DNA from: Roseibium sp.
Lineage (GTDB): Bacteria > Pseudomonadota > Alphaproteobacteria > Rhizobiales > Stappiaceae
Reading direction: 5' to 3'
Assembly (NCBI GenBank): GCA_017643215.1
Contig: JAEPNV010000002.1
Span: 62,001-126,000 of the forward strand
DNA: 64,000 nucleotides
Below the pieces are notes generated by a model that was not told where the DNA came from, made no database searches, and saw nothing but the letters and a program-made list of their open reading frames with translations. Position numbers and translations under genes: made by a program. Below are positions 1 to 64,000 of the stretch, piece after piece; positions within the stretch are counted from its first letter, which is position 1; each line of letters begins with the position of its first letter.

Positions 1-1
1 C

Positions 2-241
2 CCGAGCCTCCGAATTTCGATCCTGGACGTCGGCAAGAACGCGTGTTCGTGGATAGACGACGACAAAGGCGCCGATGGTCTCGCCACCTGCTGCGGCCAT
101 CCGGTCGATCCGGACTCAAGCTTCAAGTTCTGCCCTTATCACCGTGCGGTGGCCACTGACGGCGAGTTTTCCACCGCAAAGCCGGTTGAAGACGACGGCG
201 AGGACGACGTGCCTTCCGAGATCGAACAGGAGGCGGCATGA
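2..241 (+). CDS. GcrA-like cell-cycle regulator, C-terminal part (5' end outside window)
   Basis: The frame is open from the window edge to a TGA at 239-241 and gives the last 79 residues of a protein that starts upstream. It shows KNACSWI, then CCGHP, then FCPYHRAVA, an arrangement like the C-terminal module of GcrA, where a C-x-W element, a central Cys and a YC-x-x-H-x-x-VA element recur. GcrA is an alphaproteobacterial transcription factor that works with sigma-70 at methylated promoters; phage copies could redirect that programme. The N-terminal HTH cannot be seen. The gene overlaps the next by ATGA, with GGAGG just upstream, and ends in Ala-Ala. A GcrA-like N-terminus is encoded separately at 7883-8224. 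Confidence 0.6.
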   Translation, partial: PSLRISILDVGKNACSWIDDDKGADGLATCCGHPVDPDSSFKFCPYHRAVATDGEFSTAKPVEDDGEDDVPSEIEQEAA

Positions 242-612
242 CCTACGCACTCACTCGGCGGCAAAAGGACTGTCTCGAATTCATCGAAGAGTACTTCGAT
301 CAAGAAGGCGTCCCACCATCTTTCGATGAGATTTTGGTCGCATTGGGCCTGAGGTCAAAAAGCGGCGTGCACCGGATAGTTGCTGCGTTGGAAGAGCGTG
401 GCGCCATCGTCCGCATGCCCAAGTTGGCCCGGTCAACACTTCCCGTCAGTCGTATTGGAAATAGCGCGTTGGTTGGGGAGGTCCAGTTTCACACGGGACA
501 TCGGATTCCGATTGAGCCTTCGTTGATGACGCTGGTTCGCGCTCGCGCCAAGCAGATGAACATCCCGGCCCGAGAGCTTGTCAACACGGCGATCCGGGAG
601 GCGCTTGCATGA
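238..612 (+). CDS. LexA-type winged-helix DNA-binding protein without peptidase domain
   Basis: The 124-residue product begins with a LexA N-terminal-like winged helix (residues 1-65: LTRRQKDCLEFI, then VPPSFDEI, then SGVHRIVAALEERG). The LexA/S24 Ser-Lys protease domain is absent. Instead the C-terminus (residues 75-124) ends in a helical segment (IPARELVNTAIREALA) reminiscent of a ribbon-helix-helix. It is probably a phage DNA-binding regulator that cannot self-cleave. Its ATG overlaps the TGA of the GcrA-like gene, and its own stop overlaps the resolvase start, so it lies inside a translationally coupled operon. Confidence 0.7.
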   Translation: MTYALTRRQKDCLEFIEEYFDQEGVPPSFDEILVALGLRSKSGVHRIVAALEERGAIVRMPKLARSTLPVSRIGNSALVGEVQFHTGHRIPIEPSLMTLVRARAKQMNIPARELVNTAIREALA

Positions 613-968
613 CGCAATGCACACTTCGCCTTCCCACGCCCCCAAGCGTCAATGCCATGTACCGGAACCTGTCCGGCGTTGGCCGGGTCAAGACCACAAA
701 ATACAAGGATTGGGCACAAGAAGCGGGATGGATGCTGAATTCCCAGCGTCCGCACAAGTTCCCCGGTCCCGTATCGATTTCCTATGTGTTCGGCCCGAAG
801 ACCCATAGCCGCGCATGGGATCTGTCCAATCACCTGAAGGCGGTTGAGGATCTCTTAGTCACCCACTGCATCATTTCGGACGACAACAACACCATCATCA
901 CCGGTTTTTCAGTCGCGCAGTCGCCGGACGTGGAGGGTTTGCAACTCACCATCAAGGAGGCGGCATGA
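609..968 (+). CDS. rusA: RusA-like Holliday-junction resolvase
   Basis: The 119-residue protein is the usual RusA length. It has the family's signature: an N-terminal PPSVNAMYR, a central WDLSNHLKAVEDLL, and SDDNNTIITG carrying the paired aspartates that bind magnesium. RusA-type nucleases cut four-way junctions made during phage recombination and replication, which suits the replication genes downstream. Start and stop overlap the neighbouring genes by ATGA, and the C-terminus is KEAA. Confidence 0.85.
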   Translation: MTQCTLRLPTPPSVNAMYRNLSGVGRVKTTKYKDWAQEAGWMLNSQRPHKFPGPVSISYVFGPKTHSRAWDLSNHLKAVEDLLVTHCIISDDNNTIITGFSVAQSPDVEGLQLTIKEAA

Positions 969-1381
969 TGGATCGAAAAGACGTCCACCTCGACGAAATC
1001 ACCATTCCCGAAATTGAGATTACAGAGGGCTGGATTGCCCGGGATGTCGCGTCCGTTGAAGAGGCGATCGACGCCTATGCCTATCTGATGGCCTCTATCG
1101 CGGAGATTGAATACGAGCTTGAGCTAAATCAACTAGGCGTCGGCCGTTTTTCAGATCCGACATGGCCCGCTCGCGCCCGCCGCGCCCTCAAATACAAGAA
1201 AGCCGCTCTCAATTTAGTAAACAACACCAGAGGACGGCTAGAGCGAGAGCAAAAAAGAAAACTTCAGGAGAACCGGGACAGGGCCTTTCTGGATCACATC
1301 AAGGCGTCCCTTACAGATCGCGAATTCAACGCACTTGTCTCGTCTTTTCAATGGCCGCAAGAGCACGAGGACGCCGCATGA
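965..1381 (+). CDS. Phage protein of unknown function, helical and charged
   Basis: I do not recognise this 138-residue protein. It is acidic at the N-terminus (residues 1-30) and rich in Glu, Lys and Arg with predicted long helices at residues 75-115 (GRLEREQKRKLQENRD), so it may be a coiled-coil or adaptor protein. The ATG overlaps the RusA stop and is preceded by AAGGAGGCGGC, a strong ribosome-binding site. It ends EDAA, like several early proteins here. Confidence 0.7.
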   Translation: MMDRKDVHLDEITIPEIEITEGWIARDVASVEEAIDAYAYLMASIAEIEYELELNQLGVGRFSDPTWPARARRALKYKKAALNLVNNTRGRLEREQKRKLQENRDRAFLDHIKASLTDREFNALVSSFQWPQEHEDAA

Positions 1382-2163
1382 TCCGCGCCGCCCTTCTCTC
1401 CGCAAGCCTGCTTGCAACACCGGCGGGGGCTGCGCCCGTCAATTTCGATTGGAAGACCTACGATCCATCGAAAGAGGTTGCCGTTGAGCTTGTCCTTGCC
1501 GTCGACATCTCCCAATCCATGGACACCGAAGAACAGGAGGTTCAACGCGCCGGTTATGTTTCGGCCCTGACCTCTGCGGAGTTCCTTGAAGCGATCCGGC
1601 TTCAGCCGATCCCTCGCATTGCCGTTGCCTACATGGAATGGGGCGGCGTCGACCAGCAGTACGTCATTGCCGATTGGACGGTGATTGACGGCCAAGCAAG
1701 CGCGGCGGCGTTCGCGGCCCAGATCCAGGAGGCCCCGCAGCGGCAAGTTCAGCGGACCTCGATTTCCAGCGCCTTGGGCAAGGCTGCGGAGCTGATCAAC
1801 ACCAATCAGTATTCCGGTCTTCGCCGTGTGATCGACATATCCGGAGACGGCCCAAACAACCAAGGGCTGCCGGTCACGGACGTGCGTGATCTGGTTGCCG
1901 CGCAAGGCATCGCCATCAATGGCTTGCCGCTGATGATGAAATCCAGCGCCAACACCTGGCAGGCGATGCTCCACCTCGACGCGTATTTCGAGGATTGCGT
2001 CATCGGCGGGCCGGGGGCCTTCGCAATCCCCGTTCGCTCCAAGGACGCGTTTGCCGAAGCCATCCGGATGAAGCTGGTAATGGAGATCGCCGGGCGCGTG
2101 CCCGTGCCCAAGGTCGTGCGCGCCTCTGAGCGCAGGCCCATCCGCTGCGGAATGTATGATTGA
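1378..2163 (+). CDS. Secreted DUF1194 family vWA-domain protein
   Basis: Starting at the ATG that overlaps the previous stop gives 261 residues. There is a clear signal peptide (MIRAALLSASLLATPAGAAP), then a von Willebrand A-like domain with the metal-site motif DISQS (about residue 44) and a second conserved stretch RRVIDISGDGPNN. It matches the DUF1194 family of periplasmic or secreted alphaproteobacterial proteins with unknown role. An exported vWA protein is unexpected among phage replication genes. It may be a lysogenic-conversion gene or act on the envelope. The reading frame is also open upstream to 1162, but that part overlaps the previous gene and would bury the signal peptide. Confidence 0.8.
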   Translation: MIRAALLSASLLATPAGAAPVNFDWKTYDPSKEVAVELVLAVDISQSMDTEEQEVQRAGYVSALTSAEFLEAIRLQPIPRIAVAYMEWGGVDQQYVIADWTVIDGQASAAAFAAQIQEAPQRQVQRTSISSALGKAAELINTNQYSGLRRVIDISGDGPNNQGLPVTDVRDLVAAQGIAINGLPLMMKSSANTWQAMLHLDAYFEDCVIGGPGAFAIPVRSKDAFAEAIRMKLVMEIAGRVPVPKVVRASERRPIRCGMYD

Positions 2164-2172
2164 GGAGAGCCC

Positions 2173-2343
2173 GTGACCGAAACCCTCCTCCAAAAATCCA
2201 CTGAGCGCGTCCCCCATGTCTGCGGCTGCACGTCGGACATGGAGATCCTTGTCTCTGTCCTTGGCGGATTGGGGATTGGTGTCCTGATCGCCCTTGCCTG
2301 GGCTCGTCTCGCACGCGGCCACAACAGCGGCGGGGAGGGGTGA
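2173..2343 (+). CDS. Small single-pass membrane protein
   Basis: A GTG start at 2173, six bases or so after GAGGAGAG, opens a 56-residue frame ending one base before the methyltransferase ATG. It has a hydrophilic N-terminus with a CGC pair and one transmembrane stretch (EILVSVLGGLGIGVLIALAW). I do not recognise a family. Its position between the secreted vWA protein and the methyltransferase, with no intergenic space, supports it being real. Confidence 0.6.
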   Translation: MTETLLQKSTERVPHVCGCTSDMEILVSVLGGLGIGVLIALAWARLARGHNSGGEG

Positions 2344-3549
2344 ATGGCGGTGAACTTTCAAACCGTTCCCGACCAACCGGCACAGTGGCATGAGTGCGCC
2401 AACCTGTTTCCAATGATGGATTCGGAAGCATTTGACAGCCTTGTTGAGGATATAGCCGCCAATGGCGTTCGCGAGCCAATTGTTTTCCTAAACGGTTTTG
2501 TTCTGGATGGCCGCAACCGATACATGGCAGCTCGGCAGTGCGGAATCGCTTACCCCTATGTCGAATACGATGGCGACGATCCGCTTGGCTACGTCATTTC
2601 GCTGAACTTGAAGCGCCGCCACCTGAAAGAAAGTCAACGGGCCATGGTGGCCGCCAAGTTGGCGAACATGCAGCAGGGGGCAAGGACCGACTTAGAACCT
2701 TCTGCAAATTTGCAGGAAGTGAGCAGCGCTCAAGCTGCCGATATGCTCAACGTGTCGGAGCGCACCGTCAATGCGGCTAAATCCGTTCAACGCCAAGGCT
2801 CTCCAGAGCTTGTTGAAAAGGTTGAGCGGGGCAAGGTTTCTGTTTCCGCCGCTGCTGATGTCGCCACACTTCCCAAGCCCGAACAGGAAAATATTGTTGC
2901 CAGGGGCGAAAAGGAAATCCTTGAAGCCGCCAAGCGCATACGGGCCGAAAAGTCGGTTAAGCGGCGAGAGGAGCGTCTGGAAAAGATTGCCGAGATTTCC
3001 AAGGGCAATGAAGACTTAGACGTTTCCGCAAGATTTCCGGTGATCTATGCCGATCCGCCTTGGCGGTATGAGAATCCGCCGGTCGGCGGGTCGAATCGGT
3101 CGATTGAAAATCACTACCCGACAATGACGCTTGAAGAAATTTGCGCATTGCCGGTCAAGGATTTGGCGACCGATGACGCTATTCTATACATGTGGGCGAC
3201 GGCTCCAAAGCTGGCCGAGTGTTTCCAGGTTTTGGATGCGTGGGGCTTCGAATACCGGACCAACATGGTCTGGGACAAAGAAGTCATCGGCATGGGGTAT
3301 CACGCAAGGAACCAGCATGAAATCCTCCTGATTGCCAAACGTGGAGATTTACCGCCGCCTTTGGCAGGTACGCAGCCATCTTCCGTCTACCGCGAAAAGC
3401 GCGGCGATCATTCGGCCAAGCCTCATTACTACTATGAACTGATCGAGGGTTTTTACCCGCAACTTCCAAAGATTGAATTGTTCTGCCGCTCGCCCCGCGA
3501 CGGCTGGTCCGTATGGGGAAACCAGTCGGGGGACGGCGATGCTGCATGA
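2344..3549 (+). CDS. ParB-like domain / MT-A70 DNA adenine methyltransferase fusion
   Basis: The 401-residue protein has a ParB/Spo0J-type N-terminal domain (residues about 15-105, with ANGVREPIVFLNG and DGRNRYMAARQCG), a middle HTH-like region (about 110-200, QAADMLNVSERTVNAAK), and a C-terminal MT-A70 methyltransferase (about 225-395). The catalytic DPPW is in VIYADPPWRYENPP, and FCRSPRDGW closes the fold. MT-A70 enzymes make N6-methyladenine; phage versions usually modify phage DNA to resist restriction or to feed methylation-dependent regulators. The ParB part may target DNA. It ends DGDAA and overlaps the next gene. Confidence 0.88.
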   Translation: MAVNFQTVPDQPAQWHECANLFPMMDSEAFDSLVEDIAANGVREPIVFLNGFVLDGRNRYMAARQCGIAYPYVEYDGDDPLGYVISLNLKRRHLKESQRAMVAAKLANMQQGARTDLEPSANLQEVSSAQAADMLNVSERTVNAAKSVQRQGSPELVEKVERGKVSVSAAADVATLPKPEQENIVARGEKEILEAAKRIRAEKSVKRREERLEKIAEISKGNEDLDVSARFPVIYADPPWRYENPPVGGSNRSIENHYPTMTLEEICALPVKDLATDDAILYMWATAPKLAECFQVLDAWGFEYRTNMVWDKEVIGMGYHARNQHEILLIAKRGDLPPPLAGTQPSSVYREKRGDHSAKPHYYYELIEGFYPQLPKIELFCRSPRDGWSVWGNQSGDGDAA

Positions 3550-4069
3550 TTTCAAACAATCTCTGGCAAAGTCTCACGAGCAGGAATCCGCACCGTGGTG
3601 GCAAGAGGTTTATCAGGCCGCGTTCCCCGCATTCAAGACCATGCATTCCGTTCGGTGTGATGGATGGGCTCAACGGGGTGGAATTGACCGCGTTGTCTGC
3701 TTGTCGTCCGGCAAACAGGTTTTGGTTGATGAGAAGGTCAGATATTCGGTTTGGCCGGATATTGCCATTGAGCGGTGGTCTGACCGGGACAAGCGCACAC
3801 CGGGATGGGTCCAGAAGGACTTGGCATGCGATTATATTGCCTATGCTTTTGTGCCTACAAAGCGTTGTTATCTGCTTCCCTTTTTAAATCTTCGCGCCGC
3901 CTGGATCAACAATGGCCGCGACTGGATTAGACGCGCCGAGCAAGGCAAAGACGGCTTTAAAATCGTTATTGCGCCGAACAGCGGATACGACACCGAAAGC
4001 ATTGCTGTTCCGATAGAAATTCTCCTGACTGCTATTCAAGACTCCATGAAAGTGGAGTGGCGGTCATGA
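3539..4069 (+). CDS. Conserved phage protein, PD-(D/E)XK nuclease-like
   Basis: An ATG inside the methyltransferase end (3539) gives 176 residues beginning MLHDFKQSL. A stretch GGIDRVV, about ten residues, then VDEKVR resembles the D...(D/E)xK core of PD-(D/E)XK nucleases, followed by WPDIAIERW. The family occurs in several phages without a proven function. Coupling to a methyltransferase suggests DNA modification or processing, but this is inference. A longer frame from 3473 is possible but would overlap the methyltransferase by 77 bases. Confidence 0.65.
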   Translation: MLHDFKQSLAKSHEQESAPWWQEVYQAAFPAFKTMHSVRCDGWAQRGGIDRVVCLSSGKQVLVDEKVRYSVWPDIAIERWSDRDKRTPGWVQKDLACDYIAYAFVPTKRCYLLPFLNLRAAWINNGRDWIRRAEQGKDGFKIVIAPNSGYDTESIAVPIEILLTAIQDSMKVEWRS

Positions 4070-4245
4070 AACCAACCTTCGTCCGCGATCCGGTCGGTGG
4101 CGGCCTCCATTTCTATCACCTGTGCCACTGCGGGGCGTGGGGAATGTTTGGCCGGAACGTCTCTTTGTTGAGGGCTATTGACCAGAAGAACCCCGCCTTA
4201 GCGGGCGAATGGCGCTGTGCAGAGCACCTATGGGGGCGCGAGTGA
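4066..4245 (+). CDS. Small Cys/His-rich phage protein
   Basis: The start chosen (4066) overlaps the previous TGA by ATGA and gives 59 residues. It contains HLCHCGAWGMFG and, near the end, WRCAEHLW, so two Cys/His clusters could bind zinc. No family is recognised. Genes of this size between nuclease and replication proteins are common in phages. Confidence 0.55.
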   Translation: MKPTFVRDPVGGGLHFYHLCHCGAWGMFGRNVSLLRAIDQKNPALAGEWRCAEHLWGRE

Positions 4246-4439
4246 CGGCGAGCGCCATGAAGAATCCGATCCGCCCCCTGTCGCGCCGGATACGCCCCAT
4301 CGCCCCGATCAAGATCGGGTGGATCGAAATCCGCACGTTCCGGCCGGATTCCTCCTCGCCACCCGAAGGCCACATGGACCGCCCGGCGTTCATTTCCATT
4401 GCGCGCGTGGATGCGCTCACCCATCAGCCGAAGGCCTAG
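4242..4439 (+). CDS. Small basic phage protein of unknown function
   Basis: A GTG at 4242 overlaps the preceding TGA (GTGA) and opens a 65-residue frame; an ATG at 4257 would give 60 residues. The product is rich in Arg, Pro and Ile (IRPLSRRIRPIAPIKIGW) and has no recognisable domain. The stop lies one base before the next ATG, which fits the tightly packed operon. Confidence 0.45.
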   Translation: MTASAMKNPIRPLSRRIRPIAPIKIGWIEIRTFRPDSSSPPEGHMDRPAFISIARVDALTHQPKA

Positions 4440-4440
4440 A

Positions 4441-4951
4441 CATGCCAAGAATTAGGTCCATTCACCCCGAGATATTCACGGACAAGTCGTTTATGCAGCT
4501 TTCGGACGCGGCGCGGACGATGCTGTTCGGCCTGTGGTGTCATGCATGGGACGACGGGGTTTTCGAGTGGGAACCCGTCGAGCTTAAAGTGCGGGTGTTT
4601 CCGTACAACGCGGTCGATATTGAGGGGTTGCTTTCCGAACTTGCCCGCCTTGATGTGATCAAGGGTTTCGAAGTCGGACCCCGTAAATACGGTGCAGTTC
4701 GGAACTTCCGCAAGTTTCAGCGCCCCAAAAAACCGAACTCGTCCGGCGTATTGCCGCCTGAGTTCGGAACTTATGTCGGTTTAAAAGGGCCAAGTTCCGA
4801 ACCGCCGCCCAATGAACCCCCCGTTGGTGGGGAAAACTCTCCGCAGATGGAGGGGAGAGGAGGGGAAAGGAGAGGAGATTCCCCGGGACAAGGGGAACAA
4901 GACTCAGGGGTAGTTAGTTTCTCTGAGGCGCAGGGGAAGGGCAGGCCATGA
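4441..4951 (+). CDS. Replisome-organizer-like replication protein
   Basis: The ATG at 4441 gives 169 residues. The N-terminal 100 residues (MPRIRSIHPEIFTD, then LSDAARTMLFGLWCHAWDDG) look like the winged-helix domain of phage replisome organizers and DnaD-like proteins, with YGAVRNFRKFQRPKKPN following. The C-terminal 65 residues are low-complexity Gly, Glu and Pro, probably a disordered linker. It precedes the helicase and primase with an ATGA overlap, so it is likely the origin-recognition or loader component. No origin iterons are obvious inside the gene. Confidence 0.65.
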
Positions 4952-6417
4952 GGTCCGGGCTGCGCCCCCACCAGATCCGGGCACTCGATCTGCTCCGGGC
5001 AAGCCTGCGGTCCGGCAAGCGCCGTCCGGTGCTGCAATTGCCGACTGGCGCGGGCAAAACGGTTATTGGCTGCGCGGTGGTCTCCGGCGCTCTGGCCAAG
5101 GGCAACCGGGTCGGGTTCGTGGTTCCGGCGATCTCGCTGATCGACCAGACGGTGCGGGCGTTTCACCGGGAGGGGATCACGGATGTTGGTGTTGTCCAGG
5201 CCGACCACGAGCTGACAAATCCCCATGCGCCGGTTCAGGTCTGTTCGATCCAGACGCTTCAACGGCGGGCCTATCCGGGTGCTGACGTTGTGCTGGTTGA
5301 CGAGTGCCACAAGCTGTTCAAGGCCCAAACCGAGTGGATGGCCGACGAGCGCTGGCGGAAGGTGCCGTTCGTTGGCCTTTCCGCAACGCCGTGGACGTCA
5401 GGGCTTGGCAAGCACTACGACGATCTGCTTGTGGCAACGACCACACAAGAGCTGATCGACGCCGGTTACCTCAGCCCGTTCCGGGTGTTCGGGCCCGCCT
5501 CACCCGACCTGACCGGGGTCAAGACCGTGGCGGGCGACTACCACGAAGGCCAGCTTGCCGAGGCGATGGACAAGCCGGATCTGACGGCCGACATCGTGTC
5601 GACCTGGACGAGGCTTGGCGAGAACCGGCCGACACTGGTCTTCGCCGTCAACCGCGCCCATGCCCGGCATATCCAGGCGGATTATGAGCGCGCCGGGGTG
5701 CCGTGTGGCTACGTCGATGCGCATACGACAATCGAGGAACGGGAGGACATCCGCCAGCAATTCCACGACGGCCGGTTGAAGGTTGTGTCGTCGGTCGGGT
5801 GCCTGACGACGGGTGTGGATTGGGATGTCCGCTGCATCGTTTTGGCCCGGCCAACGCAATCGGACATGCTGTTCGTTCAGATGATCGGCCGCGGTCTTCG
5901 GACGGCAAGCGGCAAGGGTGATTGCCTCATCCTCGACCACAGCGACACGCACCAGCGGCTTGGGTTCGTGACGGATATCGGGCGGTCTAAGCTCTGCACC
6001 GGCAAGGAGAAAAAATCCTCTGGCGGGGCGCGGGAGAAGCGCCAGAAGCTTCCCTCGGTCTGCTCGTCCTGTTCGTTTATCAAGCCCGCCGGGGTTCACG
6101 AATGCCCGTCGTGCGGATTTGCGCCCAAACACATTGAAGGGGTCGCGGTTGCCGACGGGGAACTGACCCAGATCGGCGGCAAGACAGCGCAGGTGCCGAT
6201 TGAGGAAAAGCGCCGTTGGTATGCCGAGCTTCTTGGCTACCAGCAACTCCACAACAAGAACCCGAAATTCGCGGTGGCGAACTACAAAAACAAGTTCGGG
6301 GTCTGGCCGGACCGCAAGCACGACGTTGAGCCGCGCGAACCCTCACCGGAAGTTCTGAGCTACCTCAAGTCCCGGCAGATCGCATGGGCGAAGCGGCAAC
6401 AAAGGCAAGCGGCATGA
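4948..6417 (+). CDS. Superfamily 2 DEAD/DEAH-type DNA helicase
   Basis: The 489-residue protein shows LPTGAGKT (Walker A, about residue 31), VLVDECHKLF (Walker B, about 115), SATPW (motif III) and QMIGRGLRTASGKG (motif VI, about 312). A C-terminal zinc-ribbon-like Cys cluster follows (CSSC, then CPSCGF, about 371-391). Such SF2 helicases with a Zn tail are common in alphaproteobacterial podophage replication modules. It probably unwinds phage DNA together with the primase encoded immediately after it (ATGA overlap). The end is RQAA. Confidence 0.9.
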   Translation: MRSGLRPHQIRALDLLRASLRSGKRRPVLQLPTGAGKTVIGCAVVSGALAKGNRVGFVVPAISLIDQTVRAFHREGITDVGVVQADHELTNPHAPVQVCSIQTLQRRAYPGADVVLVDECHKLFKAQTEWMADERWRKVPFVGLSATPWTSGLGKHYDDLLVATTTQELIDAGYLSPFRVFGPASPDLTGVKTVAGDYHEGQLAEAMDKPDLTADIVSTWTRLGENRPTLVFAVNRAHARHIQADYERAGVPCGYVDAHTTIEEREDIRQQFHDGRLKVVSSVGCLTTGVDWDVRCIVLARPTQSDMLFVQMIGRGLRTASGKGDCLILDHSDTHQRLGFVTDIGRSKLCTGKEKKSSGGAREKRQKLPSVCSSCSFIKPAGVHECPSCGFAPKHIEGVAVADGELTQIGGKTAQVPIEEKRRWYAELLGYQQLHNKNPKFAVANYKNKFGVWPDRKHDVEPREPSPEVLSYLKSRQIAWAKRQQRQAA

Positions 6418-7358
6418 AATCGGTTCACGACATCTGCCGTCACCGCTGGACGGAGCTTTTGCCCCATGTCGGGATTGACCCGAAATACCTCACGGGCAAA
6501 CACACCCCATGCCCTGTATGCGGCGGCAAGGACCGCTTCCGGTATCTCAACACCAAAGGCAAGGGCGGGGCGATCTGTAACCAGTGCGGCGGGTTTAATC
6601 CGGTTGATCTCGTCATGCAGGTCACCGGCCGGGATTTTCAGGAAGCGGCGCGGGAACTTGAAAAGCTGGCCGGGTCTGTCGAGCCGGAAAAGCCGCGCAA
6701 GGCCCGGGACAACGCCAAGTGCAGGGAGGCGTCTTCCGCGCTCTGGAAGGGCTCTGAGGCGCTGACCGGCGATGATCCGGTGTCGAGGTACCTGGAGGCC
6801 AGAGGCATCGACTGGCGGCTTGCGGATGGCGATATCCGCTATCATCCGTCCTGCTCCTATCACGTCGACGGAAATCAGTACCGGCGCCTTCCGGCGATGG
6901 TGGCCAAGATATCGGATCGCGAGGGTAAGGGCGTGTCCGTCCACCGGACCTTCCTGACCATGGACGGGCGGAAGGCGGATGTCGAAAAGCCCAAGCAGAT
7001 GATGCCCGGCGGATTGCCCAAGGGTGTTTCCTGCAGAACGATGCAGCTTCGTGGTGACACCATCGGCATTGCGGAAGGGATAGAGACCGCGCTGTCGGCC
7101 GCAGTCCTGCACCGGGTCAGATGTTGGGCCACCCTCAACTCCTCGCAGATGGTCAAATGGGAGCCGCCCGAAGGTGTGAAGCGCGTGATCATATTTGGCG
7201 ATTGTGATCTGACTTTTACCGGTCAGGCCGCCGCCTATTCGATCGCGCAGATTTTGAAAGTCCGTCACAAGATCGATGTCGAGGTCAAGCTGCCCCATGC
7301 GTTCGGGGCGGACTGGAACGACGTCTTGAAAGACCAGCAACAAAGGAACGCGGCATGA
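6414..7358 (+). CDS. Zinc-ribbon / Toprim DNA primase
   Basis: Starting at the ATG that overlaps the helicase stop gives 314 residues. A zinc-ribbon near the N-terminus (CPVCGGKDRF, then CNQCGG) is that of phage T7- and P4-type primases. The C-terminal half has a Toprim fold with AEGIETALSA (catalytic Glu) and IFGDCD (the DxD pair). It synthesises RNA primers for phage replication. No helicase domain is fused, which explains the separate SF2 helicase next to it. It ends QRNAA and overlaps the micro-ORF that follows. Confidence 0.88.
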   Translation: MKSVHDICRHRWTELLPHVGIDPKYLTGKHTPCPVCGGKDRFRYLNTKGKGGAICNQCGGFNPVDLVMQVTGRDFQEAARELEKLAGSVEPEKPRKARDNAKCREASSALWKGSEALTGDDPVSRYLEARGIDWRLADGDIRYHPSCSYHVDGNQYRRLPAMVAKISDREGKGVSVHRTFLTMDGRKADVEKPKQMMPGGLPKGVSCRTMQLRGDTIGIAEGIETALSAAVLHRVRCWATLNSSQMVKWEPPEGVKRVIIFGDCDLTFTGQAAAYSIAQILKVRHKIDVEVKLPHAFGADWNDVLKDQQQRNAA

Positions 7359-7426
7359 GCGGCTACGGAGCCCCACAGGGCGGGCCTATGGACGATGAAA
7401 TCCCGTTCGGACCGGAGGTGAGGTGA
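7355..7426 (+). CDS. Micro-ORF (23 residues) with an SSB-tail-like motif
   Basis: The ATG overlaps the primase stop (ATGA), preceded by AAAGGAACGCGGC, and the stop overlaps the next ATG (TGATG). The peptide is Gly-rich and then reads MDDEIPFGPEV, close to the acidic C-terminal tail of bacterial SSB (DDDIPF), which docks primase, helicases and recombination proteins. Here five residues follow the Phe, whereas in SSB the Phe is C-terminal. It may be an interaction peptide, or a remnant of an SSB gene. Function is inference. Confidence 0.45.
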   Translation: MSGYGAPQGGPMDDEIPFGPEVR

Positions 7427-7656
7427 TGGCGACATACATGTTTATCCTCCGTATCAACGGAGCGGAATTCTCCTCAGAAGGGCACAAAACCTTGCTTGAC
7501 GCAAAGGTCAGTTGCTATCGGATGGCCTTTGAATACAGGGCGTGGCGGCCTGCAAAGCTGCGCGAAGCTTGGTGGCAGTTCTGGCGTCCAGCCGAACACA
7601 ACGTCATTGAGAAAATCATTCTCTCTGAGGCGGAAAGCGAGGGTGCGAAATGCTGA
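7426..7656 (+). CDS. Small phage protein of unknown function
   Basis: The ATG at 7426 shares its A with the previous stop. The 76-residue product begins MATYMFILRINGAEF and has a Trp-rich middle (EYRAWRPAKLREAWWQFW). No family is recognised. A GTG one codon earlier is an alternative start. It overlaps the next gene by seven bases. Confidence 0.6.
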   Translation: MATYMFILRINGAEFSSEGHKTLLDAKVSCYRMAFEYRAWRPAKLREAWWQFWRPAEHNVIEKIILSEAESEGAKC

Positions 7657-7883
7657 CCACAGATCCGTTCTGGCGCGATATCTCAGAACTCACCAACGAG
7701 CATATGTGGGAGCAGTCGAACCACCTCCTGTTCGGGAACAGTTGCAACGGCCCTCACAAGCCGTCCTGCGAGGAGATGGGGGAGCGATACCGGTTGAACC
7801 CCGACATGGTGAAACAGGAAGGCGTTTGGACGCATTTCGCGGTCGTTCCGAAGGTGCCTATTGAAGAAGGAGAAGTCAGATAA
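7650..7883 (+). CDS. Small phage protein of unknown function
   Basis: The 77-residue product (MLTTDPFWRDISELT at the start) contains NSCNGPHKPSCEEMG but no recognised domain. It overlaps its upstream neighbour by seven bases and shares the last A of its TAA with the next ATG, so it is part of the coupled early operon. The SD GAAGGAGAAG at its 3' end serves the following gene. Confidence 0.6.
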   Translation: MLTTDPFWRDISELTNEHMWEQSNHLLFGNSCNGPHKPSCEEMGERYRLNPDMVKQEGVWTHFAVVPKVPIEEGEVR

Positions 7884-8224
7884 TGGCTTGGACAGATTTC
7901 AGCAAAACCGAGCGCATGGATTTAATCAAGCACGCAATCAATTCGAAGATGTCAGCAACGGACTTCGCGGAAACGGTTGGTACAACACGCGGCGCCGTTC
8001 TGGGATTTTGTTACCGAAACAAAATCCGGTACGCGACGGGCTTAAGAAAAGCTCTGATGCGTCCTACCCCTGATATTGAAATCGGCCAATCTGCGGAAAT
8101 TGTTGACTGCCCGACTCACCCCGCCGCTGTTGGTCAAATGCACAGATGGGCAAAACACACCGGACATCGGTTCAAAACTGTCAAGGTTGCTGATGGCCGG
8201 TTTTTCGCGGTTCGAATTGCTTGA
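7883..8224 (+). CDS. GcrA-like N-terminal HTH protein
   Basis: The 113-residue product starts MAWTDFSKTERMDLIKHA and continues MSATDFAETVGTTRGAVLG, closely following the GcrA N-terminal HTH pattern (WTDERVE..., LSASQIA..., TRNAVIG). The C-terminal half (VDCPTHPAAVGQMHRWAKH) does not carry the GcrA C-x-W-P sigma-binding element in usual form. It may compete with host GcrA at methylated promoters. Together with the GcrA-like C-terminus at the window start and a phage methyltransferase, it suggests that the phage manipulates GcrA-type control; this is inference. Confidence 0.55.
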   Translation: MAWTDFSKTERMDLIKHAINSKMSATDFAETVGTTRGAVLGFCYRNKIRYATGLRKALMRPTPDIEIGQSAEIVDCPTHPAAVGQMHRWAKHTGHRFKTVKVADGRFFAVRIA

Positions 8225-8238
8225 TAAGGAGCAGTCAC

Positions 8239-8664
8239 ATGACCACCAGACGCGGGTTTATGGGCCTTCTCGGCGGCGGGGCTGTTGCGGGACCTTCAGC
8301 GATCAAAAAGGCGCTGGCGAGCGCTCCGTTAAAACAGGGTTCTGCGTTCTTCAATATGCCTAGTGAATCGACCCCTGCGTCGTACGGTCTTGAGTGCAAT
8401 GGACTCGGCGCGCGCGGTATCATGAATTTCATGTCCTCCGGCCCGGGCGTGGCGCGACAAACAAATTACGCGGAGTTTGATGCTGATATTGCGGCGCTCA
8501 AATCGATCTCTCTAGGCCACAAAATCAGGATGCAAAACCAGAGGGACTATGACCGGCGTCTTTCAGAAAAAATCCAAAGGTTTCTAGAGCAGAAAAACCT
8601 CAATTGGATCGGCCTATCCGAGGACACCATCCTCGCCCTGATCAAGCAGGAAGCCGGGGAGTAA
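8239..8664 (+). CDS. Phage protein with twin-arginine (Tat)-like signal
   Basis: The ATG at 8239 follows AAGGAGCAGTCAC, a good ribosome-binding site, and gives 141 residues. The N-terminus TTRRGFMGLLGGGAVAG matches a twin-arginine signal (RR-x-F-hydrophobic), with a following Ala/Gly-rich segment. The rest is unrecognised, with a helical, charged C-terminus. An exported protein in an early phage operon is unusual. An alternative is that the N-terminus is simply a basic-hydrophobic helix. A longer frame from 8221 lacks an SD. Confidence 0.6.
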   Translation: MTTRRGFMGLLGGGAVAGPSAIKKALASAPLKQGSAFFNMPSESTPASYGLECNGLGARGIMNFMSSGPGVARQTNYAEFDADIAALKSISLGHKIRMQNQRDYDRRLSEKIQRFLEQKNLNWIGLSEDTILALIKQEAGE

Positions 8665-8668
8665 ATCC

Positions 8669-9355
8669 ATGAAGCGGCGCGGCAAGGCCCTGTGGCAACA
8701 GCCCATCGGGGAAAAGCTCAAGATCAAGCGCAAGCGGGACAAGGGTGTGAAGCCTCAAAAGGCCAAGCGCCGCCACCCGAAGATCACGCCTGACCTGATC
8801 CACGCCCGCCACTGGTATGCCTTGCGGGTCAAGAGCCAAAAGGAATTCGTCACCCAGGATCTCCTCAAGGAGCGGGGCCTGATGACCTATGTCCCGGTCC
8901 GCAAGGAATGGCGCCACCGCAACAAGTTCGACCGGGCCAAGAAGCACAAGGAGCTGATCAGCTTTCCCGAGGCTGTCGGCTACGTGTTCGTCGGCTTCAC
9001 GCCCAACCAGCTCTGGCAGGGCGCGGTTCCGCATTGGCTCAAGATTTTCGAGCTGCCGACCGTCAAAGGCGTTGTGGGCATCAACAGCAGACCGGCGCGG
9101 ATTCCGCCTGTTCGCTTGTCGGCCTGGGCGAAGGTCCATCCCAACGGTGTCCAGAGGCCCGACAAGGAAGCCTACATGCGCACCCACAAGGAATTCAAGG
9201 AAGGGGACACCGCGCGCATCTGCAATGGCCCCTTTGCCGACAAAGAAGTTCCGGTGAAGTCAATTGAGGGAATCAAAACAACGGTGATTTTGGAGGTGTT
9301 CGGGAGTTGGCGGGAAATTGTGGTTGATACCTTCGATCTTGAAAAAGTCGCTTGA
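8669..9355 (+). CDS. NusG-family transcription antitermination protein (phage paralogue)
   Basis: The 228-residue protein has a basic N-terminal extension (residues 1-45), an NGN domain (about 45-165, starting HWYALRVKSQKEFVTQDLL and including YVPVRKEW) and a KOW motif (about 172-200, EFKEGDTARICNGPF). NusG paralogues ride on RNA polymerase and act as operon-specific processive antiterminators. It is the last gene before a non-coding stretch and the virion operon, the expected place for a regulator of late transcription. The host nusG should lie elsewhere, next to secE. Confidence 0.85.
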   Translation: MKRRGKALWQQPIGEKLKIKRKRDKGVKPQKAKRRHPKITPDLIHARHWYALRVKSQKEFVTQDLLKERGLMTYVPVRKEWRHRNKFDRAKKHKELISFPEAVGYVFVGFTPNQLWQGAVPHWLKIFELPTVKGVVGINSRPARIPPVRLSAWAKVHPNGVQRPDKEAYMRTHKEFKEGDTARICNGPFADKEVPVKSIEGIKTTVILEVFGSWREIVVDTFDLEKVA

Positions 9356-9380
9356 TCGGGATTGAGAAATGGTCAATAAT
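9352..9380 (+). promoter_or_regulatory. Candidate promoter for the late operon
   Basis: TTGATC (9352-9357) and AATAAT (9375-9380) are separated by 17 bases at the end of the NusG-like gene. The -35 matches the consensus in four of six positions. It would drive the 450-base leader and the virion genes. This is only a sequence match. Confidence 0.3.
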
Positions 9381-9759
9381 TCAGTCATGGCGGTTCGTTA
9401 GCGGGTCCCTGCCGGAACAAGGCATAACGCAGAACCAGATTTAGCAGGATGACGGTCACCTGACGTGGCCCAAAAGCTTGCACGCGGCGAAGCTATGCGC
9501 CGAATTCAAGATTTCACAGATCAGGCGGCGGCGTGGAGAATCGGAGACACGCAGTCGGATTGGGGAACTCTCCAGTACCAGACCCTAGCTGGAATGCTCA
9601 TGCGGCAGACGCAGGCTAGACAGGTAAGAGGCCCCGCCAAGCAGAGGCATCTGTAAGGCAAAAGCACTGGAGCCGGAGTAGCGACCGGCCCGCCTGACTA
9701 TCGCATCTGACCCGGCCCCATCCCGGCAAGTAAGACGCCCCCGGCTCTGGGGAGCCATT
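9381..9759 (+). other. Non-coding segment before the virion genes
   Basis: No convincing gene lies between the NusG-like gene and 9814. A GTG-started frame of 63 codons at 9465-9656 has no ribosome-binding site and no recognisable product. A short perfect hairpin (GGCTC-TGGG-GAGCC, 9742-9755) sits just before the terminator at 9760. The segment may be the untranslated leader on which the phage NusG paralogue acts; this is inference from position. Confidence 0.4.
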
Positions 9760-9800
9760 AAACCCGTCAGTCTTCACCGGCTGGCGGGTTTTCCTGTTTT
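9760..9800 (+). terminator. Rho-independent terminator ahead of the virion module
   Basis: An 11-base arm AAACCCGTCAG (9760-9770) pairs with CTGGCGGGTTT (9781-9791), with one G-U pair and a 10-base loop, and is followed by TTCCTGTTTT. It would stop early or leader transcription 14 bases before the first virion gene, unless an antiterminator acts. Confidence 0.7.
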
Positions 9801-9813
9801 CAAGAGATCCAAA

Positions 9814-10017
9814 ATGATTGAAGCCCTGCGCACGTTCGTTGACGACAACCGCGCCAATGCCGTTTTGGCCGCGCTGCCCGGCCCCCGGTGTCATGACACG
9901 GTCTTCTACTACATCAAGAACCTGCTTCGGGACCGCTTTCCAGGCGCCATGATCGAAATCGCGGAAGGCACCATCACGGTCTGCCGTGGGGATATCGTGG
10001 CGAAGGTGGATGTCTGA
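9814..10017 (+). CDS. Small phage protein of unknown function
   Basis: The 67-residue product (MIEALRTFVDDNRANAVL at the start) has no recognised domain. The TGA shares its last base with the ATG of the tail-fibre-like gene (TGATG), so the two are translationally coupled. It is the first gene after the terminator at 9760-9800. Confidence 0.6.
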   Translation: MIEALRTFVDDNRANAVLAALPGPRCHDTVFYYIKNLLRDRFPGAMIEIAEGTITVCRGDIVAKVDV

Positions 10018-11057
10018 TGGGGTTCCTGACGCCTGTCGTTCAACCCCTGACACGGTCTCTCTTAAGCGGCCCTGTCGACCTGGAGCCAAAGTTCCTCGCG
10101 CACAACCCGACCCTTCTCATTGATTTTGTCAAGCAGCAATACGCCGTTGGATCGAACCTGACACTGAGGCCGTGGCAGGATCTCATGGCGTTCCACGCGC
10201 GGGCGTCCAAGAAGCGCTATAACGGCCGGTGTAGGGAGCGCCGGACAGCGGACGACGATCAGCTCGCGATTGACTATGACCCGACGACGGGCGCTCCACG
10301 CGGGGTCTTGTTAGAAGGATCATCCACTAATCTGTTCCTGAACTCACTCACACCGGCCACTCAGTCCGTCACAGTCACAAACAGCACTGAGTATACGGTA
10401 TCTTGCATTGGGAGCGGATCACTTGCCCTCAGTGGCGCCGGGACCGGAACGGTTACGGAAGGCTCCCCGGTTACATTCACGTCCTCGACAACAAGCCTGA
10501 CCTGCACAGCGTCGGGTAGCTTGGATGAAGCCCAGGTTGAGCCGGGTTCACTGGCGACATCGATCATCGCGACGGCTGGAACGTCAGCCACCCGTGCCGC
10601 TGATGTCCTGACACTGACCAATCTCGGTGTGTGGTATGATAGTGCGGGCGGGGCGATTTATGTAGAGGTCCAGCGTAATGGGTCATTGGGGTCCAACTTT
10701 CCTTTTGTTGCCCGGCTTGGTGATAGTAATGATGATATTGATATTTTGTTTCAATCTTCTACGGGCCTGCTGTACGGTTCCGTTAGGGCGGGTGGTGCAA
10801 TCCAAGGCTCATCAGGCGTAGTGGTCAATCAGACGAACCTAAATAAAATCGCTTTCGCATTCCAGGACGATGATCTTATGGCGGGCGTTAATGGCTCTTT
10901 GGGTGATGCGGATCTCAGTGCGACAATCCCGACAGGGCTTACAGAAGCAACAATTGGGTCGGCTGGTGGTTTAAATCCGACTGAAGGCTTTATCAGGCGC
11001 TTCATGTACTTCCCCTCCCGCGTTCCAAACGCCACGCTACAGGCGTGGACAGCATGA
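10017..11057 (+). CDS. Tail-fibre / spike-like virion protein
   Basis: The 346-residue product follows a modular pattern seen in phage receptor-binding or head-decoration proteins: a segment with DYDPTTGAPRGVLLEGSSTN and LFLNS, then a Thr/Ser-rich beta region (SVTVTNSTEYTVSCIGSGS), then SATRAADVLTL, then a lectin-like C-terminal domain (about 200-346) rich in beta strands. It probably contacts the cell surface. Its unusual place before the terminase genes suggests an accessory tail or capsid fibre. No catalytic motif is visible. Confidence 0.65.
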   Translation: MGFLTPVVQPLTRSLLSGPVDLEPKFLAHNPTLLIDFVKQQYAVGSNLTLRPWQDLMAFHARASKKRYNGRCRERRTADDDQLAIDYDPTTGAPRGVLLEGSSTNLFLNSLTPATQSVTVTNSTEYTVSCIGSGSLALSGAGTGTVTEGSPVTFTSSTTSLTCTASGSLDEAQVEPGSLATSIIATAGTSATRAADVLTLTNLGVWYDSAGGAIYVEVQRNGSLGSNFPFVARLGDSNDDIDILFQSSTGLLYGSVRAGGAIQGSSGVVVNQTNLNKIAFAFQDDDLMAGVNGSLGDADLSATIPTGLTEATIGSAGGLNPTEGFIRRFMYFPSRVPNATLQAWTA

Positions 11058-11413
11058 CCGGGTATATATCGTATACTCTGCGCGCTCCCACCGAAGCCGA
11101 TGCCATGGCCCCAGCTATTGAAGCGATCGCGCATGGCTTTGACCTGGTAAAACAGGACGAACAAGGCAACTGGCAATGGTCTCTCGCAAGTGCACGCCAC
11201 GCCTTTGACCCGGTGGGCCGGAAGCTCGTTATACCCGGCACCTACAATTTGAACACAGGCGAAGAGCTCACACCGCCGGTCTATGACGAAAGGTTCCACG
11301 CCAACCTCAAGGTCAAGGCCGACATCGCTGATCAGGTCAAGGATCTTCTCATCACTTTGGGCGAACCGCACGGCGTTGAAATCGGAATCGATACGGGAAG
11401 GGTTTGGGCATGA
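11054..11413 (+). CDS. Phage structural-module protein of unknown function
   Basis: The ATG overlaps the fibre gene's TGA (ATGA) and gives 119 residues. It starts MTGYISYTLRAPTEADAM and is mixed alpha/beta with no recognised family. Its coupling to the fibre gene and the following small beta protein suggests an assembly partner or a fibre chaperone, but nothing in the sequence proves this. Confidence 0.6.
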   Translation: MTGYISYTLRAPTEADAMAPAIEAIAHGFDLVKQDEQGNWQWSLASARHAFDPVGRKLVIPGTYNLNTGEELTPPVYDERFHANLKVKADIADQVKDLLITLGEPHGVEIGIDTGRVWA

Positions 11414-11652
11414 TCAAGGGAACCTACACCTCAAGCCAGTCATCGAACTGGATTCCTGCCAAGGGTGCGCGCCTTGGGATCTCCGGCACCTGGACCGGGT
11501 CAGTCAAACTCCAGGCAAGGCTTGATGGGGAAGAATTCGACGCGGAGACCTTCACAGATAACGGGTTTCGAACGATTGATCTCCCCGCTGAGACCGAGAT
11601 CCGGATCGAGTACACGCACACCTCTGGGTCCATGACCTTCAGGCTGGGGTAA
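11410..11652 (+). CDS. Small beta-rich phage protein
   Basis: The 80-residue product (MIKGTYTSSQSSNWIPAKG at the start) is rich in Thr, Gly and alternating hydrophobics, suggesting a compact beta sandwich. It ends TSGSMTFRLG. The start overlaps the previous stop by ATGA. It may be a decoration or fibre-associated protein; no family is recognised. Confidence 0.6.
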   Translation: MIKGTYTSSQSSNWIPAKGARLGISGTWTGSVKLQARLDGEEFDAETFTDNGFRTIDLPAETEIRIEYTHTSGSMTFRLG

Positions 11653-11657
11653 GGTCG

Positions 11658-11909
11658 ATGATCAGGGCGTCGATAGAGCTCGCCCTTCAAATAATTAGGG
11701 CGCTGTGCAGGCGTTGCGGGTTTGAGCTGTGCGTGGTGGGTTGGGTCGAGCCAGAGAAAACACGCTGCGCGCGCTTCCCAAACCCGTTTCCATCCGGTGG
11801 TGTACACGTCCAGATTTCGAACGGCGCCGCAGCCATCAGCACAGTGATTGAGCCGGAAGCGGATGGCGATGCCGTTCAACAGCGTGTTTTGGCGTTCTTT
11901 GCGCAATAA
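11658..11909 (+). CDS. Possible small phage protein
   Basis: An ATG five bases after the previous stop opens an 83-residue frame with GGTAAGG upstream as a weak SD. The product has a Cys-rich start (ALCRRCGFELCVV) and no recognised domain. It is uncertain, but the packing of the operon leaves an otherwise unexplained 320-base gap before the terminase genes. Confidence 0.4.
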   Translation: MIRASIELALQIIRALCRRCGFELCVVGWVEPEKTRCARFPNPFPSGGVHVQISNGAAAISTVIEPEADGDAVQQRVLAFFAQ

Positions 11910-11971
11910 AATGGAACATCGCCGACGGGCGGACATTCCGAAAATTTCAAAACAGGGAAACAATCTTAGAT

Positions 11972-12358
11972 ATGGCCGATCCGCGAAACAACGAGGAAAA
12001 AACGCGAGAAGACGGTATGCCGGTCGGGCGCCCGTTCGAAAAGGGAAACTCGGGTCGTCCGAAAGGGTCGCGCAATAAGCTCGGGGAGGCCTTTCTCGCG
12101 GAGATGCTGGCGGATTGGGAAGAGCACGGCAAGAGCGTTATTGAGGATGTGCGCAAGGACAAGCCCGACGTCTATCTGAAGGTGGTGGCGTCCATCCTTC
12201 CAAAGGATCTCAACGTGAACGTCAACAGAGCGGATGAGTTGTCGGATGACGAACTCCTTGAGCGTATCCGAACCCTCGACGCAGCCATCCAGCCTTACCT
12301 CTCTGCTCAGGGAGAGGGCGGAACTGGCAGAGGCTCTGAGCAAGAGACTACGCACTAA
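11972..12358 (+). CDS. DUF5681-type small terminase-like protein
   Basis: The 128-residue product begins with a basic motif GRPFEKGNSGRPKGSRNKLG, the hallmark of DUF5681 proteins. This family is repeatedly found immediately upstream of large terminases and is thought to be the DNA-recognition (small) subunit. The C-terminal half is helical and acidic (DELSDDELLERIRTLD). It overlaps the large terminase gene by more than 100 bases. Confidence 0.8.
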   Translation: MADPRNNEEKTREDGMPVGRPFEKGNSGRPKGSRNKLGEAFLAEMLADWEEHGKSVIEDVRKDKPDVYLKVVASILPKDLNVNVNRADELSDDELLERIRTLDAAIQPYLSAQGEGGTGRGSEQETTH

Positions 12359-13700
12359 TCAGCTCAGGTTCTACCGGCCTTACGCCAAGCAGACCGAATT
12401 TCACGCCGCTGGCAAGAGCCACCGGGAACGGCTGTTCAAGGCGGGCAACCAGCTCGGCAAGACGAAGGCGGGCGCTGCCGAAGTGGCAATGCACCTCACC
12501 GGCCGGTATTCGGATGACTGGGCCGGTTACCGGTTTGACAGACCTGTTGTGGTTTTGGCGGGGTCTGAATCGGGGGAGTTGACCCGAGACGGTGTGCAGC
12601 GCCTTCTCATGGGGCCACCGGCGCAAGAAGAGGAATGGGGCACTGGCGAAATACCGGCGGAAGCGATTGTTGACCGTACACGCCGTCAGGGTGTCCCGAA
12701 CGCACTCGACAGCATCACCGTTCGCCATATCAGCGGCGGATACTCGACGGTCTATTTCAAGTCCTATGACCAGGGCCGAACCAAGTGGCAGGCGAACACG
12801 GTCGATCTGGTTTGGTTCGATGAAGAGCCGCCAGAGGATGTTTATTTCGAAGGGATAACCCGCACCAACGCCACGGGCGGCTTGGTGATGGTGACCTTTA
12901 CCCCGCTGCAGGGCATGTCAGCTGTTGTCGCCCGGTTCTTGTTGGAAGACAGCCCGGATCGCGCGGTGGTCACGATGACCATCGATGATGCCGAGCATTT
13001 CACGCCGGAAGAGCGGGAGAAGATTGTTGCGAGTTACCCGGCGCATGAGCGAGAGGCGCGAACAAAAGGTATCCCGACACTTGGTTCAGGCCTGATCTTC
13101 CCGGTTATCGAAGACGAGATCATTTGTGAGCCATTCGAGGTCCCGAAACACTGGCCGCAGATCGGCGGGTTGGATTTTGGCTATGACCACCCGTTCGGTG
13201 CAGTGCGCCTTGCATGGGATCGGGACAACGATGTGGTCTACGTCACATCAGACTATCGGAAACGGGAAGCTACGCCGATAGTCCATGCAGCGGCATTGAA
13301 GCCTTGGGGCTCGTGGCTCATTTGGGCGTGGCCGCATGATGGCCTTCAGCATGACAAGGGATCTGGTGATCAGCTCGCGAAACAATATGGCGAACAGGGT
13401 CTCAACATGTGGCATGAGCGGGCCACATTCGAGGACGGCACCAACGGTGTCGAGGCTGGCATCATCGCGATTCTCGACCGGATGCAAACCGGCCGCTGGA
13501 AAGTGTTCTCCACGTGCCAGCTCTGGCTTGAGGAACGGCGCCTTTATCACCGGAAAGACGGCAAGATCGTCAAGATCCGCGATGATGTGATCAGCGCCAG
13601 CCGGTACGCTTACATGATGCTTCGTTTTGCAAAGACCGAGCCGGAGCCGCGCCGCAAGCGCCGCAAGGCGGTCGGCGGTACAGGTGGATGGATGGGATGA
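12234..13700 (+). CDS. Phage terminase large subunit (P22 gp2-like)
   Basis: The protein of up to 488 residues is the ATP-driven packaging motor and headful nuclease. Visible motifs are FKAGNQLGKTKAG (Walker A, about residue 67), DLVWFDEEP (Walker B) and LDFGYDHP, the first acidic residue cluster of the RNase H-like nuclease domain. The start is uncertain: ATGs at 12234 and 12246 both lie within the small-terminase gene, and there is no good SD. The C-terminus is basic (RRKRRKAVGG). The large overlap with the DUF5681 gene suggests coupled translation. Confidence 0.88.
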   Translation: MSCRMTNSLSVSEPSTQPSSLTSLLRERAELAEALSKRLRTNQLRFYRPYAKQTEFHAAGKSHRERLFKAGNQLGKTKAGAAEVAMHLTGRYSDDWAGYRFDRPVVVLAGSESGELTRDGVQRLLMGPPAQEEEWGTGEIPAEAIVDRTRRQGVPNALDSITVRHISGGYSTVYFKSYDQGRTKWQANTVDLVWFDEEPPEDVYFEGITRTNATGGLVMVTFTPLQGMSAVVARFLLEDSPDRAVVTMTIDDAEHFTPEEREKIVASYPAHEREARTKGIPTLGSGLIFPVIEDEIICEPFEVPKHWPQIGGLDFGYDHPFGAVRLAWDRDNDVVYVTSDYRKREATPIVHAAALKPWGSWLIWAWPHDGLQHDKGSGDQLAKQYGEQGLNMWHERATFEDGTNGVEAGIIAILDRMQTGRWKVFSTCQLWLEERRLYHRKDGKIVKIRDDVISASRYAYMMLRFAKTEPEPRRKRRKAVGGTGGWMG

Positions 13701-13972
13701 TGATCGACAAGCAACGAATTCACCAGATCGCACTGGACTACGCCAAGGAGCAGGGATGCGACCGTGCAGAAATCCAGGCAAAACCGCAGGCGTTCGGAGA
13801 CAAGACCTTTTTCGAGTATGTGCTCCGGACCTCCATGACGGTGAAGGACACGGAAATCGGCGTGGATGTCAAGCTGCCAAGTCAGATCAAAGAGCAAGAG
13901 CTGATGGACAAATTCCTTGTCCCTGCTTTTCAGGCGTTGAAGGACCGCGCAACCCTCGCGGCGGCCGCCTGA
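13697..13972 (+). CDS. Small phage head-module protein of unknown function
   Basis: The ATG at 13697 overlaps the terminase stop and gives 91 residues. It is helical, with a start MMIDKQRIHQIALDYAKEQ and an Ala-rich end (TLAAAA). A longer form from 13688 would add three residues. No family is recognised; its place between terminase and portal is typical for small packaging or head-completion accessories. Confidence 0.6.
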   Translation: MMIDKQRIHQIALDYAKEQGCDRAEIQAKPQAFGDKTFFEYVLRTSMTVKDTEIGVDVKLPSQIKEQELMDKFLVPAFQALKDRATLAAAA

Positions 13973-14163
13973 TGCCACGATACGCCAAACGCAAAATTAT
14001 CAGATCGGCGGCCGACAACTACGACCCCATCCTTGATGATGCGCCGCTGTTGCCGAACCTTGAAGTGTCCGAACACACCGCGACACCGACCGGTATTCTC
14101 GACGCAGACGGATCGGAACTGATGAGGCTTCCCGAGCCGATCGGGTTTGTCTGGAAAGACTGA
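13972..14163 (+). CDS. Small phage protein between terminase and portal
   Basis: The ATG shares its A with the preceding TGA. The 63-residue product starts MPRYAKRKIIRSAADNYD and is basic at the N-terminus and acidic afterwards (PILDDAPLLPNLEVSEHTA). No domain is recognised. Tight coupling on the 5' side supports its being real. Confidence 0.6.
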   Translation: MPRYAKRKIIRSAADNYDPILDDAPLLPNLEVSEHTATPTGILDADGSELMRLPEPIGFVWKD

Positions 14164-14225
14164 AAACACCTCTGCGTCGGCCCCCCCCTCAAAGAGCGCT
14201 GTGAAGCGTCCTTAAAGGCATCTCC

Positions 14226-16409
14226 ATGACAGAAGACACCACGGCCAGCGAAGCGGACGGCTTCGATGAAGACGCGCTGCTGACCGAAGCCAAGGAGGCC
14301 TATAGTCGCGCTGAGGACGCCGAGAGCGAAAACCGTGAGGCGGGCCTTGAAGACCTCCAGTTCGCGCGGATGTCGGATCAATGGCCTGAAGCCATCCGCA
14401 ATGAGCGTGTGAATGCCAATCGCCCATGCCTGACGATCAACAAGTTGCCGTCGATCACGCGGCAGGTCGTCAATGACAGCCGCCAGAACAAGCCGTCGAT
14501 CCGTGTACTGCCGGTCGACAACGACGCAGATCCGGAAACCGCGGATGTTATCAACGGCCTGATCCGGAACATTGAAAACACGTCCGATGCCGATGTTGCT
14601 TATGACACGGCGATTGAGTGCGCCGTCGACAACGGGTTTGGGTATTTCCGCGTCGACATCGATTATGCCTTTGATGATGCGTTCGATCTTGATCTTGGGA
14701 TCGGCCGGATTGGAAATCCGTTCTCGGTCTTTGGCGATCCGGATAGCACGGCCGCCGACTCCAGCGATTGGAACACGGCCTTTGTCACGACGCGCATCAC
14801 CAAGGAAGCCTATGAGCGGGATTACGGCGCCCACGGTGACAATGCCGTCGATTGGGAAGATGAAGGCTGGAATGACGACAACGGCCGCTGGCTGAACGAT
14901 GACGGGGTTTTGATCGCCGAATACTGGAAACGCGAGGAAGTCACCAAAACGCTTGTCCAGATGTCCGATGGCCTGGTTTTCGAAAAGTCAGCGCTTCTGA
15001 CAGACCCGGATCTAATGCACTTCGCCGAAGTCTGGGCGCGAGATCCGATCCTTGCCCGGAACTCAGGCCTTCCCAGACCGGTGGCGGAGCGGGAAACAAA
15101 ATCCCACAAGGTCACCCAATACATCCTTTCCGGCGCAAAGGTTCTGAAGCGCAATGATTGGCCGGGCCGGTATATTCCGATCATTCCCGTCTATGGCACC
15201 GAGATCAACGTCGAGGGCAAACGCTATTTCCGCAGCCTGATCCACGATGCCAAAGATGCGCAGCGGATACACAATTACTGGCGTACGGCCGCCACGGAAC
15301 TTGTTGCCTTGGCCCCGCGTGTTCCCTGGGTCGGGGAAGAGGGCACGTTTGACGCCGACGATGGTTGGGAGACAGCCAACACCGTCAATCACTCCTATCT
15401 GGAATACACCAAAGGCAAGCCGCCGCCCATGCGGCAGCCGCTTGATACCGGCGTTGCGGCGGGCGCTTTGCAGGAGGCGCTAAATGCCTCTGACGACCTC
15501 AAGGCGATCACGGGAATTTTTGATGCCTCCCTTGGCGCGCGATCGAATGAAACCTCCGGCCGCGCGATCATGGCGCGTCAGCGGGAAGGGGATGTGTCGA
15601 CATTCCACTTCATCGACAACCTGTCCCGGGCGATCCGTCATGCCGGGCGCGTGCTCCTCGACCTGATCCCGCATGTCTACACCACACAGCGCGTGATCCG
15701 CGTGATCGGCGAGGACGGCAAGGACGACACCAAACCGATCAATCAGGAGTACCAGAAGCAGGACCCGGACACCGGCGCACCGATGGTCGATTCCATGGGT
15801 AAAGCCGTCACCGCCATGCATGATCTCACAGTCGGCAAGTATGACCTGATCGTCTCCACCGGTCCGAGCTTTACATCAAGGCGTGAGGAAGCCGCGACAC
15901 AGATGATTGAGTTCGTCCGGTCCTTCCCGCAGTCCGCACCGCTGATCGGCGATCTTCTGGCGTCCAATCTGGATTGGCCTGGTGCTGACGAGTTCGCCAA
16001 ACGCCTTGAGGCCCTTGTTCCGCCACAGGCGAAGGGCGGATTGCCGCCACAGGTGCAGCAGCTCATCCAGCAGGGTCAGGCAGCCATCAAATCGCTCCAG
16101 GAGCAGAACGCGGAGCTTAAACGCCAACTGGCCGACAAGAGTTTCGAGCACGCCCGCGATACCCAAAAGGTCGGGATCGACCAGCAGAAAGCCAATATCG
16201 ACGCCTTCAAGGGCGTGACGGATCGCATCGAGGTTGTCGGTGATCAGCAGGCAAGAATGGGCGAACTCTACGCCTCCATTCAGCCTCAATATCCGCCGCA
16301 CTACGGCGTGCCGTCCGCACAGCCGATGCCGCAATTCGGGCAACAGCCCCAAAACCAAGGCGCGCAGCCGGTTCGCCCGGCACAGCCGCCATTCATCCCT
16401 CAACGCTGA
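14226..16409 (+). CDS. P22-like portal protein
   Basis: The 727-residue length and content fit the P22 gp1-type portal family. The N-terminal third has the typical NRPCLTINKLPSITRQVVND and RVLPVDNDADPETADVING stretches, the middle has QRIHNYWRTAATELVALAP, and NETSGRAIMARQREGD is the conserved crown-side element. The C-terminal 110 residues are helical then Gln/Pro-rich, matching the barrel and tail. The dodecameric portal is the DNA channel and assembly nucleus. The ATG at 14226 follows a 62-base gap. Confidence 0.88.
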   Translation: MTEDTTASEADGFDEDALLTEAKEAYSRAEDAESENREAGLEDLQFARMSDQWPEAIRNERVNANRPCLTINKLPSITRQVVNDSRQNKPSIRVLPVDNDADPETADVINGLIRNIENTSDADVAYDTAIECAVDNGFGYFRVDIDYAFDDAFDLDLGIGRIGNPFSVFGDPDSTAADSSDWNTAFVTTRITKEAYERDYGAHGDNAVDWEDEGWNDDNGRWLNDDGVLIAEYWKREEVTKTLVQMSDGLVFEKSALLTDPDLMHFAEVWARDPILARNSGLPRPVAERETKSHKVTQYILSGAKVLKRNDWPGRYIPIIPVYGTEINVEGKRYFRSLIHDAKDAQRIHNYWRTAATELVALAPRVPWVGEEGTFDADDGWETANTVNHSYLEYTKGKPPPMRQPLDTGVAAGALQEALNASDDLKAITGIFDASLGARSNETSGRAIMARQREGDVSTFHFIDNLSRAIRHAGRVLLDLIPHVYTTQRVIRVIGEDGKDDTKPINQEYQKQDPDTGAPMVDSMGKAVTAMHDLTVGKYDLIVSTGPSFTSRREEAATQMIEFVRSFPQSAPLIGDLLASNLDWPGADEFAKRLEALVPPQAKGGLPPQVQQLIQQGQAAIKSLQEQNAELKRQLADKSFEHARDTQKVGIDQQKANIDAFKGVTDRIEVVGDQQARMGELYASIQPQYPPHYGVPSAQPMPQFGQQPQNQGAQPVRPAQPPFIPQR

Positions 16410-16448
16410 TCAAAACGCACCAACCTCAAGAGGAGTGCAAGACGCGTC

Positions 16449-17510
16449 ATGACTGACGAAACGATGACCCATGCCGAAGCCGATGTCGAAGTGCCGAACC
16501 CGGCACCAATCGAGTCGGACGAGGACAATTCAGACGAAACCGATCTTTCGGGCGCGGATGGCGAAGAGGAACTGGAGAGCCTGACAGGCTCCGCAGACGG
16601 CGGAGACCCGGACGGCGCCGGAGAAGGTGACGAGGATCCAGGCGGTGAAGGTGACCGAGATCCTGACGAGGACAACGGGCCGGAACTGACGTCGGTTGAG
16701 GTCACGATCAACGGCGAAAAACGCTCCTATGACGTTCCCAAGGAATTGGGCGAGACGTTCAACAACATGAACCGGGACTACTCGGTCAAAACCCAGGCGC
16801 TCGCGGATGAGCGCAAGGGACTGGAAAGCCAGCAACAGCAGGTGATCCAGTACAGCGAGCTGCTTCGCACCGAAAGCGAGGCCTACGCTGATATCAAGCT
16901 GATCGGTCAGCAACTGAATGACACCCACCAAAAGCTGAGTGAGATGTCACAGACTGACTGGGAAAAGCTTGAAATTGACGATCCCGTCGCTGCGAACAGC
17001 GGGCGATGGGAATTGCAGAACCTTCGCAACGCCGCGATGGAACTGCAAAACCAGCTTCACAACCGGAAAGCCCATCTTGATCAGACCCTGGCCGGGAAAT
17101 CTGCCGCAGCGGAGCAAGACTTTGCCAACCGCGCGCAGGAAACGAAGGCCTTTGCTGAAAAAGAGATTTCCGGATGGTCGGACCAACGGGACCGCGAGCT
17201 TTTGGACTTCGCGGCGAACGTGATCGGCATGAGCCAAGGGGCAATCAAGGCCAACTTGAACCCCAAGTTCGTTCAGTTCCTCGATTTCGCCGAAAAAGGT
17301 TACCGGCTCCAAAATTCAGCGAACACGGCAAAGCCCGGTGGCAGTCGCCAGACCAAGTCCCGCGGAAAACCCGGCGCGCAGCAAACCCAGACCCAGCCGA
17401 ATGTCACGCCCACTGAAAAGGTGAGTGCGAAGGCCGGGAAAACCCGGGTGACGAAAGACCCCTCCAAGATGAGTCCGGCCGAATACCGGAAGTGGCGAAC
17501 GGGCAAGTAA
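16449..17510 (+). CDS. Capsid scaffolding protein
   Basis: The 353-residue product lies between portal and coat, the position of P22 gp8. The first 80 residues are almost all Asp, Glu, Gly and Pro, followed by a globular stretch (TSVEVTINGEKRSYDVPKEL) and a long coiled coil (about 115-260), and a basic C-terminus (GKTRVTKDPSKMSPAEYRKW) suited to bind coat protein. Scaffold directs procapsid assembly and leaves before or during packaging. The SD is AGAGGAGTGC. Confidence 0.75.
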   Translation: MTDETMTHAEADVEVPNPAPIESDEDNSDETDLSGADGEEELESLTGSADGGDPDGAGEGDEDPGGEGDRDPDEDNGPELTSVEVTINGEKRSYDVPKELGETFNNMNRDYSVKTQALADERKGLESQQQQVIQYSELLRTESEAYADIKLIGQQLNDTHQKLSEMSQTDWEKLEIDDPVAANSGRWELQNLRNAAMELQNQLHNRKAHLDQTLAGKSAAAEQDFANRAQETKAFAEKEISGWSDQRDRELLDFAANVIGMSQGAIKANLNPKFVQFLDFAEKGYRLQNSANTAKPGGSRQTKSRGKPGAQQTQTQPNVTPTEKVSAKAGKTRVTKDPSKMSPAEYRKWRTGK

Positions 17511-17593
17511 GCACCCGCCTGATCCAATCGCTTTGAACGTCGGATGACGTCCAGGCCCCGCGCGGTTTCAAACCGCCAGAAGGACCCTTTGAA

Positions 17594-18850
17594 ATGGCGA
17601 ATACCACACTTAACGCGGATGTCATTGCCAATGAGGCTTTGATGATCCTCGACAACAATCTCGTGATGTCGAACAACGTGTTCCGGGGGTATGAGAACGA
17701 ATTCGAGAAAAAGGTCAACGGCTACGAAGTCGGTGAAACCATCTCTATTCGGCGCCCGACCGACTTCACCGTCCGCTCCGGTTCCACGATCCAGGTGCAG
17801 GATGTCATTGAAGGCAAGACCACGATCACGGTCAACCGCCAGCGCGGTGTTGATTTCAAGTTCAGTTCCACGGATCTGACCTTGAACATCAAGGAACTGT
17901 CCAAGCGCGTCATCGAACCGGCCTGCGTTCAGCTTGCCAACGAGGTCGATGCGGACCTGATGTCGCTTTATTCGGATATTCCGAACTGGGTCGGCACGCC
18001 TGGTCAGACGGTCAATTCCTATGCTGATTTCATCAAGGCGCCTGAGCGTTTGAATGAATTCGGTGTTCCCCTGGGTGAGCGCTACGGTGCTCTTGGCCCG
18101 AGTGACCACGCCGGCCTTCTGGGCTCACAGACGTCCCTTTACAGCGAGGGTGAGGTCAAGAGCGCATACCGGGAAGCAAAGCTTGGCCGTCTCGCCGGCG
18201 TCGACACCTACATGGCCCAGAACGTGCCGACGCACACCACCGGCACCCGGTCCGGCTCGCCTTTGGTTGACGGGTCTTACACCGCGTCGACCACGTCTTA
18301 TGACGACGTCAAGAACACGATGACGATGACCTTGCACATCGATGCTCTTGGCGGCGCGACCGAGACAATCAAGAAAGGTGACGTCTTCACCATCGCCGAT
18401 GTCTACGCGGTGAACTCGGTCACGAAGCAGAAGCTGCCGTTCCTGAAGGAGTTTGTCGTCACCGCTGATGCTACGGCGGCTGGATCTGAGGTCGATCTGA
18501 CGATCTATCCGGCCCTGATCTGGAATGGTGCGCAACAGAACGTCTCGGTCACGTCCGGCGTGACGGATCTCAACAACAAGGCCATTACCTTTAAGGGTGC
18601 AGCCTCAACGGACTACCGCCAGAATCTTGTGTTCCACCAGAACTTTGGTGCGCTGGTGATGGTCCCGATGACGCTTCCGGCGGATGGCCGTCCGGCGTCC
18701 CGGAAAACGGACAAGAGCACGGGCTCCAGCGTCCGGATCGTTCCGGTCTATGACGGCACGAACGACACCAATGTCTGGCGGCTCGATATCCTCTACGGGA
18801 TCAAGGCCATCGATCCGCGCCTTGCGACCCGCCTCAGCGGAACCGCGTAA
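17594..18850 (+). CDS. Major capsid protein (P22 coat gp5-like)
   Basis: The 418-residue protein matches the P22 coat family in length and layout. It opens with an ANTTLNADVIANEALMIL arm, followed by NGYEVGETISIRRPTDF and then the HK97-like core. A beta-rich insertion (about residues 230-340, TMTLHIDALGGATETIKKG) is equivalent to the P22 I-domain. The C-terminus reads WRLDILYGIKAIDPRLATRL, typical of the family. The ATG is preceded by GAAGGACCC. A strong terminator follows. Confidence 0.92.
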   Translation: MANTTLNADVIANEALMILDNNLVMSNNVFRGYENEFEKKVNGYEVGETISIRRPTDFTVRSGSTIQVQDVIEGKTTITVNRQRGVDFKFSSTDLTLNIKELSKRVIEPACVQLANEVDADLMSLYSDIPNWVGTPGQTVNSYADFIKAPERLNEFGVPLGERYGALGPSDHAGLLGSQTSLYSEGEVKSAYREAKLGRLAGVDTYMAQNVPTHTTGTRSGSPLVDGSYTASTTSYDDVKNTMTMTLHIDALGGATETIKKGDVFTIADVYAVNSVTKQKLPFLKEFVVTADATAAGSEVDLTIYPALIWNGAQQNVSVTSGVTDLNNKAITFKGAASTDYRQNLVFHQNFGALVMVPMTLPADGRPASRKTDKSTGSSVRIVPVYDGTNDTNVWRLDILYGIKAIDPRLATRLSGTA

Positions 18851-18865
18851 CCTCCCAACATCACG

Positions 18866-18895
18866 GCCGCCGGGCATTCCGTCCGGCGGCTTTTT
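18866..18895 (+). terminator. Rho-independent terminator after the capsid gene
   Basis: Perfect arms GCCGCCGG (18866-18873) and CCGGCGGC (18883-18890) with a nine-base loop are followed by TTTTT. It lies between the coat gene and the head-fibre gene and probably limits downstream expression relative to the coat. Confidence 0.85.
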
Positions 18896-18916
18896 CATTC
18901 GTGAAAGGACACGACC

Positions 18917-19231
18917 ATGGCTGTGAAACAGCTTTCCGACGGCAATCCGGCGGGCACTTCGCTTGGCCAGAGCGCAACCGACAAAATCTCGTTCTACAAC
19001 GCGACCCCTGTGGCTCAGCAGTCGGCAATGACCGCACAGGAAACCACGATCACGCACACCACACCGAGTTCGGCCGATTATGCGATCCAGGGCGTCACGT
19101 CGACGTCTCCCTTCGGGTTCGTCACGGCTGACGAGGGCAACACCGTCCTGCAGGTCATCGCAAACCTCCAAACGCGTCTCGCCGAAGTCGAGACCATTTT
19201 GGAAACCAGCGGACTGATCGCAAGCAACTAA
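18917..19231 (+). CDS. Head-fibre or capsid-decoration protein
   Basis: The 104-residue product has the motif LSDGNPAGTSLGQSATDKIS and FYNATPVAQQ, common in small head-fibre proteins encoded just after phage coats, and ends in a short coiled coil (LQVIANLQTRLAEVETIL) that could trimerise. The SD is GAAAGGACACG. A second hairpin terminator follows at once. Confidence 0.7.
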   Translation: MAVKQLSDGNPAGTSLGQSATDKISFYNATPVAQQSAMTAQETTITHTTPSSADYAIQGVTSTSPFGFVTADEGNTVLQVIANLQTRLAEVETILETSGLIASN

Positions 19232-19234
19232 TGG

Positions 19235-19264
19235 ATGGGGGCTCCGGCCCCCATTCCCTTTTTG
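19235..19264 (+). terminator. Rho-independent terminator after the head-fibre gene
   Basis: Perfect eight-base arms ATGGGGGC (19235-19242) and GCCCCCAT (19247-19254) with a TCCG loop are followed by TCCCTTTTTG. With the terminator at 18866 it brackets the head-fibre gene. Confidence 0.8.
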
Positions 19265-19274
19265 AGGAGTTCGC

Positions 19275-19943
19275 ATGGCTGATCTGGACATTTCCGATTA
19301 CACGACCCTCAAAAACGCGCTTCAGCCGTGGCTTGACCGGGAAGACGACACCGACATCACCACGAAGCTGTCGCTGTTCGTGAAGCTCGCCGAAGGGCAC
19401 TTGAACCGGCGTATCAAGGCCGTTGAGACCGATACGACCCTGACAGGGACGGCGAACAGCCGGAGCCTGACAACCTCGTCCCTGTCCATCGTGGAGCCCT
19501 TGGCGCTCTGGCGCTTGGAAGACGGCGATGAGCATCCGGTGACAAAGAGGCGAGACGGCACATTTGCCTATGATGGCGACAGCGGGCGGCCGGGTTTTTG
19601 GGCGATCGATGCCAGCTTTTCCCGGATCGACATGGATCGTCCGCTTGATCAGGCCTACTCGTTCCGGTTCCGCTATGTGGAGCGGTTTGCACTGTCGGAT
19701 TCGGTGACGACCAATTGGCTCCTGACCAATCACCCGGACGTCTATCTGGCCGCGTGTCTTTATGAGGGCTTCAACTACCTCCAATCCGATTCCGATGTCG
19801 CGAAATGGAAACCCATTCGTGACGAGGGAGTTTCGGACGTGCGCACGCAATTGAGCCAAGCGCGAAAGGGCACGCTGTCCTTTGATCCCGGACTTTCCTC
19901 CATCAACAGCCGCCGACACGGCGCTTATCTCTACGACGAATAG
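19275..19943 (+). CDS. Head-tail adaptor (P22 gp4-like position)
   Basis: The 222-residue product, starting MADLDISDYTTLKNALQPWL, follows the layout of podophage adaptor or connector proteins: an N-terminal helical segment (AEGHLNRRIKA), a beta region in the middle, and NWLLTNHPDVYLAACLYEGF followed by helices. Adaptors bind under the portal and hold DNA in after packaging. The SD TTTTTGAGGAG is well placed. Confidence 0.75.
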   Translation: MADLDISDYTTLKNALQPWLDREDDTDITTKLSLFVKLAEGHLNRRIKAVETDTTLTGTANSRSLTTSSLSIVEPLALWRLEDGDEHPVTKRRDGTFAYDGDSGRPGFWAIDASFSRIDMDRPLDQAYSFRFRYVERFALSDSVTTNWLLTNHPDVYLAACLYEGFNYLQSDSDVAKWKPIRDEGVSDVRTQLSQARKGTLSFDPGLSSINSRRHGAYLYDE

Positions 19944-19952
19944 GGGATTATC

Positions 19953-20519
19953 ATGTTCAATTGGGAACAGGGTGGAGCACCGTTCACCCGCGAAATCGCG
20001 CGCATGGGCGAAGCGGGCCTAAATCGGGCCTACAGCGATTTCATGACACCGCAGGCCACTGGTCCTCATTCCATCGGCATGGATTCCAGCCTTGGACCGG
20101 ACGGTACGGTGAGCACCAGTCAGACGCTGTCGGCTGAAGGAACCGGCGTTTTCAACGATCAAGCGCTTGGGCCGGGTTATCAGCAATCCTTTGTGGATCG
20201 GTCCAAGGCAGCAGCGGAATATGAGCGCCTTTTGGGGCAGATGCGTCAAAATGAGCAGGTCCAGGCGGATGCTTACCGCAACATGATGGGCGGCGGCTGG
20301 ACCGGCGGCGTTCTTCCCGCAAACATGGCCGATGTTTTCGGAAGCGGCGGGCAATTCGCGCCCAACCCGACCTCCGGCATTCGTCCGCTCAATCCCTTCG
20401 CGCAGCAATCCGATATTAGCGACCGCGCCCCGGATGGGTCGTCCTACGGCGGTTTTGGCGAAGCTCAGCCGATCGGCGGGTTCGGCGGGCCGTTCACCTA
20501 CCAGAATCCATACATCTGA
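19953..20519 (+). CDS. Virion-module protein of unknown function, Gly/Gln-rich
   Basis: The 188-residue product starts MFNWEQGGAPFTREIARMG and has a helical core (KAAAEYERLLGQMRQNEQ) and a Gly, Pro and Phe-rich C-terminus. No family is recognised. Its position after the adaptor suggests a tail or ejection accessory. The stop shares its last base with the next ATG (TGATG). Confidence 0.6.
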   Translation: MFNWEQGGAPFTREIARMGEAGLNRAYSDFMTPQATGPHSIGMDSSLGPDGTVSTSQTLSAEGTGVFNDQALGPGYQQSFVDRSKAAAEYERLLGQMRQNEQVQADAYRNMMGGGWTGGVLPANMADVFGSGGQFAPNPTSGIRPLNPFAQQSDISDRAPDGSSYGGFGEAQPIGGFGGPFTYQNPYI

Positions 20520-20737
20520 TGGACGAGTTTCTGGAATTCATCCCGTCCCGGCAAGGCGCGCTTCGGACGGACGATGAACTGCGCGCGGAGTTCAAGGAGC
20601 GAGCCAAGGGCTTGCCGGATGCCAAGGACTACCGCGCCCGGTTCGAGGCCCTGATGAGCGCCCGTCAGGCGAACCGCGACCAAAAGAACGCCGACTACCA
20701 AAGGGCAAAGCCGGATGCTCAAAAAGGTCGAATTTAA
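20519..20737 (+). CDS. Small helical virion-module protein
   Basis: The 72-residue, Asp/Arg-rich helical product (DELRAEFKERAKGLPDAKDY) is unrecognised. It starts on the stop of the preceding gene, and its 3' end overlaps the large tail gene by 23 bases, so translation is probably coupled. Confidence 0.55.
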   Translation: MDEFLEFIPSRQGALRTDDELRAEFKERAKGLPDAKDYRARFEALMSARQANRDQKNADYQRAKPDAQKGRI

Positions 20738-22832
20738 GCCCGACGTTTTCAAAGACGATACTGAATTAACTGCCGAGTCGGCCTATGTCGACGCGCAGTG
20801 GGTGAGGTTTCGGCGTGGCAAGCCGCAGATCATGGGCGGGACGGAGGAAAAAAACGCCTCGACCTTCACCGGTCTCGCGCGTGGCGCGCACTCCTGGCAA
20901 GACAACGACGGCAACAAGATCGTCGCGTGGGGTACGCACAACAAGCTTTATGCAGAAATTGGCGGCTCAATTCTCGATATCACGCCAAACCAGGCAGAAG
21001 GCTCACTTACCAATCCGTTTGCCACGGAATCCGGCTCGACCACAGTCACGGTCACGCTGACACAGCACGGCCTTGCGGTCGGGGATTCAATCACGTTCTC
21101 CCATGCGCTGCCTTTTGCCGGGATCACGGTTGACGGCAGTTACACCATTGTTTCGGTTGTCAACGCCGACAAGTTTACGATTACACATTCATCCAGCGCG
21201 TCGGGCAGCGGACCAGGCGGCGGGAATGTCGATTTTGTCATTCCGCTGGATACCGGCCTCATCGATGGCACGGCAAGCGCAGATCCGCGCGCTTGGTTTT
21301 TGCAAAACTGGGGTCAAAACCTTCTCGCCCTTCCAAGGGGTGGGCGCCTGTTTGAATGGCAGCCAGCGACGTCCTATGATGATGTTATTGTCAACGGCGG
21401 ATTTGATCTGAACGCGGACAACTGGACGCTCGGGACAAACTGGGCGTGGAGTTCATCAGGAGGGCAGCAAAAACTCCTCCTCAACATCGTCACCACATCA
21501 AACGTATCCCAAGATATCGAAGGAAAGGTCGAAGGCGGCAAGACCTATAGGCTGACGGTCGATTTCGAAAACCTCAACGGAACATCGGGCGGGATCACGA
21601 TTGGGATCAACGCGGGCATATCGGCTCCTGCGATTGTTGATATCGGCTTGGAGCTGAATAAGACCGGCTCATACTCCCGGCTGATCACGATGCCTGCTGA
21701 GCCGCTTGATCTTGTGTTCCAGGCGCAGGGCACACGGATTTTCCTCGATAACGTCACCTTGACGCCGTTGGCCACGGCCTACAGCATCGATACGGCGCCG
21801 GTCCGCTCCGAAGGTATGATTGTCGCGGCAGATCGCATAGTGATCCTGATGGGAACAATCGAGGCCGACGGCGACTACAATCCGCTTCTTCTTCGCTGGT
21901 CCGATCGGGAAAACAACCGCACATGGATTCCTGACAGCGGGAACGTCGCGGGCGAGCTATCCATGGCTGTCGGCGGTAATGCGATCACCGGTCTTGCATC
22001 CCGCGAACAAAATATCTTCATGACCGATAGCGCGGTCTATTCGCTTGTTCCCGATGCCGCCAACACCTATGCACTTGTGCTGCTTGGCGAAGGCCCTGGA
22101 GCCATCGGGCCTCTGGCGATCACATCGCATTCAGGGCGCGTTTTCTGGCTGACCAAACAAGGCGTTCCCTACACCCTGCAATCCAGCGTTTCGGATCTCG
22201 CGATATCGCAGCCGGTGCCGATTGAAAGTGGCGTTCAGAAAGATCTCTTCGACAACATCGCGGCTAACCAGCAGGCGAAAATCCAGTGTTCCATCAATCC
22301 GGAATTCAACGAGTTCTGGATTTTGTACCCCGACGGGCGGGACGGAGATGAATGTAGCCGGTATCAAGCCTTCAACTACATCGAAAAGCGCTGGACAACG
22401 GGAAGTCTCGCCCGCACGACGTTGATCAGTTCCGGCGTTGAATCAAACCCTATCGGCTTTGGCACAGATAATAAGATCTACCTTCACGAGAAGGGCACAA
22501 GCGCCAACGGAAGCGCGCTGGCTTGGCATATCACCACCGGGTATGTCGATCTGAACGATGGTGAAACGCACATGCGCTTGCGGCGCGCGGTACCTGATTT
22601 CCATGATCAGGGTGGCGATATCAACCTCACCATCAACGCCAAACAGCGCCCTCAACAGGCAACGCCGATCACGCGCGGGCCTTACACTTTCACGACAACA
22701 ACCGAAAGCGTCGGGTTTAAGCTGACCGCGCGCCGGATTCAGCTTAAATGGTCGGGGTCTTCCACTAACGCACGGGGGCGTTTCGGAGCGATCATCCTTG
22801 ACATCGAACCATCCGGCCAGAAGCGAACATGA
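20715..22832 (+). CDS. P22 gp10-like tail hub / packaged-DNA stabilisation protein
   Basis: The 705-residue product has the FKPDVFKDDTELTAESAY, VDAQWVRFRRGKPQIMGG start of phage stabilisation proteins (P22 gp10 type), and the characteristic middle FMTDSAVYSLVPDAA and CSRYQAFNYIEKRWTTGSLA stretches. An inserted beta-sandwich (about residues 225-350, VNGGFDLNADNWTLGTNW to RIFLDNVTLTPL) looks like a carbohydrate-binding jelly roll and is not needed for the core fold. It seals the portal and links to the tail needle or fibre. It overlaps the genes on both sides. Confidence 0.8.
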   Translation: MLKKVEFKPDVFKDDTELTAESAYVDAQWVRFRRGKPQIMGGTEEKNASTFTGLARGAHSWQDNDGNKIVAWGTHNKLYAEIGGSILDITPNQAEGSLTNPFATESGSTTVTVTLTQHGLAVGDSITFSHALPFAGITVDGSYTIVSVVNADKFTITHSSSASGSGPGGGNVDFVIPLDTGLIDGTASADPRAWFLQNWGQNLLALPRGGRLFEWQPATSYDDVIVNGGFDLNADNWTLGTNWAWSSSGGQQKLLLNIVTTSNVSQDIEGKVEGGKTYRLTVDFENLNGTSGGITIGINAGISAPAIVDIGLELNKTGSYSRLITMPAEPLDLVFQAQGTRIFLDNVTLTPLATAYSIDTAPVRSEGMIVAADRIVILMGTIEADGDYNPLLLRWSDRENNRTWIPDSGNVAGELSMAVGGNAITGLASREQNIFMTDSAVYSLVPDAANTYALVLLGEGPGAIGPLAITSHSGRVFWLTKQGVPYTLQSSVSDLAISQPVPIESGVQKDLFDNIAANQQAKIQCSINPEFNEFWILYPDGRDGDECSRYQAFNYIEKRWTTGSLARTTLISSGVESNPIGFGTDNKIYLHEKGTSANGSALAWHITTGYVDLNDGETHMRLRRAVPDFHDQGGDINLTINAKQRPQQATPITRGPYTFTTTTESVGFKLTARRIQLKWSGSSTNARGRFGAIILDIEPSGQKRT

Positions 22833-23200
22833 TCGACCTTAAATCGGAGTTCGAGCGGGTCTGGCCGTGGCTGGAGCCCGCAGTCGAACGAACCGGCGGC
22901 GCTCACACCAAAGCGACGGTGTGGGACACCATCCGGCGCGGCGACGCGCAGCTTTGGCCGCTCAGGCGGTCTGCGATCGTCACGGAAATCCTGACGCGGC
23001 CGTCAGGGCAAAAAATCATTCTGGGCTGGCTCGCCGGTGGATCACTTCAGGAGATCGCCGATGCAGTCCCAAAACTTGAAGCCTTTGGCGCCGCACAAGG
23101 CTGTTCGGCCGCGAAGATCGTCGGTCGGCGCGGCTGGGTAAAGGCGCTCGACTATCAATACGAAGCCACCATCATGACAAAGGATCTGACCCTTGGATAA
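22829..23200 (+). CDS. Phage virion-module protein, possible GNAT-like fold
   Basis: The 123-residue product contains IRRGDAQLWPLRRSAIVTEI, then ILGWLAGGSL, then AQGCSAAKIVGRRGWVKAL. This arrangement resembles the GCxxxxxxGRxGW pattern of phage proteins distantly like GNAT acetyltransferases that accompany ejection proteins. The acetyl-CoA loop is not clear, so no enzyme activity is claimed. The start overlaps the tail gene by ATGA. Confidence 0.6.
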   Translation: MIDLKSEFERVWPWLEPAVERTGGAHTKATVWDTIRRGDAQLWPLRRSAIVTEILTRPSGQKIILGWLAGGSLQEIADAVPKLEAFGAAQGCSAAKIVGRRGWVKALDYQYEATIMTKDLTLG

Positions 23201-24119
23201 CCTCTTTGGCGGCGGTGGCGGCGATACGGTCACGACCGAGTCCACCACCAGCCTTCAGCCGTGGATTGAAGACATCCTCCGCGAAAGCACCAACACGGCC
23301 GCTGATCTGGCAAGGGGCGCAACGGCTGAAAACCGCATAGCCCCGTTCTCCAATGATCAGAACGCGGCAATGAACTATACCAGGGCGCTGGCGAACACGG
23401 CCGCAAATCCAAATACGCCAAGCCTGACGGCCTATCAGGGCGCGCATGACCTGACACGTCAGGCGACAACAAACGCCAGCAGAGCGGCGCAGGAGGCCGC
23501 GCATCAGGGCCAGACAACCGCGGACGACATCCGCAGGTACATGAACCCGTACCAGGAAGACGTCATCGACGAAACCATGCGGGGCATGCGGGACCGGTTC
23601 GGCGAAGCGGCGACCGATCTTGCAAGCCGTGACGCGGCCGGTCATGCCTTTGGCGGATCACGCAGCGCTGTCCGGCAGGCGCAAATGGCGCGCGATTACG
23701 TCAACGACGCCAAGGCGACGGAAGCAAGCCTTCGGTCCGCCGGTTTCGACCGGGCATCCGGGCTTGCCGAGGCAAACAATGCCCGCGAAACGCAAGCCCG
23801 ATTGAACGCGGCCGGTCTGTCGCTTCAAGGCATGGGCACGGCGGCCGGACAGTACCTCCAGGGCCTCGGCGGTCAGGAGCAGGCGTTTGACAACATGATC
23901 GATCGCGGCCTTCGGACAACAACAGCTCTTGGCGGGGTCGGGGACGCAACGCAGTCCATGGATCAACGGCGCCTTGATCTGCCTTTCGACACCGCGACGT
24001 GGTTCCGTCAGTTCCTTCCGAACTCCTATCCGACCACCACGACCACGACGCAGCCGGCCTATAACAACAGCGGCGGCATGATCGGCGGTGCGTTGACGGC
24101 CGCAAGCCTGTTCCTGTGA
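23193..24119 (+). CDS. Virion ejection / internal protein (P22 gp7 position)
   Basis: A TTG at 23193, overlapping the previous stop, gives 308 residues starting with a Gly-rich tract (MDNLFGGGGGD), typical of phage internal proteins. The body is Ala, Gln and Arg-rich helices with YMNPYQEDVIDETMRGM and AFGGSRSAVRQAQMARDY, common to podophage ejection proteins. The C-terminus is Thr-rich and then hydrophobic (MIGGALTAASLFL), which could insert into the membrane during DNA transfer. The TTG start lacks an obvious SD. Confidence 0.65.
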   Translation: MDNLFGGGGGDTVTTESTTSLQPWIEDILRESTNTAADLARGATAENRIAPFSNDQNAAMNYTRALANTAANPNTPSLTAYQGAHDLTRQATTNASRAAQEAAHQGQTTADDIRRYMNPYQEDVIDETMRGMRDRFGEAATDLASRDAAGHAFGGSRSAVRQAQMARDYVNDAKATEASLRSAGFDRASGLAEANNARETQARLNAAGLSLQGMGTAAGQYLQGLGGQEQAFDNMIDRGLRTTTALGGVGDATQSMDQRRLDLPFDTATWFRQFLPNSYPTTTTTTQPAYNNSGGMIGGALTAASLFL

Positions 24120-24124
24120 GGTAA

Positions 24125-25150
24125 ATGATGACCGGATTGATCAATCAGTTTTTGGGCGGCCCGCGCGCTCCTGCCAGTGACTTCCGGCGCCGCATGGAAA
24201 GCCCGCTGTTTCAAATGGGCGTCCAGATGATGGCCAACGGCGGAAACAGGCTTCGCCCGGTCTCGCTGATGGAAGGCGTTCCACAGGCGCTCGACCGGTC
24301 CCTCTACATGCAGGAAATGCGCGAGGCCAAGGAGCAAAAACAGAGCGCGAAAAACAAGACCCTGGAATGGGCGCGGATCAACGTACCGGAACTTGCGCCC
24401 CTCATTGACAGCGGCGCGATGACAGCCGGTGACGCCTACCGGATGGTGCATGACCGGCGGAACAAGCGGCAGGTCGGCGAGGCCTTGTCGGCAGCCATGC
24501 CCGGGATTGATCCCGTCCTTGCATCGCAGTCGCCGGATCTTGCCTACAAGGTGTTCCAGGCGCAGAATCCGGCCCAAAAGCTCCCGACATCCGTGCAGGA
24601 ATATCAATTCGCGCAGCAAGATCCGCAGTATCTGGATTATCAGCGGCAACTGGCGGAAGCGAAGTCGACGAAAATAAACAACAATATGAGCGTCGATCAA
24701 GGCAAGGCCGCGGGATTTGCGGACCGCGTGTCCAATTCCAATCGCATTTTGCTTGAAGTCGAAAATGAAGGAAGGTCGTTCTTAAATGAAAAAGCTTCCG
24801 AGATCCCGGTGGTTGGAAATTATCTAACGACAGATGCCTATAAACTTTATGATCAAGCACGTCGTGATTTCGTCAATGCTGTACTGCGCCGGGAGTCCGG
24901 TGCTGTAATTTCACCTTCTGAATTCGAAAACGCTGCTCAACAATATTTCCCGCAACCTGGCGATAGCCCGGCTGTCGTGGAGCAAAAACGCAAGAACCGC
25001 GAGTTGGTACTACGCGGATTGGAGCGGGCGGCGGGTCCGGGTTACGTCCCGCCAAGTCTTATTCCGGAGCAAAGTGCCGGGTCGGAATCCGTTCCCGATT
25101 TTTCAAGCATGACTGATGACCAGCTACGGGCAATCATCAATGGACGGTAA
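24125..25150 (+). CDS. Ejection / internal virion protein
   Basis: The 341-residue protein is mostly helical. Its C-terminal part carries DFVNAVLRRESGAVISPSEF, then YFPQPGDSPAVVEQKRKNRE, a motif widely shared by podovirus and siphovirus internal proteins. It is probably expelled with the DNA into the periplasm. It overlaps the next gene, and the three proteins from 23193 to 27047 correspond by position to P22 gp7, gp20 and gp16. Confidence 0.7.
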   Translation: MMTGLINQFLGGPRAPASDFRRRMESPLFQMGVQMMANGGNRLRPVSLMEGVPQALDRSLYMQEMREAKEQKQSAKNKTLEWARINVPELAPLIDSGAMTAGDAYRMVHDRRNKRQVGEALSAAMPGIDPVLASQSPDLAYKVFQAQNPAQKLPTSVQEYQFAQQDPQYLDYQRQLAEAKSTKINNNMSVDQGKAAGFADRVSNSNRILLEVENEGRSFLNEKASEIPVVGNYLTTDAYKLYDQARRDFVNAVLRRESGAVISPSEFENAAQQYFPQPGDSPAVVEQKRKNRELVLRGLERAAGPGYVPPSLIPEQSAGSESVPDFSSMTDDQLRAIINGR

Positions 25151-27047
25151 CCAGATTAAACAGGAAGCCTTGAAAGAACTGGCCCGTCGCGAATTGAAGA
25201 AACGGCAAGGGCAGCAAGAGCCGGTGAGTGGCACAGCGCAAGCCTCCTCATCGCTGAGCGCCGACACGGGCAGCAGAAGTTCCGGCCAAACGCTCCTGGA
25301 CTCGTTCAATAACGAAATGTATGCCGCCTCTCAGCGGACCAGTCCGGTGGTTCGGGATCTGACCGGGGCATATATTCGAACGCCTCTTGGCGAGGCCAGG
25401 GAAGCCGACTACGGCATGGTTATGGTCGATCCGGAAAGTGGCAAATGGACAGACGTTGATCCAAAATCACATGTTGTTCTCTTTGATGAAGCGACCGGCA
25501 AAAACATGGTGTTCGCTCGCACAGAGACCACAGATGAAAGCGTCCCGGTTTCACTGTTCCGGCTATTCTCGCCGGGGCTCGCGACCGCGCCGCCTGCCGG
25601 GGCGGCTGTTGCTTCAAGAGCCCCGGCAAAACCGGCGTCAGCGATGGCGCAGAACGTCGCTGCCATGGAACGAGCAGGTATTACGCCAAACCTGATGAAC
25701 AGCGGGCCGCGCTCATTCGCCAATGCGGGTCAGGGTATTGGATCTATTCCGGTGGCAGGCGCTCCGGCAGCAAAAGCCCTTCAACAGAACGTGGATGAAT
25801 TCGCGAATGCTGTGACGGACACGGCAAAAGTATCTGGTCCAATCACCTCGCGCTCGCATGCTGGACAATCCGCAGTAACGGGTATCCAAAAAACACTCGA
25901 TCGCGCTCGCGATGTATTCGACAAACGCTACAGCTCGCTTGGAATCCCGAAGGGCGCGCGCACGCCAGCGTCTAAGTTCAAGCGTGCATGGGCGGAAGTC
26001 TCCGCAAAAACGGACAACCCGGTTGTGAACGAGTTGCTTGCTGATGGGAATCTCAAAAAGCTGGCGGATAGCCTTGGTGAGGCCGAGACGTTTGATACCC
26101 TTCGCCAGGTGCGAACGCTTCTTAGGAAATTCAAGCCTTCTCAGGAGAGTGCGGTTGGCACCCAGCGAACGGACGTCAACCGCTTGTATGACGCGCTGAC
26201 AGAGGATTTGACGACCATCGCCGCGCAATACGGCAAGGCCGATGATCTCAAGCAATTGGATGCGCTCTATGGAAGGTATCAAGCGGAAATAAAAGCGCCT
26301 CTAAAAGCAACACAACTGAAGGGAGATATTCTCAAAAATCCACGCGCCGCTCCCGAAAGTGTCTATGATGACATCATTCGCATGGCCAAGGACAAGGGCG
26401 GAGCTAATGAGCGTCGTCTTGCTACTACGTTCCGTGCAATGGGCGGCGAGGCGCGAGGCGAGTTCACAGCCACCCTAATTGAGCGGATGGGCAAAGCGAC
26501 CGCTGCGGGGCAAGACGCGGCTGGCGAGACATTCTCCGCTTCGCGTTTCATGACCGAATGGAACAGCCTGACGCCACGAGCGAAATCAATCATATTCGGG
26601 CAAAATCGGGAGTTGCGGAACGCCCTCGACAGCTTGGTGGCGGTTGGGGAGCGGATGAAAGAGGTTGAGCGGGCCGCAAACTATTCCAACACCGCAAACA
26701 ATGCGTTTGCTGCCGGAGCAGTCACAGGAGGCTTCGGGACGTTCGCTCTCTTTGAACCGGCAACTGCGCTGTTATCTGCTGCGACACCGAATATCGCGGC
26801 CCGTATTCTGTCTTCACCGCGGGCAGTGCGCTGGCTGTCTGGATACACCAAAGCCCAAGCGTCGGCCTTACAGACCGGAGTTAAGCGAGGGGCGCCGGGC
26901 CAGATCACTCCGCTTCATCAGCGCCAACTTTCCGCACGATTGAACTTTCTGCGCCAGATTGCGGAGCGGGACGAAGGTGCGCAGCTTCTTCTTCAGAGGT
27001 TTGCGGAAGCGGGCGCAGGTTCAGCCACAGCCACAGAGCAACAATAA
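25140..27047 (+). CDS. Large ejection protein
   Basis: The 635-residue product (start at 25140; 25116 is an alternative adding eight residues) has a charged N-terminus (MDGNQIKQEALKELARREL), a Pro/Ala linker at about 150-200, and a long helical C-terminal region (about 240-500). A hydrophobic segment GAVTGGFGTFALFEPATALL near residue 560 could span a membrane. It is the last gene of the ejection set. Enzyme motifs are not seen. An SD is lacking for both starts, suggesting coupling to the preceding gene. Confidence 0.65.
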   Translation: MDGNQIKQEALKELARRELKKRQGQQEPVSGTAQASSSLSADTGSRSSGQTLLDSFNNEMYAASQRTSPVVRDLTGAYIRTPLGEAREADYGMVMVDPESGKWTDVDPKSHVVLFDEATGKNMVFARTETTDESVPVSLFRLFSPGLATAPPAGAAVASRAPAKPASAMAQNVAAMERAGITPNLMNSGPRSFANAGQGIGSIPVAGAPAAKALQQNVDEFANAVTDTAKVSGPITSRSHAGQSAVTGIQKTLDRARDVFDKRYSSLGIPKGARTPASKFKRAWAEVSAKTDNPVVNELLADGNLKKLADSLGEAETFDTLRQVRTLLRKFKPSQESAVGTQRTDVNRLYDALTEDLTTIAAQYGKADDLKQLDALYGRYQAEIKAPLKATQLKGDILKNPRAAPESVYDDIIRMAKDKGGANERRLATTFRAMGGEARGEFTATLIERMGKATAAGQDAAGETFSASRFMTEWNSLTPRAKSIIFGQNRELRNALDSLVAVGERMKEVERAANYSNTANNAFAAGAVTGGFGTFALFEPATALLSAATPNIAARILSSPRAVRWLSGYTKAQASALQTGVKRGAPGQITPLHQRQLSARLNFLRQIAERDEGAQLLLQRFAEAGAGSATATEQQ

Positions 27048-27208
27048 GCCAGAACAAGAGTTGCTTGAGATCGGCCGTGCTGGGGTAATGACAGAAGATC
27101 AACGTCAAAATCACCCGTAGCGTCATTATCGGACACTACGCGCCTAGAAGGGTGCGGGAAAGGCTTCCAACGCCTGAAAAAGAAGCCGGAACGTTCAGGG
27201 GCGCCCGC

Positions 27209-27493
27209 TCAGGCCTTGCCCTGAATCGGCCGCATCATGTCGAGAACAGCCTGACTGAGACCTTGCGCGGCGCCAAGCGGCATGATCAAGGTCACGGCCG
27301 TCTTGCGGACGTTACGCGGCTCGGCACTGATTTCGCCCGCGTCTCTCGGGTCGGAATAGTCGGACTGCACGGAATCCAACTGCAGATGGATGCATCCGCT
27401 TTGAACAAAGGCACCGGATAGACCATCGCAGAAGATGACCGGGGCGTCGGGATCGTGGACGATCGGGATCTTTTTGGTTTGGTCGTGCTTCAT
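27209..27493 (-). CDS. Conserved hypothetical accessory protein
   Basis: The 94-residue product of the leftward strand starts MKHDQTKKIPIVHDPDAPV and contains IFCDGLSGAFVQSGCIHLQL, then TAVTLIMPLGAAQGLSQAVL. This two-block layout is seen in small alphaproteobacterial DUF3467-like proteins of unknown role. It is transcribed against the virion operon and is likely an accessory (moron) gene. The 160 bases between its stop and the ejection gene hold no other gene. Confidence 0.6.
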   Translation of the reverse strand: MKHDQTKKIPIVHDPDAPVIFCDGLSGAFVQSGCIHLQLDSVQSDYSDPRDAGEISAEPRNVRKTAVTLIMPLGAAQGLSQAVLDMMRPIQGKA

Positions 27494-27636
27494 TGATCTC
27501 TCACTTCGACAGCAAAATTAGAAGTAGCAATATCCGGTTTGCGAAACAAGAGCGTGATTCCCTTCCTTCTGGGCTGAGAATAACGGTGAAGGCATCGCGG
27601 GCGATGAATAGAGGTCTTTCGGCCATCAACGTTCCT

Positions 27637-27960
27637 TCACTCGCCCCTATGCAGGGCGGGGATTTGCGGTTGGTAGGCATCTCTGTAAATCGCGCAGAAT
27701 CCGGCGTCCTCCTTGGTGATCAGCAGGTAATAAAATCCATTGGTGAATTCGCTCGTGTCGGGATTTGGACCTTCCTGACGCCGGTATCCCGCAAACTCAA
27801 GCTCCTGCATCGTCCGGATCCATAGCTGATCATACTCACGCTCTGTCATGTTTCGTGCGCAAGCGATGCTGGACCCGTTGCCGGTGTACTCATAGGTGAT
27901 TTGCGGCGCGGCGAGCGCTGCGCTCGTCATAAAGACTATAGCTAAGAACAGCCTAACCAT
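27637..27960 (-). CDS. Small secreted protein, accessory gene
   Basis: The 107-residue leftward product has a signal peptide (MVRLFLAIVFMTSAALAAP) with a clear AxA cleavage site and a mature part with two cysteines. No family is recognised. It starts 36 bases from the divergent virion transglycosylase gene. An exported protein expressed from its own promoter inside a late operon is typical of lysogenic-conversion genes. Confidence 0.6.
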   Translation of the reverse strand: MVRLFLAIVFMTSAALAAPQITYEYTGNGSSIACARNMTEREYDQLWIRTMQELEFAGYRRQEGPNPDTSEFTNGFYYLLITKEDAGFCAIYRDAYQPQIPALHRGE

Positions 27961-27996
27961 GACCTTCCCCTCAACCGCAATTCAGTAGGTGGCAAT

Positions 27997-29616
27997 ATGC
28001 CAATGGATGTCAATCAGGTTGAACGCTACATCAGAGATGCCGCCGTTGCACGCGGTATCGATCCGGAGATTGCCGTGCGCGTTGCACGATCGGAAGGTTT
28101 AGCCCCGAATACCTGGCAGTCGAATTATAGGCGCGGCGGATATCGCGAACCGTCGTATGGCCCTTTTCAGCTCCTTGTCGGCGGCCCCGGGACAGGCTTT
28201 CCAAGGGGCATGGGCAATGACTTCAAGCGCGTTACGGGTCTGGACCCGGCCAATCCGGAAAACGTCTATCAAAGCATTGATTTTGCTCTTGACCACGCTG
28301 CACAGCATGGATGGGGTGCGTGGTATGGTGCGCCGAAAGTTGGCATTAGCAGATATCAGGGGATTGGTCCGAATGCCCGTGCGATCGGTGTCCGCGGGCA
28401 ACAGCAGCCGGAAGCGCCGACCGCTCTGACAGACTTCGCCCGGCAGGGGGAAAATGCCAGGAGCCTCTTTTCCCTGATGTCCGGTGATGACGGTGTTCCA
28501 TCGGCGCCATCAATCCTGGACGGTTTCAACACGGTGGCCAGCACGAATCTGAGCGGTGTTCCGACGCCCACGGCACGGCCGGACAATCCAGCCAATCCAG
28601 CCTTTGCGGACAACGCGGTTGGCCCGCTCGCTCAGAGCGCAGCAGGATCTTACTCCCCGCGCAACGTTTCGGAGTTCTTTGAAGGCGCCCCGGCTGATGT
28701 GACGGCCCGCGTCTCGCCGATGCTTGGCGATTTGTCGGCACCGGCTCCACGCACCACGGCGCAATTTGACGACACGTTCGGCTTGTTCTCCGAAGCGCCT
28801 GCGGTGGCGGCGAGCGATACTTCGGGCACGGCTGTTCCCACCGGTTACACCATCCTTGACCCAGAGCCCGTTTCCCCCACGCGCAGTCCGCATCAGGAGA
28901 GCGTCTATACGGCCACCACACCGCGTGCGCGGCCGTCCGCAGGTCTCACGTCGGCGCCATCTGTCACAGGATCTCTCACTGAAGCCCCGTCGATCACCGC
29001 CCCAGGCATCTCTGTATATGCCGCGCCGTCCGCACCTGGCATTACCTCAATACCGGCCACTGGCGCGCCGACGGACCTGACCCAACCGGCGGCGATCCCG
29101 GCTGTTGAACTCCCCATGATAGACGAAGAGATCCCGGGAACACCGCGTGCCAAGCCGGAGCGGGAGGACAAGAAATCCCGGCGCGAGCGGGCCACGCTTT
29201 TTGGTGACGTCCTTGTCGGCACGGCCTTGACGGGGACTCCCATCGGCGGCCTCGCGATGGGCGCTTTGAACAAGTATGGCGGCGTCTCGCCCACGCGGGG
29301 AATGACCAGCCTGTTCGGAAATGGCGTCAGAGCCCTTGGGCGCGGAATCACCGGTCAGATAGGCGGTGTTCCGTTCGTATCAGAACAAAGCTTCTTCGAG
29401 ACCCCAAGAGGGCGGGCCGTGCAGGCGACGCGGCAAGGCGGGGACTTCTTCACCAATTATCGCGGGGCGACAGACAGCGCATCCTTCGCCCGGGCGCAGG
29501 CCGAAGAACAGCGGGAGCGTGCGCGCAGTGGTCAGCAAACGGTGGCTGACATGTTTGGGAGTCTTTTCGGCGGCGGCACCCGGGGAGGCCGTGACCGCTC
29601 CGGGGCGCTTTTGTGA
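27997..29616 (+). CDS. Virion-associated lytic transglycosylase-like protein
   Basis: The 539-residue product has an N-terminal lysozyme-like domain (about 1-125): VARSEGLAPNTWQSNY, then EPSYGPFQLLVGG and GWGAWYGAPKVG, matching phage transglycosylase folds. The Glu of SEG is the likely catalytic acid. Residues 130-370 are Ala, Pro and Thr-rich low complexity, and the C-terminus has hydrophobic and Gly-rich segments suited to membranes. It probably opens peptidoglycan during DNA entry. The ATG has GGTGGC upstream. Confidence 0.7.
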   Translation: MPMDVNQVERYIRDAAVARGIDPEIAVRVARSEGLAPNTWQSNYRRGGYREPSYGPFQLLVGGPGTGFPRGMGNDFKRVTGLDPANPENVYQSIDFALDHAAQHGWGAWYGAPKVGISRYQGIGPNARAIGVRGQQQPEAPTALTDFARQGENARSLFSLMSGDDGVPSAPSILDGFNTVASTNLSGVPTPTARPDNPANPAFADNAVGPLAQSAAGSYSPRNVSEFFEGAPADVTARVSPMLGDLSAPAPRTTAQFDDTFGLFSEAPAVAASDTSGTAVPTGYTILDPEPVSPTRSPHQESVYTATTPRARPSAGLTSAPSVTGSLTEAPSITAPGISVYAAPSAPGITSIPATGAPTDLTQPAAIPAVELPMIDEEIPGTPRAKPEREDKKSRRERATLFGDVLVGTALTGTPIGGLAMGALNKYGGVSPTRGMTSLFGNGVRALGRGITGQIGGVPFVSEQSFFETPRGRAVQATRQGGDFFTNYRGATDSASFARAQAEEQRERARSGQQTVADMFGSLFGGGTRGGRDRSGALL

Positions 29617-29970
29617 TCACACCAGATCGTCCATATCGACCTTGAGAGCCGCAGCGATGGCCTTGATGGCCTTGATGCTGCCGTCCTTCTTGCCGGTTTC
29701 GATTTCGGAGAGGTAGGCCGGTGTGATGTCGGCGGCCGCAGCAAGATCCTTGGCCTTCATGCCGCGATATTCGCGCCAGACGCGGATGGGGTTTTCGCCA
29801 TGGACGATCCGGTGCACGACATTACCGGGCACCAGCTCGTCCAGGCCAGCGGAGATGTCGGCCTTGACCTTATCGGCGGCGGCGATGTCGGCGGCGTCAA
29901 TCAACGCCTCGTAATCGGCAAGGGGCATGATCACGAGGGTTTCGCCGTTGGGAGTGATGAACTTCTGCAT
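29617..29970 (-). CDS. XRE-family antitoxin of a RelE-type TA pair
   Basis: The 117-residue product has an N-terminal helical segment (MPLADYEALIDAADIAAAD) of Phd/RelB-like look and a C-terminal XRE helix-turn-helix (WREYRGMKAKDLAAAADI, TPAYLSEIETGKKDGS). It lies directly downstream of the toxin gene, with eight bases between. Antitoxins of this type bind the toxin and repress the shared promoter. The stop abuts the stop of the virion gene on the other strand. Confidence 0.8.
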   Translation of the reverse strand: MQKFITPNGETLVIMPLADYEALIDAADIAAADKVKADISAGLDELVPGNVVHRIVHGENPIRVWREYRGMKAKDLAAAADITPAYLSEIETGKKDGSIKAIKAIAAALKVDMDDLV

Positions 29971-29978
29971 GGTTTTCC

Positions 29979-30230
29979 TCAGTCGTAGATGCCACCGCGC
30001 GGACCGATTTGAAGGATATTCAAGACGGTTCCCTGATCGTCCATGATCACGCGCCAGTCAGCAACCCGAAGGCGGAAATAGCTGGACCCTTTGAGCGCCT
30101 TGACGTTGTTGCCAAGGCTCTTCGGGTCGGCGGCATATTGTTCGATCTTGGCGACAATCCGGTCTTTCTGGTTCGCAGGAATCTTGCGCAGAACCTTCAG
30201 GGCGGATTTGCTGTAAGCGATCTCTTTCAT
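29979..30230 (-). CDS. RelE/ParE-family toxin
   Basis: The 83-residue product has the RelE/ParE fold pattern: MKEIAYSKSALKVLRKIP, then KALKGSSYFRLRVADWRVI, with the conserved GSSYFRLRVADWR block and a basic C-terminus. It is transcribed first, followed by the antitoxin, an order also known in HigBA-type modules. RelE-type toxins cleave mRNA on ribosomes. The pair sits on the leftward strand between virion and lysis genes and could stabilise the prophage. Confidence 0.82.
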   Translation of the reverse strand: MKEIAYSKSALKVLRKIPANQKDRIVAKIEQYAADPKSLGNNVKALKGSSYFRLRVADWRVIMDDQGTVLNILQIGPRGGIYD

Positions 30231-30237
30231 GGATTTA

Positions 30238-30256
30238 TATTAGCATATAGCGAATA
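30238..30256 (-). promoter_or_regulatory. Operator / -10 region of the toxin-antitoxin promoter
   Basis: Arms TATTAGC (30238-30244) and GCGAATA (30250-30256), matching in six of seven positions, overlap a leftward -10 (TAATAT on the minus strand). The toxin ATG starts eight bases further on. This is a natural binding site for the XRE antitoxin; inference from position. Confidence 0.5.
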
Positions 30257-30291
30257 AAAGTCCAGAGGAAAATCGCAGTTTCGGCCACCAG

Positions 30292-30315
30292 CCCGCCCTT
30301 GAAGGCGGGTTTTTT
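30292..30315 (+). terminator. Rho-independent terminator before the endolysin gene
   Basis: Perfect six-base arms CCCGCC (30292-30297) and GGCGGG (30304-30309) with loop CTTGAA are followed by six T. It lies 40 bases before the endolysin, so virion transcription would end here unless antiterminated. Confidence 0.85.
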
Positions 30316-30355
30316 CATGTCCAGAGAACCGGCTCGAATGCCGGAAAGGTAAGTT

Positions 30356-31162
30356 ATGGCAATCCAAACATTCGAGCGCGTGAAGCCCAAGCTTTTCGCG
30401 CATGAAGGCGGCTATTCCGGCGATCGGCATGACCCCGGAAATTGGTCGAGCGGAAAGGCGGGTAAGGGCCGCTTGATCGGCACCAAGTACGGGATTGCGG
30501 CGCCGACGTTGATCGCGAACCGAGACTACTACGTGACCGCCGACCATATGCGCGTACTGACGCGCGCCGATGCAATTGCGATCTATAAAGCGCAATACTG
30601 GGATACCGTGCGGGGCGACGATCTGCCAGCCGGTGTTGACTATTGCGTCTATGACTACTCGGTCAACTCGGGTCCGGGTCGAGCTTCCCGCGAATTGCAG
30701 CGCGTTGTCGGTGTTCCGGTTGACGGCGTAATCGGACCGCAGACGCTTAATGCGGTCAGGAGATGCGGAAAGCCCCTTTCGACAATCATCGATGAAATCT
30801 GCGATCGGCGCCTTGCCTTCATGAAACGGTTGCGCGTCTGGCCGCGATACAAAAACGGCTGGTCCCGCCGTGTGTCGGAAGTTCGGTCCTACTCGAAAAA
30901 GCTGCTGTCTGCTTCCCCGGCTGCGGACTATGCGCCTCAAGAGGATGTACCGGTCCCGCGTGCCAAGGCTGAAGATGTGAAGCCGACCGAAGCGCTCAAG
31001 AAGCCGCAAACATGGCTGCAAACGATTATCGGCGGCGGCGGACTTGGCCTTCTTACCCAGCTTGATAGCGGGCCGATCCAGTGGGCGATTGCGATCGCCA
31101 TCGTCGGGGCCGTGGCCGTCGGCGTTTTCTACGCCATCAAGAGCGCCAGGGAGGCGGATTGA
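30356..31162 (+). CDS. GH108 endolysin with C-terminal membrane segment
   Basis: The 268-residue protein starts with a glycosyl hydrolase 108 domain (about 10-105): HEGGYSGDRHDPGNWSSG with the catalytic Glu, GTKYGIAAPT, and YDYSVNSGPGRASRELQ. A peptidoglycan-binding PG_binding_3-like part follows (VDGVIGPQTLNAV, to about 185). A Pro/Lys linker and a hydrophobic helix (about 240-262, IQWAIAIAIVGAVAVGVFYA) end it, so the enzyme could be membrane-tethered. The N-terminus is not a signal peptide. The SD is GGAAAGGTAAGTT. Confidence 0.85.
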   Translation: MAIQTFERVKPKLFAHEGGYSGDRHDPGNWSSGKAGKGRLIGTKYGIAAPTLIANRDYYVTADHMRVLTRADAIAIYKAQYWDTVRGDDLPAGVDYCVYDYSVNSGPGRASRELQRVVGVPVDGVIGPQTLNAVRRCGKPLSTIIDEICDRRLAFMKRLRVWPRYKNGWSRRVSEVRSYSKKLLSASPAADYAPQEDVPVPRAKAEDVKPTEALKKPQTWLQTIIGGGGLGLLTQLDSGPIQWAIAIAIVGAVAVGVFYAIKSAREAD

Positions 31163-31164
31163 CC

Positions 31165-31410
31165 ATGTTCGGCCTCAACACCCTTCAGATGTTCGGCGCG
31201 GCCTCTGTGGCCGCTTTTTTGTTGGCGGGCGGGGCGTATGTCAAAGGCCGGATGGATGGTGCCGATATCGCCCGCACCGAAACCCTCCAAATCACAATCG
31301 ACCAATTGCGCGAACGGGATGAAACCGATGCAGAAGTGGACAATCTGGACCGCTACGGCCTGTGCGTTGATCTTCTTGGCCGGGTGCCAGAGTGCGACGA
31401 ATTCAGGTGA
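31165..31410 (+). CDS. Rz-like inner-membrane spanin (i-spanin)
   Basis: The ATG at 31165, three bases after the endolysin stop, gives 81 residues: one N-terminal membrane segment (MFGAASVAAFLLAGGAYVKG) and a charged periplasmic helix (LQITIDQLRERDETDAEVDN). This is the layout of Rz proteins, which pair with a lipoprotein partner to fuse inner and outer membranes at lysis. The partner is encoded in another frame overlapping its end. Confidence 0.72.
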   Translation: MFGLNTLQMFGAASVAAFLLAGGAYVKGRMDGADIARTETLQITIDQLRERDETDAEVDNLDRYGLCVDLLGRVPECDEFR

Positions 31411-31543
31411 CGGTATCGGCTATTCCCGGCTGACACCAAACACCGGGACAAGCCAATACATCCTGCGCAACGACGAGCGTTTCGCGCGTCAGGTCGTCCA
31501 GCACAACAGGCAGTGCGCCAAGGACGCAGGGTGTGCGAAATGA
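31328..31543 (+). CDS. Rz1-like outer-membrane lipoprotein spanin (o-spanin)
   Basis: The ATG at 31328 lies inside the i-spanin gene in a different frame. The 71-residue product has a lipoprotein signal (MQKWTIWTATACALIFLAGC) with lipobox LAGC and a short mature part (about 50 residues). Nested i- and o-spanin genes are common in phages. A longer frame open from 31238 would place the signal internally and is unlikely. Confidence 0.72.
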   Translation: MQKWTIWTATACALIFLAGCQSATNSGDGIGYSRLTPNTGTSQYILRNDERFARQVVQHNRQCAKDAGCAK

Positions 31544-31854
31544 CCGACGGACTCCCCTGGCAGATCATCACTGCTGTTGGAACGATCTTCACGATGCTGG
31601 TCGTGATCGTTGGTGCGGCCGTCGGTTACGGCCGTCTTCGATCCTCCCACGAGACCACCAAGAAGACCGCCGAATCCGCAAAGGACAAGGTCGACCGGCT
31701 GGAGAACGACCTATCCACCTTCCGCGAAAAAGCAGCAAGGGAGTTTGCATCCGTTTCGACACTGGAAAAGGTTGAAGAGCGCGTGATTGGCGCGATTGAC
31801 CGGCTCGCCGATCGCCTGGACCGGCTTTTTGAGATCCGGGACAAAGACTCATAG
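31540..31854 (+). CDS. Holin-like membrane protein with coiled coil
   Basis: The ATG overlaps the o-spanin stop (ATGA) and gives 104 residues. There is one N-terminal membrane segment (IITAVGTIFTMLVVIVGAAV), then a long charged coiled coil (TTKKTAESAKDKVDRLENDL). It sits in the lysis cassette, so a holin or lysis-accessory role of the XhlA type is possible. A single TM and a cytoplasmic or periplasmic coil do not prove this. Confidence 0.6.
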   Translation: MTDGLPWQIITAVGTIFTMLVVIVGAAVGYGRLRSSHETTKKTAESAKDKVDRLENDLSTFREKAAREFASVSTLEKVEERVIGAIDRLADRLDRLFEIRDKDS

Positions 31855-31865
31855 GGAGACATCCC

Positions 31866-31985
31866 ATGCTTGAGCCTTGGAAGTGGGCCGTCCTTTGGGC
31901 GGTCTTTTTTTGTGCTGTCCAGACGTCTTATGCGGCCCCATCAGACCGGTGTGACCGCATACCCGGGCAAGGGGAGTGTGTATGA
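31866..31985 (+). CDS. Small secreted peptide gene overlapping a terminator
   Basis: The ATG at 31866 follows AGGGAGACATCCC, a good SD, and gives 39 residues: a signal-like hydrophobic start (KWAVLWAVFFCAVQTSYAA) and a short mature part (PSDRCDRIPGQGECV) with two cysteines. The stop overlaps the next ATG (ATGATG). A terminator hairpin lies inside the frame. It may be a leader peptide governing read-through, or a real secreted peptide. Confidence 0.45.
   Translation: MLEPWKWAVLWAVFFCAVQTSYAAPSDRCDRIPGQGECV
31886..31911 (+). terminator. Terminator-like hairpin inside the small ORF
   Basis: Arms GGCCGTCC (31886-31893) and GGGCGGTC (31897-31904), pairing with G-U pairs, a loop of TTT and a run of seven T form a canonical terminator. 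It ends the lysis transcription unit or attenuates the following phosphoesterase gene. Confidence 0.7.
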
Positions 31986-33235
31986 TGTCCCTTGAGCCGC
32001 TTTCCGACGAATGTCTGATCGAAGCTGTTGAGGCGTTAAAGCGCGCCGGTGGCGTAAAGGCGCAAGCTGCAAGGGACTTGGGCTTGAAGGAGGCCACCTA
32101 CAAAAAAAGGATCAGCATCGCCGCCAAACGCGGTCTTTATTCGCCAGCCCCGCCGGAAGCCCCGCCCGGTATGGCGATCAAGACCCGGACGGTTTCAATG
32201 AAGGACGGCGCGGTCAAAGGGGAATCGATCAAATACGGCGCGGAACCGGGTGAGGTGTTCAAGGCCGCCGACGGCCACCGGGTGAAGGGAGAAAGCGCGC
32301 TTGTCGATCCGGACGGCCGGGTGATTGCCAAATGGGTCAAGACTGCTGAAGATGTCGAAAAGTCGGCCCTTCACGCGGCTGAGGTGCTTCAGAACGCGTT
32401 TCAGGACTATCGAGGGGTGGCCAAGCCCCTTCCGCCACCAAGTCATCCTGCCGAGCGCTTGTTGACGTTCTATCCGCTCTCCGATTTTCACCTCGGCCTT
32501 TATGTCTGGGGTCAGGAGACAGGCGGCGAGAATTGGAACCTCAAAAAGGCGGTTGACCAGATCTATGGCCGGTTCCGCCAGCTCATCCCCTTGACACCAT
32601 CGTCCGGTGAATGCGTCATCCTTGGGGGCGGGGATCTCTTTCATTCCGATACCTATTCGAACACGACGCGGAACTCGGGCCACGCCCTGGACGTTGACGG
32701 CCGCTGGTCGAAGGTTCTTTACGCCGGTGGCCATCTTCTTTGCCGGATCGTTGAGCTGGCGCTTCAGCATCACCACAAGATCACGGTCCGGGTTCTTCCC
32801 GGCAACCATGATGATCAAAGCGCGATCGCGGTCGCGTTCTTTCTGGCGGCGCATTTCCGGCTTGAGCAAAGGGTGGAAGTCGATTGCGACCCGTCCTTGT
32901 TCTGGTGGCATCGGTTCGGCCGGGTGATGCTCGGCGCAACCCATGGGCACACGGTCAAGATTGCCAAGATGCCCGCAATCATGGCGCATCGAAGAGCTGA
33001 GGACTGGGGCCGGACGTCATTCCGGTACATCCACGGCTTCCACCTCCACCACTCGGCAAAGACCGCGACGGAGGGCGAGGGGGTGATCACCGAGATTCAT
33101 CAAAGCCCGGTGCCGCAAGATGCATGGCATTTCGGGTCCGGTTTCCTGTCTGGCCGGTCCGTGTGCGGAATCACCTACCACTACGACGCTGGGGAAATCG
33201 GCCGTGTCCGCCTGCCGATGGAAGTGGACATATGA
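31982..33235 (+). CDS. HTH-metallophosphoesterase fusion
   Basis: The 417-residue product (ATG at 31982; 31985 is possible) starts with an HTH-like helical segment (GGVKAQAARDLGLKEATYKK), then a calcineurin-like phosphoesterase domain (about 160-410): PLSDFHLGLY, GGGDLFHSD, LPGNHDDQS, THGHTVK and HGFHLHH, which are the metal-binding motifs in order. The substrate is unknown; phage enzymes of this family may be nucleases or phosphatases. Position after lysis genes is unusual. Its start overlaps the small peptide gene. Confidence 0.8.
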   Translation: MMSLEPLSDECLIEAVEALKRAGGVKAQAARDLGLKEATYKKRISIAAKRGLYSPAPPEAPPGMAIKTRTVSMKDGAVKGESIKYGAEPGEVFKAADGHRVKGESALVDPDGRVIAKWVKTAEDVEKSALHAAEVLQNAFQDYRGVAKPLPPPSHPAERLLTFYPLSDFHLGLYVWGQETGGENWNLKKAVDQIYGRFRQLIPLTPSSGECVILGGGDLFHSDTYSNTTRNSGHALDVDGRWSKVLYAGGHLLCRIVELALQHHHKITVRVLPGNHDDQSAIAVAFFLAAHFRLEQRVEVDCDPSLFWWHRFGRVMLGATHGHTVKIAKMPAIMAHRRAEDWGRTSFRYIHGFHLHHSAKTATEGEGVITEIHQSPVPQDAWHFGSGFLSGRSVCGITYHYDAGEIGRVRLPMEVDI

Positions 33236-33420
33236 CCACTCCCGGCCTGGTCAAAAAAATCCGCATCGGCCGCGTGCCCGGCAAATCGATTACGATCATC
33301 GATTTCGACGGCATTGCCTTTGCCTTGGACGAGCGTCAGACGATCGATGTCACGGCCGGAACCGCAAACGCGCTCGTCGGCATGAAAATCGTCCAGAGCG
33401 TCGACACGTCCGGTCAGTAG
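33232..33420 (+). CDS. Small phage protein of unknown function
   Basis: The ATG at 33232 overlaps the previous TGA (ATGA) and gives 62 residues (KKIRIGRVPGKSITIIDFDG at the core), a compact mixed alpha/beta protein. No family is recognised. Its 3' end meets the leftward acidic gene tail to tail with a seven-base overlap. Confidence 0.6.
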   Translation: MTTPGLVKKIRIGRVPGKSITIIDFDGIAFALDERQTIDVTAGTANALVGMKIVQSVDTSGQ

Positions 33421-33593
33421 TGCTTGTCCGCCTCAAGGTCGTGACCGTCTTCCTCGTCTTCGTCCTCCGCGCCTGCTGCGGCCAGTTCGTCCATCTGTTC
33501 AGGTTTAAGCCGGGCCATGATGACGACTTCCTCATTGTCACTCATCACTTCCAGAAGATTTACAACCGCGTCTGCAACCTGTCTTTTAGGCAT
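33414..33593 (-). CDS. Small acidic protein
   Basis: A leftward frame of 59 codons starts at 33593 with GGAGG seven bases upstream. The product begins MPKRQVADAVVNLLEVMSDN and ends in an acidic tract (AAAGAEDEDEEDGHDLEADK). It may be a nucleic-acid mimic or an interaction protein; no family is recognised. It is convergent with the gene at 33232 and lies downstream of the repressor on the same strand, separated by about 100 bases. Confidence 0.55.
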   Translation of the reverse strand: MPKRQVADAVVNLLEVMSDNEEVVIMARLKPEQMDELAAAGAEDEDEEDGHDLEADKHY

Positions 33594-33695
33594 GATCGAC
33601 CTCCACAGCTATGACGTGAATATTGATCGCCAAAATTTACGCTGCGGCAACAGGTATTTTCTCACGAAATATGCAAATCGCGCGTCCACTTTTAA

Positions 33696-34469
33696 TTATT
33701 TTAGAAGCCGACCTGTTAGAATCGTCCGATAATGGTGAATGATCGTATCGGTGATGTGTTCCGCAGTTCCGGTCCGGGCCAGATCGCGAATATCGCTGTT
33801 GAATGCGCTGATTAATGCGCGGGCCAGATCATCCCGTTCTTCCACCGTGGAAGTGATCAGATCGTCGGCCGGATCAAGCGCGGTGGCCCGGAACGTGCCC
33901 GCGATGCGCCGTTGCAGGTCCAGATAGGCGTGTTGTTTGTCCGGATTGACCTTGAGAACGCAGCGTTGGACGGCGAGGTAAAAATCCTCGTGCTCCAGGA
34001 CCCAGTCAACACCCCGGGCGGTATATTCCCTCAGCCGCGCGATGAGCGACTTGCCTTCCGGCGGCTCGGCCATGACTTGTTCGGTGTTTGCGAGGGTAAC
34101 ATCGATATAGACGTCCACGATCAGTTCGCAGATGTCATGCCATTCGTGGAGCAGGTAGATTGCGGGATAGCCGGTGCGCTGTGACACCTCGTCCATTGTG
34201 ACCCGATCTCCATGGCGGAGTATAAGAGGGCCTGCCACATCTATCACAGCCTGGCGGTCGATCACCTGACGCTCCAGAAGGATGTCGAGGGAGATATTCT
34301 CAGCATCGGCCAAAGCAATCAACCGGCTCGCGCTGATGTCTTTTGTCTTCTCATCCATGAAGGAATAAACGGCGCCAGCCTGTATTCCAGCCCGGCGGCA
34401 CCAGTCGTGAATGCTGATCCCACGGCGTTCTGAATACTTTTTCAGGCTTGCTCGTATACGCGCTGGCAT
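33696..34469 (-). CDS. Probable lysogeny repressor: XRE HTH fused to TetR-like domain
   Basis: The 257-residue leftward product begins with an XRE-type HTH (residues 1-66: IRASLKKYSERRGISIHDWC, GIQAGAVYSFM, ISASRLIALADAENIS). A TetR-like part follows: RVTMDEVSQRTGYPAIYLLH (about 88-108) looks like a second HTH, followed by an all-helical ligand-type domain (about 115-257). A classical CI would have an S24 peptidase C-terminus, which is missing. Its position beside divergent operators and the early gene arms suggests the lysogeny repressor. Induction would then be by ligand, not RecA cleavage; inference. Confidence 0.7.
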   Translation of the reverse strand: MPARIRASLKKYSERRGISIHDWCRRAGIQAGAVYSFMDEKTKDISASRLIALADAENISLDILLERQVIDRQAVIDVAGPLILRHGDRVTMDEVSQRTGYPAIYLLHEWHDICELIVDVYIDVTLANTEQVMAEPPEGKSLIARLREYTARGVDWVLEHEDFYLAVQRCVLKVNPDKQHAYLDLQRRIAGTFRATALDPADDLITSTVEERDDLARALISAFNSDIRDLARTGTAEHITDTIIHHYRTILTGRLLK

Positions 34470-34501
34470 ATATTTGGGGTACGCGCGGTTCGATTAATCA
34501 G

Positions 34502-34536
34502 CAAGAAACCTTAAGTTCTTGAGTGAAATTGTTTCA
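34502..34536. promoter_or_regulatory. Candidate repressor operators (two inverted repeats)
   Basis: CAAGAA-N8-TTCTTG (34502-34521) and TGAAATTGTTTCA (34524-34536) lie in tandem in the AT-rich region just upstream of the repressor start. They are natural candidates for binding by the XRE or TetR-like domain in autoregulation. The flanking 34470-34620 region is AT-rich and holds no gene. Confidence 0.5.
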
Positions 34537-34635
34537 TCCTTGGGTATGCAAATTCTATCCGGCATTTTGACAAGTATATTCAATCTTTACGAAATTTAGA
34601 TTAATACATGATGAACGCTACGGAAAATCGGGGGT

Positions 34636-34641
34636 TATAAT
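34636..34641 (+). promoter_or_regulatory. Consensus -10 element ahead of the structured RNA
   Basis: A perfect TATAAT on the plus strand, 19 bases before the 5' arm of the long hairpin, would place a transcript start near 34648. No good -35 is seen at 17 bases (GAACGC), so activation or an extended promoter would be needed. Confidence 0.35.
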
Positions 34642-34659
34642 TGACTATGGCGTTCTCCA

Positions 34660-34802
34660 CCCGCTTGGCAGGGCGCAGGAGGGCTGATCGGGCCCCCAGA
34701 ATAGGGCGCTAGCAAACACCGGGACTCCCCCAATGTAACCCTTGCCACCCTCTCGCGGATGGCGGCTTTGGAGCCTCCTGTTCCTGCGCCCAGCAAAGCG
34801 GG
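34660..34802 (+). ncRNA. Candidate structured RNA (long terminal stem)
   Basis: Two 21-base arms (34660-34680 and 34782-34802) are reverse complements in 19 of 21 positions and enclose about 100 bases. Inside, GCCACCC (34744-34750) pairs with GGATGGC (34757-34763), with one G-U pair. There is no protein-coding frame on either strand. The shape, a long closing stem around a partly paired interior, is that of a regulatory RNA. The strand is uncertain: a TATAAT favours plus, but read-through of the leftward operon would give the complementary fold. No known RNA family is recognised. Confidence 0.45.
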
Positions 34803-34811
34803 TCTTATAAG

Positions 34812-35069
34812 TCAGGTTTTGTTGGTCTGCATTTCAAGCCGTTCAAACGCAGGAAAATCGGGGTAATTCTCCTCTACCCAATCGGTCGCGCCATGATCTC
34901 GGGCAACCCCAACAGCGGCAATTAGTTTCTCACCAAGAATGCTGTTCGCCGCTCGCAGCAGTTCGATCTCATCAGCGGCAGCGCTGGTAAGCTGTGCTGT
35001 GTCTAAGTACTCGCCATCAGGCATTTGCGGCTCTGATGCTTGCCTTAGAGTGTCTACAAGACCATTCAT
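34812..35069 (-). CDS. Last gene of the leftward small-gene arm, unknown
   Basis: The 85-residue acidic helical product (start MNGLVDTLRQASEPQMPDG) has no family. The start codon is preceded by TGAGGCCCGGCG, the repeated arm leader. Its stop lies 10 bases from the structured-RNA stem. Confidence 0.6.
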   Translation of the reverse strand: MNGLVDTLRQASEPQMPDGEYLDTAQLTSAAADEIELLRAANSILGEKLIAAVGVARDHGATDWVEENYPDFPAFERLEMQTNKT

Positions 35070-35078
35070 CGCCGGGCC

Positions 35079-35444
35079 TCAGTTTGCGGGTTCGGAAGGT
35101 GAAAACGGGAATGGTAAATCGCTATCGCCAACCAGGGTCACATGCTCAAAAGCGCTAGCCGCTTCATCGGCTAATTCGGGATGGGCGCTGGGGTCGGTAG
35201 TCATGGCCCGGAGCGGAGAAATCTTTGCCCGAAAACCGACTTTCTCCAAAGCTTCCACGGCGCGCGGGGCGTCCTTCTCCGACACATGCCATTGAATATC
35301 GCGTTCGCTTGTAATCAGGTTGGTGCCGCGTCCGATGTCCTTATGCTCAAACGATTCCATGACGCCATCAGCGGCCTTGTCCATCATGAGCATGTTGTCG
35401 CCAGTGTTGATGTAGTAGGCGAACAGATTCACTTGTTTAGCCAT
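35079..35444 (-). CDS. Unknown protein in the leftward arm
   Basis: The 121-residue product (MAKQVNLFAYYINTGDNM at the start) is mixed alpha/beta with an acidic end and then SDLPFPFSP. Its leader is AAAGGAAATCAGTCT, which differs from the arm consensus, so it may have been acquired separately. An orphan arm leader with a tiny ORF lies just upstream (35491-35514). No family is recognised. Confidence 0.6.
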   Translation of the reverse strand: MAKQVNLFAYYINTGDNMLMMDKAADGVMESFEHKDIGRGTNLITSERDIQWHVSEKDAPRAVEALEKVGFRAKISPLRAMTTDPSAHPELADEAASAFEHVTLVGDSDLPFPFSPSEPAN

Positions 35445-35490
35445 AGACTGATTTCCTTTGACCTAGAAATTCGGTGTTTATTTCGTTTTT

Positions 35491-35514
35491 TCAGCGCCTT
35501 GGACTGATTTCCAT
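35491..35514 (-). other. Seven-codon ORF behind a full arm leader
   Basis: GGAAAGGCCCG is directly followed by an ATG at 35514 that opens only seven codons (MEISPRR) before a TGA. The following 45 bases reach the SD of the 35444 gene. Either it is a leader peptide that couples translation, or it is the scar of a deleted gene. Confidence 0.35.
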
Positions 35515-35529
35515 CGGGCCTTTCCTGTA

Positions 35530-35727
35530 TCAATGCGAGGCAAGGGTAAGAAGATCTTCGTGAAGCTGTTCAATGTCGCCTTCACGGATCATCAAAACCG
35601 GCGCGTCTTCTCGACCGCGAATAGTAATATGGCTGCCGTCAATCGAAAGAGTCCATTCGCGGGTGCTCTGACCTACGTCATCGTCATCGTCTCGCAAGAC
35701 TCGCTCTAATGTGATGCGTTTGGACAT
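35530..35727 (-). CDS. Small acidic protein in the leftward arm
   Basis: The 65-residue product has an Asp tract (VLRDDDDDVGQ) and a beta-rich core (WTLSIDGSHITIRG). Leader AGAAAGGCCCGTT precedes the ATG. No family is recognised. Confidence 0.55.
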   Translation of the reverse strand: MSKRITLERVLRDDDDDVGQSTREWTLSIDGSHITIRGREDAPVLMIREGDIEQLHEDLLTLASH

Positions 35728-35742
35728 AACGGGCCTTTCTGA

Positions 35743-35916
35743 TTACGCTCTCGTGTCCCAATCCTGCGTCGCCTTTTCAGGCGATAGCGCCTGCCGTCCG
35801 CGGTGCCCTTTGTTGCATTCGACGTGCCAGTATGGCCGCCGATACGGTCCACGCGACATAACCACGCGGCCGACCTTTCCGCAGAACGGGCAAGTCTTTT
35901 CGGGCTTATTCTGCAT
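35743..35916 (-). CDS. Lar-like restriction-alleviation protein
   Basis: The ATG at 35916, behind GGAAGGCCCGGCTC, gives 57 residues. TCPFCGKVGRVV at the start, HVECNKGHRG in the middle and ATQDWDTRA at the end follow the Lar family layout (CPFCG, a second Cys pair, and a terminal A...WN.R). Lar proteins weaken host type I restriction. The second zinc pair is incomplete, with Cys and His only, so this is a divergent member. Confidence 0.6.
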   Translation of the reverse strand: MQNKPEKTCPFCGKVGRVVMSRGPYRRPYWHVECNKGHRGRQALSPEKATQDWDTRA

Positions 35917-35933
35917 GAGCCGGGCCTTCCTGA

Positions 35934-36131
35934 TTACGTGCTCGGTGCTTCGATAAGTCCCGCCGCTTTGTGCCGTTCGACGGTTTCCCAGCTCAGGAGT
36001 TCGTCGGACAATTCCGGGTTCTCAGATTTGATCTTTTCGGCATAGGCCCGCATGGCGGCGCGAGACGCCTTTGAATAAGCGCTATCCCCGGCGGGTTTCA
36101 GCACAAAGTATTTCATCTGCAATCCAGTCAT
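35934..36131 (-). CDS. Small protein of the leftward arm, unknown
   Basis: The 65-residue basic, helical product (MTGLQMKYFVLKPAGD at the start) has no recognised domain. Leader TAGAGGCCCGTC lies upstream of the ATG. Confidence 0.55.
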   Translation of the reverse strand: MTGLQMKYFVLKPAGDSAYSKASRAAMRAYAEKIKSENPELSDELLSWETVERHKAAGLIEAPST

Positions 36132-36146
36132 GACGGGCCTCTATTG

Positions 36147-36335
36147 TTAAACAGGTTGACGGTTCCGGATTTTGGGGAATTCGCGCTCCCAATCTTCGCG
36201 GGTTTTCTCCCAAGCCTGACGCATCATTTCAGAACAATCGTTCGGGTGCATTTTGTGCTCTTGCCTCATTTCTTCCATCAAGACCCAAAGTTCATTTTCA
36301 AGGTCTGATCCAAGGCTGAGTTTTCGCAACGCCAT
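36147..36335 (-). CDS. Small helical protein of the leftward arm
   Basis: The 62-residue product is a likely helical hairpin (ENELWVLMEEMRQEHKMHP and CSEMMRQAWEKTREDWEREF). Leader TGAGGCCCGGATC precedes the ATG; the TGA of the leader is the upstream gene's stop. Unknown function. Confidence 0.55.
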   Translation of the reverse strand: MALRKLSLGSDLENELWVLMEEMRQEHKMHPNDCSEMMRQAWEKTREDWEREFPKIRNRQPV

Positions 36336-36345
36336 GATCCGGGCC

Positions 36346-36522
36346 TCATGAGCTACGTTCGACGGATAGCGCTAAGAGACCGCTTTTCAGGTCGTCTTCT
36401 AGCGCTTCAATAAGTCCCGGGGTGACTGTGCCCCATGGCGCATTTCTGAGGGCCGAGCGGGCAAAGTCCAAGACCTGGTCACGCGTTGGCTCTGCGACCA
36501 CCTCTATTGTTTTGCGTTCCAT
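36346..36522 (-). CDS. Small protein of the leftward arm, unknown
   Basis: An ATG at 36522 behind GGAAAGGCCCGATTA opens 58 codons (MERKTIEVVAEPTRDQ at the start), ending at the TGA that begins the next leader. Helical and acidic; no family is recognised. Confidence 0.5.
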   Translation of the reverse strand: MERKTIEVVAEPTRDQVLDFARSALRNAPWGTVTPGLIEALEDDLKSGLLALSVERSS

Positions 36523-36542
36523 TAATCGGGCCTTTCCTTCCG

Positions 36543-36752
36543 CTATTGCGGCCAGTGCATAACCAGCCAGTGGTTGCTCTCAATCTTCCAATGACACTCA
36601 TCGCCTGCGCCATCTTCGAACCACTCATCTTCTGGGACCCAATTGGCTTGTCTCCGCAGCTCGTGGGCCTGTTTTTTGTTGATGTCCAAGGTCATAGCGC
36701 CATTGAGAATAGTTATGCGCCTTGCTGCCTTTATGGCTTGAACCAGCGTCAT
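36543..36752 (-). CDS. Small protein of the leftward arm, unknown
   Basis: The 69-residue product starts MTLVQAIKAARRITILNG and has a Trp- and acid-rich end (DEWFEDGAGDECHWKIE). Leader TAGAGGCCCGGACG precedes the start. No family is recognised. Confidence 0.55.
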   Translation of the reverse strand: MTLVQAIKAARRITILNGAMTLDINKKQAHELRRQANWVPEDEWFEDGAGDECHWKIESNHWLVMHWPQ

Positions 36753-36763
36753 CGTCCGGGCCT

Positions 36764-36937
36764 CTATTTTCGTGTTGCCGGTTCTTCGAATGAGAGGCGC
36801 AGATATGCCGTTTTGTAGGCGTCTCCATCCTTCACCAAGACACCGCCGTACTCAGCATCTTTTGGCGCAATATCGCCGCGCTCTATGCAGCGCACGAGAT
36901 CGAATAACTTTTGCTTCAGCAGTCTCTCGACGTCCAT
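36764..36937 (-). CDS. Small protein of the leftward arm, unknown
   Basis: The ATG at 36937 directly follows GGAAAGGCCCGTT and gives 57 residues (MDVERLLKQKLFDLVRC at the start). A longer frame to 37009 exists, but the arm leader lies exactly before 36937. No family is recognised. Confidence 0.55.
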   Translation of the reverse strand: MDVERLLKQKLFDLVRCIERGDIAPKDAEYGGVLVKDGDAYKTAYLRLSFEEPATRK

Positions 36938-37060
36938 AACGGGCCTTTCCTTTCTTCCATTCTGGCGATGGCTGGCCTTGCTGATATTTCGGTTACACGG
37001 GGTTCCCATGCCCTCAGAACGTCGCCAGCAGCCGTCGTACTCCCTCCGGAACGGGCCTCA
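36938..37060 (-). other. Arm leader without a clear start codon
   Basis: TGAGGCCCG (37052-37060) follows the exonuclease stop, but no ATG or GTG stands at the usual distance. Two frames stay open towards 36937, one reading REYDGCWRRSEGMGTP. A gene with a non-standard start or a decayed gene is possible; neither can be supported. Confidence 0.3.
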
Positions 37061-37483
37061 GTTGTTACGGTTGCGTTCATGCCAGTCACGCAATGCGCGC
37101 GCGTCTGACAGGGCGTGGTGTGGTGTTTCGGGCCTTGGGTCGGTTTCCTTGAGAAGGACGAGCCTACAATCCACCATCCAACTATCTTTGTAGGACGGCC
37201 CGGTCATGAGCTTCATGAGGTGTTCAAAATCACCGGGCCAATCGGCGTAGATTGTGCAGCCTTCTCGCGCCTGCAAATACTCTCTTAGAAGAAAGCGGAG
37301 GTACGGGCGGATATACGCTCTTTCGTGGTCAAGATGGGGCACAACGTTCTTGGCAACCCAAGGGTCGTAGTGACCGAAGGGTGGCGCTTCTGCATAGAAA
37401 TCGTCGCCGTCAGGACCAGCCAAAGCGATAGAGATTAGGTCGCCACCATGGCCGTTAAATTCGGTGTCCAGATACAAGCGCAT
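37058..37483 (-). CDS. DEDDh-type 3'-5' exonuclease-like protein
   Basis: The ATG at 37483 behind GGAAGGCCCGGACGATC gives 141 residues. RLYLDTEFNG carries the first D-x-E, YADWPGDFEHLM holds the second acidic motif, and HHALSDARALRDWHE supplies the H-(x)5-D of DEDDh enzymes. Such proteins trim nucleic-acid 3' ends; in phages they may degrade host DNA or RNA or edit replication. An ATG upstream at 37522 is possible, but the arm leader favours 37483. Confidence 0.72.
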   Translation of the reverse strand: MRLYLDTEFNGHGGDLISIALAGPDGDDFYAEAPPFGHYDPWVAKNVVPHLDHERAYIRPYLRFLLREYLQAREGCTIYADWPGDFEHLMKLMTGPSYKDSWMVDCRLVLLKETDPRPETPHHALSDARALRDWHERNRNN

Positions 37484-37499
37484 GATCGTCCGGGCCTTC

Positions 37500-37631
37500 C
37501 TAGGCGTCTGAGGCGGCTTCAATCGCCGCCAAGAATTTGCCGATTTTCTCGCCAGTTTCTTCCGGCTCGAAAAACACCAACGCGCCGAAAATGATCAGTA
37601 TGACGGCTATCGTTTCCCAGAAGTATTTCAC
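37500..37631 (-). CDS. Small membrane protein of the leftward arm
   Basis: A GTG at 37631 behind GGAAGGCCCGGCCA opens 43 codons: one transmembrane segment (FWETIAVILIIFGALVFF) and a charged C-terminus (PEEETGEK-like region). A single-pass inner-membrane peptide; function unknown. Too short for ordinary ORF calling, but it has the arm leader and the neighbour spacing. Confidence 0.5.
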   Translation of the reverse strand: MKYFWETIAVILIIFGALVFFEPEETGEKIGKFLAAIEAASDA

Positions 37632-37647
37632 TGGCCGGGCCTTCCCC

Positions 37648-37824
37648 TTATGCTTCCATCTGAAGCGAGATGACACGCTTCAGACAGTCGTTGATCCACT
37701 TGACCTCTTTGTCGGTCGGGACCCGGTTGAACGCGACAATCAACGAGTTTGGCGGTATAGTGGCCCGCCCGACATGAATGCAGTCGAGTGGCGTTTTTCT
37801 TTGCATTGAGAGCACGTCTCTCAT
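37648..37824 (-). CDS. Small protein of the leftward arm, unknown
   Basis: An ATG at 37824 behind AGAGAGGCCCCGAC gives 58 residues (MRDVLSMQRKTPLDCIHVG at the start; KEVKWINDCLKRVI near the end). No family is recognised. The leader has one extra C. Confidence 0.5.
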   Translation of the reverse strand: MRDVLSMQRKTPLDCIHVGRATIPPNSLIVAFNRVPTDKEVKWINDCLKRVISLQMEA

Positions 37825-37839
37825 GGTCGGGGCCTCTCT

Positions 37840-38106
37840 TTATGCAGTGCGGCGCATATCAACATGCGCAAAAGGATCGGCGATTTTGGCGCAGCGCTTG
37901 CAACAGTCCGAATGTTCTGCCGCTTCCTTAATGTCGCACTCGTCAATTGTCAGATATTCAGAAGCATCACGGCCGCAAAGTGCGCGCGCCTCACCCATTT
38001 CAACAATGTGATAGGGGCTGCGAGACATCCCGCCGTCTTTGTGACCCGCGCCCTTTGGCGGGCCACGCCTGTCGCCGTGAACGCTGCACATGCGTTCGAT
38101 CTTCAT
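37840..38106 (-). CDS. Cys-rich protein of the leftward arm
   Basis: The ATG at 38106 behind TAGAGGCCCGGAC gives 88 residues with several cysteines (CSVHGDRRGPPKG, ALCGRDAS, DECDIK, SDCCKRCAK), suggesting zinc binding. A longer frame to 38136 would bypass the leader. No family is recognised. Confidence 0.6.
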   Translation of the reverse strand: MKIERMCSVHGDRRGPPKGAGHKDGGMSRSPYHIVEMGEARALCGRDASEYLTIDECDIKEAAEHSDCCKRCAKIADPFAHVDMRRTA

Positions 38107-38116
38107 GTCCGGGCCT

Positions 38117-38266
38117 CTATTTGTTGGTTGCACCACGGACGATTGTCCGGGCCAACATCAGGCATTGATTTGCGTAGGCAGCGTCATTTGTCCCGCCGCC
38201 CTGTTCTATTCGCGCAACCATGAAGCGCGCAGCCAGTTCGGCAATCAGCTTTTGTTCCTCGGACAT
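38117..38266 (-). CDS. Small helical protein of the leftward arm
   Basis: An ATG at 38266 behind GGAAAGGCCCGGC gives 49 residues (MSEEQKLIAELAARFMVAR at the start; CLMLARTIVRGATNK at the end). Its TAG stop forms part of the next leader. No family is recognised. Confidence 0.5.
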   Translation of the reverse strand: MSEEQKLIAELAARFMVARIEQGGGTNDAAYANQCLMLARTIVRGATNK

Positions 38267-38287
38267 GCCGGGCCTTTCCTAGCGGTG

Positions 38288-38536
38288 TTAGTGCTCGTCC
38301 AATTCAGGGCTTCCATCAGCCCCGATCCGGATTGTCCAAGACTTGAAGCCCTTGGCACACATTCCGCGCCAAATCGCATTCGCCATGAAGCCGTTTATCG
38401 CATCGCCGAAGTACCGTTCAGGCATCCACTCTGCGATCACCTTTTGCCGTGCCATATCTTCACCCGCGACGGTCAAGCTCGCTTGGGAGACCTTCCCGTC
38501 CGGCCATGTCACAAAGCTGATTGTCGCTCCTTCCAT
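38288..38536 (-). CDS. Small protein of the leftward arm, unknown
   Basis: The 82-residue product (MEGATISFVTWPDGKVSQAS at the start) is mixed alpha/beta. Its leader TAGAGGCTGGACCG is the most diverged copy in the arm. No family is recognised. Confidence 0.55.
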   Translation of the reverse strand: MEGATISFVTWPDGKVSQASLTVAGEDMARQKVIAEWMPERYFGDAINGFMANAIWRGMCAKGFKSWTIRIGADGSPELDEH

Positions 38537-38547
38537 CGGTCCAGCCT

Positions 38548-38754
38548 CTATTTTAGATATTTGCGAAGCTCTGTTTTGAATGAAGTGGATGCGTCATCTA
38601 CCCACTGATCCGCTTCTGATTGTGACATCCGTTTGCTGCTCACATCGCGGCGCGCGACGCCTCTAGCGAACGCCGTAAAAAGGAAAGTCGCTACCTCAAT
38701 GAATTTCCGTTCATTTTGGATCTCGGCTTTGACGTCGTCTGTATGGGCGCTCAT
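38548..38754 (-). CDS. Small helical protein of the leftward arm
   Basis: The ATG at 38754 behind TGAGGCCCCTTGAG gives 68 residues, helical and charged (DDVKAEIQNERKFIEVATFL). An ATG at 38769 is also possible, but it lies before the leader. Unknown function. Confidence 0.5.
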   Translation of the reverse strand: MSAHTDDVKAEIQNERKFIEVATFLFTAFARGVARRDVSSKRMSQSEADQWVDDASTSFKTELRKYLK

Positions 38755-38765
38755 CTCAAGGGGCC

Positions 38766-38921
38766 TCATGGTTTGAAGTTCGAAAGAATGAGGCGCAGGT
38801 CGCTCGGGACCATCCGGTCAAGGCAATCATCCCTCCGCGCAAACTCTTTCCATTGATCAATCGTTTTGACGATCCCGTCAGGGGTTCGAAGTGTCGGAAG
38901 ACGCGGTGCTTCTTGGCTCAT
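38766..38921 (-). CDS. First gene of the leftward arm, unknown
   Basis: The ATG at 38921, about 20 bases from the predicted transcript start, has GAAGGAA as SD and gives 51 residues (MSQEAPRLPTLRTPDGIV at the start; RMVPSDLRLILSNFKP at the end). Its leader is a normal SD; the AGGCCCG leaders begin with the next gene. Confidence 0.5.
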   Translation of the reverse strand: MSQEAPRLPTLRTPDGIVKTIDQWKEFARRDDCLDRMVPSDLRLILSNFKP

Positions 38922-38948
38922 CGACAGATTCCTTCAATCGTTAATGGC

Positions 38949-38977
38949 ATCTTAGTCCATTTGTCCCAGCAAGTCAA
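38949..38977 (-). promoter_or_regulatory. Leftward early promoter
   Basis: On the minus strand TTGACT (38972-38977) and TAAGAT (38949-38954) are exactly 17 bases apart, a near-consensus sigma-70 promoter. It would drive the whole leftward train of small genes. Confidence 0.8.
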
Positions 38978-39000
38978 TATAAATATCGATTTGTATTGAC
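38973..39000. promoter_or_regulatory. Operator overlapping both divergent -35 boxes
   Basis: A perfect inverted repeat GTCAATA-N14-TATTGAC covers most of the -35 hexamer of the leftward promoter on one side and of the rightward promoter on the other. One protein bound here would shut both. Candidates are the RHH protein at 39032 or the repressor at 33696. Confidence 0.65.
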
Positions 39001-39024
39001 ATTTGCGGACTCGTTTGTTATATG
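38996..39024 (+). promoter_or_regulatory. Rightward early promoter
   Basis: TTGACA (38996-39001) and TATATG (39019-39024) are 17 bases apart, a near-perfect sigma-70 promoter. The predicted start at about 39031 coincides with the ATG of the first gene, so its mRNA would be nearly leaderless. Confidence 0.8.
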
Positions 39025-39031
39025 CTTAACC

Positions 39032-39190
39032 ATGGAAATGGCACGCAGAAAAAAGATGGTCAGCTTCGCGCTAGACCCTGAGCTTTTGAAGAAGCTGGAT
39101 GAGTGGATAGCGGCGCAGGCAGTGCCGCCATCCAAAACCGCTGTCTTAGAAACTGCGCTTAAAAAATTTTTAGGGGTGCAGGATGGCTAG
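39032..39190 (+). CDS. Ribbon-helix-helix DNA-binding protein
   Basis: The ATG at 39032 (or 39038) gives 52 residues. KKMVSFALDPELLKKLDEWI, then PPSKTAVLETALKKFL, is a CopG/Arc ribbon-helix-helix. Its position on the divergent promoter suggests an autoregulator of both arms. It is read from an almost leaderless mRNA. Confidence 0.72.
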   Translation: MEMARRKKMVSFALDPELLKKLDEWIAAQAVPPSKTAVLETALKKFLGVQDG

Positions 39191-39623
39191 GCCCGGACGA
39201 ATTTACGTCATGGATATGGGAGGCGGGCTTTCAAAAGTCGGCTTTTCAGATAATCCAAACCGGCGATCAAGAACCTTGGGCGGGGTGCCTGTTCTTTATC
39301 AATCGGACTGGTCGTCGAATGCGGAACAGGTTGAAAAAGCTGCGCACGAAATACTCCGGCTTTCGGGGAAGCACGTTAAAAAAGAGCTGTTTAGCGTGGC
39401 GCTGCCAGATGCAATTGAGGCAATCGGATGCGCGCTGAAAAGCGTTGGGCAAGACGTTCACAAAGAGCCTCTCAAGTCATGCCGTGAAGAAAGAATAGTG
39501 GTCCCTTTAACGCTTAAAGAGCGCAAAGAACTTGGGGCGGCGGCGAGCAGGGTGGGGCTGAAGGTGAGCACTTACATCCGCATGAAAACGCTTGAGGCGA
39601 TACGCAAGCCTGAGCCTTCTTAG
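39183..39623 (+). CDS. GIY-YIG/T5orf172-like domain fused to RHH-like C-terminus
   Basis: The 146-residue product starts RIYVMDMGGGLSKVGFSDNP, which resembles T5orf172/GIY-YIG nucleases, with YVMD, KVGFS and the helix EQVEKAAHEILRL after it. The last 45 residues (VPLTLKERKELGAAASRVGL and STYIRMKTLEAI) look like a ribbon-helix-helix. It may be a sequence-targeted nuclease or a DNA-binding regulator. The start overlaps the preceding RHH gene by eight bases. The GIY-YIG Arg and Glu are not both clear. Confidence 0.62.
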   Translation: MARPGRIYVMDMGGGLSKVGFSDNPNRRSRTLGGVPVLYQSDWSSNAEQVEKAAHEILRLSGKHVKKELFSVALPDAIEAIGCALKSVGQDVHKEPLKSCREERIVVPLTLKERKELGAAASRVGLKVSTYIRMKTLEAIRKPEPS

Positions 39624-39733
39624 TGAAGACTTCACCTAGAACGAGGACGGCAAACCACGCTTTCCGAAGTTCAAGACATCAACATGGTACACGCTCAAGA
39701 ACTAGGGGCGTGTGAAATGAAGGAGCGCCGACA
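39624..39733 (+). other. Short intergenic segment
   Basis: No gene is visible. The last 15 bases are the first rightward arm leader, AAGGAGCGCCGACA, before the GTG at 39734. Confidence 0.5.
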
Positions 39734-39922
39734 GTGGAAATCAGAACTTTGGATCAAGTCAAGGCGGATATTGACGCGCAAATCAACGACGTAACGGATT
39801 ACTTATGCAGTCGCGGCGATACCCTTCACCTTCGCGATGAAGTCAAAGAGCGTACCCGGAAAGTGCTGTATGCGCTGGCGCTAAAAGGCTGGGTGGTTTC
39901 GAAAAAGAACCAAGAAAACTGA
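39734..39922 (+). CDS. Small protein of the rightward arm, unknown
   Basis: A GTG after AAGGAGCGCCGACA gives 62 residues (EIRTLDQVKADIDAQIND at the start), helical and charged. No family is recognised. Confidence 0.55.
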   Translation: MEIRTLDQVKADIDAQINDVTDYLCSRGDTLHLRDEVKERTRKVLYALALKGWVVSKKNQEN

Positions 39923-39933
39923 GGAGTGCCGGG

Positions 39934-40125
39934 ATGGTCACGTTGAAAACTTTTCAAGCGGTTATGCGTGGCGAGATATCTTCGGACAGGGCGCATCGGG
40001 CGATAGACCGACAGGAAAAACGCAAGGCCAAAGACAAGCAAGCCCGCAGGGCAGCAATAGAGCCGCCCGAGCCAGAATGTGACTGGCGACAGCTTGTAGT
40101 TTCTGAATGCGGCCGCGATTCATAA
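39934..40125 (+). CDS. Small basic protein of the rightward arm
   Basis: The ATG follows GAGGAGTGCCGGG and gives 63 residues, very basic in the middle (DRQEKRKAKDKQARRAA). Possible nucleic-acid binding; no family is recognised. Confidence 0.55.
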   Translation: MVTLKTFQAVMRGEISSDRAHRAIDRQEKRKAKDKQARRAAIEPPEPECDWRQLVVSECGRDS

Positions 40126-40137
40126 GGAGCAAATGCG

Positions 40138-40368
40138 GTGCCATCACCAATAGAGAAAATGATTGATGCCGCGTGTGGTGTGGCGCCTGGAGACTTCGTC
40201 ACGCTCCGTTGTTCAAAGTGCGAAAAGGAAATGCGCGCCCGGAAGGATGATACGGACCCTTTGGGAACAGTGGTTGTTGAGATCCAATGCCCGGATTGCA
40301 ATTCAGGCGATTTCGATAGTCCAGTCTATTTTGACGCGGACGGCTTGGAAATTCCGTTCGAAGAATAA
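40138..40368 (+). CDS. Zinc-ribbon-like protein of the rightward arm
   Basis: A GTG after AAGGAGCAAATGCG gives 76 residues with CSKCEKEM and CPDCNSGD, a zinc-ribbon-like pair 31 residues apart, and an acidic end (EIPFEE). An ATG in the leader is out of frame. No family is recognised. Confidence 0.55.
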   Translation: MPSPIEKMIDAACGVAPGDFVTLRCSKCEKEMRARKDDTDPLGTVVVEIQCPDCNSGDFDSPVYFDADGLEIPFEE

Positions 40369-40380
40369 GGAGCGCCGGAC

Positions 40381-40569
40381 GTGAACGACAACGATCACCT
40401 CAAGGTCCGACTGTTCGGTGAGCGAGTTTGGGCTAAGCGTCTGACTACAGAAGATCGAAAGTGGCTTGTCGAGATCGTCAATGAACCCGTTGGCTTTCTT
40501 CACAGCTATCAAAGAGGCAGCAAGCTATGGGTCCAGCCCGCCGATGACGGTTTGTGGATTCCGTGCTGA
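40381..40569 (+). CDS. Small protein of the rightward arm, unknown
   Basis: A GTG after AAGGAGCGCCGGAC gives 62 residues, rich in Trp and charged residues, with a beta-like layout (HLKVRLFGERVWAKRLT). No family is recognised; the pattern suggests a small immunity or regulatory protein. Confidence 0.55.
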   Translation: MNDNDHLKVRLFGERVWAKRLTTEDRKWLVEIVNEPVGFLHSYQRGSKLWVQPADDGLWIPC

Positions 40570-40589
40570 AATTATAGGATTGCCGACCG

Positions 40590-40787
40590 GTGCATTACAC
40601 CGAGGAACACTTTGACCGGATGGAATCCGACCCGGTTTTACGGCGCCAGTATTTCTGGCAAGTCGGGCAAAGTGCGCTTCTTCGTTCAGTGCAATATCGG
40701 AAAGAAGGGCGGCTTGAAGATGCTCAACGAGACGCATGGTTTGGCCGATGGGTTCTGGACAATATTGAAAGACTGATGGGTGAATGA
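40590..40787 (+). CDS. Small protein of the rightward arm, unknown
   Basis: A GTG at 40590 after AGGATTGCCGACCG gives 65 residues (HYTEEHFDRMESDPVLRRQY at the start), helical. The leader is a diverged copy. No family is recognised. Confidence 0.5.
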   Translation: MHYTEEHFDRMESDPVLRRQYFWQVGQSALLRSVQYRKEGRLEDAQRDAWFGRWVLDNIERLMGE

Positions 40788-40800
40788 AGGAGCGGCGAGA

Positions 40801-40998
40801 ATGATTGACCCAAAGAAACTGACCGATGAAGAGCTTGAGCTTTGCGCAATGGAGTACCGCTCACGAGATCTGGATAAGCCCCGCTGTCCCAACTGCGGTG
40901 GCGTCATAAAGGCATGGCACGTCCACATCTGTGATGATGCCGGCGGGGCGAATATCCCGATGGAGAGCGAAGCCGCCAAACAGCTTTGCCGCCTGTAA
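40801..40998 (+). CDS. Small protein with a Cys pair, rightward arm
   Basis: The ATG at 40801 follows AAGGAGCGGCGAGA, which fixes the start over an upstream ATG. The 65-residue product has one CPNCGGVIKAWHVH element and MIDPKKLTDEELELCAMEYR at the start; the Cys/His set could bind one zinc. No family is recognised. Confidence 0.6.
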   Translation: MIDPKKLTDEELELCAMEYRSRDLDKPRCPNCGGVIKAWHVHICDDAGGANIPMESEAAKQLCRL

Positions 40999-41014
40999 AT
41001 GTAGGAGCGCCGGG

Positions 41015-41290
41015 ATGGGCGCATGGATTGAGCTTCGAAAGAACGAAACAGGCGAAATCAGACGCCATCGCGATGATTACTTTGAGTCGTCGCCGGACAG
41101 AGAGTCTGATTACATTTGGACTGAGGGCAACTATGCCTGCGACTGCAACAGGGCTCTGTTTTTCGCGAGGGCGCATAATGAGCCAGACCCCGACGTTGAA
41201 TGTGGTGATGCCGCTTATGCGGCGATAAGGGCTATCTGTGACGACGGGACCATCATTATGCTTGATGATGATAGTGGGTCAGAAACTTAA
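41015..41290 (+). CDS. Small acidic protein of the rightward arm
   Basis: The ATG at 41015 follows TAGGAGCGCCGGG and gives 91 residues (MGAWIELRKNETGEIRR at the start), ending in an acidic tract (IIMLDDDSGSET). A longer upstream frame would overlap the neighbouring gene without a leader. No family is recognised. Confidence 0.55.
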   Translation: MGAWIELRKNETGEIRRHRDDYFESSPDRESDYIWTEGNYACDCNRALFFARAHNEPDPDVECGDAAYAAIRAICDDGTIIMLDDDSGSET

Positions 41291-41302
41291 GGAGCCGTAG
41301 GG

Positions 41303-41590
41303 ATGGCTAGAGATGAAGAACAAGAGGCGGCGTTTGCGCTGAGCGACTTGTTAAGCTCTGCAATGTTCCAGGCATACAACAACGGAGAAAACGCGCGGAC
41401 GTATCTTTATGGCTGGGAGCGGCGAGGGTTTCGTTGGTTGTTTAGATTTAAAGAGCGGTGTCCAGATGGCATGCTTGGCAATGCGTGGACAGCAGATTTC
41501 ATGAATCTAAACCGCGACGCCATTCTATCAGAAGATGGTCGAATGGATTTCAATCTGAGAACAGCGCGAGAGAATGGCGTAATCAAATAA
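41303..41590 (+). CDS. Small protein of the rightward arm, unknown
   Basis: The 95-residue product, behind AAGGAGCCGTAGGG, begins MARDEEQEAAFALSDLLS and has YGWERRGFRWLFRFKERCP in the middle. No family is recognised. It is the second-last gene of the arm. Confidence 0.55.
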   Translation: MARDEEQEAAFALSDLLSSAMFQAYNNGENARTYLYGWERRGFRWLFRFKERCPDGMLGNAWTADFMNLNRDAILSEDGRMDFNLRTARENGVIK

Positions 41591-41601
41591 GGAGCGCCGG
41601 T

Positions 41602-41913
41602 ATGCCTGACGCCCAATTCGAAGCCATGAAGATCAGCAAGCGGCTCGAAGCGCATTACACCGCGCGTGAGATAGACCAATGGCTCAGCCGTCCGCATCCT
41701 CAGCTTGACGGGGCAACGGCGTATGACGCCATCGCAGCGGGCGAACATGCAAAGGTCAATGCGATCATCGATCGGGAGGACATCCTGCGCCGCTGGCGAG
41801 AGCAGAACTTTCGCGAGTTAAGTCACGCCCGAACGATGCGCGATCAGTGGCAGCGGGAAGTGGAGCGGCTGGAGAAAAAGCAGGCGGGTTTAGAAACGGA
41901 TCTTGATTACTGA
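41602..41913 (+). CDS. DUF2384 (MbcA/ParS/Xre C-terminal)-like protein without its partner
   Basis: The ATG at 41602 follows AAGGAGCGCCGGT and gives 103 residues. WLSRPHPQLDGATAYDAIAA followed by GEHAKVNAIIDR closely follows the DUF2384 toxin-binding pattern (W..SPNP.L.G..P.......G....V...L). There is no XRE HTH and no RES toxin nearby, so it may be an orphan antitoxin or antagonist of host TA systems. The C-terminus is a long coil (MRDQWQREVERLEKKQAGLE). Confidence 0.6.
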   Translation: MPDAQFEAMKISKRLEAHYTAREIDQWLSRPHPQLDGATAYDAIAAGEHAKVNAIIDREDILRRWREQNFRELSHARTMRDQWQREVERLEKKQAGLETDLDY

Positions 41914-41954
41914 ATCCCGTTTGGTTCACCCCGGCCCCTTGAACCTGCTTCGGT

Positions 41955-42170
41955 TCACTCCCCAAAAAACACCTCCTCAGCCGCTTCCTTGGCTTCCTCT
42001 TTCGTCTCTTCGATTCCCGTTCCGATCTTCCGCCAGTCACTCACGAACCACCACCATCGTGTGCCGCCCGCTTCAAGATAAACGCGCGCCCGTCTATCCG
42101 GATAATCAGGGTGTGTTCCAGTGCCGTCATTGGGGGTGTGAGGCCATGTCCGGCGCCAGGTGAGTTTCAT
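41955..42170 (-). CDS. Small phage protein at the prophage end
   Basis: The 71-residue leftward product starts MKLTWRRTWPHTPNDGTGTH and ends KEEAKEAAEEVFFGE, with a Trp-rich middle (GTRWWWFVSD). Similar small proteins are seen in phages; no function is known. It faces the last rightward gene and lies about 100 bases from the tRNA-Cys remnant. Confidence 0.6.
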   Translation of the reverse strand: MKLTWRRTWPHTPNDGTGTHPDYPDRRARVYLEAGGTRWWWFVSDWRKIGTGIEETKEEAKEAAEEVFFGE

Positions 42171-42271
42171 GGAAAAGCGTTATGCAATTCAGGGCGATTT
42201 CGGCCCCTTTTCAGCAATTGTTATGCACTTTTCAAATCACGGATTTGACAGAAAAATCAAGGAATTAATCA

Positions 42272-42323
42272 GGATTCGAACGCAGATTTGCAATCCGCTG
42301 CGTCACCACTCCGCCAAGAGGCC
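42272..42323 (-). pseudogene. 3'-truncated tRNA-Cys (GCA): probable prophage attachment site
   Basis: On the minus strand, GGCCTCT (42323-42317), a normal D-arm (GCGG-loop-ACGC), and an anticodon arm GCGGA-TTGCAAA-TCTGC (anticodon GCA at 42289-42291) form the 5' half of a tRNA-Cys. After this, the sequence TTCGAAT resembles the T-loop, but the T-stem and the 3' acceptor (AGAGGCC expected) are missing for at least 100 bases. The phage therefore ends inside the tRNA. An intact copy would be expected at the other junction, outside the window. Confidence 0.65.
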
Positions 42324-42552
42324 CTCACGCGGTGCGTTCGGCCTTATCAAACAGTTGCCGGACATAATCAAGACCTCAATGCGCGGCGGGCGCAAATATC
42401 GCCGGCTGTGATCCTGCAGCCAGCCGGGACGGGTTTCGGGCAGGGATGGGGTCCGTGAAGTCACGAGGGCACGGATCAACCGCTTGTCAGCGCCGTCGGC
42501 GACCGCTATGGAACCTCTTGAAAATCGACCGGCGGATCAACACGAGGCCGAC
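42324..42552. other. Intergenic region between prophage end and pcm
   Basis: No gene or clear terminator is visible. The segment should contain the pcm promoter. An in-frame ATG at 42484 upstream of pcm is not supported by an SD. Confidence 0.4.
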
Positions 42553-43215
42553 ATGACCGACTACGCCCAGTCCCGCAGGCGGATGGTGGACAACCAGCTG
42601 CGCACCAATGACGTAACGGATCTGCGCATTCTCGACGCCATGGAATTGGTCCCCCGTGAAAAATTCGTTCCAGCGTCCCGGCGGGCGGTGGCTTATATCG
42701 ACGAAGACTTGCCGGTCGGGCCGGCCGGGTCGGGCCGGTTTTTGTTGAAGCCCCATATCTTCGGCAAATTGCTGCAACTGGCGCGGATCGGGTCCGACGA
42801 CATCGTCCTGGTGATCGGCGCCGGTACCGGTTACGGCGCGGCAGTCCTGTCGAAACTCGCCGCGTCTGTCGTCGCTGTCGAGGACAATTCGGACCTTGCG
42901 GATGCGGCGACCGAGGTGCTGCTGGATCTTGGGATCGAAAATGCCGCTGTCGTGGAAGGGGCGCTTGTCGACGGATATCCCTCAGAAGGTCCTTATGACG
43001 TGATCGTCGTGAATGGCGCCGTCGACGTCTTGCCGGACGCGATTTTGGGTCAACTGAAGCCCGACGGCCGTCTTGTCGTGATCGAGGGCCGCGGTGGATC
43101 CGGGGCCGCGCGTCTTTACCAAAACTCGGAGGGCGCGATCAGCGCAAGGTTCGGCTTCAACGCATCCGCGCCGGTTTTGCCGGGATTTGAAAAGGCACAC
43201 GAGTTCGAGTTTTAA
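42553..43215 (+). CDS. pcm: Protein-L-isoaspartate O-methyltransferase
   Basis: The ATG at 42553 gives 220 residues with the family's N-terminus (YAQSRRRMVDNQLRTNDVTD), then VPREKFVP, and the SAM-binding VLVIGAGTGYGAAVLSKLA. Isoaspartyl damage repair in cytoplasmic proteins is the family's role. In Hyphomicrobiales a shorter-type Pcm is typically encoded just upstream of tolC, as here. An upstream in-frame ATG at 42484 would add 23 unrelated residues. Confidence 0.88.
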   Translation: MTDYAQSRRRMVDNQLRTNDVTDLRILDAMELVPREKFVPASRRAVAYIDEDLPVGPAGSGRFLLKPHIFGKLLQLARIGSDDIVLVIGAGTGYGAAVLSKLAASVVAVEDNSDLADAATEVLLDLGIENAAVVEGALVDGYPSEGPYDVIVVNGAVDVLPDAILGQLKPDGRLVVIEGRGGSGAARLYQNSEGAISARFGFNASAPVLPGFEKAHEFEF

Positions 43216-43418
43216 GGGCTCGGCCGCCCGAGGTCCCGGTTCGCTGGGGATTGTTCAGTCGCTTGTCAGCCAAATCCTTGCGGTTCAATGCACATCTGTT
43301 GCGCAGTAGCCGCAGTTCGGGAATTTTGACGTTCAACGCGGCGCGGCGGTTGCGCATACACACAGAGCAAGTTACGCAAGTTAACATATTGGCAGGGTAG
43401 GCCGCTAAGGAGCGATCG

Positions 43419-44801
43419 TTGTTCATGCGTTCACGACTAAAATCTGGTTTGGTCGCGGTGTTGATGGCCGGTGGGGTTGCCGCAACGCCGGGCGGATCAG
43501 GTGTGGCATTGGCGGAAACCATTGGTGAAGCGCTTGCGCTGGCATACGACAACAATCCGACCTTGAATGCAGCGCGTGCCGAGCTGCGCGGCGTGGATGA
43601 GAACGTCCCACAGGCGCTTGCCGGCTGGCGGCCGACTGTTTCCGCGTCGGCGGATGTGGGCCGGATCCGCACCCGAACCGCGGGCGTTGACAGCTATCGG
43701 ACTAACTCCGCCATTTCGCTTTCGGTGAACCAGGCCCTGTTTCGCGGCTTCAGGACGATCAATTCCACCCGTCAGGCCGAATCCATCGTTCGGGCGCAGC
43801 GCGAAAGCCTGAAATCCACCGAACAGGACACGCTGCTGGCGGCAGCGCAGGCCTATGTCGACGTTATTCGGGACACGGCGCTCGTCTCCTTGAGCCGCAG
43901 TGACCTTCAGTTCCTGGTGGAACAGGTCCGGGCGGCCCGCGACCGGTTCGAGGTGGGCGAGGGAACCCGAACAGACGTATCTCAGGCCGAAGCGCGCGCG
44001 GCCGAAGCGCGCGCAAATGTAAACATCTCGCTGGCCAATTTGAATGCGAGCCGGGCTATTTACCGCCAGGTCGTGGGCCGCGAGGCGCGTAATCTTTCAG
44101 CGGACACGTCGATTGACGCGATCGTTCCCAAAACTCTGGACGCCGCCCTGCAAACGAGCGAGACGAACCAGCCACTGATCCGTCAGTCGCAGCACCTGGT
44201 CGACGCGGCGATCTTCAATGTCAAGGCGGTCGAAGGCGAGCTGCTACCAACGGTATCGCTGGACGGGACGCTTAGCCGGACGTGGAATCCATCGACCAAC
44301 ATCGACAGAACGGACACCGCATCCATCTTCGGCCGGGTGAGCATCCCGATCTATCAGGCCGGTTCGGTGTCCTCACGTGTCCGCCAGGCGAAGGAAGAAC
44401 TCGGCCAGTCCCAGCTTCAGCTTGATGTCGTCCGGGATCAAGTGCGGGCAAATGTTGTGTCGACCTGGGGCAATTATCAGGCGGCGGCCGCGTCGATTGA
44501 AGCCGCCCGCGCCGCGGTCGCGGCATCGCAACTTGCTCTGGAAGGCGTGATCGAGGAACAGCGCGTGGGCCAGCGCACGACGCTTGATGTGCTCGATTCG
44601 CAGCGCGAGCTCATCAGCCAGCAAGTCAATCTTGTCACCGCTCAACGCAACCGGATCGTTGGCGGCTATCAGTTGGTGTCCGCGGTCGGCCGCCTTGATC
44701 CCGGCACGCTGAACCTTGCGGTCGCGCGCTACCAGCCGACCGAGCATTACGACGCTGTTCGCGGTCAGTGGTTCGGTCTTAGAACGCCCGACGGACGATA
44801 A
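43419..44801 (+). CDS. tolC: TolC-family outer-membrane efflux protein
   Basis: The 460-residue product has a signal region (LVAVLMAGGVAATPGGSGVA) and two repeated OEP domains: TIGEALALAYDNNPTLNAAR at the start, the VGEGTRTDVSQAEARAAEAR hairpin in the middle, and VGQRTTLDVLDSQRELISQQ in the second repeat. It forms the outer-membrane channel of type I secretion and RND efflux. TTG at 43419 is six bases after AAGGAG, and the ATG at 43425 is twelve, so the TTG is more likely. Confidence 0.92.
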   Translation: MFMRSRLKSGLVAVLMAGGVAATPGGSGVALAETIGEALALAYDNNPTLNAARAELRGVDENVPQALAGWRPTVSASADVGRIRTRTAGVDSYRTNSAISLSVNQALFRGFRTINSTRQAESIVRAQRESLKSTEQDTLLAAAQAYVDVIRDTALVSLSRSDLQFLVEQVRAARDRFEVGEGTRTDVSQAEARAAEARANVNISLANLNASRAIYRQVVGREARNLSADTSIDAIVPKTLDAALQTSETNQPLIRQSQHLVDAAIFNVKAVEGELLPTVSLDGTLSRTWNPSTNIDRTDTASIFGRVSIPIYQAGSVSSRVRQAKEELGQSQLQLDVVRDQVRANVVSTWGNYQAAAASIEAARAAVAASQLALEGVIEEQRVGQRTTLDVLDSQRELISQQVNLVTAQRNRIVGGYQLVSAVGRLDPGTLNLAVARYQPTEHYDAVRGQWFGLRTPDGR

Positions 44802-45062
44802 CCGGTCGCAAGGCGAATCGGTCCCACGACCCGGTAAAAACGCAGCGCCGCCGGGACCGTTTCACGGCAACAGCGCCAAAGCTCAAAACGGCCGGAAAAT
44901 CGCGCCAATCTGCGCCCGAATGTCATCTAAAAAGGGGAAAAGGCCGCAGAAGGCGGCTCGCCCGCTTTGTGCTGTTTCTTTTGCTCTCCATAATCCGGGT
45001 TAACGAATCATGCAGATTTGTCTGAATGGTCCGTGGTGTAGCCGGTTTGTACGGGGGAATTC
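44802..45062. other. Intergenic region between tolC and popZ
   Basis: No gene is seen in the 261 bases. The popZ SD is probably GGGGGAATTC. A T-rich stretch (TTTGTGCTGTTTCTTTTGC, about 44968) is consistent with a terminator or promoter, without a clear hairpin. Confidence 0.4.
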
Positions 45063-45812
45063 ATGGCAGAGGCGAAACAGGCCGCAGAGCCTTCGATGGA
45101 GGAAATCCTCGCATCGATCCGCCGTATTATCTCCGACGAAGATTCCCAAAACGCGGCCGGCGACGGACAGGACTCGGATCCGGCAGCGGCCGGACCTGAA
45201 AGCAAGAACCAGGTTGAACCTCAGGCTGCGGATGATATGGGCGATTCCACCGAAATGTCGCAGGACGACCTCGATAAGCTCTTCGATATGGATGAGCCTG
45301 CGGACGATGGCGTTGATGATGATGCCGATGACATGGCGGCCGCCATGGCCGAGGACGCGCTCCAGGATATGGCCGGGGAGGACGCGGAAGAAGACGTACT
45401 GGAACTGACCGAAGATCTCGAGTTGTCAGAGGACGACGTCGACCTCGATCTTGTCGATGCCATGCCGGATACGCCAGATGAAGCCGGCGACATTGCCTTC
45501 GTAGACGGCGTTGTCGAAGACGATGTCCTAGCGGTCGACCCGCAACCTGAACCGGCCCGGCCCGTGCCGGCCGGCGATTTACCCAATGTGGCGAAGGATG
45601 CTCCATTGACGTCCTCCGATACCGGCGAGGCCGTCCATGCATCGCTTGATACGCTCTCTTCCATGTTCATCGGCGGCAATGCACAGACCGTGGAAGAGCT
45701 GATTCAGGATATGCTTCGACCGATGTTGAAGTCCTGGCTTGACGAGAACCTTCCCGGGATGGTCGAACAGATGGTGCAAAAGGAAATCCAGCGCATCACG
45801 CGCCGCCGCTGA
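45063..45812 (+). CDS. popZ: Polar organizing protein PopZ (DUF2497)
   Basis: The 249-residue protein has the PopZ signature at both ends: EPSMEEILASIRRIISDE at the N-terminus and AQTVEELIQDMLRPMLKSWL, DENLPGMVEQMVQKEIQRI at the C-terminus, with a central disordered Asp/Glu/Pro region (about 30-190). PopZ forms a polar condensate that anchors the centromere-ParB complex and cell-cycle proteins in alphaproteobacteria. It lies between tolC and valS, as commonly in Hyphomicrobiales. Confidence 0.9.
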   Translation: MAEAKQAAEPSMEEILASIRRIISDEDSQNAAGDGQDSDPAAAGPESKNQVEPQAADDMGDSTEMSQDDLDKLFDMDEPADDGVDDDADDMAAAMAEDALQDMAGEDAEEDVLELTEDLELSEDDVDLDLVDAMPDTPDEAGDIAFVDGVVEDDVLAVDPQPEPARPVPAGDLPNVAKDAPLTSSDTGEAVHASLDTLSSMFIGGNAQTVEELIQDMLRPMLKSWLDENLPGMVEQMVQKEIQRITRRR

Positions 45813-46034
45813 TTTTCAGACACCGCGCGGCTGGAAAAGGCGCTGGTTGAGCGCCGTTTTCGTATGGTCTTGGGCGGGTCGGGCTCTGATCGCCAGTATC
45901 TCTGCCAATTGGATCAGCCGGTCGGCGCGCTCGCGTAAGGTGCGGGCTTATCTCCTGTTGACTTGATCCGCTGCATCCGATTTACACGGGGGCCGTCCGG
46001 TGCAACCGGTTGTCCTCCAGTTGAGTGCTATTTC

Positions 46035-48965
46035 ATGCTCCAGAAGACCTATGATGCGGCGAGCGTTGAGCCGCGGATTTACGAAACCTGGGAACAGGCT
46101 GGCGCCTTCAAGGCCGGCGCCGGCGCCAAGCCCGGCGCGCCCGCCTATTCCATCGTGATTCCGCCGCCGAATGTGACCGGGTCCTTGCATATGGGTCACG
46201 CGCTCAACAACACGCTCCAGGACATCTTGGTCCGCTGGAAGCGCATGCAAGGATTTGACGTGCTTTGGCAACCAGGCACGGATCATGCCGGAATTGCCAC
46301 GCAAATGGTGGTTGAGCGCGAGTTGATGGAAACCCAGCAGCCGGGCCGCCGAGAGATGGGCCGGGACGCGTTTGTCGAGCGGGTCTGGGAGCAGAAGCGG
46401 GCGTCGGAAGGCACCATTCTCGGCCAGTTGAAACGTCTCGGCGCGTCGTGCGACTGGAGCCGGACCGAGTTCACCATGTCGCCCAATCTGTCGGCGGCCG
46501 TGCTGAAGGTTTTTGTCGACCTTTACAATGAGGGCCTGATTTACCGGTCCAAGCGTCTGGTCAACTGGGATCCGAAGTTCGAGACCGCGATTTCCGATCT
46601 TGAGGTCGAGAACATCGAAGCCGATGGCCATATGTGGCACTTCAAGTACCCGCTGGCCGGCGGCGAGACTTACGAATATGTCGAGAAGGACGAGGACGGC
46701 AACGTTACGCTTCGCGAGACGCGGGATTACATCTCGATCGCGACCACGCGGCCGGAAACCATGCTCGGCGACGGGGCCGTTGCCGTTCACCCGTCGGATG
46801 AGCGTTACAAGCCGATTGTCGGCAAGCTGTGCGAGATCCCGGTTGGACCGAAGGCGCACCGCCGCCTGATTCCGATCATCACCGATGACTACCCGGACCC
46901 GGACTTTGGTTCCGGTGCGGTGAAGATCACCGGCGCGCACGATTTCAACGATTATCAGGTCGCGCTCCGCAACAAGATCCCCATGTACCGCCTGATGGAC
47001 ACCAAGGGGCATATGCGTGCCGACGGGGCGCCTTACATCGAGGAGGCCACCAAGGCGCAGGCCATCATCGATGGTGCTGAGATGACGATCAACGAGATCG
47101 ATCTCATCAACATCGTTCCGGATGAGCTGCGCGGGCTTGATCGTTTTGAGGCGCGCAAACGCGTTGTTGATCAGATCACGGCCGAAGGCCTGGCGGTCAC
47201 CGTCCCGGCCGACTATCCAGAGGTCGCCTGGATGAAGGGGCAAGCCCCGGAATGGACCCCGAGCGCCAAGGCGACTGTGCGCCCTCTTGAAGAAGGGGCG
47301 GATGGTCCGGCGCGCCTGCCGATGGTCGAATCCAAAAAGATCATGCAGCCGTTCGGCGACCGCTCGAAAGTCGTGATCGAGCCGATGCTGACCGACCAGT
47401 GGTTCGTCGACGCCAAGACCCTGGCCGCGCCCGCGTTGAAGGCTGTTCAGGACGGCGAGACCAAATTTGTTCCGGGCAATTGGGACAAGACCTATTTCAA
47501 TTGGCTCAACGACATTCAGCCCTGGTGCATTTCCCGCCAACTCTGGTGGGGCCACCAGATCCCGGTCTGGTACGATGAAGAGGGCAATGAATACTGCGCA
47601 CAGACTGAAGCGGAAGCCATTGAAATGGCCGGCGGAAAGGCGCTGACACGGGATGAGGACGTCCTCGACACATGGTTTTCCTCCGCGCTTTGGCCGTTCT
47701 CGACGCTTGGCTGGCCGCACCGGACGCCGGAACTCGACCGCTATTACAAGACGGACGTTCTCGTCACCGGGTTCGATATCATCTTTTTCTGGGTCGCCCG
47801 GATGATGATGCAGGGCATCCATTTCATGAACGAGGTGCCGTTCCACACGGTCTATATCAACTCGATCGTGGTCGACAAAAACGGGAAGAAGATGTCGAAG
47901 TCGCTCGGCAATGTTCTCGACCCGCTGGAATTGATCGACACTTACGGCTCCGATGCCACGCGCTTTGCGCTGGCCAGCCAGGAAGTGCAGTCGCGCCGCA
48001 CGCTGCGCATGTCCGATCAGGCGGCGGAGGGCGGACAGCGGTTTGCCACCAAGTTGTGGAATGCGGCCCGCTTTGCGGAGATGAACGGTTGCGGACGCGC
48101 CGCAGGCTTCGACCCGGCCTCCGCCAAACTCACCTTGAACCGATGGATCGCGACGGAAACCGGCCGCTGCATCACCGAGGTGACCAGCGCGCTGGACGAG
48201 TTCCGGTTCAATGATGCCTCAGGTGCCGTCTACCGGTTTACGTGGAATACGTTTTGCGACTGGTACCTTGAGCTTGCCAAGCCCGTTTTCAATGGCGACG
48301 ACGAGGCCGCGAAAGCCGAAACACGCGCAACGGCTGCCTGGGCGATCGACGAAATTCTCAAAGTGCTGCATCCCTTCATGCCGTTCCTGACCGAGGAACT
48401 GTGGGAGCGTCTCGGCGACGAGGGGGCAAGGGCCGACACGCTTTTGATGCTGACCGCGTGGCCCGAAGCGCGGGTGAGCGACGAGGCGGCGGCCGGTGAA
48501 ATCAACTGGCTTGTCAATCTGATCTCGGAAATCCGGTCCGTTCGCGCGGAGATGAACGTCCCGGCGGGTGCAAAAGTTCCGGTCGTGATGGTTGGTGCGA
48601 AATCTGAAACAGAGGACCGCGTCGGGCGGCACAAGTCCGCGATCTTGCGGTTGGCCCGGGCCGAAACGGTCGAGTTTGCCGACGCTGCGCCCAAAGGCGC
48701 GGCGCAGATCATCGTCGGCGAGGCCACGATCTGTTTGCCGCTGGCCGATGTGATTGATCTGAGCGCCGAAAAGGCACGGCTGACCAAGGAGGTCGGCAAA
48801 CTGCAAGGTGAGATCACGCGAATCGAAAAAAAGCTGGCCAATCCGAAATTCGTCGAAAAAGCCCCCGAAGAGGTCGTTGACGGGGAGCGGGAAAAAATGG
48901 CGGAATTCGCCGCCCGGCTGGAAAAGGTGAAACTGGCTGAATCCCGTCTGGGTGACCTTGGCTGA
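46035..48965 (+). CDS. valS: Valyl-tRNA synthetase
   Basis: The ATG at 46035 gives 976 residues, starting MLQKTYDAASVEPRIYETWE. The class Ia signature HMGH is in PPPNVTGSLHMGHALNNTL and KMSKS in GKKMSKSLGNVLDPLEL. TDHAGIATQ and the editing domain with TTRPETMLGDGAVAVHP are visible, and the C-terminus is the valine-type coiled coil (KLQGEITRIEKKLANPKFV). It charges tRNA-Val and edits Thr-tRNA. Confidence 0.95.
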   Translation: MLQKTYDAASVEPRIYETWEQAGAFKAGAGAKPGAPAYSIVIPPPNVTGSLHMGHALNNTLQDILVRWKRMQGFDVLWQPGTDHAGIATQMVVERELMETQQPGRREMGRDAFVERVWEQKRASEGTILGQLKRLGASCDWSRTEFTMSPNLSAAVLKVFVDLYNEGLIYRSKRLVNWDPKFETAISDLEVENIEADGHMWHFKYPLAGGETYEYVEKDEDGNVTLRETRDYISIATTRPETMLGDGAVAVHPSDERYKPIVGKLCEIPVGPKAHRRLIPIITDDYPDPDFGSGAVKITGAHDFNDYQVALRNKIPMYRLMDTKGHMRADGAPYIEEATKAQAIIDGAEMTINEIDLINIVPDELRGLDRFEARKRVVDQITAEGLAVTVPADYPEVAWMKGQAPEWTPSAKATVRPLEEGADGPARLPMVESKKIMQPFGDRSKVVIEPMLTDQWFVDAKTLAAPALKAVQDGETKFVPGNWDKTYFNWLNDIQPWCISRQLWWGHQIPVWYDEEGNEYCAQTEAEAIEMAGGKALTRDEDVLDTWFSSALWPFSTLGWPHRTPELDRYYKTDVLVTGFDIIFFWVARMMMQGIHFMNEVPFHTVYINSIVVDKNGKKMSKSLGNVLDPLELIDTYGSDATRFALASQEVQSRRTLRMSDQAAEGGQRFATKLWNAARFAEMNGCGRAAGFDPASAKLTLNRWIATETGRCITEVTSALDEFRFNDASGAVYRFTWNTFCDWYLELAKPVFNGDDEAAKAETRATAAWAIDEILKVLHPFMPFLTEELWERLGDEGARADTLLMLTAWPEARVSDEAAAGEINWLVNLISEIRSVRAEMNVPAGAKVPVVMVGAKSETEDRVGRHKSAILRLARAETVEFADAAPKGAAQIIVGEATICLPLADVIDLSAEKARLTKEVGKLQGEITRIEKKLANPKFVEKAPEEVVDGEREKMAEFAARLEKVKLAESRLGDLG

Positions 48966-49116
48966 ATCCGGCGGCGGTCAATGTCAGTGTCGTGCGGGAA
49001 ACGCCGCGTCTTGGCTCAGCCATATTCGAATGGTACCGCATGGCCAATCGGACGCGCCGACAGCCATTTGCCGGCAACACGGCGGTGTTCATGACACTCG
49101 AAGCAACGACAGCGAT

Positions 49117-49662
49117 ATGAAATCAAATCTGTTTTCGCGAAACGGGCTCGGGGCGATGACACGCCTGGTCGCCGTCTTGGCCGGTATATTTGCGGCTGCG
49201 GCGACACCGGCCATTGCGGCGAAAATCGAAAATCCCGTTGCTGTCTTTTCCGGCCTCGACAAGATCACCGGACGGATCATCTCGTTTGACGTTTATATCG
49301 GCGAAACGGTTCAGTTTGGCGCGCTGCAGGTCACGCCGCGCGTGTGCCACACGCGCCCCCAGACCGAAACGCCGCTCACGACCGGTTTCGTTCAAGTCGA
49401 TGAAATCACGCTAAACAACGAAGTCCGCCGGATTTTTTCCGGCTGGATGTATGCCGCAAGCCCTGGCCTTCATGCGGTCGAGCACGCGGTCTATGACGTC
49501 TGGCTGACGGACTGCAAACTGGCATCGGATGTGCCGCCGCCGGAAAATTACTCCGGGCCGCCGATCGCCGCGGCCGCGCCCGAGGGCGAGGATCCGCTGG
49601 CCGGGCCGGACGACGGCATCGACATCATTGGGATACCGAGGGCAAAGCCGGTCTCCGGCTGA
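49117..49662 (+). CDS. DUF2155 exported protein
   Basis: The ATG at 49117 gives 181 residues with a signal peptide (LVAVLAGIFAAAATPAIAA) and the DUF2155 core: VFSGLDKITGRIISFDVYIG, then GALQVTPRVCHTRPQTETP, then RRIFSGWMYAASPGLHAVEH. Its function is unknown; it is a conserved periplasmic protein of alphaproteobacteria and usually adjoins aat and accC, as here. The frame stays open upstream to 48952, but those residues do not look like protein from the family. Confidence 0.85.
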   Translation: MKSNLFSRNGLGAMTRLVAVLAGIFAAAATPAIAAKIENPVAVFSGLDKITGRIISFDVYIGETVQFGALQVTPRVCHTRPQTETPLTTGFVQVDEITLNNEVRRIFSGWMYAASPGLHAVEHAVYDVWLTDCKLASDVPPPENYSGPPIAAAAPEGEDPLAGPDDGIDIIGIPRAKPVSG

Positions 49663-49663
49663 T

Positions 49664-50353
49664 TTATCCGTCCCGCCCGTCATTCAAGTTCGCCAGCACG
49701 GTCAGCACGTCCAGGCCGGAGGCATTGGCCGGGAATGCGAAAAAGTCGGTTTCCAGGCGCAAGGCTTCGGCAAGCCGTTCGTTGTAGTCGGCCTGATTGA
49801 TTTCCACCGTTCCGAACCGGCTGAGGTGCTCGGTCACGAATTGCGTGTCGAGCAACGAGTAGCCTCCCACAATCAGTCTTGCGACCAGATGCGCCAGGCA
49901 GACCTTTGACGCATCCGTTGCCGCGGCGAACATGCTTTCACCGAAAAACGCCCCGTTGAGGCTCACCCCATATAGACCGCCAACCATGACGCCGTCCTGC
50001 CAGGCTTCGACGGTGTGGCAGTAGCCCATATCGAAGAGGTCACTGTAAAGGCGCCGGATTTCCTTGTTGATCCACGTCTTGGGCCGGCCCGGCATCGGCG
50101 ACGCGCAGCCGTCGATGACCATGTTGAAATCGCTGCTGATCCGGATTTCAAAGACGTCCTTGCGGATGGTCTTTCGCAAGCGGCGCGGAAGATGGAACTC
50201 GTTGAGCGGAAGGATGCCGCGCCGTTCCGGTTCCAGCCAAAACAGGCCCGGATCATCGGCGGATTCAGCCATGGGAAACAAGCCGCAGGCATAGGCCTTC
50301 AACAAGACCTGCGGCGTAATCTCCATAACGATGTCGTCTTTGTATCCCGCCAT
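49664..50353 (-). CDS. aat: Leucyl/phenylalanyl-tRNA-protein transferase
   Basis: The 229-residue product has the Aat layout: EITPQVLLKAYACGLFPMAE, then LFWLEPERRGILPLNEFHLP, then GVMVGGLYGVSLNGAFFGES and LLDTQFVTEHLSRFG. It adds Leu or Phe to N-terminal Arg or Lys of proteins for the N-end rule (ClpAPS) pathway. It lies 37 bases after accC and shares its orientation. An ATG at 50326 (MEITPQ) is an alternative start. Confidence 0.92.
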   Translation of the reverse strand: MAGYKDDIVMEITPQVLLKAYACGLFPMAESADDPGLFWLEPERRGILPLNEFHLPRRLRKTIRKDVFEIRISSDFNMVIDGCASPMPGRPKTWINKEIRRLYSDLFDMGYCHTVEAWQDGVMVGGLYGVSLNGAFFGESMFAAATDASKVCLAHLVARLIVGGYSLLDTQFVTEHLSRFGTVEINQADYNERLAEALRLETDFFAFPANASGLDVLTVLANLNDGRDG

Positions 50354-50390
50354 CGAATAAGCCGGTTATCCAAAGCACATTCGGATTCGG

Positions 50391-51737
50391 TCAACTCGAC
50401 ATGTCTGCCAGATAATTCTCCAGCCAATGAATGTCGTACTGACCATTTGCAATATCTTGATTGTCCACCAAATCACGGAACAGGGGAAGGGTCGACTTGA
50501 TCTCGTCAACGACAAACTCGTCCAGGCAGCGGCGCAGGCGCATCATGCACTCGACCCGGTTGCGGCCGTGGACGATCAGTTTTCCGATCATGCTGTCGTA
50601 AAAGGGCGGAATCCGGTAGCCCTGATAAACAGCCGAATCGACGCGAACGCCAAGGCCGCCCGGCGTGTGGTAGTAGGTGATGGTGCCGGGCGAGGGCGCG
50701 AAGGTGCGCGGGTCTTCCGCATTGATCCGGCATTCGATCGCATGGCCCTCGAAACGAATGTCCTCCTGGACCATATCCAAGCTTCCACCAGCCGCGATCC
50801 GGATCTGTTCGTTCACCAGGTCGATGCCGGTAATCATTTCGGTCACCGGATGTTCGACCTGAAGCCGGGTGTTCATCTCGATGAAATAGAACTCTCCATT
50901 CTCATAGAGAAACTCCACCGTTCCAACGCCCCGGTACTTCAGTTTGCGCATCGCATTGGCGACGACGGCTCCGATTTCCTCGCGTTGCTCGGTGTTCAAG
51001 GAAGGTGAGGGCGCTTCTTCAAGGACCTTCTGGTGCCGGCGCTGGAGCGAACAGTCGCGCTCGCCCAGGTGCACGGCATTTCCCTTGCCATCGCCCAGAA
51101 CCTGGATTTCGATATGGCGCGGTTTGCCGAGGTACTTTTCCATGTAAAGCGCATCGTCGCCGAACGCCGCCTTGGCCTCGGCGCGGGCCGTGGCAAGGGC
51201 AGTGTCGAGGTCCGCTTCACTGCGGGCCACTTTCATGCCGCGGCCGCCGCCGCCCGCCGCCGCTTTCACGAGAACCGGATATCCGATTCCCTTGGCGATC
51301 GCCTTGGCGTCATCGGACGCGGTGACCGCGCCATCGGATCCCGGTACGACCGGAATTCCAAGGTCCTTGGCCGTTTGCTTGGCCTGGATCTTGTCGCCCA
51401 TGACGCGGATGTGCTCCGCGGTCGGGCCGATAAATTCAATGTTGTGCGCTTCGAGGATCTCCGCAAAGCGTGCGTTTTCGGACAAGAACCCGTAACCGGG
51501 ATGAACGGCGTCGGCACCGGTGATTTCGCAGGCGGCCAGGAGATTGGGAATGTTGAGATAGCTGTCGCGCGCGGCCGGCGGCCCGATGCACACGCTCTCA
51601 TCGGCGAGGCGGACATGCATGGCATCGGCGTCCGCCGTTGAATGGACCGCCACTGTGGAAATGCCGAGTTCCTTGCAGGCACGGAGAATGCGAAGCGCGA
51701 TCTCGCCGCGATTGGCAATCAGGATCTTTGAAAACAT
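50391..51737 (-). CDS. accC: Biotin carboxylase subunit of acetyl-CoA carboxylase
   Basis: The 448-residue product starts [20 protein letters not shown] and shows [20 protein letters not shown] (ATP grasp), [20 protein letters not shown] (catalytic) and the C-terminal lid. It carboxylates the biotin carried by AccB in the first step of fatty-acid synthesis. It follows accB directly, with 12 bases between, in a leftward operon. Confidence 0.96.
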
Positions 51738-51749
51738 GCCGGGACGCCT

Positions 51750-52232
51750 TTATTCGACGATGATCAGGGGTTCGCCGAATTCCACGGGCTGCGCGTCCTC
51801 CACCAGAACCTGTTTCACGACGCCGGACTTTGTCGCAGGGATATGGTTCATGGTTTTCATGGCCTCAATGATGACGATCGTCTGGCCTTCGGTCACCTTG
51901 TCGCCAACTTCGATGAACTTGCGCGCGCCTGGTTCAGGCGCAAGGTAGGCGGTCCCGACCATGGGTGAGACGATGGTGCCGGGATGCGGGCCTGCATCCG
52001 CGTCATTTGCAGCGCCGGACGGTGCAGCGGCCGGCGCGGTGGCCGCCGCGGCTTGGCTCGGAGCCGGGGCGGGCGCAGCCATGGCCACGGGCGCTTCGAT
52101 GTGCAACTGGCGTGCGACCCGGATCCGCAAGTCGCCTTGTTCCAGTTCGATCTCGGACAAGTTTGTCTCGTCTAACAAAACGGCAAGGTTTCGGATGAGG
52201 TCCGTGTCGAACTTATTGTTATCCTTGGACAT
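51750..52232 (-). CDS. accB: Biotin carboxyl carrier protein of acetyl-CoA carboxylase
   Basis: The ATG at 52232 gives 160 residues: an N-terminal [20 protein letters not shown], a Pro/Ala linker (about 55-80), and a biotinyl domain with [14 protein letters not shown], in which the Lys after EAM carries biotin. It carries the carboxyl group between AccC and AccAD. A strong hairpin lies between it and the upstream dsbA-like gene. Confidence 0.95.
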
Positions 52233-52414
52233 TTCTATTGGCTTTCGTATTTGGGCCTTGGAACGCGGTCTTGGTTCCGGCTTTTTTTGGCCTGCGGCGA
52301 CAAGCCCCCCGTGTGTGTTCAAGGCCATCGCCGGATCGGCGCGTGATGCCTCATGGTGTCTGCGCAATTGGGTGTCCGGTGCGCGCCAAGCCAGGCGCTG
52401 GACATGTAAGAACG

Positions 52415-52446
52415 GAGGCCCGGAGTTGCCAGCAACTCCGGGCCTC
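52415..52446 (-). terminator. Strong hairpin between dsbA-like gene and accB
   Basis: Perfect 14-base arms (52415-52428 and 52433-52446) with a CCAG loop. On the plus strand TTGCTTCTT follows; on the minus strand the tail is less T-rich. It separates the DsbA-like gene from the accBC operon and probably ends the former. Confidence 0.65.
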
Positions 52447-52517
52447 TTGCTTCTTATAAGCAGTCATTGGAGCAAGGAAAAGCCCCGTTTGGCCACAACG
52501 GCTTTCGATTGCGGCCG

Positions 52518-53294
52518 TCAGCAGGTGGTCTCGCCGCAGGCTTCCAGAGCGGTTAGCTTGGAGCGCAATTCCTGATATCCGACCGCGCCCATAATCACTT
52601 CATCACCAATGACATATGACGGCGTCCCGGTCAGGCCAAGCCGGTTTGCCAAGGTGTAGACTTCTTCGATGGTTTGACCGGCTTCGTCGGTCGCCAGTGC
52701 CGCCGCGAGGTCTTCCTCGGTCAATCCCAGGTCAAGCGCGGCACGCATCGCGCTGCTTCGATTCGCCTGGCCGCGCTGCATCAGCAATGCCTCATGAAAG
52801 GCGCCGTATTTGTCAGGAGCGACGGAATTCACTGCAACCGCCACCTGCGCGGCCTCGACCGATCCTTGTCCCAGGACCGGAAACTCCTTGAGAACGACCC
52901 TCAAATTCGGCATGGCCTCAATCAGCTTTACCATGTCGCCATAGGCCCGTTTGCAATAGCCGCAGTTGTAGTCGAAAAACTCCACCATCGTCACATCCCC
53001 GTCAGGATTGCCGAGCACAACCTGTCGGGCCGAGTTGAAAAGAATGTCGGCGGAGTCGTTCAAAGCCGCAACGCGCGCGAGTTCTTCGGCTTCCCTCTGG
53101 CGGCGGTCGAGTTCGTTCAGCGCCTCGGCGATGATTTCCGGATTCTGCAGCAGATATTCACGGACGATGTTTTCAATTTGTGTCCGGTCCATGTCTTGGG
53201 CAACGCTCGGCCCGGAGGCGATCAAAGCGCAAAGAAGAACAAGGCCGGCAACGCCTGACTTGATCGCATCCATGATGCGGGGGAAAAAACTCAT
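52518..53294 (-). CDS. DsbA-family thiol-disulfide oxidoreductase
   Basis: The ATG at 53294, seven bases after GGAG, gives 258 residues with a signal peptide (GVAGLVLLCALIASGPSVAQ), a helical N-terminal domain of ScsC/BdbD type, and the redox site FFDYNCGYCKRAYGD (CGYC) with GTPSYVIGDEVIMGAVGYQE at the cis-Pro. It acts in the periplasm as a disulfide oxidase or isomerase. An ATG at 53297 is an alternative start. The M48 peptidase gene lies just upstream on the same strand. Confidence 0.9.
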   Translation of the reverse strand: MSFFPRIMDAIKSGVAGLVLLCALIASGPSVAQDMDRTQIENIVREYLLQNPEIIAEALNELDRRQREAEELARVAALNDSADILFNSARQVVLGNPDGDVTMVEFFDYNCGYCKRAYGDMVKLIEAMPNLRVVLKEFPVLGQGSVEAAQVAVAVNSVAPDKYGAFHEALLMQRGQANRSSAMRAALDLGLTEEDLAAALATDEAGQTIEEVYTLANRLGLTGTPSYVIGDEVIMGAVGYQELRSKLTALEACGETTC

Positions 53295-53327
53295 CATATG
53301 CTCCAAAAAAGGGCGTGGCCCGGCGGA

Positions 53328-54761
53328 TCAGCGTCTGGCCAACTCAGGAGGGTTGTACGCCAGAATGTCGTCCGCTTGAAGCCAGGCCGGGCTGCCGCGC
53401 TTCAATTTCTGTTGAGCGCGCGCGGCATAGCGCTTCGCGGAGGCAAATTCGCCGCGGGTCATCAACCCCCTTGCGGTTGCAAGGTCCGCCTGCGCGGTTT
53501 CGCCTTGGCGGGCATGGGCAATGGCAAGCTGGCTGTAGCCGACACCCGAATTCGGATCTTTTCGGAGCGCGTTCTTCAAGATCCGCTCGGCTTCGGGAAG
53601 AACGCTCGGATCGTTCGAACTGACCAGGGCATAGCCCAGCCAGATTTGAAACTGCGGTTCGTGCGGCTTGAGTTGCAGAGCCCGTCTGAACGGTGCGATG
53701 GCGGCTTTGGGATTGCCGCGCTCCAGCAGGGCCTGGCCCTTGATTTCGTGGAAGTAGGGATTGTTGGGTTGCTGCCGGATCAGCGCGTCGATCTGGTTCA
53801 ACGCGTTTTTGGACCGGGTCTGCATGGCGGCGATCGCGCGCGCGTACTGGGCGGGAAGGCTCTTGTCGCCGCGCGGATAGGCGCGGGCGACCGCGTTCGG
53901 ATGGCTGGTAAACGCTATCAGCTTGGCTTTCGCCATGTCGTGGCGGTATTGCAGGATATAGTCTTCCGGTTTGTCGAAGTATTTGCTCTTGCGGGCCTCC
54001 GTTTCAAGCGAACGGAACCGGTCTCGGGCCATCGGGTGGCTGACCGCGTAAGGATCGACATATCTGGCCGTAAACATCTGTTGTTCGGCCATCCGCTCGA
54101 AGGTTCTCAACATGCCCCTGGCGCTTTGTCCGGTCGCGTTGAGATAGCGCAGCGCGGCCCGGTCGGCGGCCGCTTCCTCGCCGCGCTGATAGGCCAGAAA
54201 GGAGCGTTGACCGAATGAGCCGGCCCCGATCACCGCTGCCGCGCCGCCGGAGGCTGCCCCGCTTGCGCCCGAGGCCGCACCGGCCGCGAGCGCCCCGGCG
54301 CCGACGATCATGCCGATCACCGACATGATCTGGGCATTGGCGGCCGCAGAGCGTAGGCGGACCAGGTGCCGCCCAGCGATGTGCCCGGTTTCATGCGCGA
54401 TCACGCCGATCACCTCGCCAGGTGCATCGGACTGCATGACCACGCCGATATTGATAAAGATGCGCCGGGAGTCAGGCACGAACGCGTTGAATGTCTTGTC
54501 GTTGACAAGAATGATCTCAGGCTCGGAGCTTGCGACACCGGCCACTTTGAAGATCGGATCGGCGTAGTCGCGCAGGAGCGATTCCACTTCCGCGTCGCGG
54601 ACCAGGGAGACAGATGTGCGGCCCGATTGTGCCGAAACTGGCGTGGCGGCAACCGGCAGCGCCACGGCAAGCGCGCAAAGGGACGCAAGCATACGCCGGC
54701 CGGCGAGCCGGATTTTTGCCCAGTGCTCAAAGGACAGGCTTGGGACGATATTCAACTTCAC
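53328..54761 (-). CDS. M48-family periplasmic metalloprotease with TPR repeats
   Basis: Using GTG at 54761 gives 477 residues; the signal peptide is RMLASLCALAVALPVAATPV. The catalytic site is HETGH in EVIGVIAHETGHIAGRHLVR, with the third ligand in EEAAADRAALRYLNATG. The C-terminal half has TPR-like repeats (RGNPKAAIAPFRRALQLKPH). This is the BepA/YfgC-like arrangement, which serves outer-membrane protein assembly quality control. Start alternatives are 54830 (ATG) and 54692 (ATG directly at the signal). Confidence 0.88.
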   Translation of the reverse strand: MKLNIVPSLSFEHWAKIRLAGRRMLASLCALAVALPVAATPVSAQSGRTSVSLVRDAEVESLLRDYADPIFKVAGVASSEPEIILVNDKTFNAFVPDSRRIFINIGVVMQSDAPGEVIGVIAHETGHIAGRHLVRLRSAAANAQIMSVIGMIVGAGALAAGAASGASGAASGGAAAVIGAGSFGQRSFLAYQRGEEAAADRAALRYLNATGQSARGMLRTFERMAEQQMFTARYVDPYAVSHPMARDRFRSLETEARKSKYFDKPEDYILQYRHDMAKAKLIAFTSHPNAVARAYPRGDKSLPAQYARAIAAMQTRSKNALNQIDALIRQQPNNPYFHEIKGQALLERGNPKAAIAPFRRALQLKPHEPQFQIWLGYALVSSNDPSVLPEAERILKNALRKDPNSGVGYSQLAIAHARQGETAQADLATARGLMTRGEFASAKRYAARAQQKLKRGSPAWLQADDILAYNPPELARR

Positions 54762-55228
54762 GATGTCTCTCAGGTTCCTGTGTTTAGGCCCTGTGGGCGC
54801 ATTGGAGATGCATTTCGCCGGGAAATGCATCGTCCAAGATCAAGGACATCCGGCGTAGGTGATGCGCGCCCATCATCAAGACGGATTTGCGCCGGGTTTG
54901 GGCGATGCAGGTCCGGCCCTTCGGGTGAGACGAGGAACGTCGATCTGGCATGAAACGCCCCTTGACCGTATCGCCGATACGCCCCTCGGGTCCTTTCCCG
55001 CCATCTCTCGCCGCTTGTCTCACGAAACGCGTCTCCAATTCGTCCACAGGGCCTTGGCTCTACACAGGGCGATAAATCTGGCGACCGTATGGCCCGGCCC
55101 GAATTCGGTCAAGCGCGGCCAAAGGCATCCGGGCCCGCGCAATGCCGGATTTTGACTGTGGCAACGGCACCTTGCGAATGCTAGATACCAGCGGCTTCAG
55201 GCCCCTTTCCAATCCGGCAGGTTTCCCC

Positions 55229-56392
55229 ATGACAGCGACGTCCTTGCGCCCCTCGAACCGCAGCAATGTGGCTCCCTTCATTGCCATGGATGTTCTTGCA
55301 GAAGCTGCGCGGCTTGAGGAAGCGGGCAAGATCATTGTCCATATGGAGGTGGGACAGCCGTCCGCTCCCGCACCAGCCGCGGCACTGACAGCCGCCCGCG
55401 CCGCGCTCGACCATGGCCGCCTCGGGTACACGGAGGCACGCGGTCTTGCGTCTTTGCGCCACAGGCTGGTTCAGCACTATGGCGAAACCTACGGCGTCCA
55501 CGTGCCGGAGCAACGCATCGTGGCGACGACCGGCTCATCGGCGGGCTTCAATCTGGCATTTCTGTCGGCATTTGATCCGGGCGACCGCATCGTTCTGACG
55601 GCGCCGGGCTACCCGGCCTACAGAAACATCATCCGCGCGCTGGGGCTGGTCCCGGTCGAGATCGAGGTCGGCGAGGACACGCGCTGGTGCCTGACGCCCG
55701 ATCACCTGGAAAAAGCGCGTGCGGACGGACCGGTCAAGGGCGTCCTTGTCGCAAGTCCGGCCAATCCGACCGGAACGATGATGACGCCGGATGCACTCTC
55801 TGCGCTGGTACGGTATTGCGATGATGCCGGGATATGGTTCATTTCGGACGAAATCTATCACGGGCTGACCTACGGAAAGGCTCAGGCGACCGCGCTTTCA
55901 ACATCCCAAAACGCCATTGTCATCAACAGCTTCTCAAAGTTTTACTGCATGACCGGATGGCGCATTGGCTGGATGGTTCTGCCGGAGGTTCTGGTCCGTC
56001 CGGCCGAGCGCATCGCGCAGAGCCTTTACATTTCGCCGCCGGAGCTGTCGCAGATCGCCGCAACGGCGGCGCTGGATGCAACGGACGACCTTGTGCTCGT
56101 TCGGGACGGTTATGCACGCAACCGGGAAATGCTCTTGACCGAGCTCCCGAAGATTGGTTTTGACCGTCTGCTGCCAGTCGATGGCGCGTTTTACATTTAT
56201 GCCGACACGCGGCGTTTTTCAGCAAATTCCCTGGAGTTCGTCAACGCGATGTTGCACGAGGCCGGGGTTGCGGCAACGCCGGGCGCGGATTTCGACCCGG
56301 TTCACGGGGCCGAATTTCTCCGGTTTTCATTCGCCGGCGCCTATCCGGACATGGAAGAGGCTGTCCGGCGGCTAAAGGCATGGCTTGGATAG
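55229..56392 (+). CDS. PLP-dependent aminotransferase, class I/II fold
   Basis: The ATG at 55229 gives 387 residues. VGQPSAPAPAAAL, YTEARGLASLRHRLVQHYGE, VASPANPTGTMM and the PLP lysine in NSFSKFYCMTGWRIGW (Lys of SFSK) show a type I aminotransferase; substrate specificity cannot be told. It is divergent from the M48/dsbA unit. The frame remains open to 55142, but the upstream part has no resemblance to the family. Confidence 0.88.
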   Translation: MTATSLRPSNRSNVAPFIAMDVLAEAARLEEAGKIIVHMEVGQPSAPAPAAALTAARAALDHGRLGYTEARGLASLRHRLVQHYGETYGVHVPEQRIVATTGSSAGFNLAFLSAFDPGDRIVLTAPGYPAYRNIIRALGLVPVEIEVGEDTRWCLTPDHLEKARADGPVKGVLVASPANPTGTMMTPDALSALVRYCDDAGIWFISDEIYHGLTYGKAQATALSTSQNAIVINSFSKFYCMTGWRIGWMVLPEVLVRPAERIAQSLYISPPELSQIAATAALDATDDLVLVRDGYARNREMLLTELPKIGFDRLLPVDGAFYIYADTRRFSANSLEFVNAMLHEAGVAATPGADFDPVHGAEFLRFSFAGAYPDMEEAVRRLKAWLG

Positions 56393-56426
56393 GCGGCCTA
56401 TGCGTTAAGGGCCGTCTGTCGCCCTG

Positions 56427-56458
56427 AAACAAAACGCCCGCACCAAGCCGGTGCGGGC
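56427..56458 (-). terminator. Terminator of rne (leftward)
   Basis: Arms GCCCGCACC (56436-56444) and GGTGCGGGC (56450-56458) with a five-base loop; on the minus strand GTTTTGTTT follows. It ends rne and, on the plus strand, may weakly end the aminotransferase gene. Confidence 0.8.
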
Positions 56459-56490
56459 CGTCTAATTTTCTGTGATGTATGTGGCGCGTT

Positions 56491-59277
56491 CTAGAAGAAT
56501 GATCGGCGCTGCCACCAGCCGCCGCGTTTTGGCTTTGGCTTTTCCTCTGCACCGGCCTCGGTCGAAGCCGGTTCACTCGTGACCACCGGTTCGGCTGGTG
56601 CTGCCGGAAGATCGCCGTCTTCGGCATCCTGTGCGCCCCTATCCTGGTCCTGCGAAGGTCCCGCGGCCACCAGTTCCGGCTCAGCGTCGCTGTCCTGCGT
56701 CTCAGCCGCAGCGGCCGGTTCGTCGGGTGAAGGCGCCTCCACCTCGTCCGAGGCGGGCGTTCCAAGGTCCACCGCCTCAACAGCTACCGCGGTCTCAACC
56801 GGATCAGATCCAACCGGTGCGGCCGTGCTCTCCTCAGGCGTATCGGCAGGCGCGGCCGATCGTGCGTCATCGCCGGCGGTCGATTGGTCCTGCGCAGATC
56901 CGCCGTCGACCATCTGCTCCGTCTTTTCAGGACCCGGCTGTTCGGCTTCGTCGCCGGCATCCGCCGATTGCAGATCCGTTTCCTCGGCGCCGCGCCGTCC
57001 GCGCCGCCCGCCGCGCCGGCCCCGGCGGCGTTTGCGGCGCGGTTCGTCCTCTCCGTCGCCGTCTTCGCTGCTTGCTGCGCTTTGCCGGTCTTCCTGCGTC
57101 TCGTCATCGGACGCCGATTGCGTGTCCTGAGCGGCATCTCCGTTCTCGCTGCCACGGCGGCGCTTGCGGCGCCGGCGCCGCTTGCGGTCCCGATCGCCGT
57201 CGCGTTCGCTTTCTTCCTGTGTGGCCTCCGCTTCCTCCGGAACATCCGGCTGCGCATCGAATTCGTCCGCGGGATCGATCGTATCGGGTTGAACCACAAG
57301 GGCGGGCGCGGGAAACCGAGACCGGTCGACCGGGTCGGCACGCTCCAGGACGTAGTGCTGACCATTCACCATTTCGTCCGCGTGGACCGCGATTTCGACC
57401 GCAAAGCGGGTTTCAAGATCGGACAGATGCGCCCGCTTCTGGTTCAAAATGTAGAGCGCGACCGATGTCGTTGTGCGGATGACAAGGTTGTGGGTGGCAC
57501 CTTTCAGGAGATTGTCCTCGATCGACCGCAGAACATGCAGTGCGACCGACTCCACCGAGCGGATCATGCCCGTGCCATTGCAATGCGGGCAGGGGGTCGT
57601 GGAGCTTTCCAAAACACCGGTGCGGAGCCGCTGCCGCGACATCTCCAAAAGGCCGAAATGCGAGATCCGGCCGACCTGGATGCGCGCCCGGTCGCTTTTC
57701 AGGCATTCCTTCAGCTTGCGCTCGACCGTGCGGTTGTTCTTGTTCTCCTCCATATCGATGAAGTCGATGACCACAAGACCGGCCAGGTCGCGCAACCGCA
57801 ATTGACGGGAGACTTCCTCGGCTGCTTCCAGATTGGTCTGGAGCGCCGTGTCCTCGATATTGTGTTCTTTCGTCGACTTGCCCGAGTTGACATCGATCGA
57901 CACCAGCGCCTCGGTCTGGTTGATGACGATGTAACCGCCGGACTTCAATGTCACCTGCGGCGAGAACATCGCGTCAAGCTGAGGCTCGACGCCGGAGCGG
58001 ATGAACAGCGGCGAGGGATCGCGGTAGGGCTGAACATTCTTGGCATGGCTCGGCATGAGCATGCGCATGAAGCCCTTGGCTTCCTTGTAGCCCTCATCGC
58101 CGGCAACCAGGACCTGGTTGATATCCTTGTTGTAAAGGTCGCGGATCGAGCGCTTGATCAGGCTGCCTTCCTCGTAAACGAGGCTTGGCGCGCTTGATTT
58201 CAAAGTCAGTTCCCGCACGTTTTCCCAAAGGCGCATGAGATACTCAAAATCGCGCTTGATCTCGGCCTTGGTGCGGCTTGCGCCGGCCGTGCGCAAAATG
58301 ACGCCCATGCCCTCCGGAACATCCAGTTCCGACGCGATTTTCTTCAGCCGCTTGCGGTCCGTCGGCTGCGTGATCTTGCGCGAAATGCCGCCGCCGCGTG
58401 CCGTGTTCGGCATCAAAACGGAATACCGTCCGGCCAGCGAGAGATAGGTCGTCAGGGCCGCGCCCTTGTTGCCGCGCTCTTCCTTGACCACCTGGACCAG
58501 GATCACCTGGCGGCGCTTGATCACTTCCTGGATCTTGTACTGGCGCCGGGGCGCATGCCGGCGCTCGGGTACCTCTTCCATCGCGTCTTCCGCGCCGACC
58601 GATTCAACGTCGTCGCCATCCTCGTCGCCATCGGCATCGTCGTCTGCAACATCATCATCGGCCGCGGACTTGGCCGACGCTTCCGCGTCATCCCTCGAGG
58701 ATTCGGAATCTTGTGCGTCATCGGCAGCCGCATCGTTTTCGCCGTCCGTTGCGGCAGCTTCCGCTTCCGCTACCTCGCCGGCCGGCACATCATCTGCCGA
58801 AGCCACCTCCGCGGCCTGCGGCTGTTGCGCAGCATCGTTGTCTGTCGTGGTTGCCTCCGCTTCGGCGCCAGCGGGCTCCTCGGCTACATCACTTGCAACG
58901 GTGTCGGCTTTTGATTCGTTTTTCGCAGCCCGGGTGCGCCGGCGGCGCTTCGGTTTTTCCTCAGGTTCGTTCGTGTCGTCCTGCTCACGTTCAGAGGCTT
59001 CCGCCTCCAAAAGCGCCTGACGATCGGCGATCGGAATCTGGTAGTAGTCGGGGTGGATCTCGCTGAAGGCCAGAAACCCGTGCCGGTTTCCGCCATATTC
59101 CACAAACGCGGCCTGCAACGAGGGTTCAACCCTCGTGACCTTCGCAAGATAGATGTTGCCGCGTAGTTGTTTCCTGTTCGCTGCTTCGAAGTCGAATTCT
59201 TCAACCCGATTGCCACGTACCACGACCACCCGGGTTTCTTCCGGGTGGGCCGCGTCGATCAGCATTTTGTTTGCCAT
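56491..59277 (-). CDS. rne: Ribonuclease E
   Basis: The 928-residue product has an S1 domain (residues 36-105 with NIYLAKVTRVEPSLQAAFVE, continued after an insertion), a large acidic insertion (about 100-235), the DNase I-like catalytic domain (IVINQTEALVSIDVNSGKST and GLVVIDFIDMEENKNNRTVE with catalytic Asp residues), and the zinc-link STTPCPHCNGTG. The C-terminal 270 residues are an acidic/Arg-rich scaffold with KRRRRRKRRRG clusters. It initiates mRNA decay and rRNA processing. The acidic insertion in the S1 domain is typical of Hyphomicrobiales. Confidence 0.95.
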   Translation of the reverse strand: MANKMLIDAAHPEETRVVVVRGNRVEEFDFEAANRKQLRGNIYLAKVTRVEPSLQAAFVEYGGNRHGFLAFSEIHPDYYQIPIADRQALLEAEASEREQDDTNEPEEKPKRRRRTRAAKNESKADTVASDVAEEPAGAEAEATTTDNDAAQQPQAAEVASADDVPAGEVAEAEAAATDGENDAAADDAQDSESSRDDAEASAKSAADDDVADDDADGDEDGDDVESVGAEDAMEEVPERRHAPRRQYKIQEVIKRRQVILVQVVKEERGNKGAALTTYLSLAGRYSVLMPNTARGGGISRKITQPTDRKRLKKIASELDVPEGMGVILRTAGASRTKAEIKRDFEYLMRLWENVRELTLKSSAPSLVYEEGSLIKRSIRDLYNKDINQVLVAGDEGYKEAKGFMRMLMPSHAKNVQPYRDPSPLFIRSGVEPQLDAMFSPQVTLKSGGYIVINQTEALVSIDVNSGKSTKEHNIEDTALQTNLEAAEEVSRQLRLRDLAGLVVIDFIDMEENKNNRTVERKLKECLKSDRARIQVGRISHFGLLEMSRQRLRTGVLESSTTPCPHCNGTGMIRSVESVALHVLRSIEDNLLKGATHNLVIRTTTSVALYILNQKRAHLSDLETRFAVEIAVHADEMVNGQHYVLERADPVDRSRFPAPALVVQPDTIDPADEFDAQPDVPEEAEATQEESERDGDRDRKRRRRRKRRRGSENGDAAQDTQSASDDETQEDRQSAASSEDGDGEDEPRRKRRRGRRGGRRGRRGAEETDLQSADAGDEAEQPGPEKTEQMVDGGSAQDQSTAGDDARSAAPADTPEESTAAPVGSDPVETAVAVEAVDLGTPASDEVEAPSPDEPAAAAETQDSDAEPELVAAGPSQDQDRGAQDAEDGDLPAAPAEPVVTSEPASTEAGAEEKPKPKRGGWWQRRSFF

Positions 59278-59948
59278 TGGTGAATGTCTCCACGGCAGCG
59301 CGTGTTTGCGCGCACCTTGCGCGCGCCTCGCTCAAGGCGACAGCCGCTGCCGTTCTGGTTTTAAAAACAGTGTCATAAGACCGGGCGTCTTGCGCAGACG
59401 AGGCATCGAGCGAAGCGGCCGCCGGGGCGGGGCCTGCTTTGATGTCGATACCGGTGTTCATCGCGCGGGTTCCTTGGGCGACGCTGGCCCTTGAAGTTAA
59501 GTCGTTGTGCCGTTTCAGGATGCGGTCAAAGCGGCCTTTCGGCCGCCGTTGCCGCATCGGTATTTGCCGCGGACTGGCATCCACCCAGTCTTCGCGCTCA
59601 CTCCGTGCTGTCGTCTCAGTCAGGAATCAGTCAAGATGGGCAATACCGTACCCTGAGCCGATATCGGGTCCAGGCGCCCGTCAGGGCTTTACGGGACGGG
59701 CAAACGGCCTCAGGTCTGCCAGATTTTTGTCCCGTGAGCCTTGGCCTGAAGCGATGGCATGTGGAAAGCCACTCAATGAAACCATCTGGACCGGTATCGG
59801 TGCAGGATCGAAATCCGTAAGGTACTTGTAAGGTCGGCTGATCCGCTTTGCAAGCAATGTGAAAAGGACTGGCCATTTTACCGGCGGTGTGGTTCCCATT
59901 AAAGCCGCTCTGGGTGGCGCGGATGCGGCAATGCTCGGCAAGGGCCTC
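59278..59948. other. Long leader region between rne and amiC
   Basis: No gene is supported in these 671 bases. They should contain the divergent promoters and probably a long rne leader, which in other bacteria mediates RNase E autoregulation. GC-rich repeats of CGCGC near 59300-59330 could form stem-loops. An open frame exists from 59859 in frame with amiC, but the ATG at 59949 has the better SD-like AAGGG. Confidence 0.45.
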
Positions 59949-61271
59949 ATGGTGTTTTCGAAAGACAACCGACATCCAAAATCCCGGACGTTTCGGCGTT
60001 TCCGGGAACTGATCGTCGTGGGATTTTCATTGGCCGCCTTGGTGGTCGTGATGACGACCGGCGCTGCGCCGCCCGCGCACGCAGCCGCGACCACGCCGGC
60101 GGTCGGGCAAGCGGTGGTCACGGGTGCGCGTGTGGCCGGAGATCACGTGCGAACACGATTTGTCCTCGATCTCGATCAGGAGGTGACGCCGGTCGTGTCG
60201 GCGCTCGCCGATCCCTACCGTCTGATTCTGGACTTCCCGCAAATTGGTTTCGATCTGCCGAGCGAAGCCGGCCGCGAAGGGCGGGGGTTGGTCTCTGCAT
60301 GGCGGTATGGACTGTTTGCGCCCGGCAAATCCCGGATTGTTGTGGATCTCGGCGAACCGGTGGCGGTTGACAAAATGTTTGTTCTGCCAGCGGTCGACGA
60401 TCAGCCTGTTCGGTTGGTGATCGATTTGGTGAAGTCGAATCGTTCGGACTTCATCGTGTTTGCGCGCGAATCACGTGCCAACCGCCACGTCGCGGCGCGG
60501 GCCACCGCCGGAAAAGGCGACCGGCTGACCCCCGCGCGGGATCGCGACCGGCCATTGATCATGCTTGATCCCGGTCATGGTGGCATTGATACGGGGGCAG
60601 TCGGCATTGCCGGAACGCTTGAAAAGGCCGTGGTCCTCGATTTTTCGAGTCTTTTGAAGCGCAAACTTGAAAAGTCCGGCCGGTATCAGGTTCAGCTCAC
60701 GCGCGAAAACGACACATTCATTCCTCTGCGCGAGCGGGTGGCGATCGGACATCGGGCCGAAGCCGATCTGTTCATCTCCATTCACGCCGATTCCGTCCGC
60801 CGCGGCCGCAAAACGGTTCGCGGCGCAACGGTCTATACTCTGTCGGACCGGGCCTCGGACGCGCTGGCCGCCGAGCTCGCCGAAAGTGAAAACATGTCGG
60901 ACGTGATCGCCGGCGTCGAACTGGCGGAGGAGCCGACCGACGTGACCGACATCCTGCTCGATCTGGCCCGCCGCGAAACCCGGAACTTTTCCGTCCATTT
61001 CGCACGCATCCTGGTCGCGGAACTGGAAAGCGCCGTGCGCCTGATCAACAATCCGCATCGCTCGGCCGGTTTCACGGTGCTCAAGGCCCATGACGTTCCG
61101 TCCGTTCTGGTGGAACTCGGGTATCTTTCGAATGAACATGATGAGAAACTGCTGATTTCGGAAGCGTGGCGCGAGCGTATGGCGAATGCCATGGTCGAGG
61201 CGATCGATGCGTATTTCCGCCCGCGCCTTGCCCAGGATGCGGCCCAGACCGGCACCGTGGCCGCACAGTAG
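59949..61271 (+). CDS. amiC: N-acetylmuramoyl-L-alanine amidase (AmiC-like)
   Basis: The start at 59949 gives 440 residues with a signal peptide (LIVVGFSLAALVVVMTTGAA), an AMIN domain (about 35-150, RTRFVLDLDQEVTPVVSALA) and an Amidase_3 domain (about 195-425): IMLDPGHGGIDTGAVG, GTLEKAVVLDFS, LFISIHADSV and VPSVLVELGYLSNEHDEK with the zinc ligands and catalytic Glu. It splits daughter cells and is normally activated by EnvC-type proteins. It is followed by mrcA in the same direction. Starts at 59859 (GTG) and 59931 are possible. Confidence 0.92.
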   Translation: MVFSKDNRHPKSRTFRRFRELIVVGFSLAALVVVMTTGAAPPAHAAATTPAVGQAVVTGARVAGDHVRTRFVLDLDQEVTPVVSALADPYRLILDFPQIGFDLPSEAGREGRGLVSAWRYGLFAPGKSRIVVDLGEPVAVDKMFVLPAVDDQPVRLVIDLVKSNRSDFIVFARESRANRHVAARATAGKGDRLTPARDRDRPLIMLDPGHGGIDTGAVGIAGTLEKAVVLDFSSLLKRKLEKSGRYQVQLTRENDTFIPLRERVAIGHRAEADLFISIHADSVRRGRKTVRGATVYTLSDRASDALAAELAESENMSDVIAGVELAEEPTDVTDILLDLARRETRNFSVHFARILVAELESAVRLINNPHRSAGFTVLKAHDVPSVLVELGYLSNEHDEKLLISEAWRERMANAMVEAIDAYFRPRLAQDAAQTGTVAAQ

Positions 61272-61438
61272 CCCGTCCGCGTTTGGATTTGGGTCCTTGC
61301 CTCAGCATCGCCATATTGGTGCTTAAGGAAAACCCAATATCCCCGGGCTAGATTGAGCCCGGCGCGGCCGGTTTGAGAAGGCTGTGGTATATAACGGCCG
61401 GTATCGGGAATCAGAGCCGGGGAAGACGAGCTCGCTGC

Positions 61439-63892
61439 ATGACGTTCCTTGTTAAAATGTTTGGCTACCTGTTCGGCATCGGGGCGGCTTTGGGGCTGCT
61501 TGTTGCCGCAGGCGTCTGGATGTATCTCGATTACGTCAGCCAGGATCTTCCCGACTATACCGCGCTGAAGAATTACGAGCCTCCGGTCATGACCCGCGTC
61601 CATGCGGCTGACGGCAGCCTGATGGCCGAGTATGCCCGCGAGCGGCGGATGTTCCTGCCGATCCAAGCCATTCCCGACCGGCTGAAACATGCGTACATGT
61701 CCGCGGAGGACAAGAATTTCTACCGGCATCTGGGCGTCGATCCGGAAGGCATCGCCCGGGCCGTGGTCCGTTATGTCCAGAATTTCGGCACCGGCCGCCG
61801 GCCGGAAGGCGCCTCGACGATCACACAGCAGGTGGCGAAAAACTTCCTGTTGACCAACGAAGTGTCGGTTGAGCGCAAGATCAAGGAAGCGATCCTGGCG
61901 CTTCGGATCGAGCAGGCCTACGCCAAGGACGAGATCTTCGAGCTTTACCTCAACGAGATCTATCTTGGCCTTGGCGCTTATGGTGTGGCGGCCGCGTCGC
62001 TGGTCTATTTCGACAAGTCGGTTCATGAACTGACGCTCGATGAGATGGCCTATCTGGCGGCTCTGCCCAAGGCTCCGAACAACTATCATCCGTTCCGTCA
62101 GACCGAGCGTGCGATCGGCCGGCGCAACTGGGTGATGGATCGGATGCTGGAAAATGGCTACATCACCGAAGAAGAAGCCGAAGAAGCCAAGGCCAAGCCG
62201 CTCGACGTGAAGCCGCGCGAGCGCGGGACACGGCTTTTCGCGGCCGAGTACTTCACCGAGGAGGTGCGCCGCGAGGTGGCCGATATTTTCGGCGAAGAAC
62301 GGCTTTATGAGGGCGGCCTGTCAGTCCGCTCGACGCTTGATCCGAAATTGCAGGTGATTGCGCGCAAGACACTGATGGACGGTCTGATCGGTTTCGACCG
62401 CCAGCGCGGCAGCTGGCGTGGATCGGTTGACAAAATCGCGATTGGCGCCGATTGGGGCGTTGAACTGGCCAAGATCAACGCCCTGGAAGACATTCCCGAA
62501 TGGTCTCTGGCGGTCGTCCTTGAAGCCGAGGCGGGCGAGGCGACCGTTGGCATCCAGCCGCCCGATCTGGTGTCCGGCCGGCTGTCCAGCGAGCGCACCA
62601 CCGGCAAGCTCTTTCTCGACACCATGAGTTGGGCACGCACTGGCGGCCGCGCCCCGACCGCGGTTTCCGACGTGTTGTCCGTTGGTGACGTCATCTATGT
62701 TGAGGAAAGCAACGTCGCGCCCGGGACTTATGAGCTGCGGCAAATCCCGCGCGTGTCCGGCGCGCTGGTTGCCATGGACCCCTATACGGGCCGCGTTTTG
62801 GCGCTGGTCGGCGGCTTCAGTTTTGCCGAGAGCGAGTTCAATCGCGCCACGCAGGCTTACCGGCAGCCGGGCTCGTCCTTCAAGCCGTTCCTCTATGCAG
62901 CCGCGCTCGACAATGGCTACACGCCGTCATCCGTGGTGATGGACGCGCCGCTTGAAATCAGCCAGGGGCCGGGCCTTGAGACCTGGCGGCCGCAGAATTA
63001 TGGCGGCAAGTTTTATGGCCCGTCGACACTGAGAACCGGGATCGAACGATCCCGGAATGTGATGACCGTTCGCCTGGCGCAGGACATGGGGATGCCGCTG
63101 GTGGCCGAATACGCCAAACGGTTTGGCATCTACGACAACATGCTCCCAGTCCTGTCCATGTCGCTTGGCGCTGGTGAGACGACCGTGATGCGCATGACCG
63201 CGGCTTACGCGACCATTGCCAATGGCGGGCGCAAGATTCAGCCGACCCTCATTGACCGGATACAGGATCGGTACGGCCGCACAATCTACAAACATGACAG
63301 CCGGATCTGCGACGGCTGCACCCAGGACGCCTGGAACGGACAAGAGGAGCCGAATCTCATCGACGACCGCGAGCAGGTGCTCGACCCGATGACGGCCTAC
63401 CAGATCACCTCAATGATGGAAGGGGTCGTGCGGCGTGGAACGGCGACCAGCGTGCAGGCCGTCGGGCGCCCTGTTGCCGGCAAAACCGGCACGACGAATG
63501 ACGAGAAGGACGCATGGTTCGTCGGTTTCACGCCGGATATGGCGGTCGGTGTGTTCGTCGGTTTCGACACGCCGCGCCCGATGGGACGGGGCGCGACCGG
63601 CGGCCAGGTCGCGGCGCCAATCTTTACCGGGTTCATGAAGGAGGCCCTTGCCGGTAAACCTCCTGTTGAATTCCGGGTTCCGGCGGGCCTGCAACTCATC
63701 CCGATCGACAAGCGGACCGGTCTTCGCGTCGCCGCCGGATCGCCCGGGGCAATCCTTGAGGCCTTCAAGCCGGGCATGGCGCCGCCGGACAGCTATTCGG
63801 TGATTGGCTTTCAGGATGAAATGGGCATACCGCGCACGGTTTCGCCTGAAGCCGGACAAGCCGTGCTCAGCGGTACCGGCGGGCTCTACTGA
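61439..63892 (+). CDS. mrcA: Penicillin-binding protein 1A
   Basis: The ATG at 61439 gives 817 residues: an N-terminal membrane anchor (FGYLFGIGAALGLLVAAGVW), the GT51 domain with SAEDKNFYRHLGVD and GASTITQQVAKNFLL, and the transpeptidase domain with PGSSFKPFLYAAAL (SxxK), ERSRNVMT (SxN) and GKTGTTNDEKDAW (KTG). It polymerises and cross-links peptidoglycan. The 167 bases after amiC hold a short hairpin (61343-61362). Its partner amiC lies upstream, so both serve wall growth. Confidence 0.95.
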   Translation: MTFLVKMFGYLFGIGAALGLLVAAGVWMYLDYVSQDLPDYTALKNYEPPVMTRVHAADGSLMAEYARERRMFLPIQAIPDRLKHAYMSAEDKNFYRHLGVDPEGIARAVVRYVQNFGTGRRPEGASTITQQVAKNFLLTNEVSVERKIKEAILALRIEQAYAKDEIFELYLNEIYLGLGAYGVAAASLVYFDKSVHELTLDEMAYLAALPKAPNNYHPFRQTERAIGRRNWVMDRMLENGYITEEEAEEAKAKPLDVKPRERGTRLFAAEYFTEEVRREVADIFGEERLYEGGLSVRSTLDPKLQVIARKTLMDGLIGFDRQRGSWRGSVDKIAIGADWGVELAKINALEDIPEWSLAVVLEAEAGEATVGIQPPDLVSGRLSSERTTGKLFLDTMSWARTGGRAPTAVSDVLSVGDVIYVEESNVAPGTYELRQIPRVSGALVAMDPYTGRVLALVGGFSFAESEFNRATQAYRQPGSSFKPFLYAAALDNGYTPSSVVMDAPLEISQGPGLETWRPQNYGGKFYGPSTLRTGIERSRNVMTVRLAQDMGMPLVAEYAKRFGIYDNMLPVLSMSLGAGETTVMRMTAAYATIANGGRKIQPTLIDRIQDRYGRTIYKHDSRICDGCTQDAWNGQEEPNLIDDREQVLDPMTAYQITSMMEGVVRRGTATSVQAVGRPVAGKTGTTNDEKDAWFVGFTPDMAVGVFVGFDTPRPMGRGATGGQVAAPIFTGFMKEALAGKPPVEFRVPAGLQLIPIDKRTGLRVAAGSPGAILEAFKPGMAPPDSYSVIGFQDEMGIPRTVSPEAGQAVLSGTGGLY

Positions 63893-64000
63893 ACCGGTTT
63901 TGGCCGCCTTATCCGGTGTTTACACACAATCTGCGCGGCGCTACATTCCGCGCTCATTCCCCAAAAGGCCGGGATCTGCGGTTGGGCAGTCCGGTCCAGT
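63893..64000. other. Start of intergenic region at window edge
   Basis: No gene begins in the last 108 bases. In related Hyphomicrobiales, prfB often follows mrcA, but nothing visible here confirms it. Confidence 0.3.

Follow-up and report, generated by a model that had tools for sequence, protein, structure and literature searches.

The window, i.e. the whole stretch of 64,000 nucleotides analysed here, carries a P22-like prophage with a leftward arm of 17 small genes, in which 14 of the 16 intergenic gaps measure 9–21 nt. A single early mRNA probably spans the whole arm. Sigma-70-like sites are no commoner around it than in shuffled sequences (2 found in 34500–39300 vs 2.8), so that position is the sole argument for the promoter candidate listed first. 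The features are:

38949..38977, minus strand: candidate sigma-70-like promoter (TTGACT, 17 nt, TAAGAT) upstream of the leftward arm, consensus match only
34812..38921, minus strand: leftward arm of 17 small genes, from gene layout
38766..38921, minus strand: first arm gene, 51 aa, start without leader on inspection
38760..38766, minus strand: leader AGGCCCC before start 38754, overlapped by the TGA of the upstream gene
38541..38547, minus strand: leader variant AGGCTGG before start 38536, preceded by TAG
38269..38275, minus strand: leader AGGCCCG before start 38266
38110..38116, minus strand: leader AGGCCCG before start 38106, preceded by TAG
37829..37835, minus strand: leader AGGCCCC before start 37824
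37636..37642, minus strand: leader AGGCCCG before GTG start 37631
37491..37497, minus strand: leader AGGCCCG before start 37483 of the exonuclease-like gene
37058..37483, minus strand: gene phrog_2259, RNase H/exonuclease-like
37129..37135, minus strand: AGGCCCG copy inside the exonuclease-like gene, not at a start
37052..37058, minus strand: orphan leader, followed by the remnant below
36950..37058, minus strand: leader-to-leader remnant of a small gene, similar to a relative on contig C13
36940..36946, minus strand: leader AGGCCCG before start 36937
36757..36763, minus strand: leader AGGCCCG with TAG before start 36752; surrounding 21 bp identical to a leader region of G215
36527..36533, minus strand: leader AGGCCCG before start 36522
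36340..36346, minus strand: leader AGGCCCG before start 36335, overlapped by TGA
36134..36140, minus strand: leader AGGCCCG with TAG before start 36131
35921..35927, minus strand: leader AGGCCCG in the form TAATCAGGA before start 35916
35743..35916, minus strand: Lar-like gene, behind the preceding leader
35730..35736, minus strand: leader AGGCCCG in the form GCGTAATCAGAA before start 35727
35515..35521, minus strand: orphan leader abutting the ATG of a 7-codon frame
35073..35079, minus strand: leader AGGCCCG before start 35069, overlapped by TGA
39722..41599, plus strand: rightward arm of small genes headed by another leader, AGGAGCGCCG (four exact copies)

On the minus strand of 34812–38766 the motif is present in 18 copies (15 exact AGGCCCG, two AGGCCCC and one AGGCTGG). 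Fifteen of them, including 12 of the 15 exact copies, are located 2–7 nt ahead of a start codon (14 ATG, one GTG). An earlier note on this DNA had given 16 or more copies at a distance of 3–10 nt; the number has to be lowered to 12 exact start-associated copies, or 15 including variants, and the distance to the measured range. The 18 copies are preceded by TG(A) (4), TAG (4), GGAA (4), GGA (3) or other bases (3). AGGCCC was found within 22 nt upstream of 14 of the 17 arm genes and AGGCTGG in front of one more; neither form precedes the first gene (38921) or the gene at 35444. The starts of five of the 17 genes were placed downstream of the first possible in-frame start with the motif already known; with first possible starts, AGGCCC stands upstream of 9 of 17. 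The start-associated leader that the earlier note described in the arm is real.

Arrays with the AGGCCCG leader are also present in six further phages or prophage-like regions, making seven with the window. The six arrays outside the window contributed 4–15 selected leaders each. None of the proteins of the six regions matches a protein of the window arm, and the same core stands before different genes. Sixteen of the 19 exact sense-strand matches of at least 18 bp between the seven regions include the leader, but many of these 16 arise from one long form that enters several pairs. The longest leader-bearing match (27 bp) comprises the upstream stop codon, the start codon and flanking codons, and the long form GCGTAATCAGAA recurs in G215, G466 and G467. 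Conservation in related phages, which the earlier note had proposed to look for, was found in these other phages and not in the three structurally closest Rhizobium phages fetched, where no array is present. The leader precedes 49 of 69 genes in arrays vs 1 of 108 outside, a contrast that is partly circular because the non-window intervals were picked by the motif. When 7-mers were counted without bias, with genes called mechanically, AGGCCCG was strong only in the window (9 of 27 minus-strand genes). The same count recovered parts of the leader in G215, G464 and G465 (AAAGGCC or GAAAGGC, four genes each), only the upstream part AGAAAGG in G466, and no leader in G468.

Wider searches added little. 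The matches listed by IMG/VR short-motif scans were mostly due to chance; of 15 candidate clusters inspected, three were real (L166, L391 and L336) and the other 12 were, as judged by eye, repeats or scattered in-gene copies. Pattern counts in 199, 87 and 397 relatives gave mostly single GC-rich matches and were discarded as evidence; reading the pattern backwards, as was done for their control, gives no fair null. The long form TAATCRGRAAGGCCCG..ATG occurred in 19 stretches of genome contigs (contexts viewed for seven) with no array and at most three scattered sites (L437, L441), and in six stretches of viral contigs, of which L450 and L452 lie in arrays. TMRGAAAGGCCCG..ATG matched in 12 of 87 family genomes, with neighbouring copies only in G000 (two) and G215 (three). 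Two arm proteins had no relative among the viral contigs. Nine relatives of the exonuclease-like protein were not associated with an array, the maximum being three start-associated sites over 3.4 kb in L174. In the phage collection, the arm DNA gave one 61-bp match and one G467 protein gave none.

Two footprints appear to tie the leader to gene shuffling. In the phage record G464, a perfect 212-bp repeat with AGGCCC exactly at both ends represents the 206-bp duplication of one whole gene; this record is a metagenome contig, in which misassembly is possible. In a paralogous gene pair of G464, the gene inside the array has the AGGCCCG leader and the one outside an AGGAG start. The second footprint is the remnant at 36950..37058. 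It has no gene start. Elsewhere in the same genome, contig C13 carries its relative (G000:C13:58227-58335), which is located within a 44-codon frame. Similarity to the C13 copy runs from CCCG or from three bases before it, suggesting that the joint of the truncated window gene falls on the CCCG of the leader or no more than three bases away from it. The recombination hot spot considered in the earlier note gains from these footprints, and is held back by the fact that only two junctions were seen.

We give an even chance to the interpretation that AGGCCCG is a start-associated intercistronic linker, a ribosome binding site doubling as a cassette joint. In most gaps the linker sits on the upstream stop codon or directly after it, and supplies a Shine-Dalgarno (SD) part (GAAAGG or GAGG), then the conserved CCCG, then the start codon 2–7 nt further on. 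Judging from this anatomy, each small ORF may form an independent 'linker plus ORF' cassette for the host ribosomes. Recurring as it does along the operon and in other phages, the linker could also serve as short homology for duplication, loss and exchange of cassettes, as the two footprints suggest. The second small-gene arm of this prophage, the rightward one, has another leader (GGAG[CT]G[CG]CG ahead of ATG or GTG, six times in all), so that the choice of leader follows the operon and the host ribosome is not its sole determinant. Conservation of CCCG might then reflect both recurrent joining inside the core and a sequence preference at initiation, in whatever proportion. Against the cassette joint, a stretch of seven bases offers little length for homologous recombination, and one of just two junctions lies in the possibly misassembled contig. 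Flanks of the linker are hardly more alike within than between arrays (0.357 vs 0.335, permutation p 0.014), with the excess coming mainly from L454 and L480 and less similarity within W and L479; this is little sign of concerted copying and likewise speaks against the joint.

A possible though rather doubtful alternative is a translational regulon, in which an RNA-binding protein or a small RNA, encoded by the phage or by the host, would read AGGCCCG at the ribosome binding site and switch the whole arm. RegA switches T4 early messages in this manner. In the set of 62 selected leaders, conservation of the 7-base core is far above that of the flanks, positions 1–6 being partly fixed by the selection pattern, which admitted a few looser forms such as AGGTCC. 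The seventh base, for which no selection was made, is G in 47 of 62 leaders, and the A/G-rich bases directly upstream of the core reach 0.4–0.75 bits. This profile draws on sites within the array intervals only, after manual removal of five in-gene candidates. The occurrence of one core before different genes would also fit a regulon, as would the different leaders of the two arms of one prophage. On the other hand, no protein family occurs in more than three of the seven regions (BLASTP 1e-5, ORFs of at least 40 aa, fetched parts only; distant relatives may escape), and no Rfam match was obtained in the window at gathering scores. DUF3310 has been suggested for Start Associated Sequences (SAS) in the part of PMC11373665 considered here; a search for it gave 0 of 7 regions and likewise none in the control genomes, and hence carries no weight.

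The arm might, alternatively, simply contain a good ribosome binding site, GAAAGG or GAGG followed by a C-rich, non-pairing spacer that fixes the register, repeated solely by selection for uniform strong translation. We regard this as unlikely. The alphaproteobacterial 16S rRNA ends in CCUUUCU. With this general tail, not one read from this genome, the leaders pair better than 285 mechanically called host starts (on average -8.1 vs -6.4 kcal), as a strong binding site would, and GGAAAGG and AGAAAGG copies can pair over 6–7 nt, contrary to the statement in the earlier note that the match to the anti-Shine-Dalgarno is limited to AGG. CCCG hardly adds to the pairing with this tail (index 221 on a scale of 0–255 from the strongest), as expected of a spacer, and in the excerpts available CCC likewise follows directly on the SD in the SAS of two actinophage groups. 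However, equally or almost equally weak pairing is seen for 44 of the 256 tetramers, among them CCCG, and CCCG did not raise start accessibility (0.46 vs 0.49 with random tetramers). As it contributes almost no pairing, its conservation still calls for an explanation, but the family search, in the parts fetched, gave no support for an RNA-binding factor. The neighbouring rightward arm, moreover, uses another leader, and AGGCCCG is not the usual gene-start sequence of the host: in a 400-kb sample it stood before a start in 8 of 99 copies, vs 12 of 15 in the arm (p 8e-9). It seldom precedes starts in the rest of the same prophage, and in window positions 1–33700 none of 99 rightward ORFs (called mechanically, at least 60 aa) has it before a start in the first half of the ORF.

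The shuffled-sequence count proposed in the earlier note gave a mean of 0.37 and a maximum of 4 sense AGGCCCG in 2000 dinucleotide shuffles of the arm, compared with 15 observed; for AGGCCC[CG] followed by ATG or GTG 2–8 nt later, 14 observed copies compare with a mean of 0.16 and a maximum of 3. The antisense strand contains one AGGCCCG and no start-associated AGGCCC[CG]. Chance or the composition of a GC-rich genome, to which one might point since 21 of the 36 AGGCCCG in the window lie outside the sense strand of the arm and copies in relatives are not rare, is refuted by these shuffle and host counts and is extremely improbable.

A broader proposition, which we put forward as improbable, is that operon-specific start leaders (AGGCCCG, AGGAGCGCCG, CCACGGAG) are standard cassette joints in alphaproteobacterial phages, with small host-takeover genes that would move, duplicate and vanish leader-to-leader. 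Integron cassettes are alike in their movement; the phage leader would differ in that the ribosome binding site is the joint and no dedicated integrase is involved. The nin region of lambdoid phages, in the excerpt of PMC8022706, resembles the arm in that its small genes are densely packed and meet at stereotyped stop/start junctions; there the junctions are overlapping ATGA motifs instead of a repeated 7-base leader.

The closest counterparts are SAS, and the likeness in concept with a different motif that the earlier note had seen was borne out. As far as the excerpt of PMC3203893 goes, cluster K mycobacteriophages carry 11–19 copies of GGGATAGGAGCCC per genome, typically 3–7 bp before start codons, mostly in one orientation and in the non-structural genome half; they combine an SD core with conserved bases that have no 16S rRNA partner, and some include the upstream stop codon. 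The AGGCCCG leader resembles them in copy number (18, 15 at starts), spacing, orientation (15 sense vs one antisense), its SD core with non-pairing bases, the stop codon inside some sites and its confinement to the non-structural part of the prophage. It differs in host group and in sequence, a core with a variable upstream part in place of GGGATAGGAGCCC or GGGAAAGGACCCC, and fills gaps of 9–21 nt, whereas cluster K SAS, in the same excerpt, occur mostly at gaps >50 bp. A subset of cluster K sites has an upstream ESAS, described there as a 17-bp imperfect inverted repeat; a search for this type in the 75 nt upstream of 15 window leaders gave best values of 8–12 of 17, vs a control mean of 9.4 and maximum of 12. 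In Microbacterium cluster EF phages (PMC7302621, in part), ten copies of the SAS GGGAAAGGACCCC are found at ribosome binding sites. Their GAAAGG followed by CCC is close to GGAAAGGCCCG; the weakly conserved ESAS upstream and the actinobacterial host are differences. Judged by these likenesses, the AGGCCCG leader appears to work like the SAS of clusters K and EF, with another sequence and no extended repeat of the cluster K type. It can serve as an easy tag in searches for arrays of small phage genes and would concretely link translation signals with gene shuffling in phage early operons. SAS, the biological role of which is stated as not known in the excerpt of PMC11373665, have lacked an explanation in two actinophage groups since 2011. 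AGGCCCG is a case outside these groups. Unlike cluster K SAS as described in the excerpt of PMC3203893, it recurs in seven phages or prophage-like regions whose genes differ, and two gene-level junctions are tied to it.

The window carries a P22-like prophage that extends to about 42 kb, with portal and coat proteins of the P22 type and a terminase 72% identical to that of Rhizobium phages; judged by eye, the window beyond this point looks like host genes. Two arms of small genes in the prophage carry repeated leaders.

34812-38921, minus strand: leftward small-gene arm, 17 small genes
39722-41599, plus strand: rightward small-gene arm with leader AGGAGCGCCG, which differs from that of the leftward arm

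Scans against PHROGs (all 17 genes) and Pfam (10 of the 17) limited matches in the leftward arm to an exonuclease-like gene (phrog_2259), a Lar-like gene and a match to phrog_9572. A sigma-70-like site lies upstream of the first gene, and 14 of the 16 intergenic gaps measure 9-21 nt, so that the gap hardly exceeds the leader itself. An imperfect inverted repeat noticed by eye (GTCAATA...TATTGAC, 38973-39000), a possible operator, overlaps this promoter-like site between the divergent arms.

Fifteen of the 18 leader-like copies in the leftward arm sit 2-7 nt ahead of a start codon. The sense strand of the arm holds 15 copies of AGGCCCG where 2000 shuffles average 0.37, which confirms its enrichment; the antisense strand holds one. 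Of the starts as we picked them, 14 of 17 have AGGCCC within 22 nt upstream; when each frame is given its first possible start, the count is 9 of 17. AGGCCCG precedes an ATG or GTG frame of at least 40 codons in 12 of 15 cases in the arm compared with 8 of 99 in 400 kb of host DNA (p = 8e-9), a frequency far from equal, and in 1 of 12 cases in the rest of the prophage, arm antisense included; none of 99 mechanically called rightward ORFs in 1-33700 carries it. Therefore, the leader is a mark of the leftward-arm operon. With a limit of 100 codons the contrast to the host disappears (host 2/99, arm 1/15) because the arm genes are short. At 35446-35521, possibly the scar of a lost gene, an orphan leader stands with a 7-codon frame, and the 11-mer GGAAATCAGTC was seen by eye twice, about 56 nt apart.

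Start-associated AGGCCCG clusters were absent from RHph_N2, RHph_Y25 and RHph_N3_2, three of the structurally nearest phages (4-9 AGGCCCG each). Conservation in related phages thus fails for these Rhizobium phages but holds for a prophage-like region in a genome of the same genus (G215, stretch L454; 15 selected leaders) and five IMG/VR contigs (G464-G468; 4-9 each), giving 62 selected leaders in seven regions. Proteins of the window arm had no match among those near the other arrays (BLASTP, 1e-3); some genes are common to G215 and G467. Among 19 exact matches of at least 18 bp between the regions on the array strand, 16 include the leader, the longest of these spanning 27 bp; they are not 16 independent events, since several pairs share the long form CGTAATCAGAAAGGCCCG. 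Further forms are common to the window and G215 (AAATAGAGGCCCGGACGATGA) and to G465 and G468 (AATAGAGGCCCGACAGATG). Besides the leader, these matches take in either the stop codon and the end of the gene before it or the first codons of the gene that follows, which is more sequence than ribosome binding requires. The G215 array, too, has an orphan leader that no start codon follows, GCGTAATCAGAAAGGCCC (L166 reverse complement 2324). A 49-bp stretch resembling a tRNA 3' end is identical in L454 (reverse complement 17696) and L476 (65) and is perhaps an attachment site common to two leader-bearing phages.

Two other leaders occur. In the rightward arm AGGAGCGCCG occurs four times exactly (shuffle mean 0.012) and in a looser form ahead of six starts (shuffle mean 0.021). 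G467, which also has AGGCCCG leaders, carries CCACGGAG, one of its enriched words, ahead of eight starts (counted without shuffles), six of them with CAG before it.

L511 1532-17293 and L479 3007, with a variant at L509 2316: CCACGGAG leader of G467, frames of 86-508 codons

Start leaders thus belong to the operon, and the host ribosome is not their sole determinant.

Using what we take to be the alphaproteobacterial 16S tail, mean pairing was -8.1 kcal for the leaders and -6.4 kcal for 285 mechanically called host starts; CCCG itself contributed almost nothing and gave no improvement in computed start accessibility. Ribosome binding is therefore accounted for by GAAAGG or GAGG, not by CCCG. 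The earlier note had assigned CCCG another role, such as an RNA-binding site, a recombination hot spot or a regulon mark. Its near lack of anti-Shine-Dalgarno pairing was borne out. A trans-acting regulon is possible, but no conserved phage protein emerged as candidate reader, the widest shared family covering three of the seven regions in the fetched parts, where distant relatives could be missed.

Two footprints may link the leader to gene rearrangement. Record G464 contains a perfect repeat of 212 bp, with a unit of 206 bp, that runs from AGGCCC of one leader to AGGCCC of another and duplicates one whole 64-aa gene; the middle leader is a hybrid, its left flank from one leader and its right flank from the other. 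Of a paralogous gene pair in this contig, only the copy inside the array has an AGGCCCG leader. In the window, a 120-nt gap holds a small-gene remnant without start codon.

36950-37058, minus strand, with L168 1483-1617 and L179 7721-7778: what is left of a 44-codon frame, KKDPFRREDDGCWRRSEGMGAPWCQNISKASHRRDGRK, a copy of which lies on contig C13, elsewhere in this genome

Similarity to that copy starts at the leader CCCG in one alignment and three bases earlier in another; G222 has a weaker 59-bp match. We infer that this gene was cut at the leader, and the order of events likewise. With two junctions in all, one of them on a contig from a metagenome, the case for gene shuffling at the leader is suggestive.

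Most likely, the leader is a ribosome-binding linker doubling as the joint of small-gene cassettes. Passages of PMC3203893 (cluster K mycobacteriophages) and PMC7302621 (Microbacterium cluster EF phages) report Start Associated Sequences (SAS) and leave their role open; a passage of PMC11373665 still calls it unknown and places putative promoters in the extended element (ESAS) upstream of some SAS, and the term also occurs in PMC4351075. No report of the AGGCCCG leader was among the matches listed from phage, ribosome-binding-site and Rhizobium small-gene literature, which is weak evidence of absence. We do not file it as an SAS member because the SAS consensus and the extended inverted repeat are missing; as the earlier note proposed, it is a true start-associated leader of different sequence that works like the SAS.
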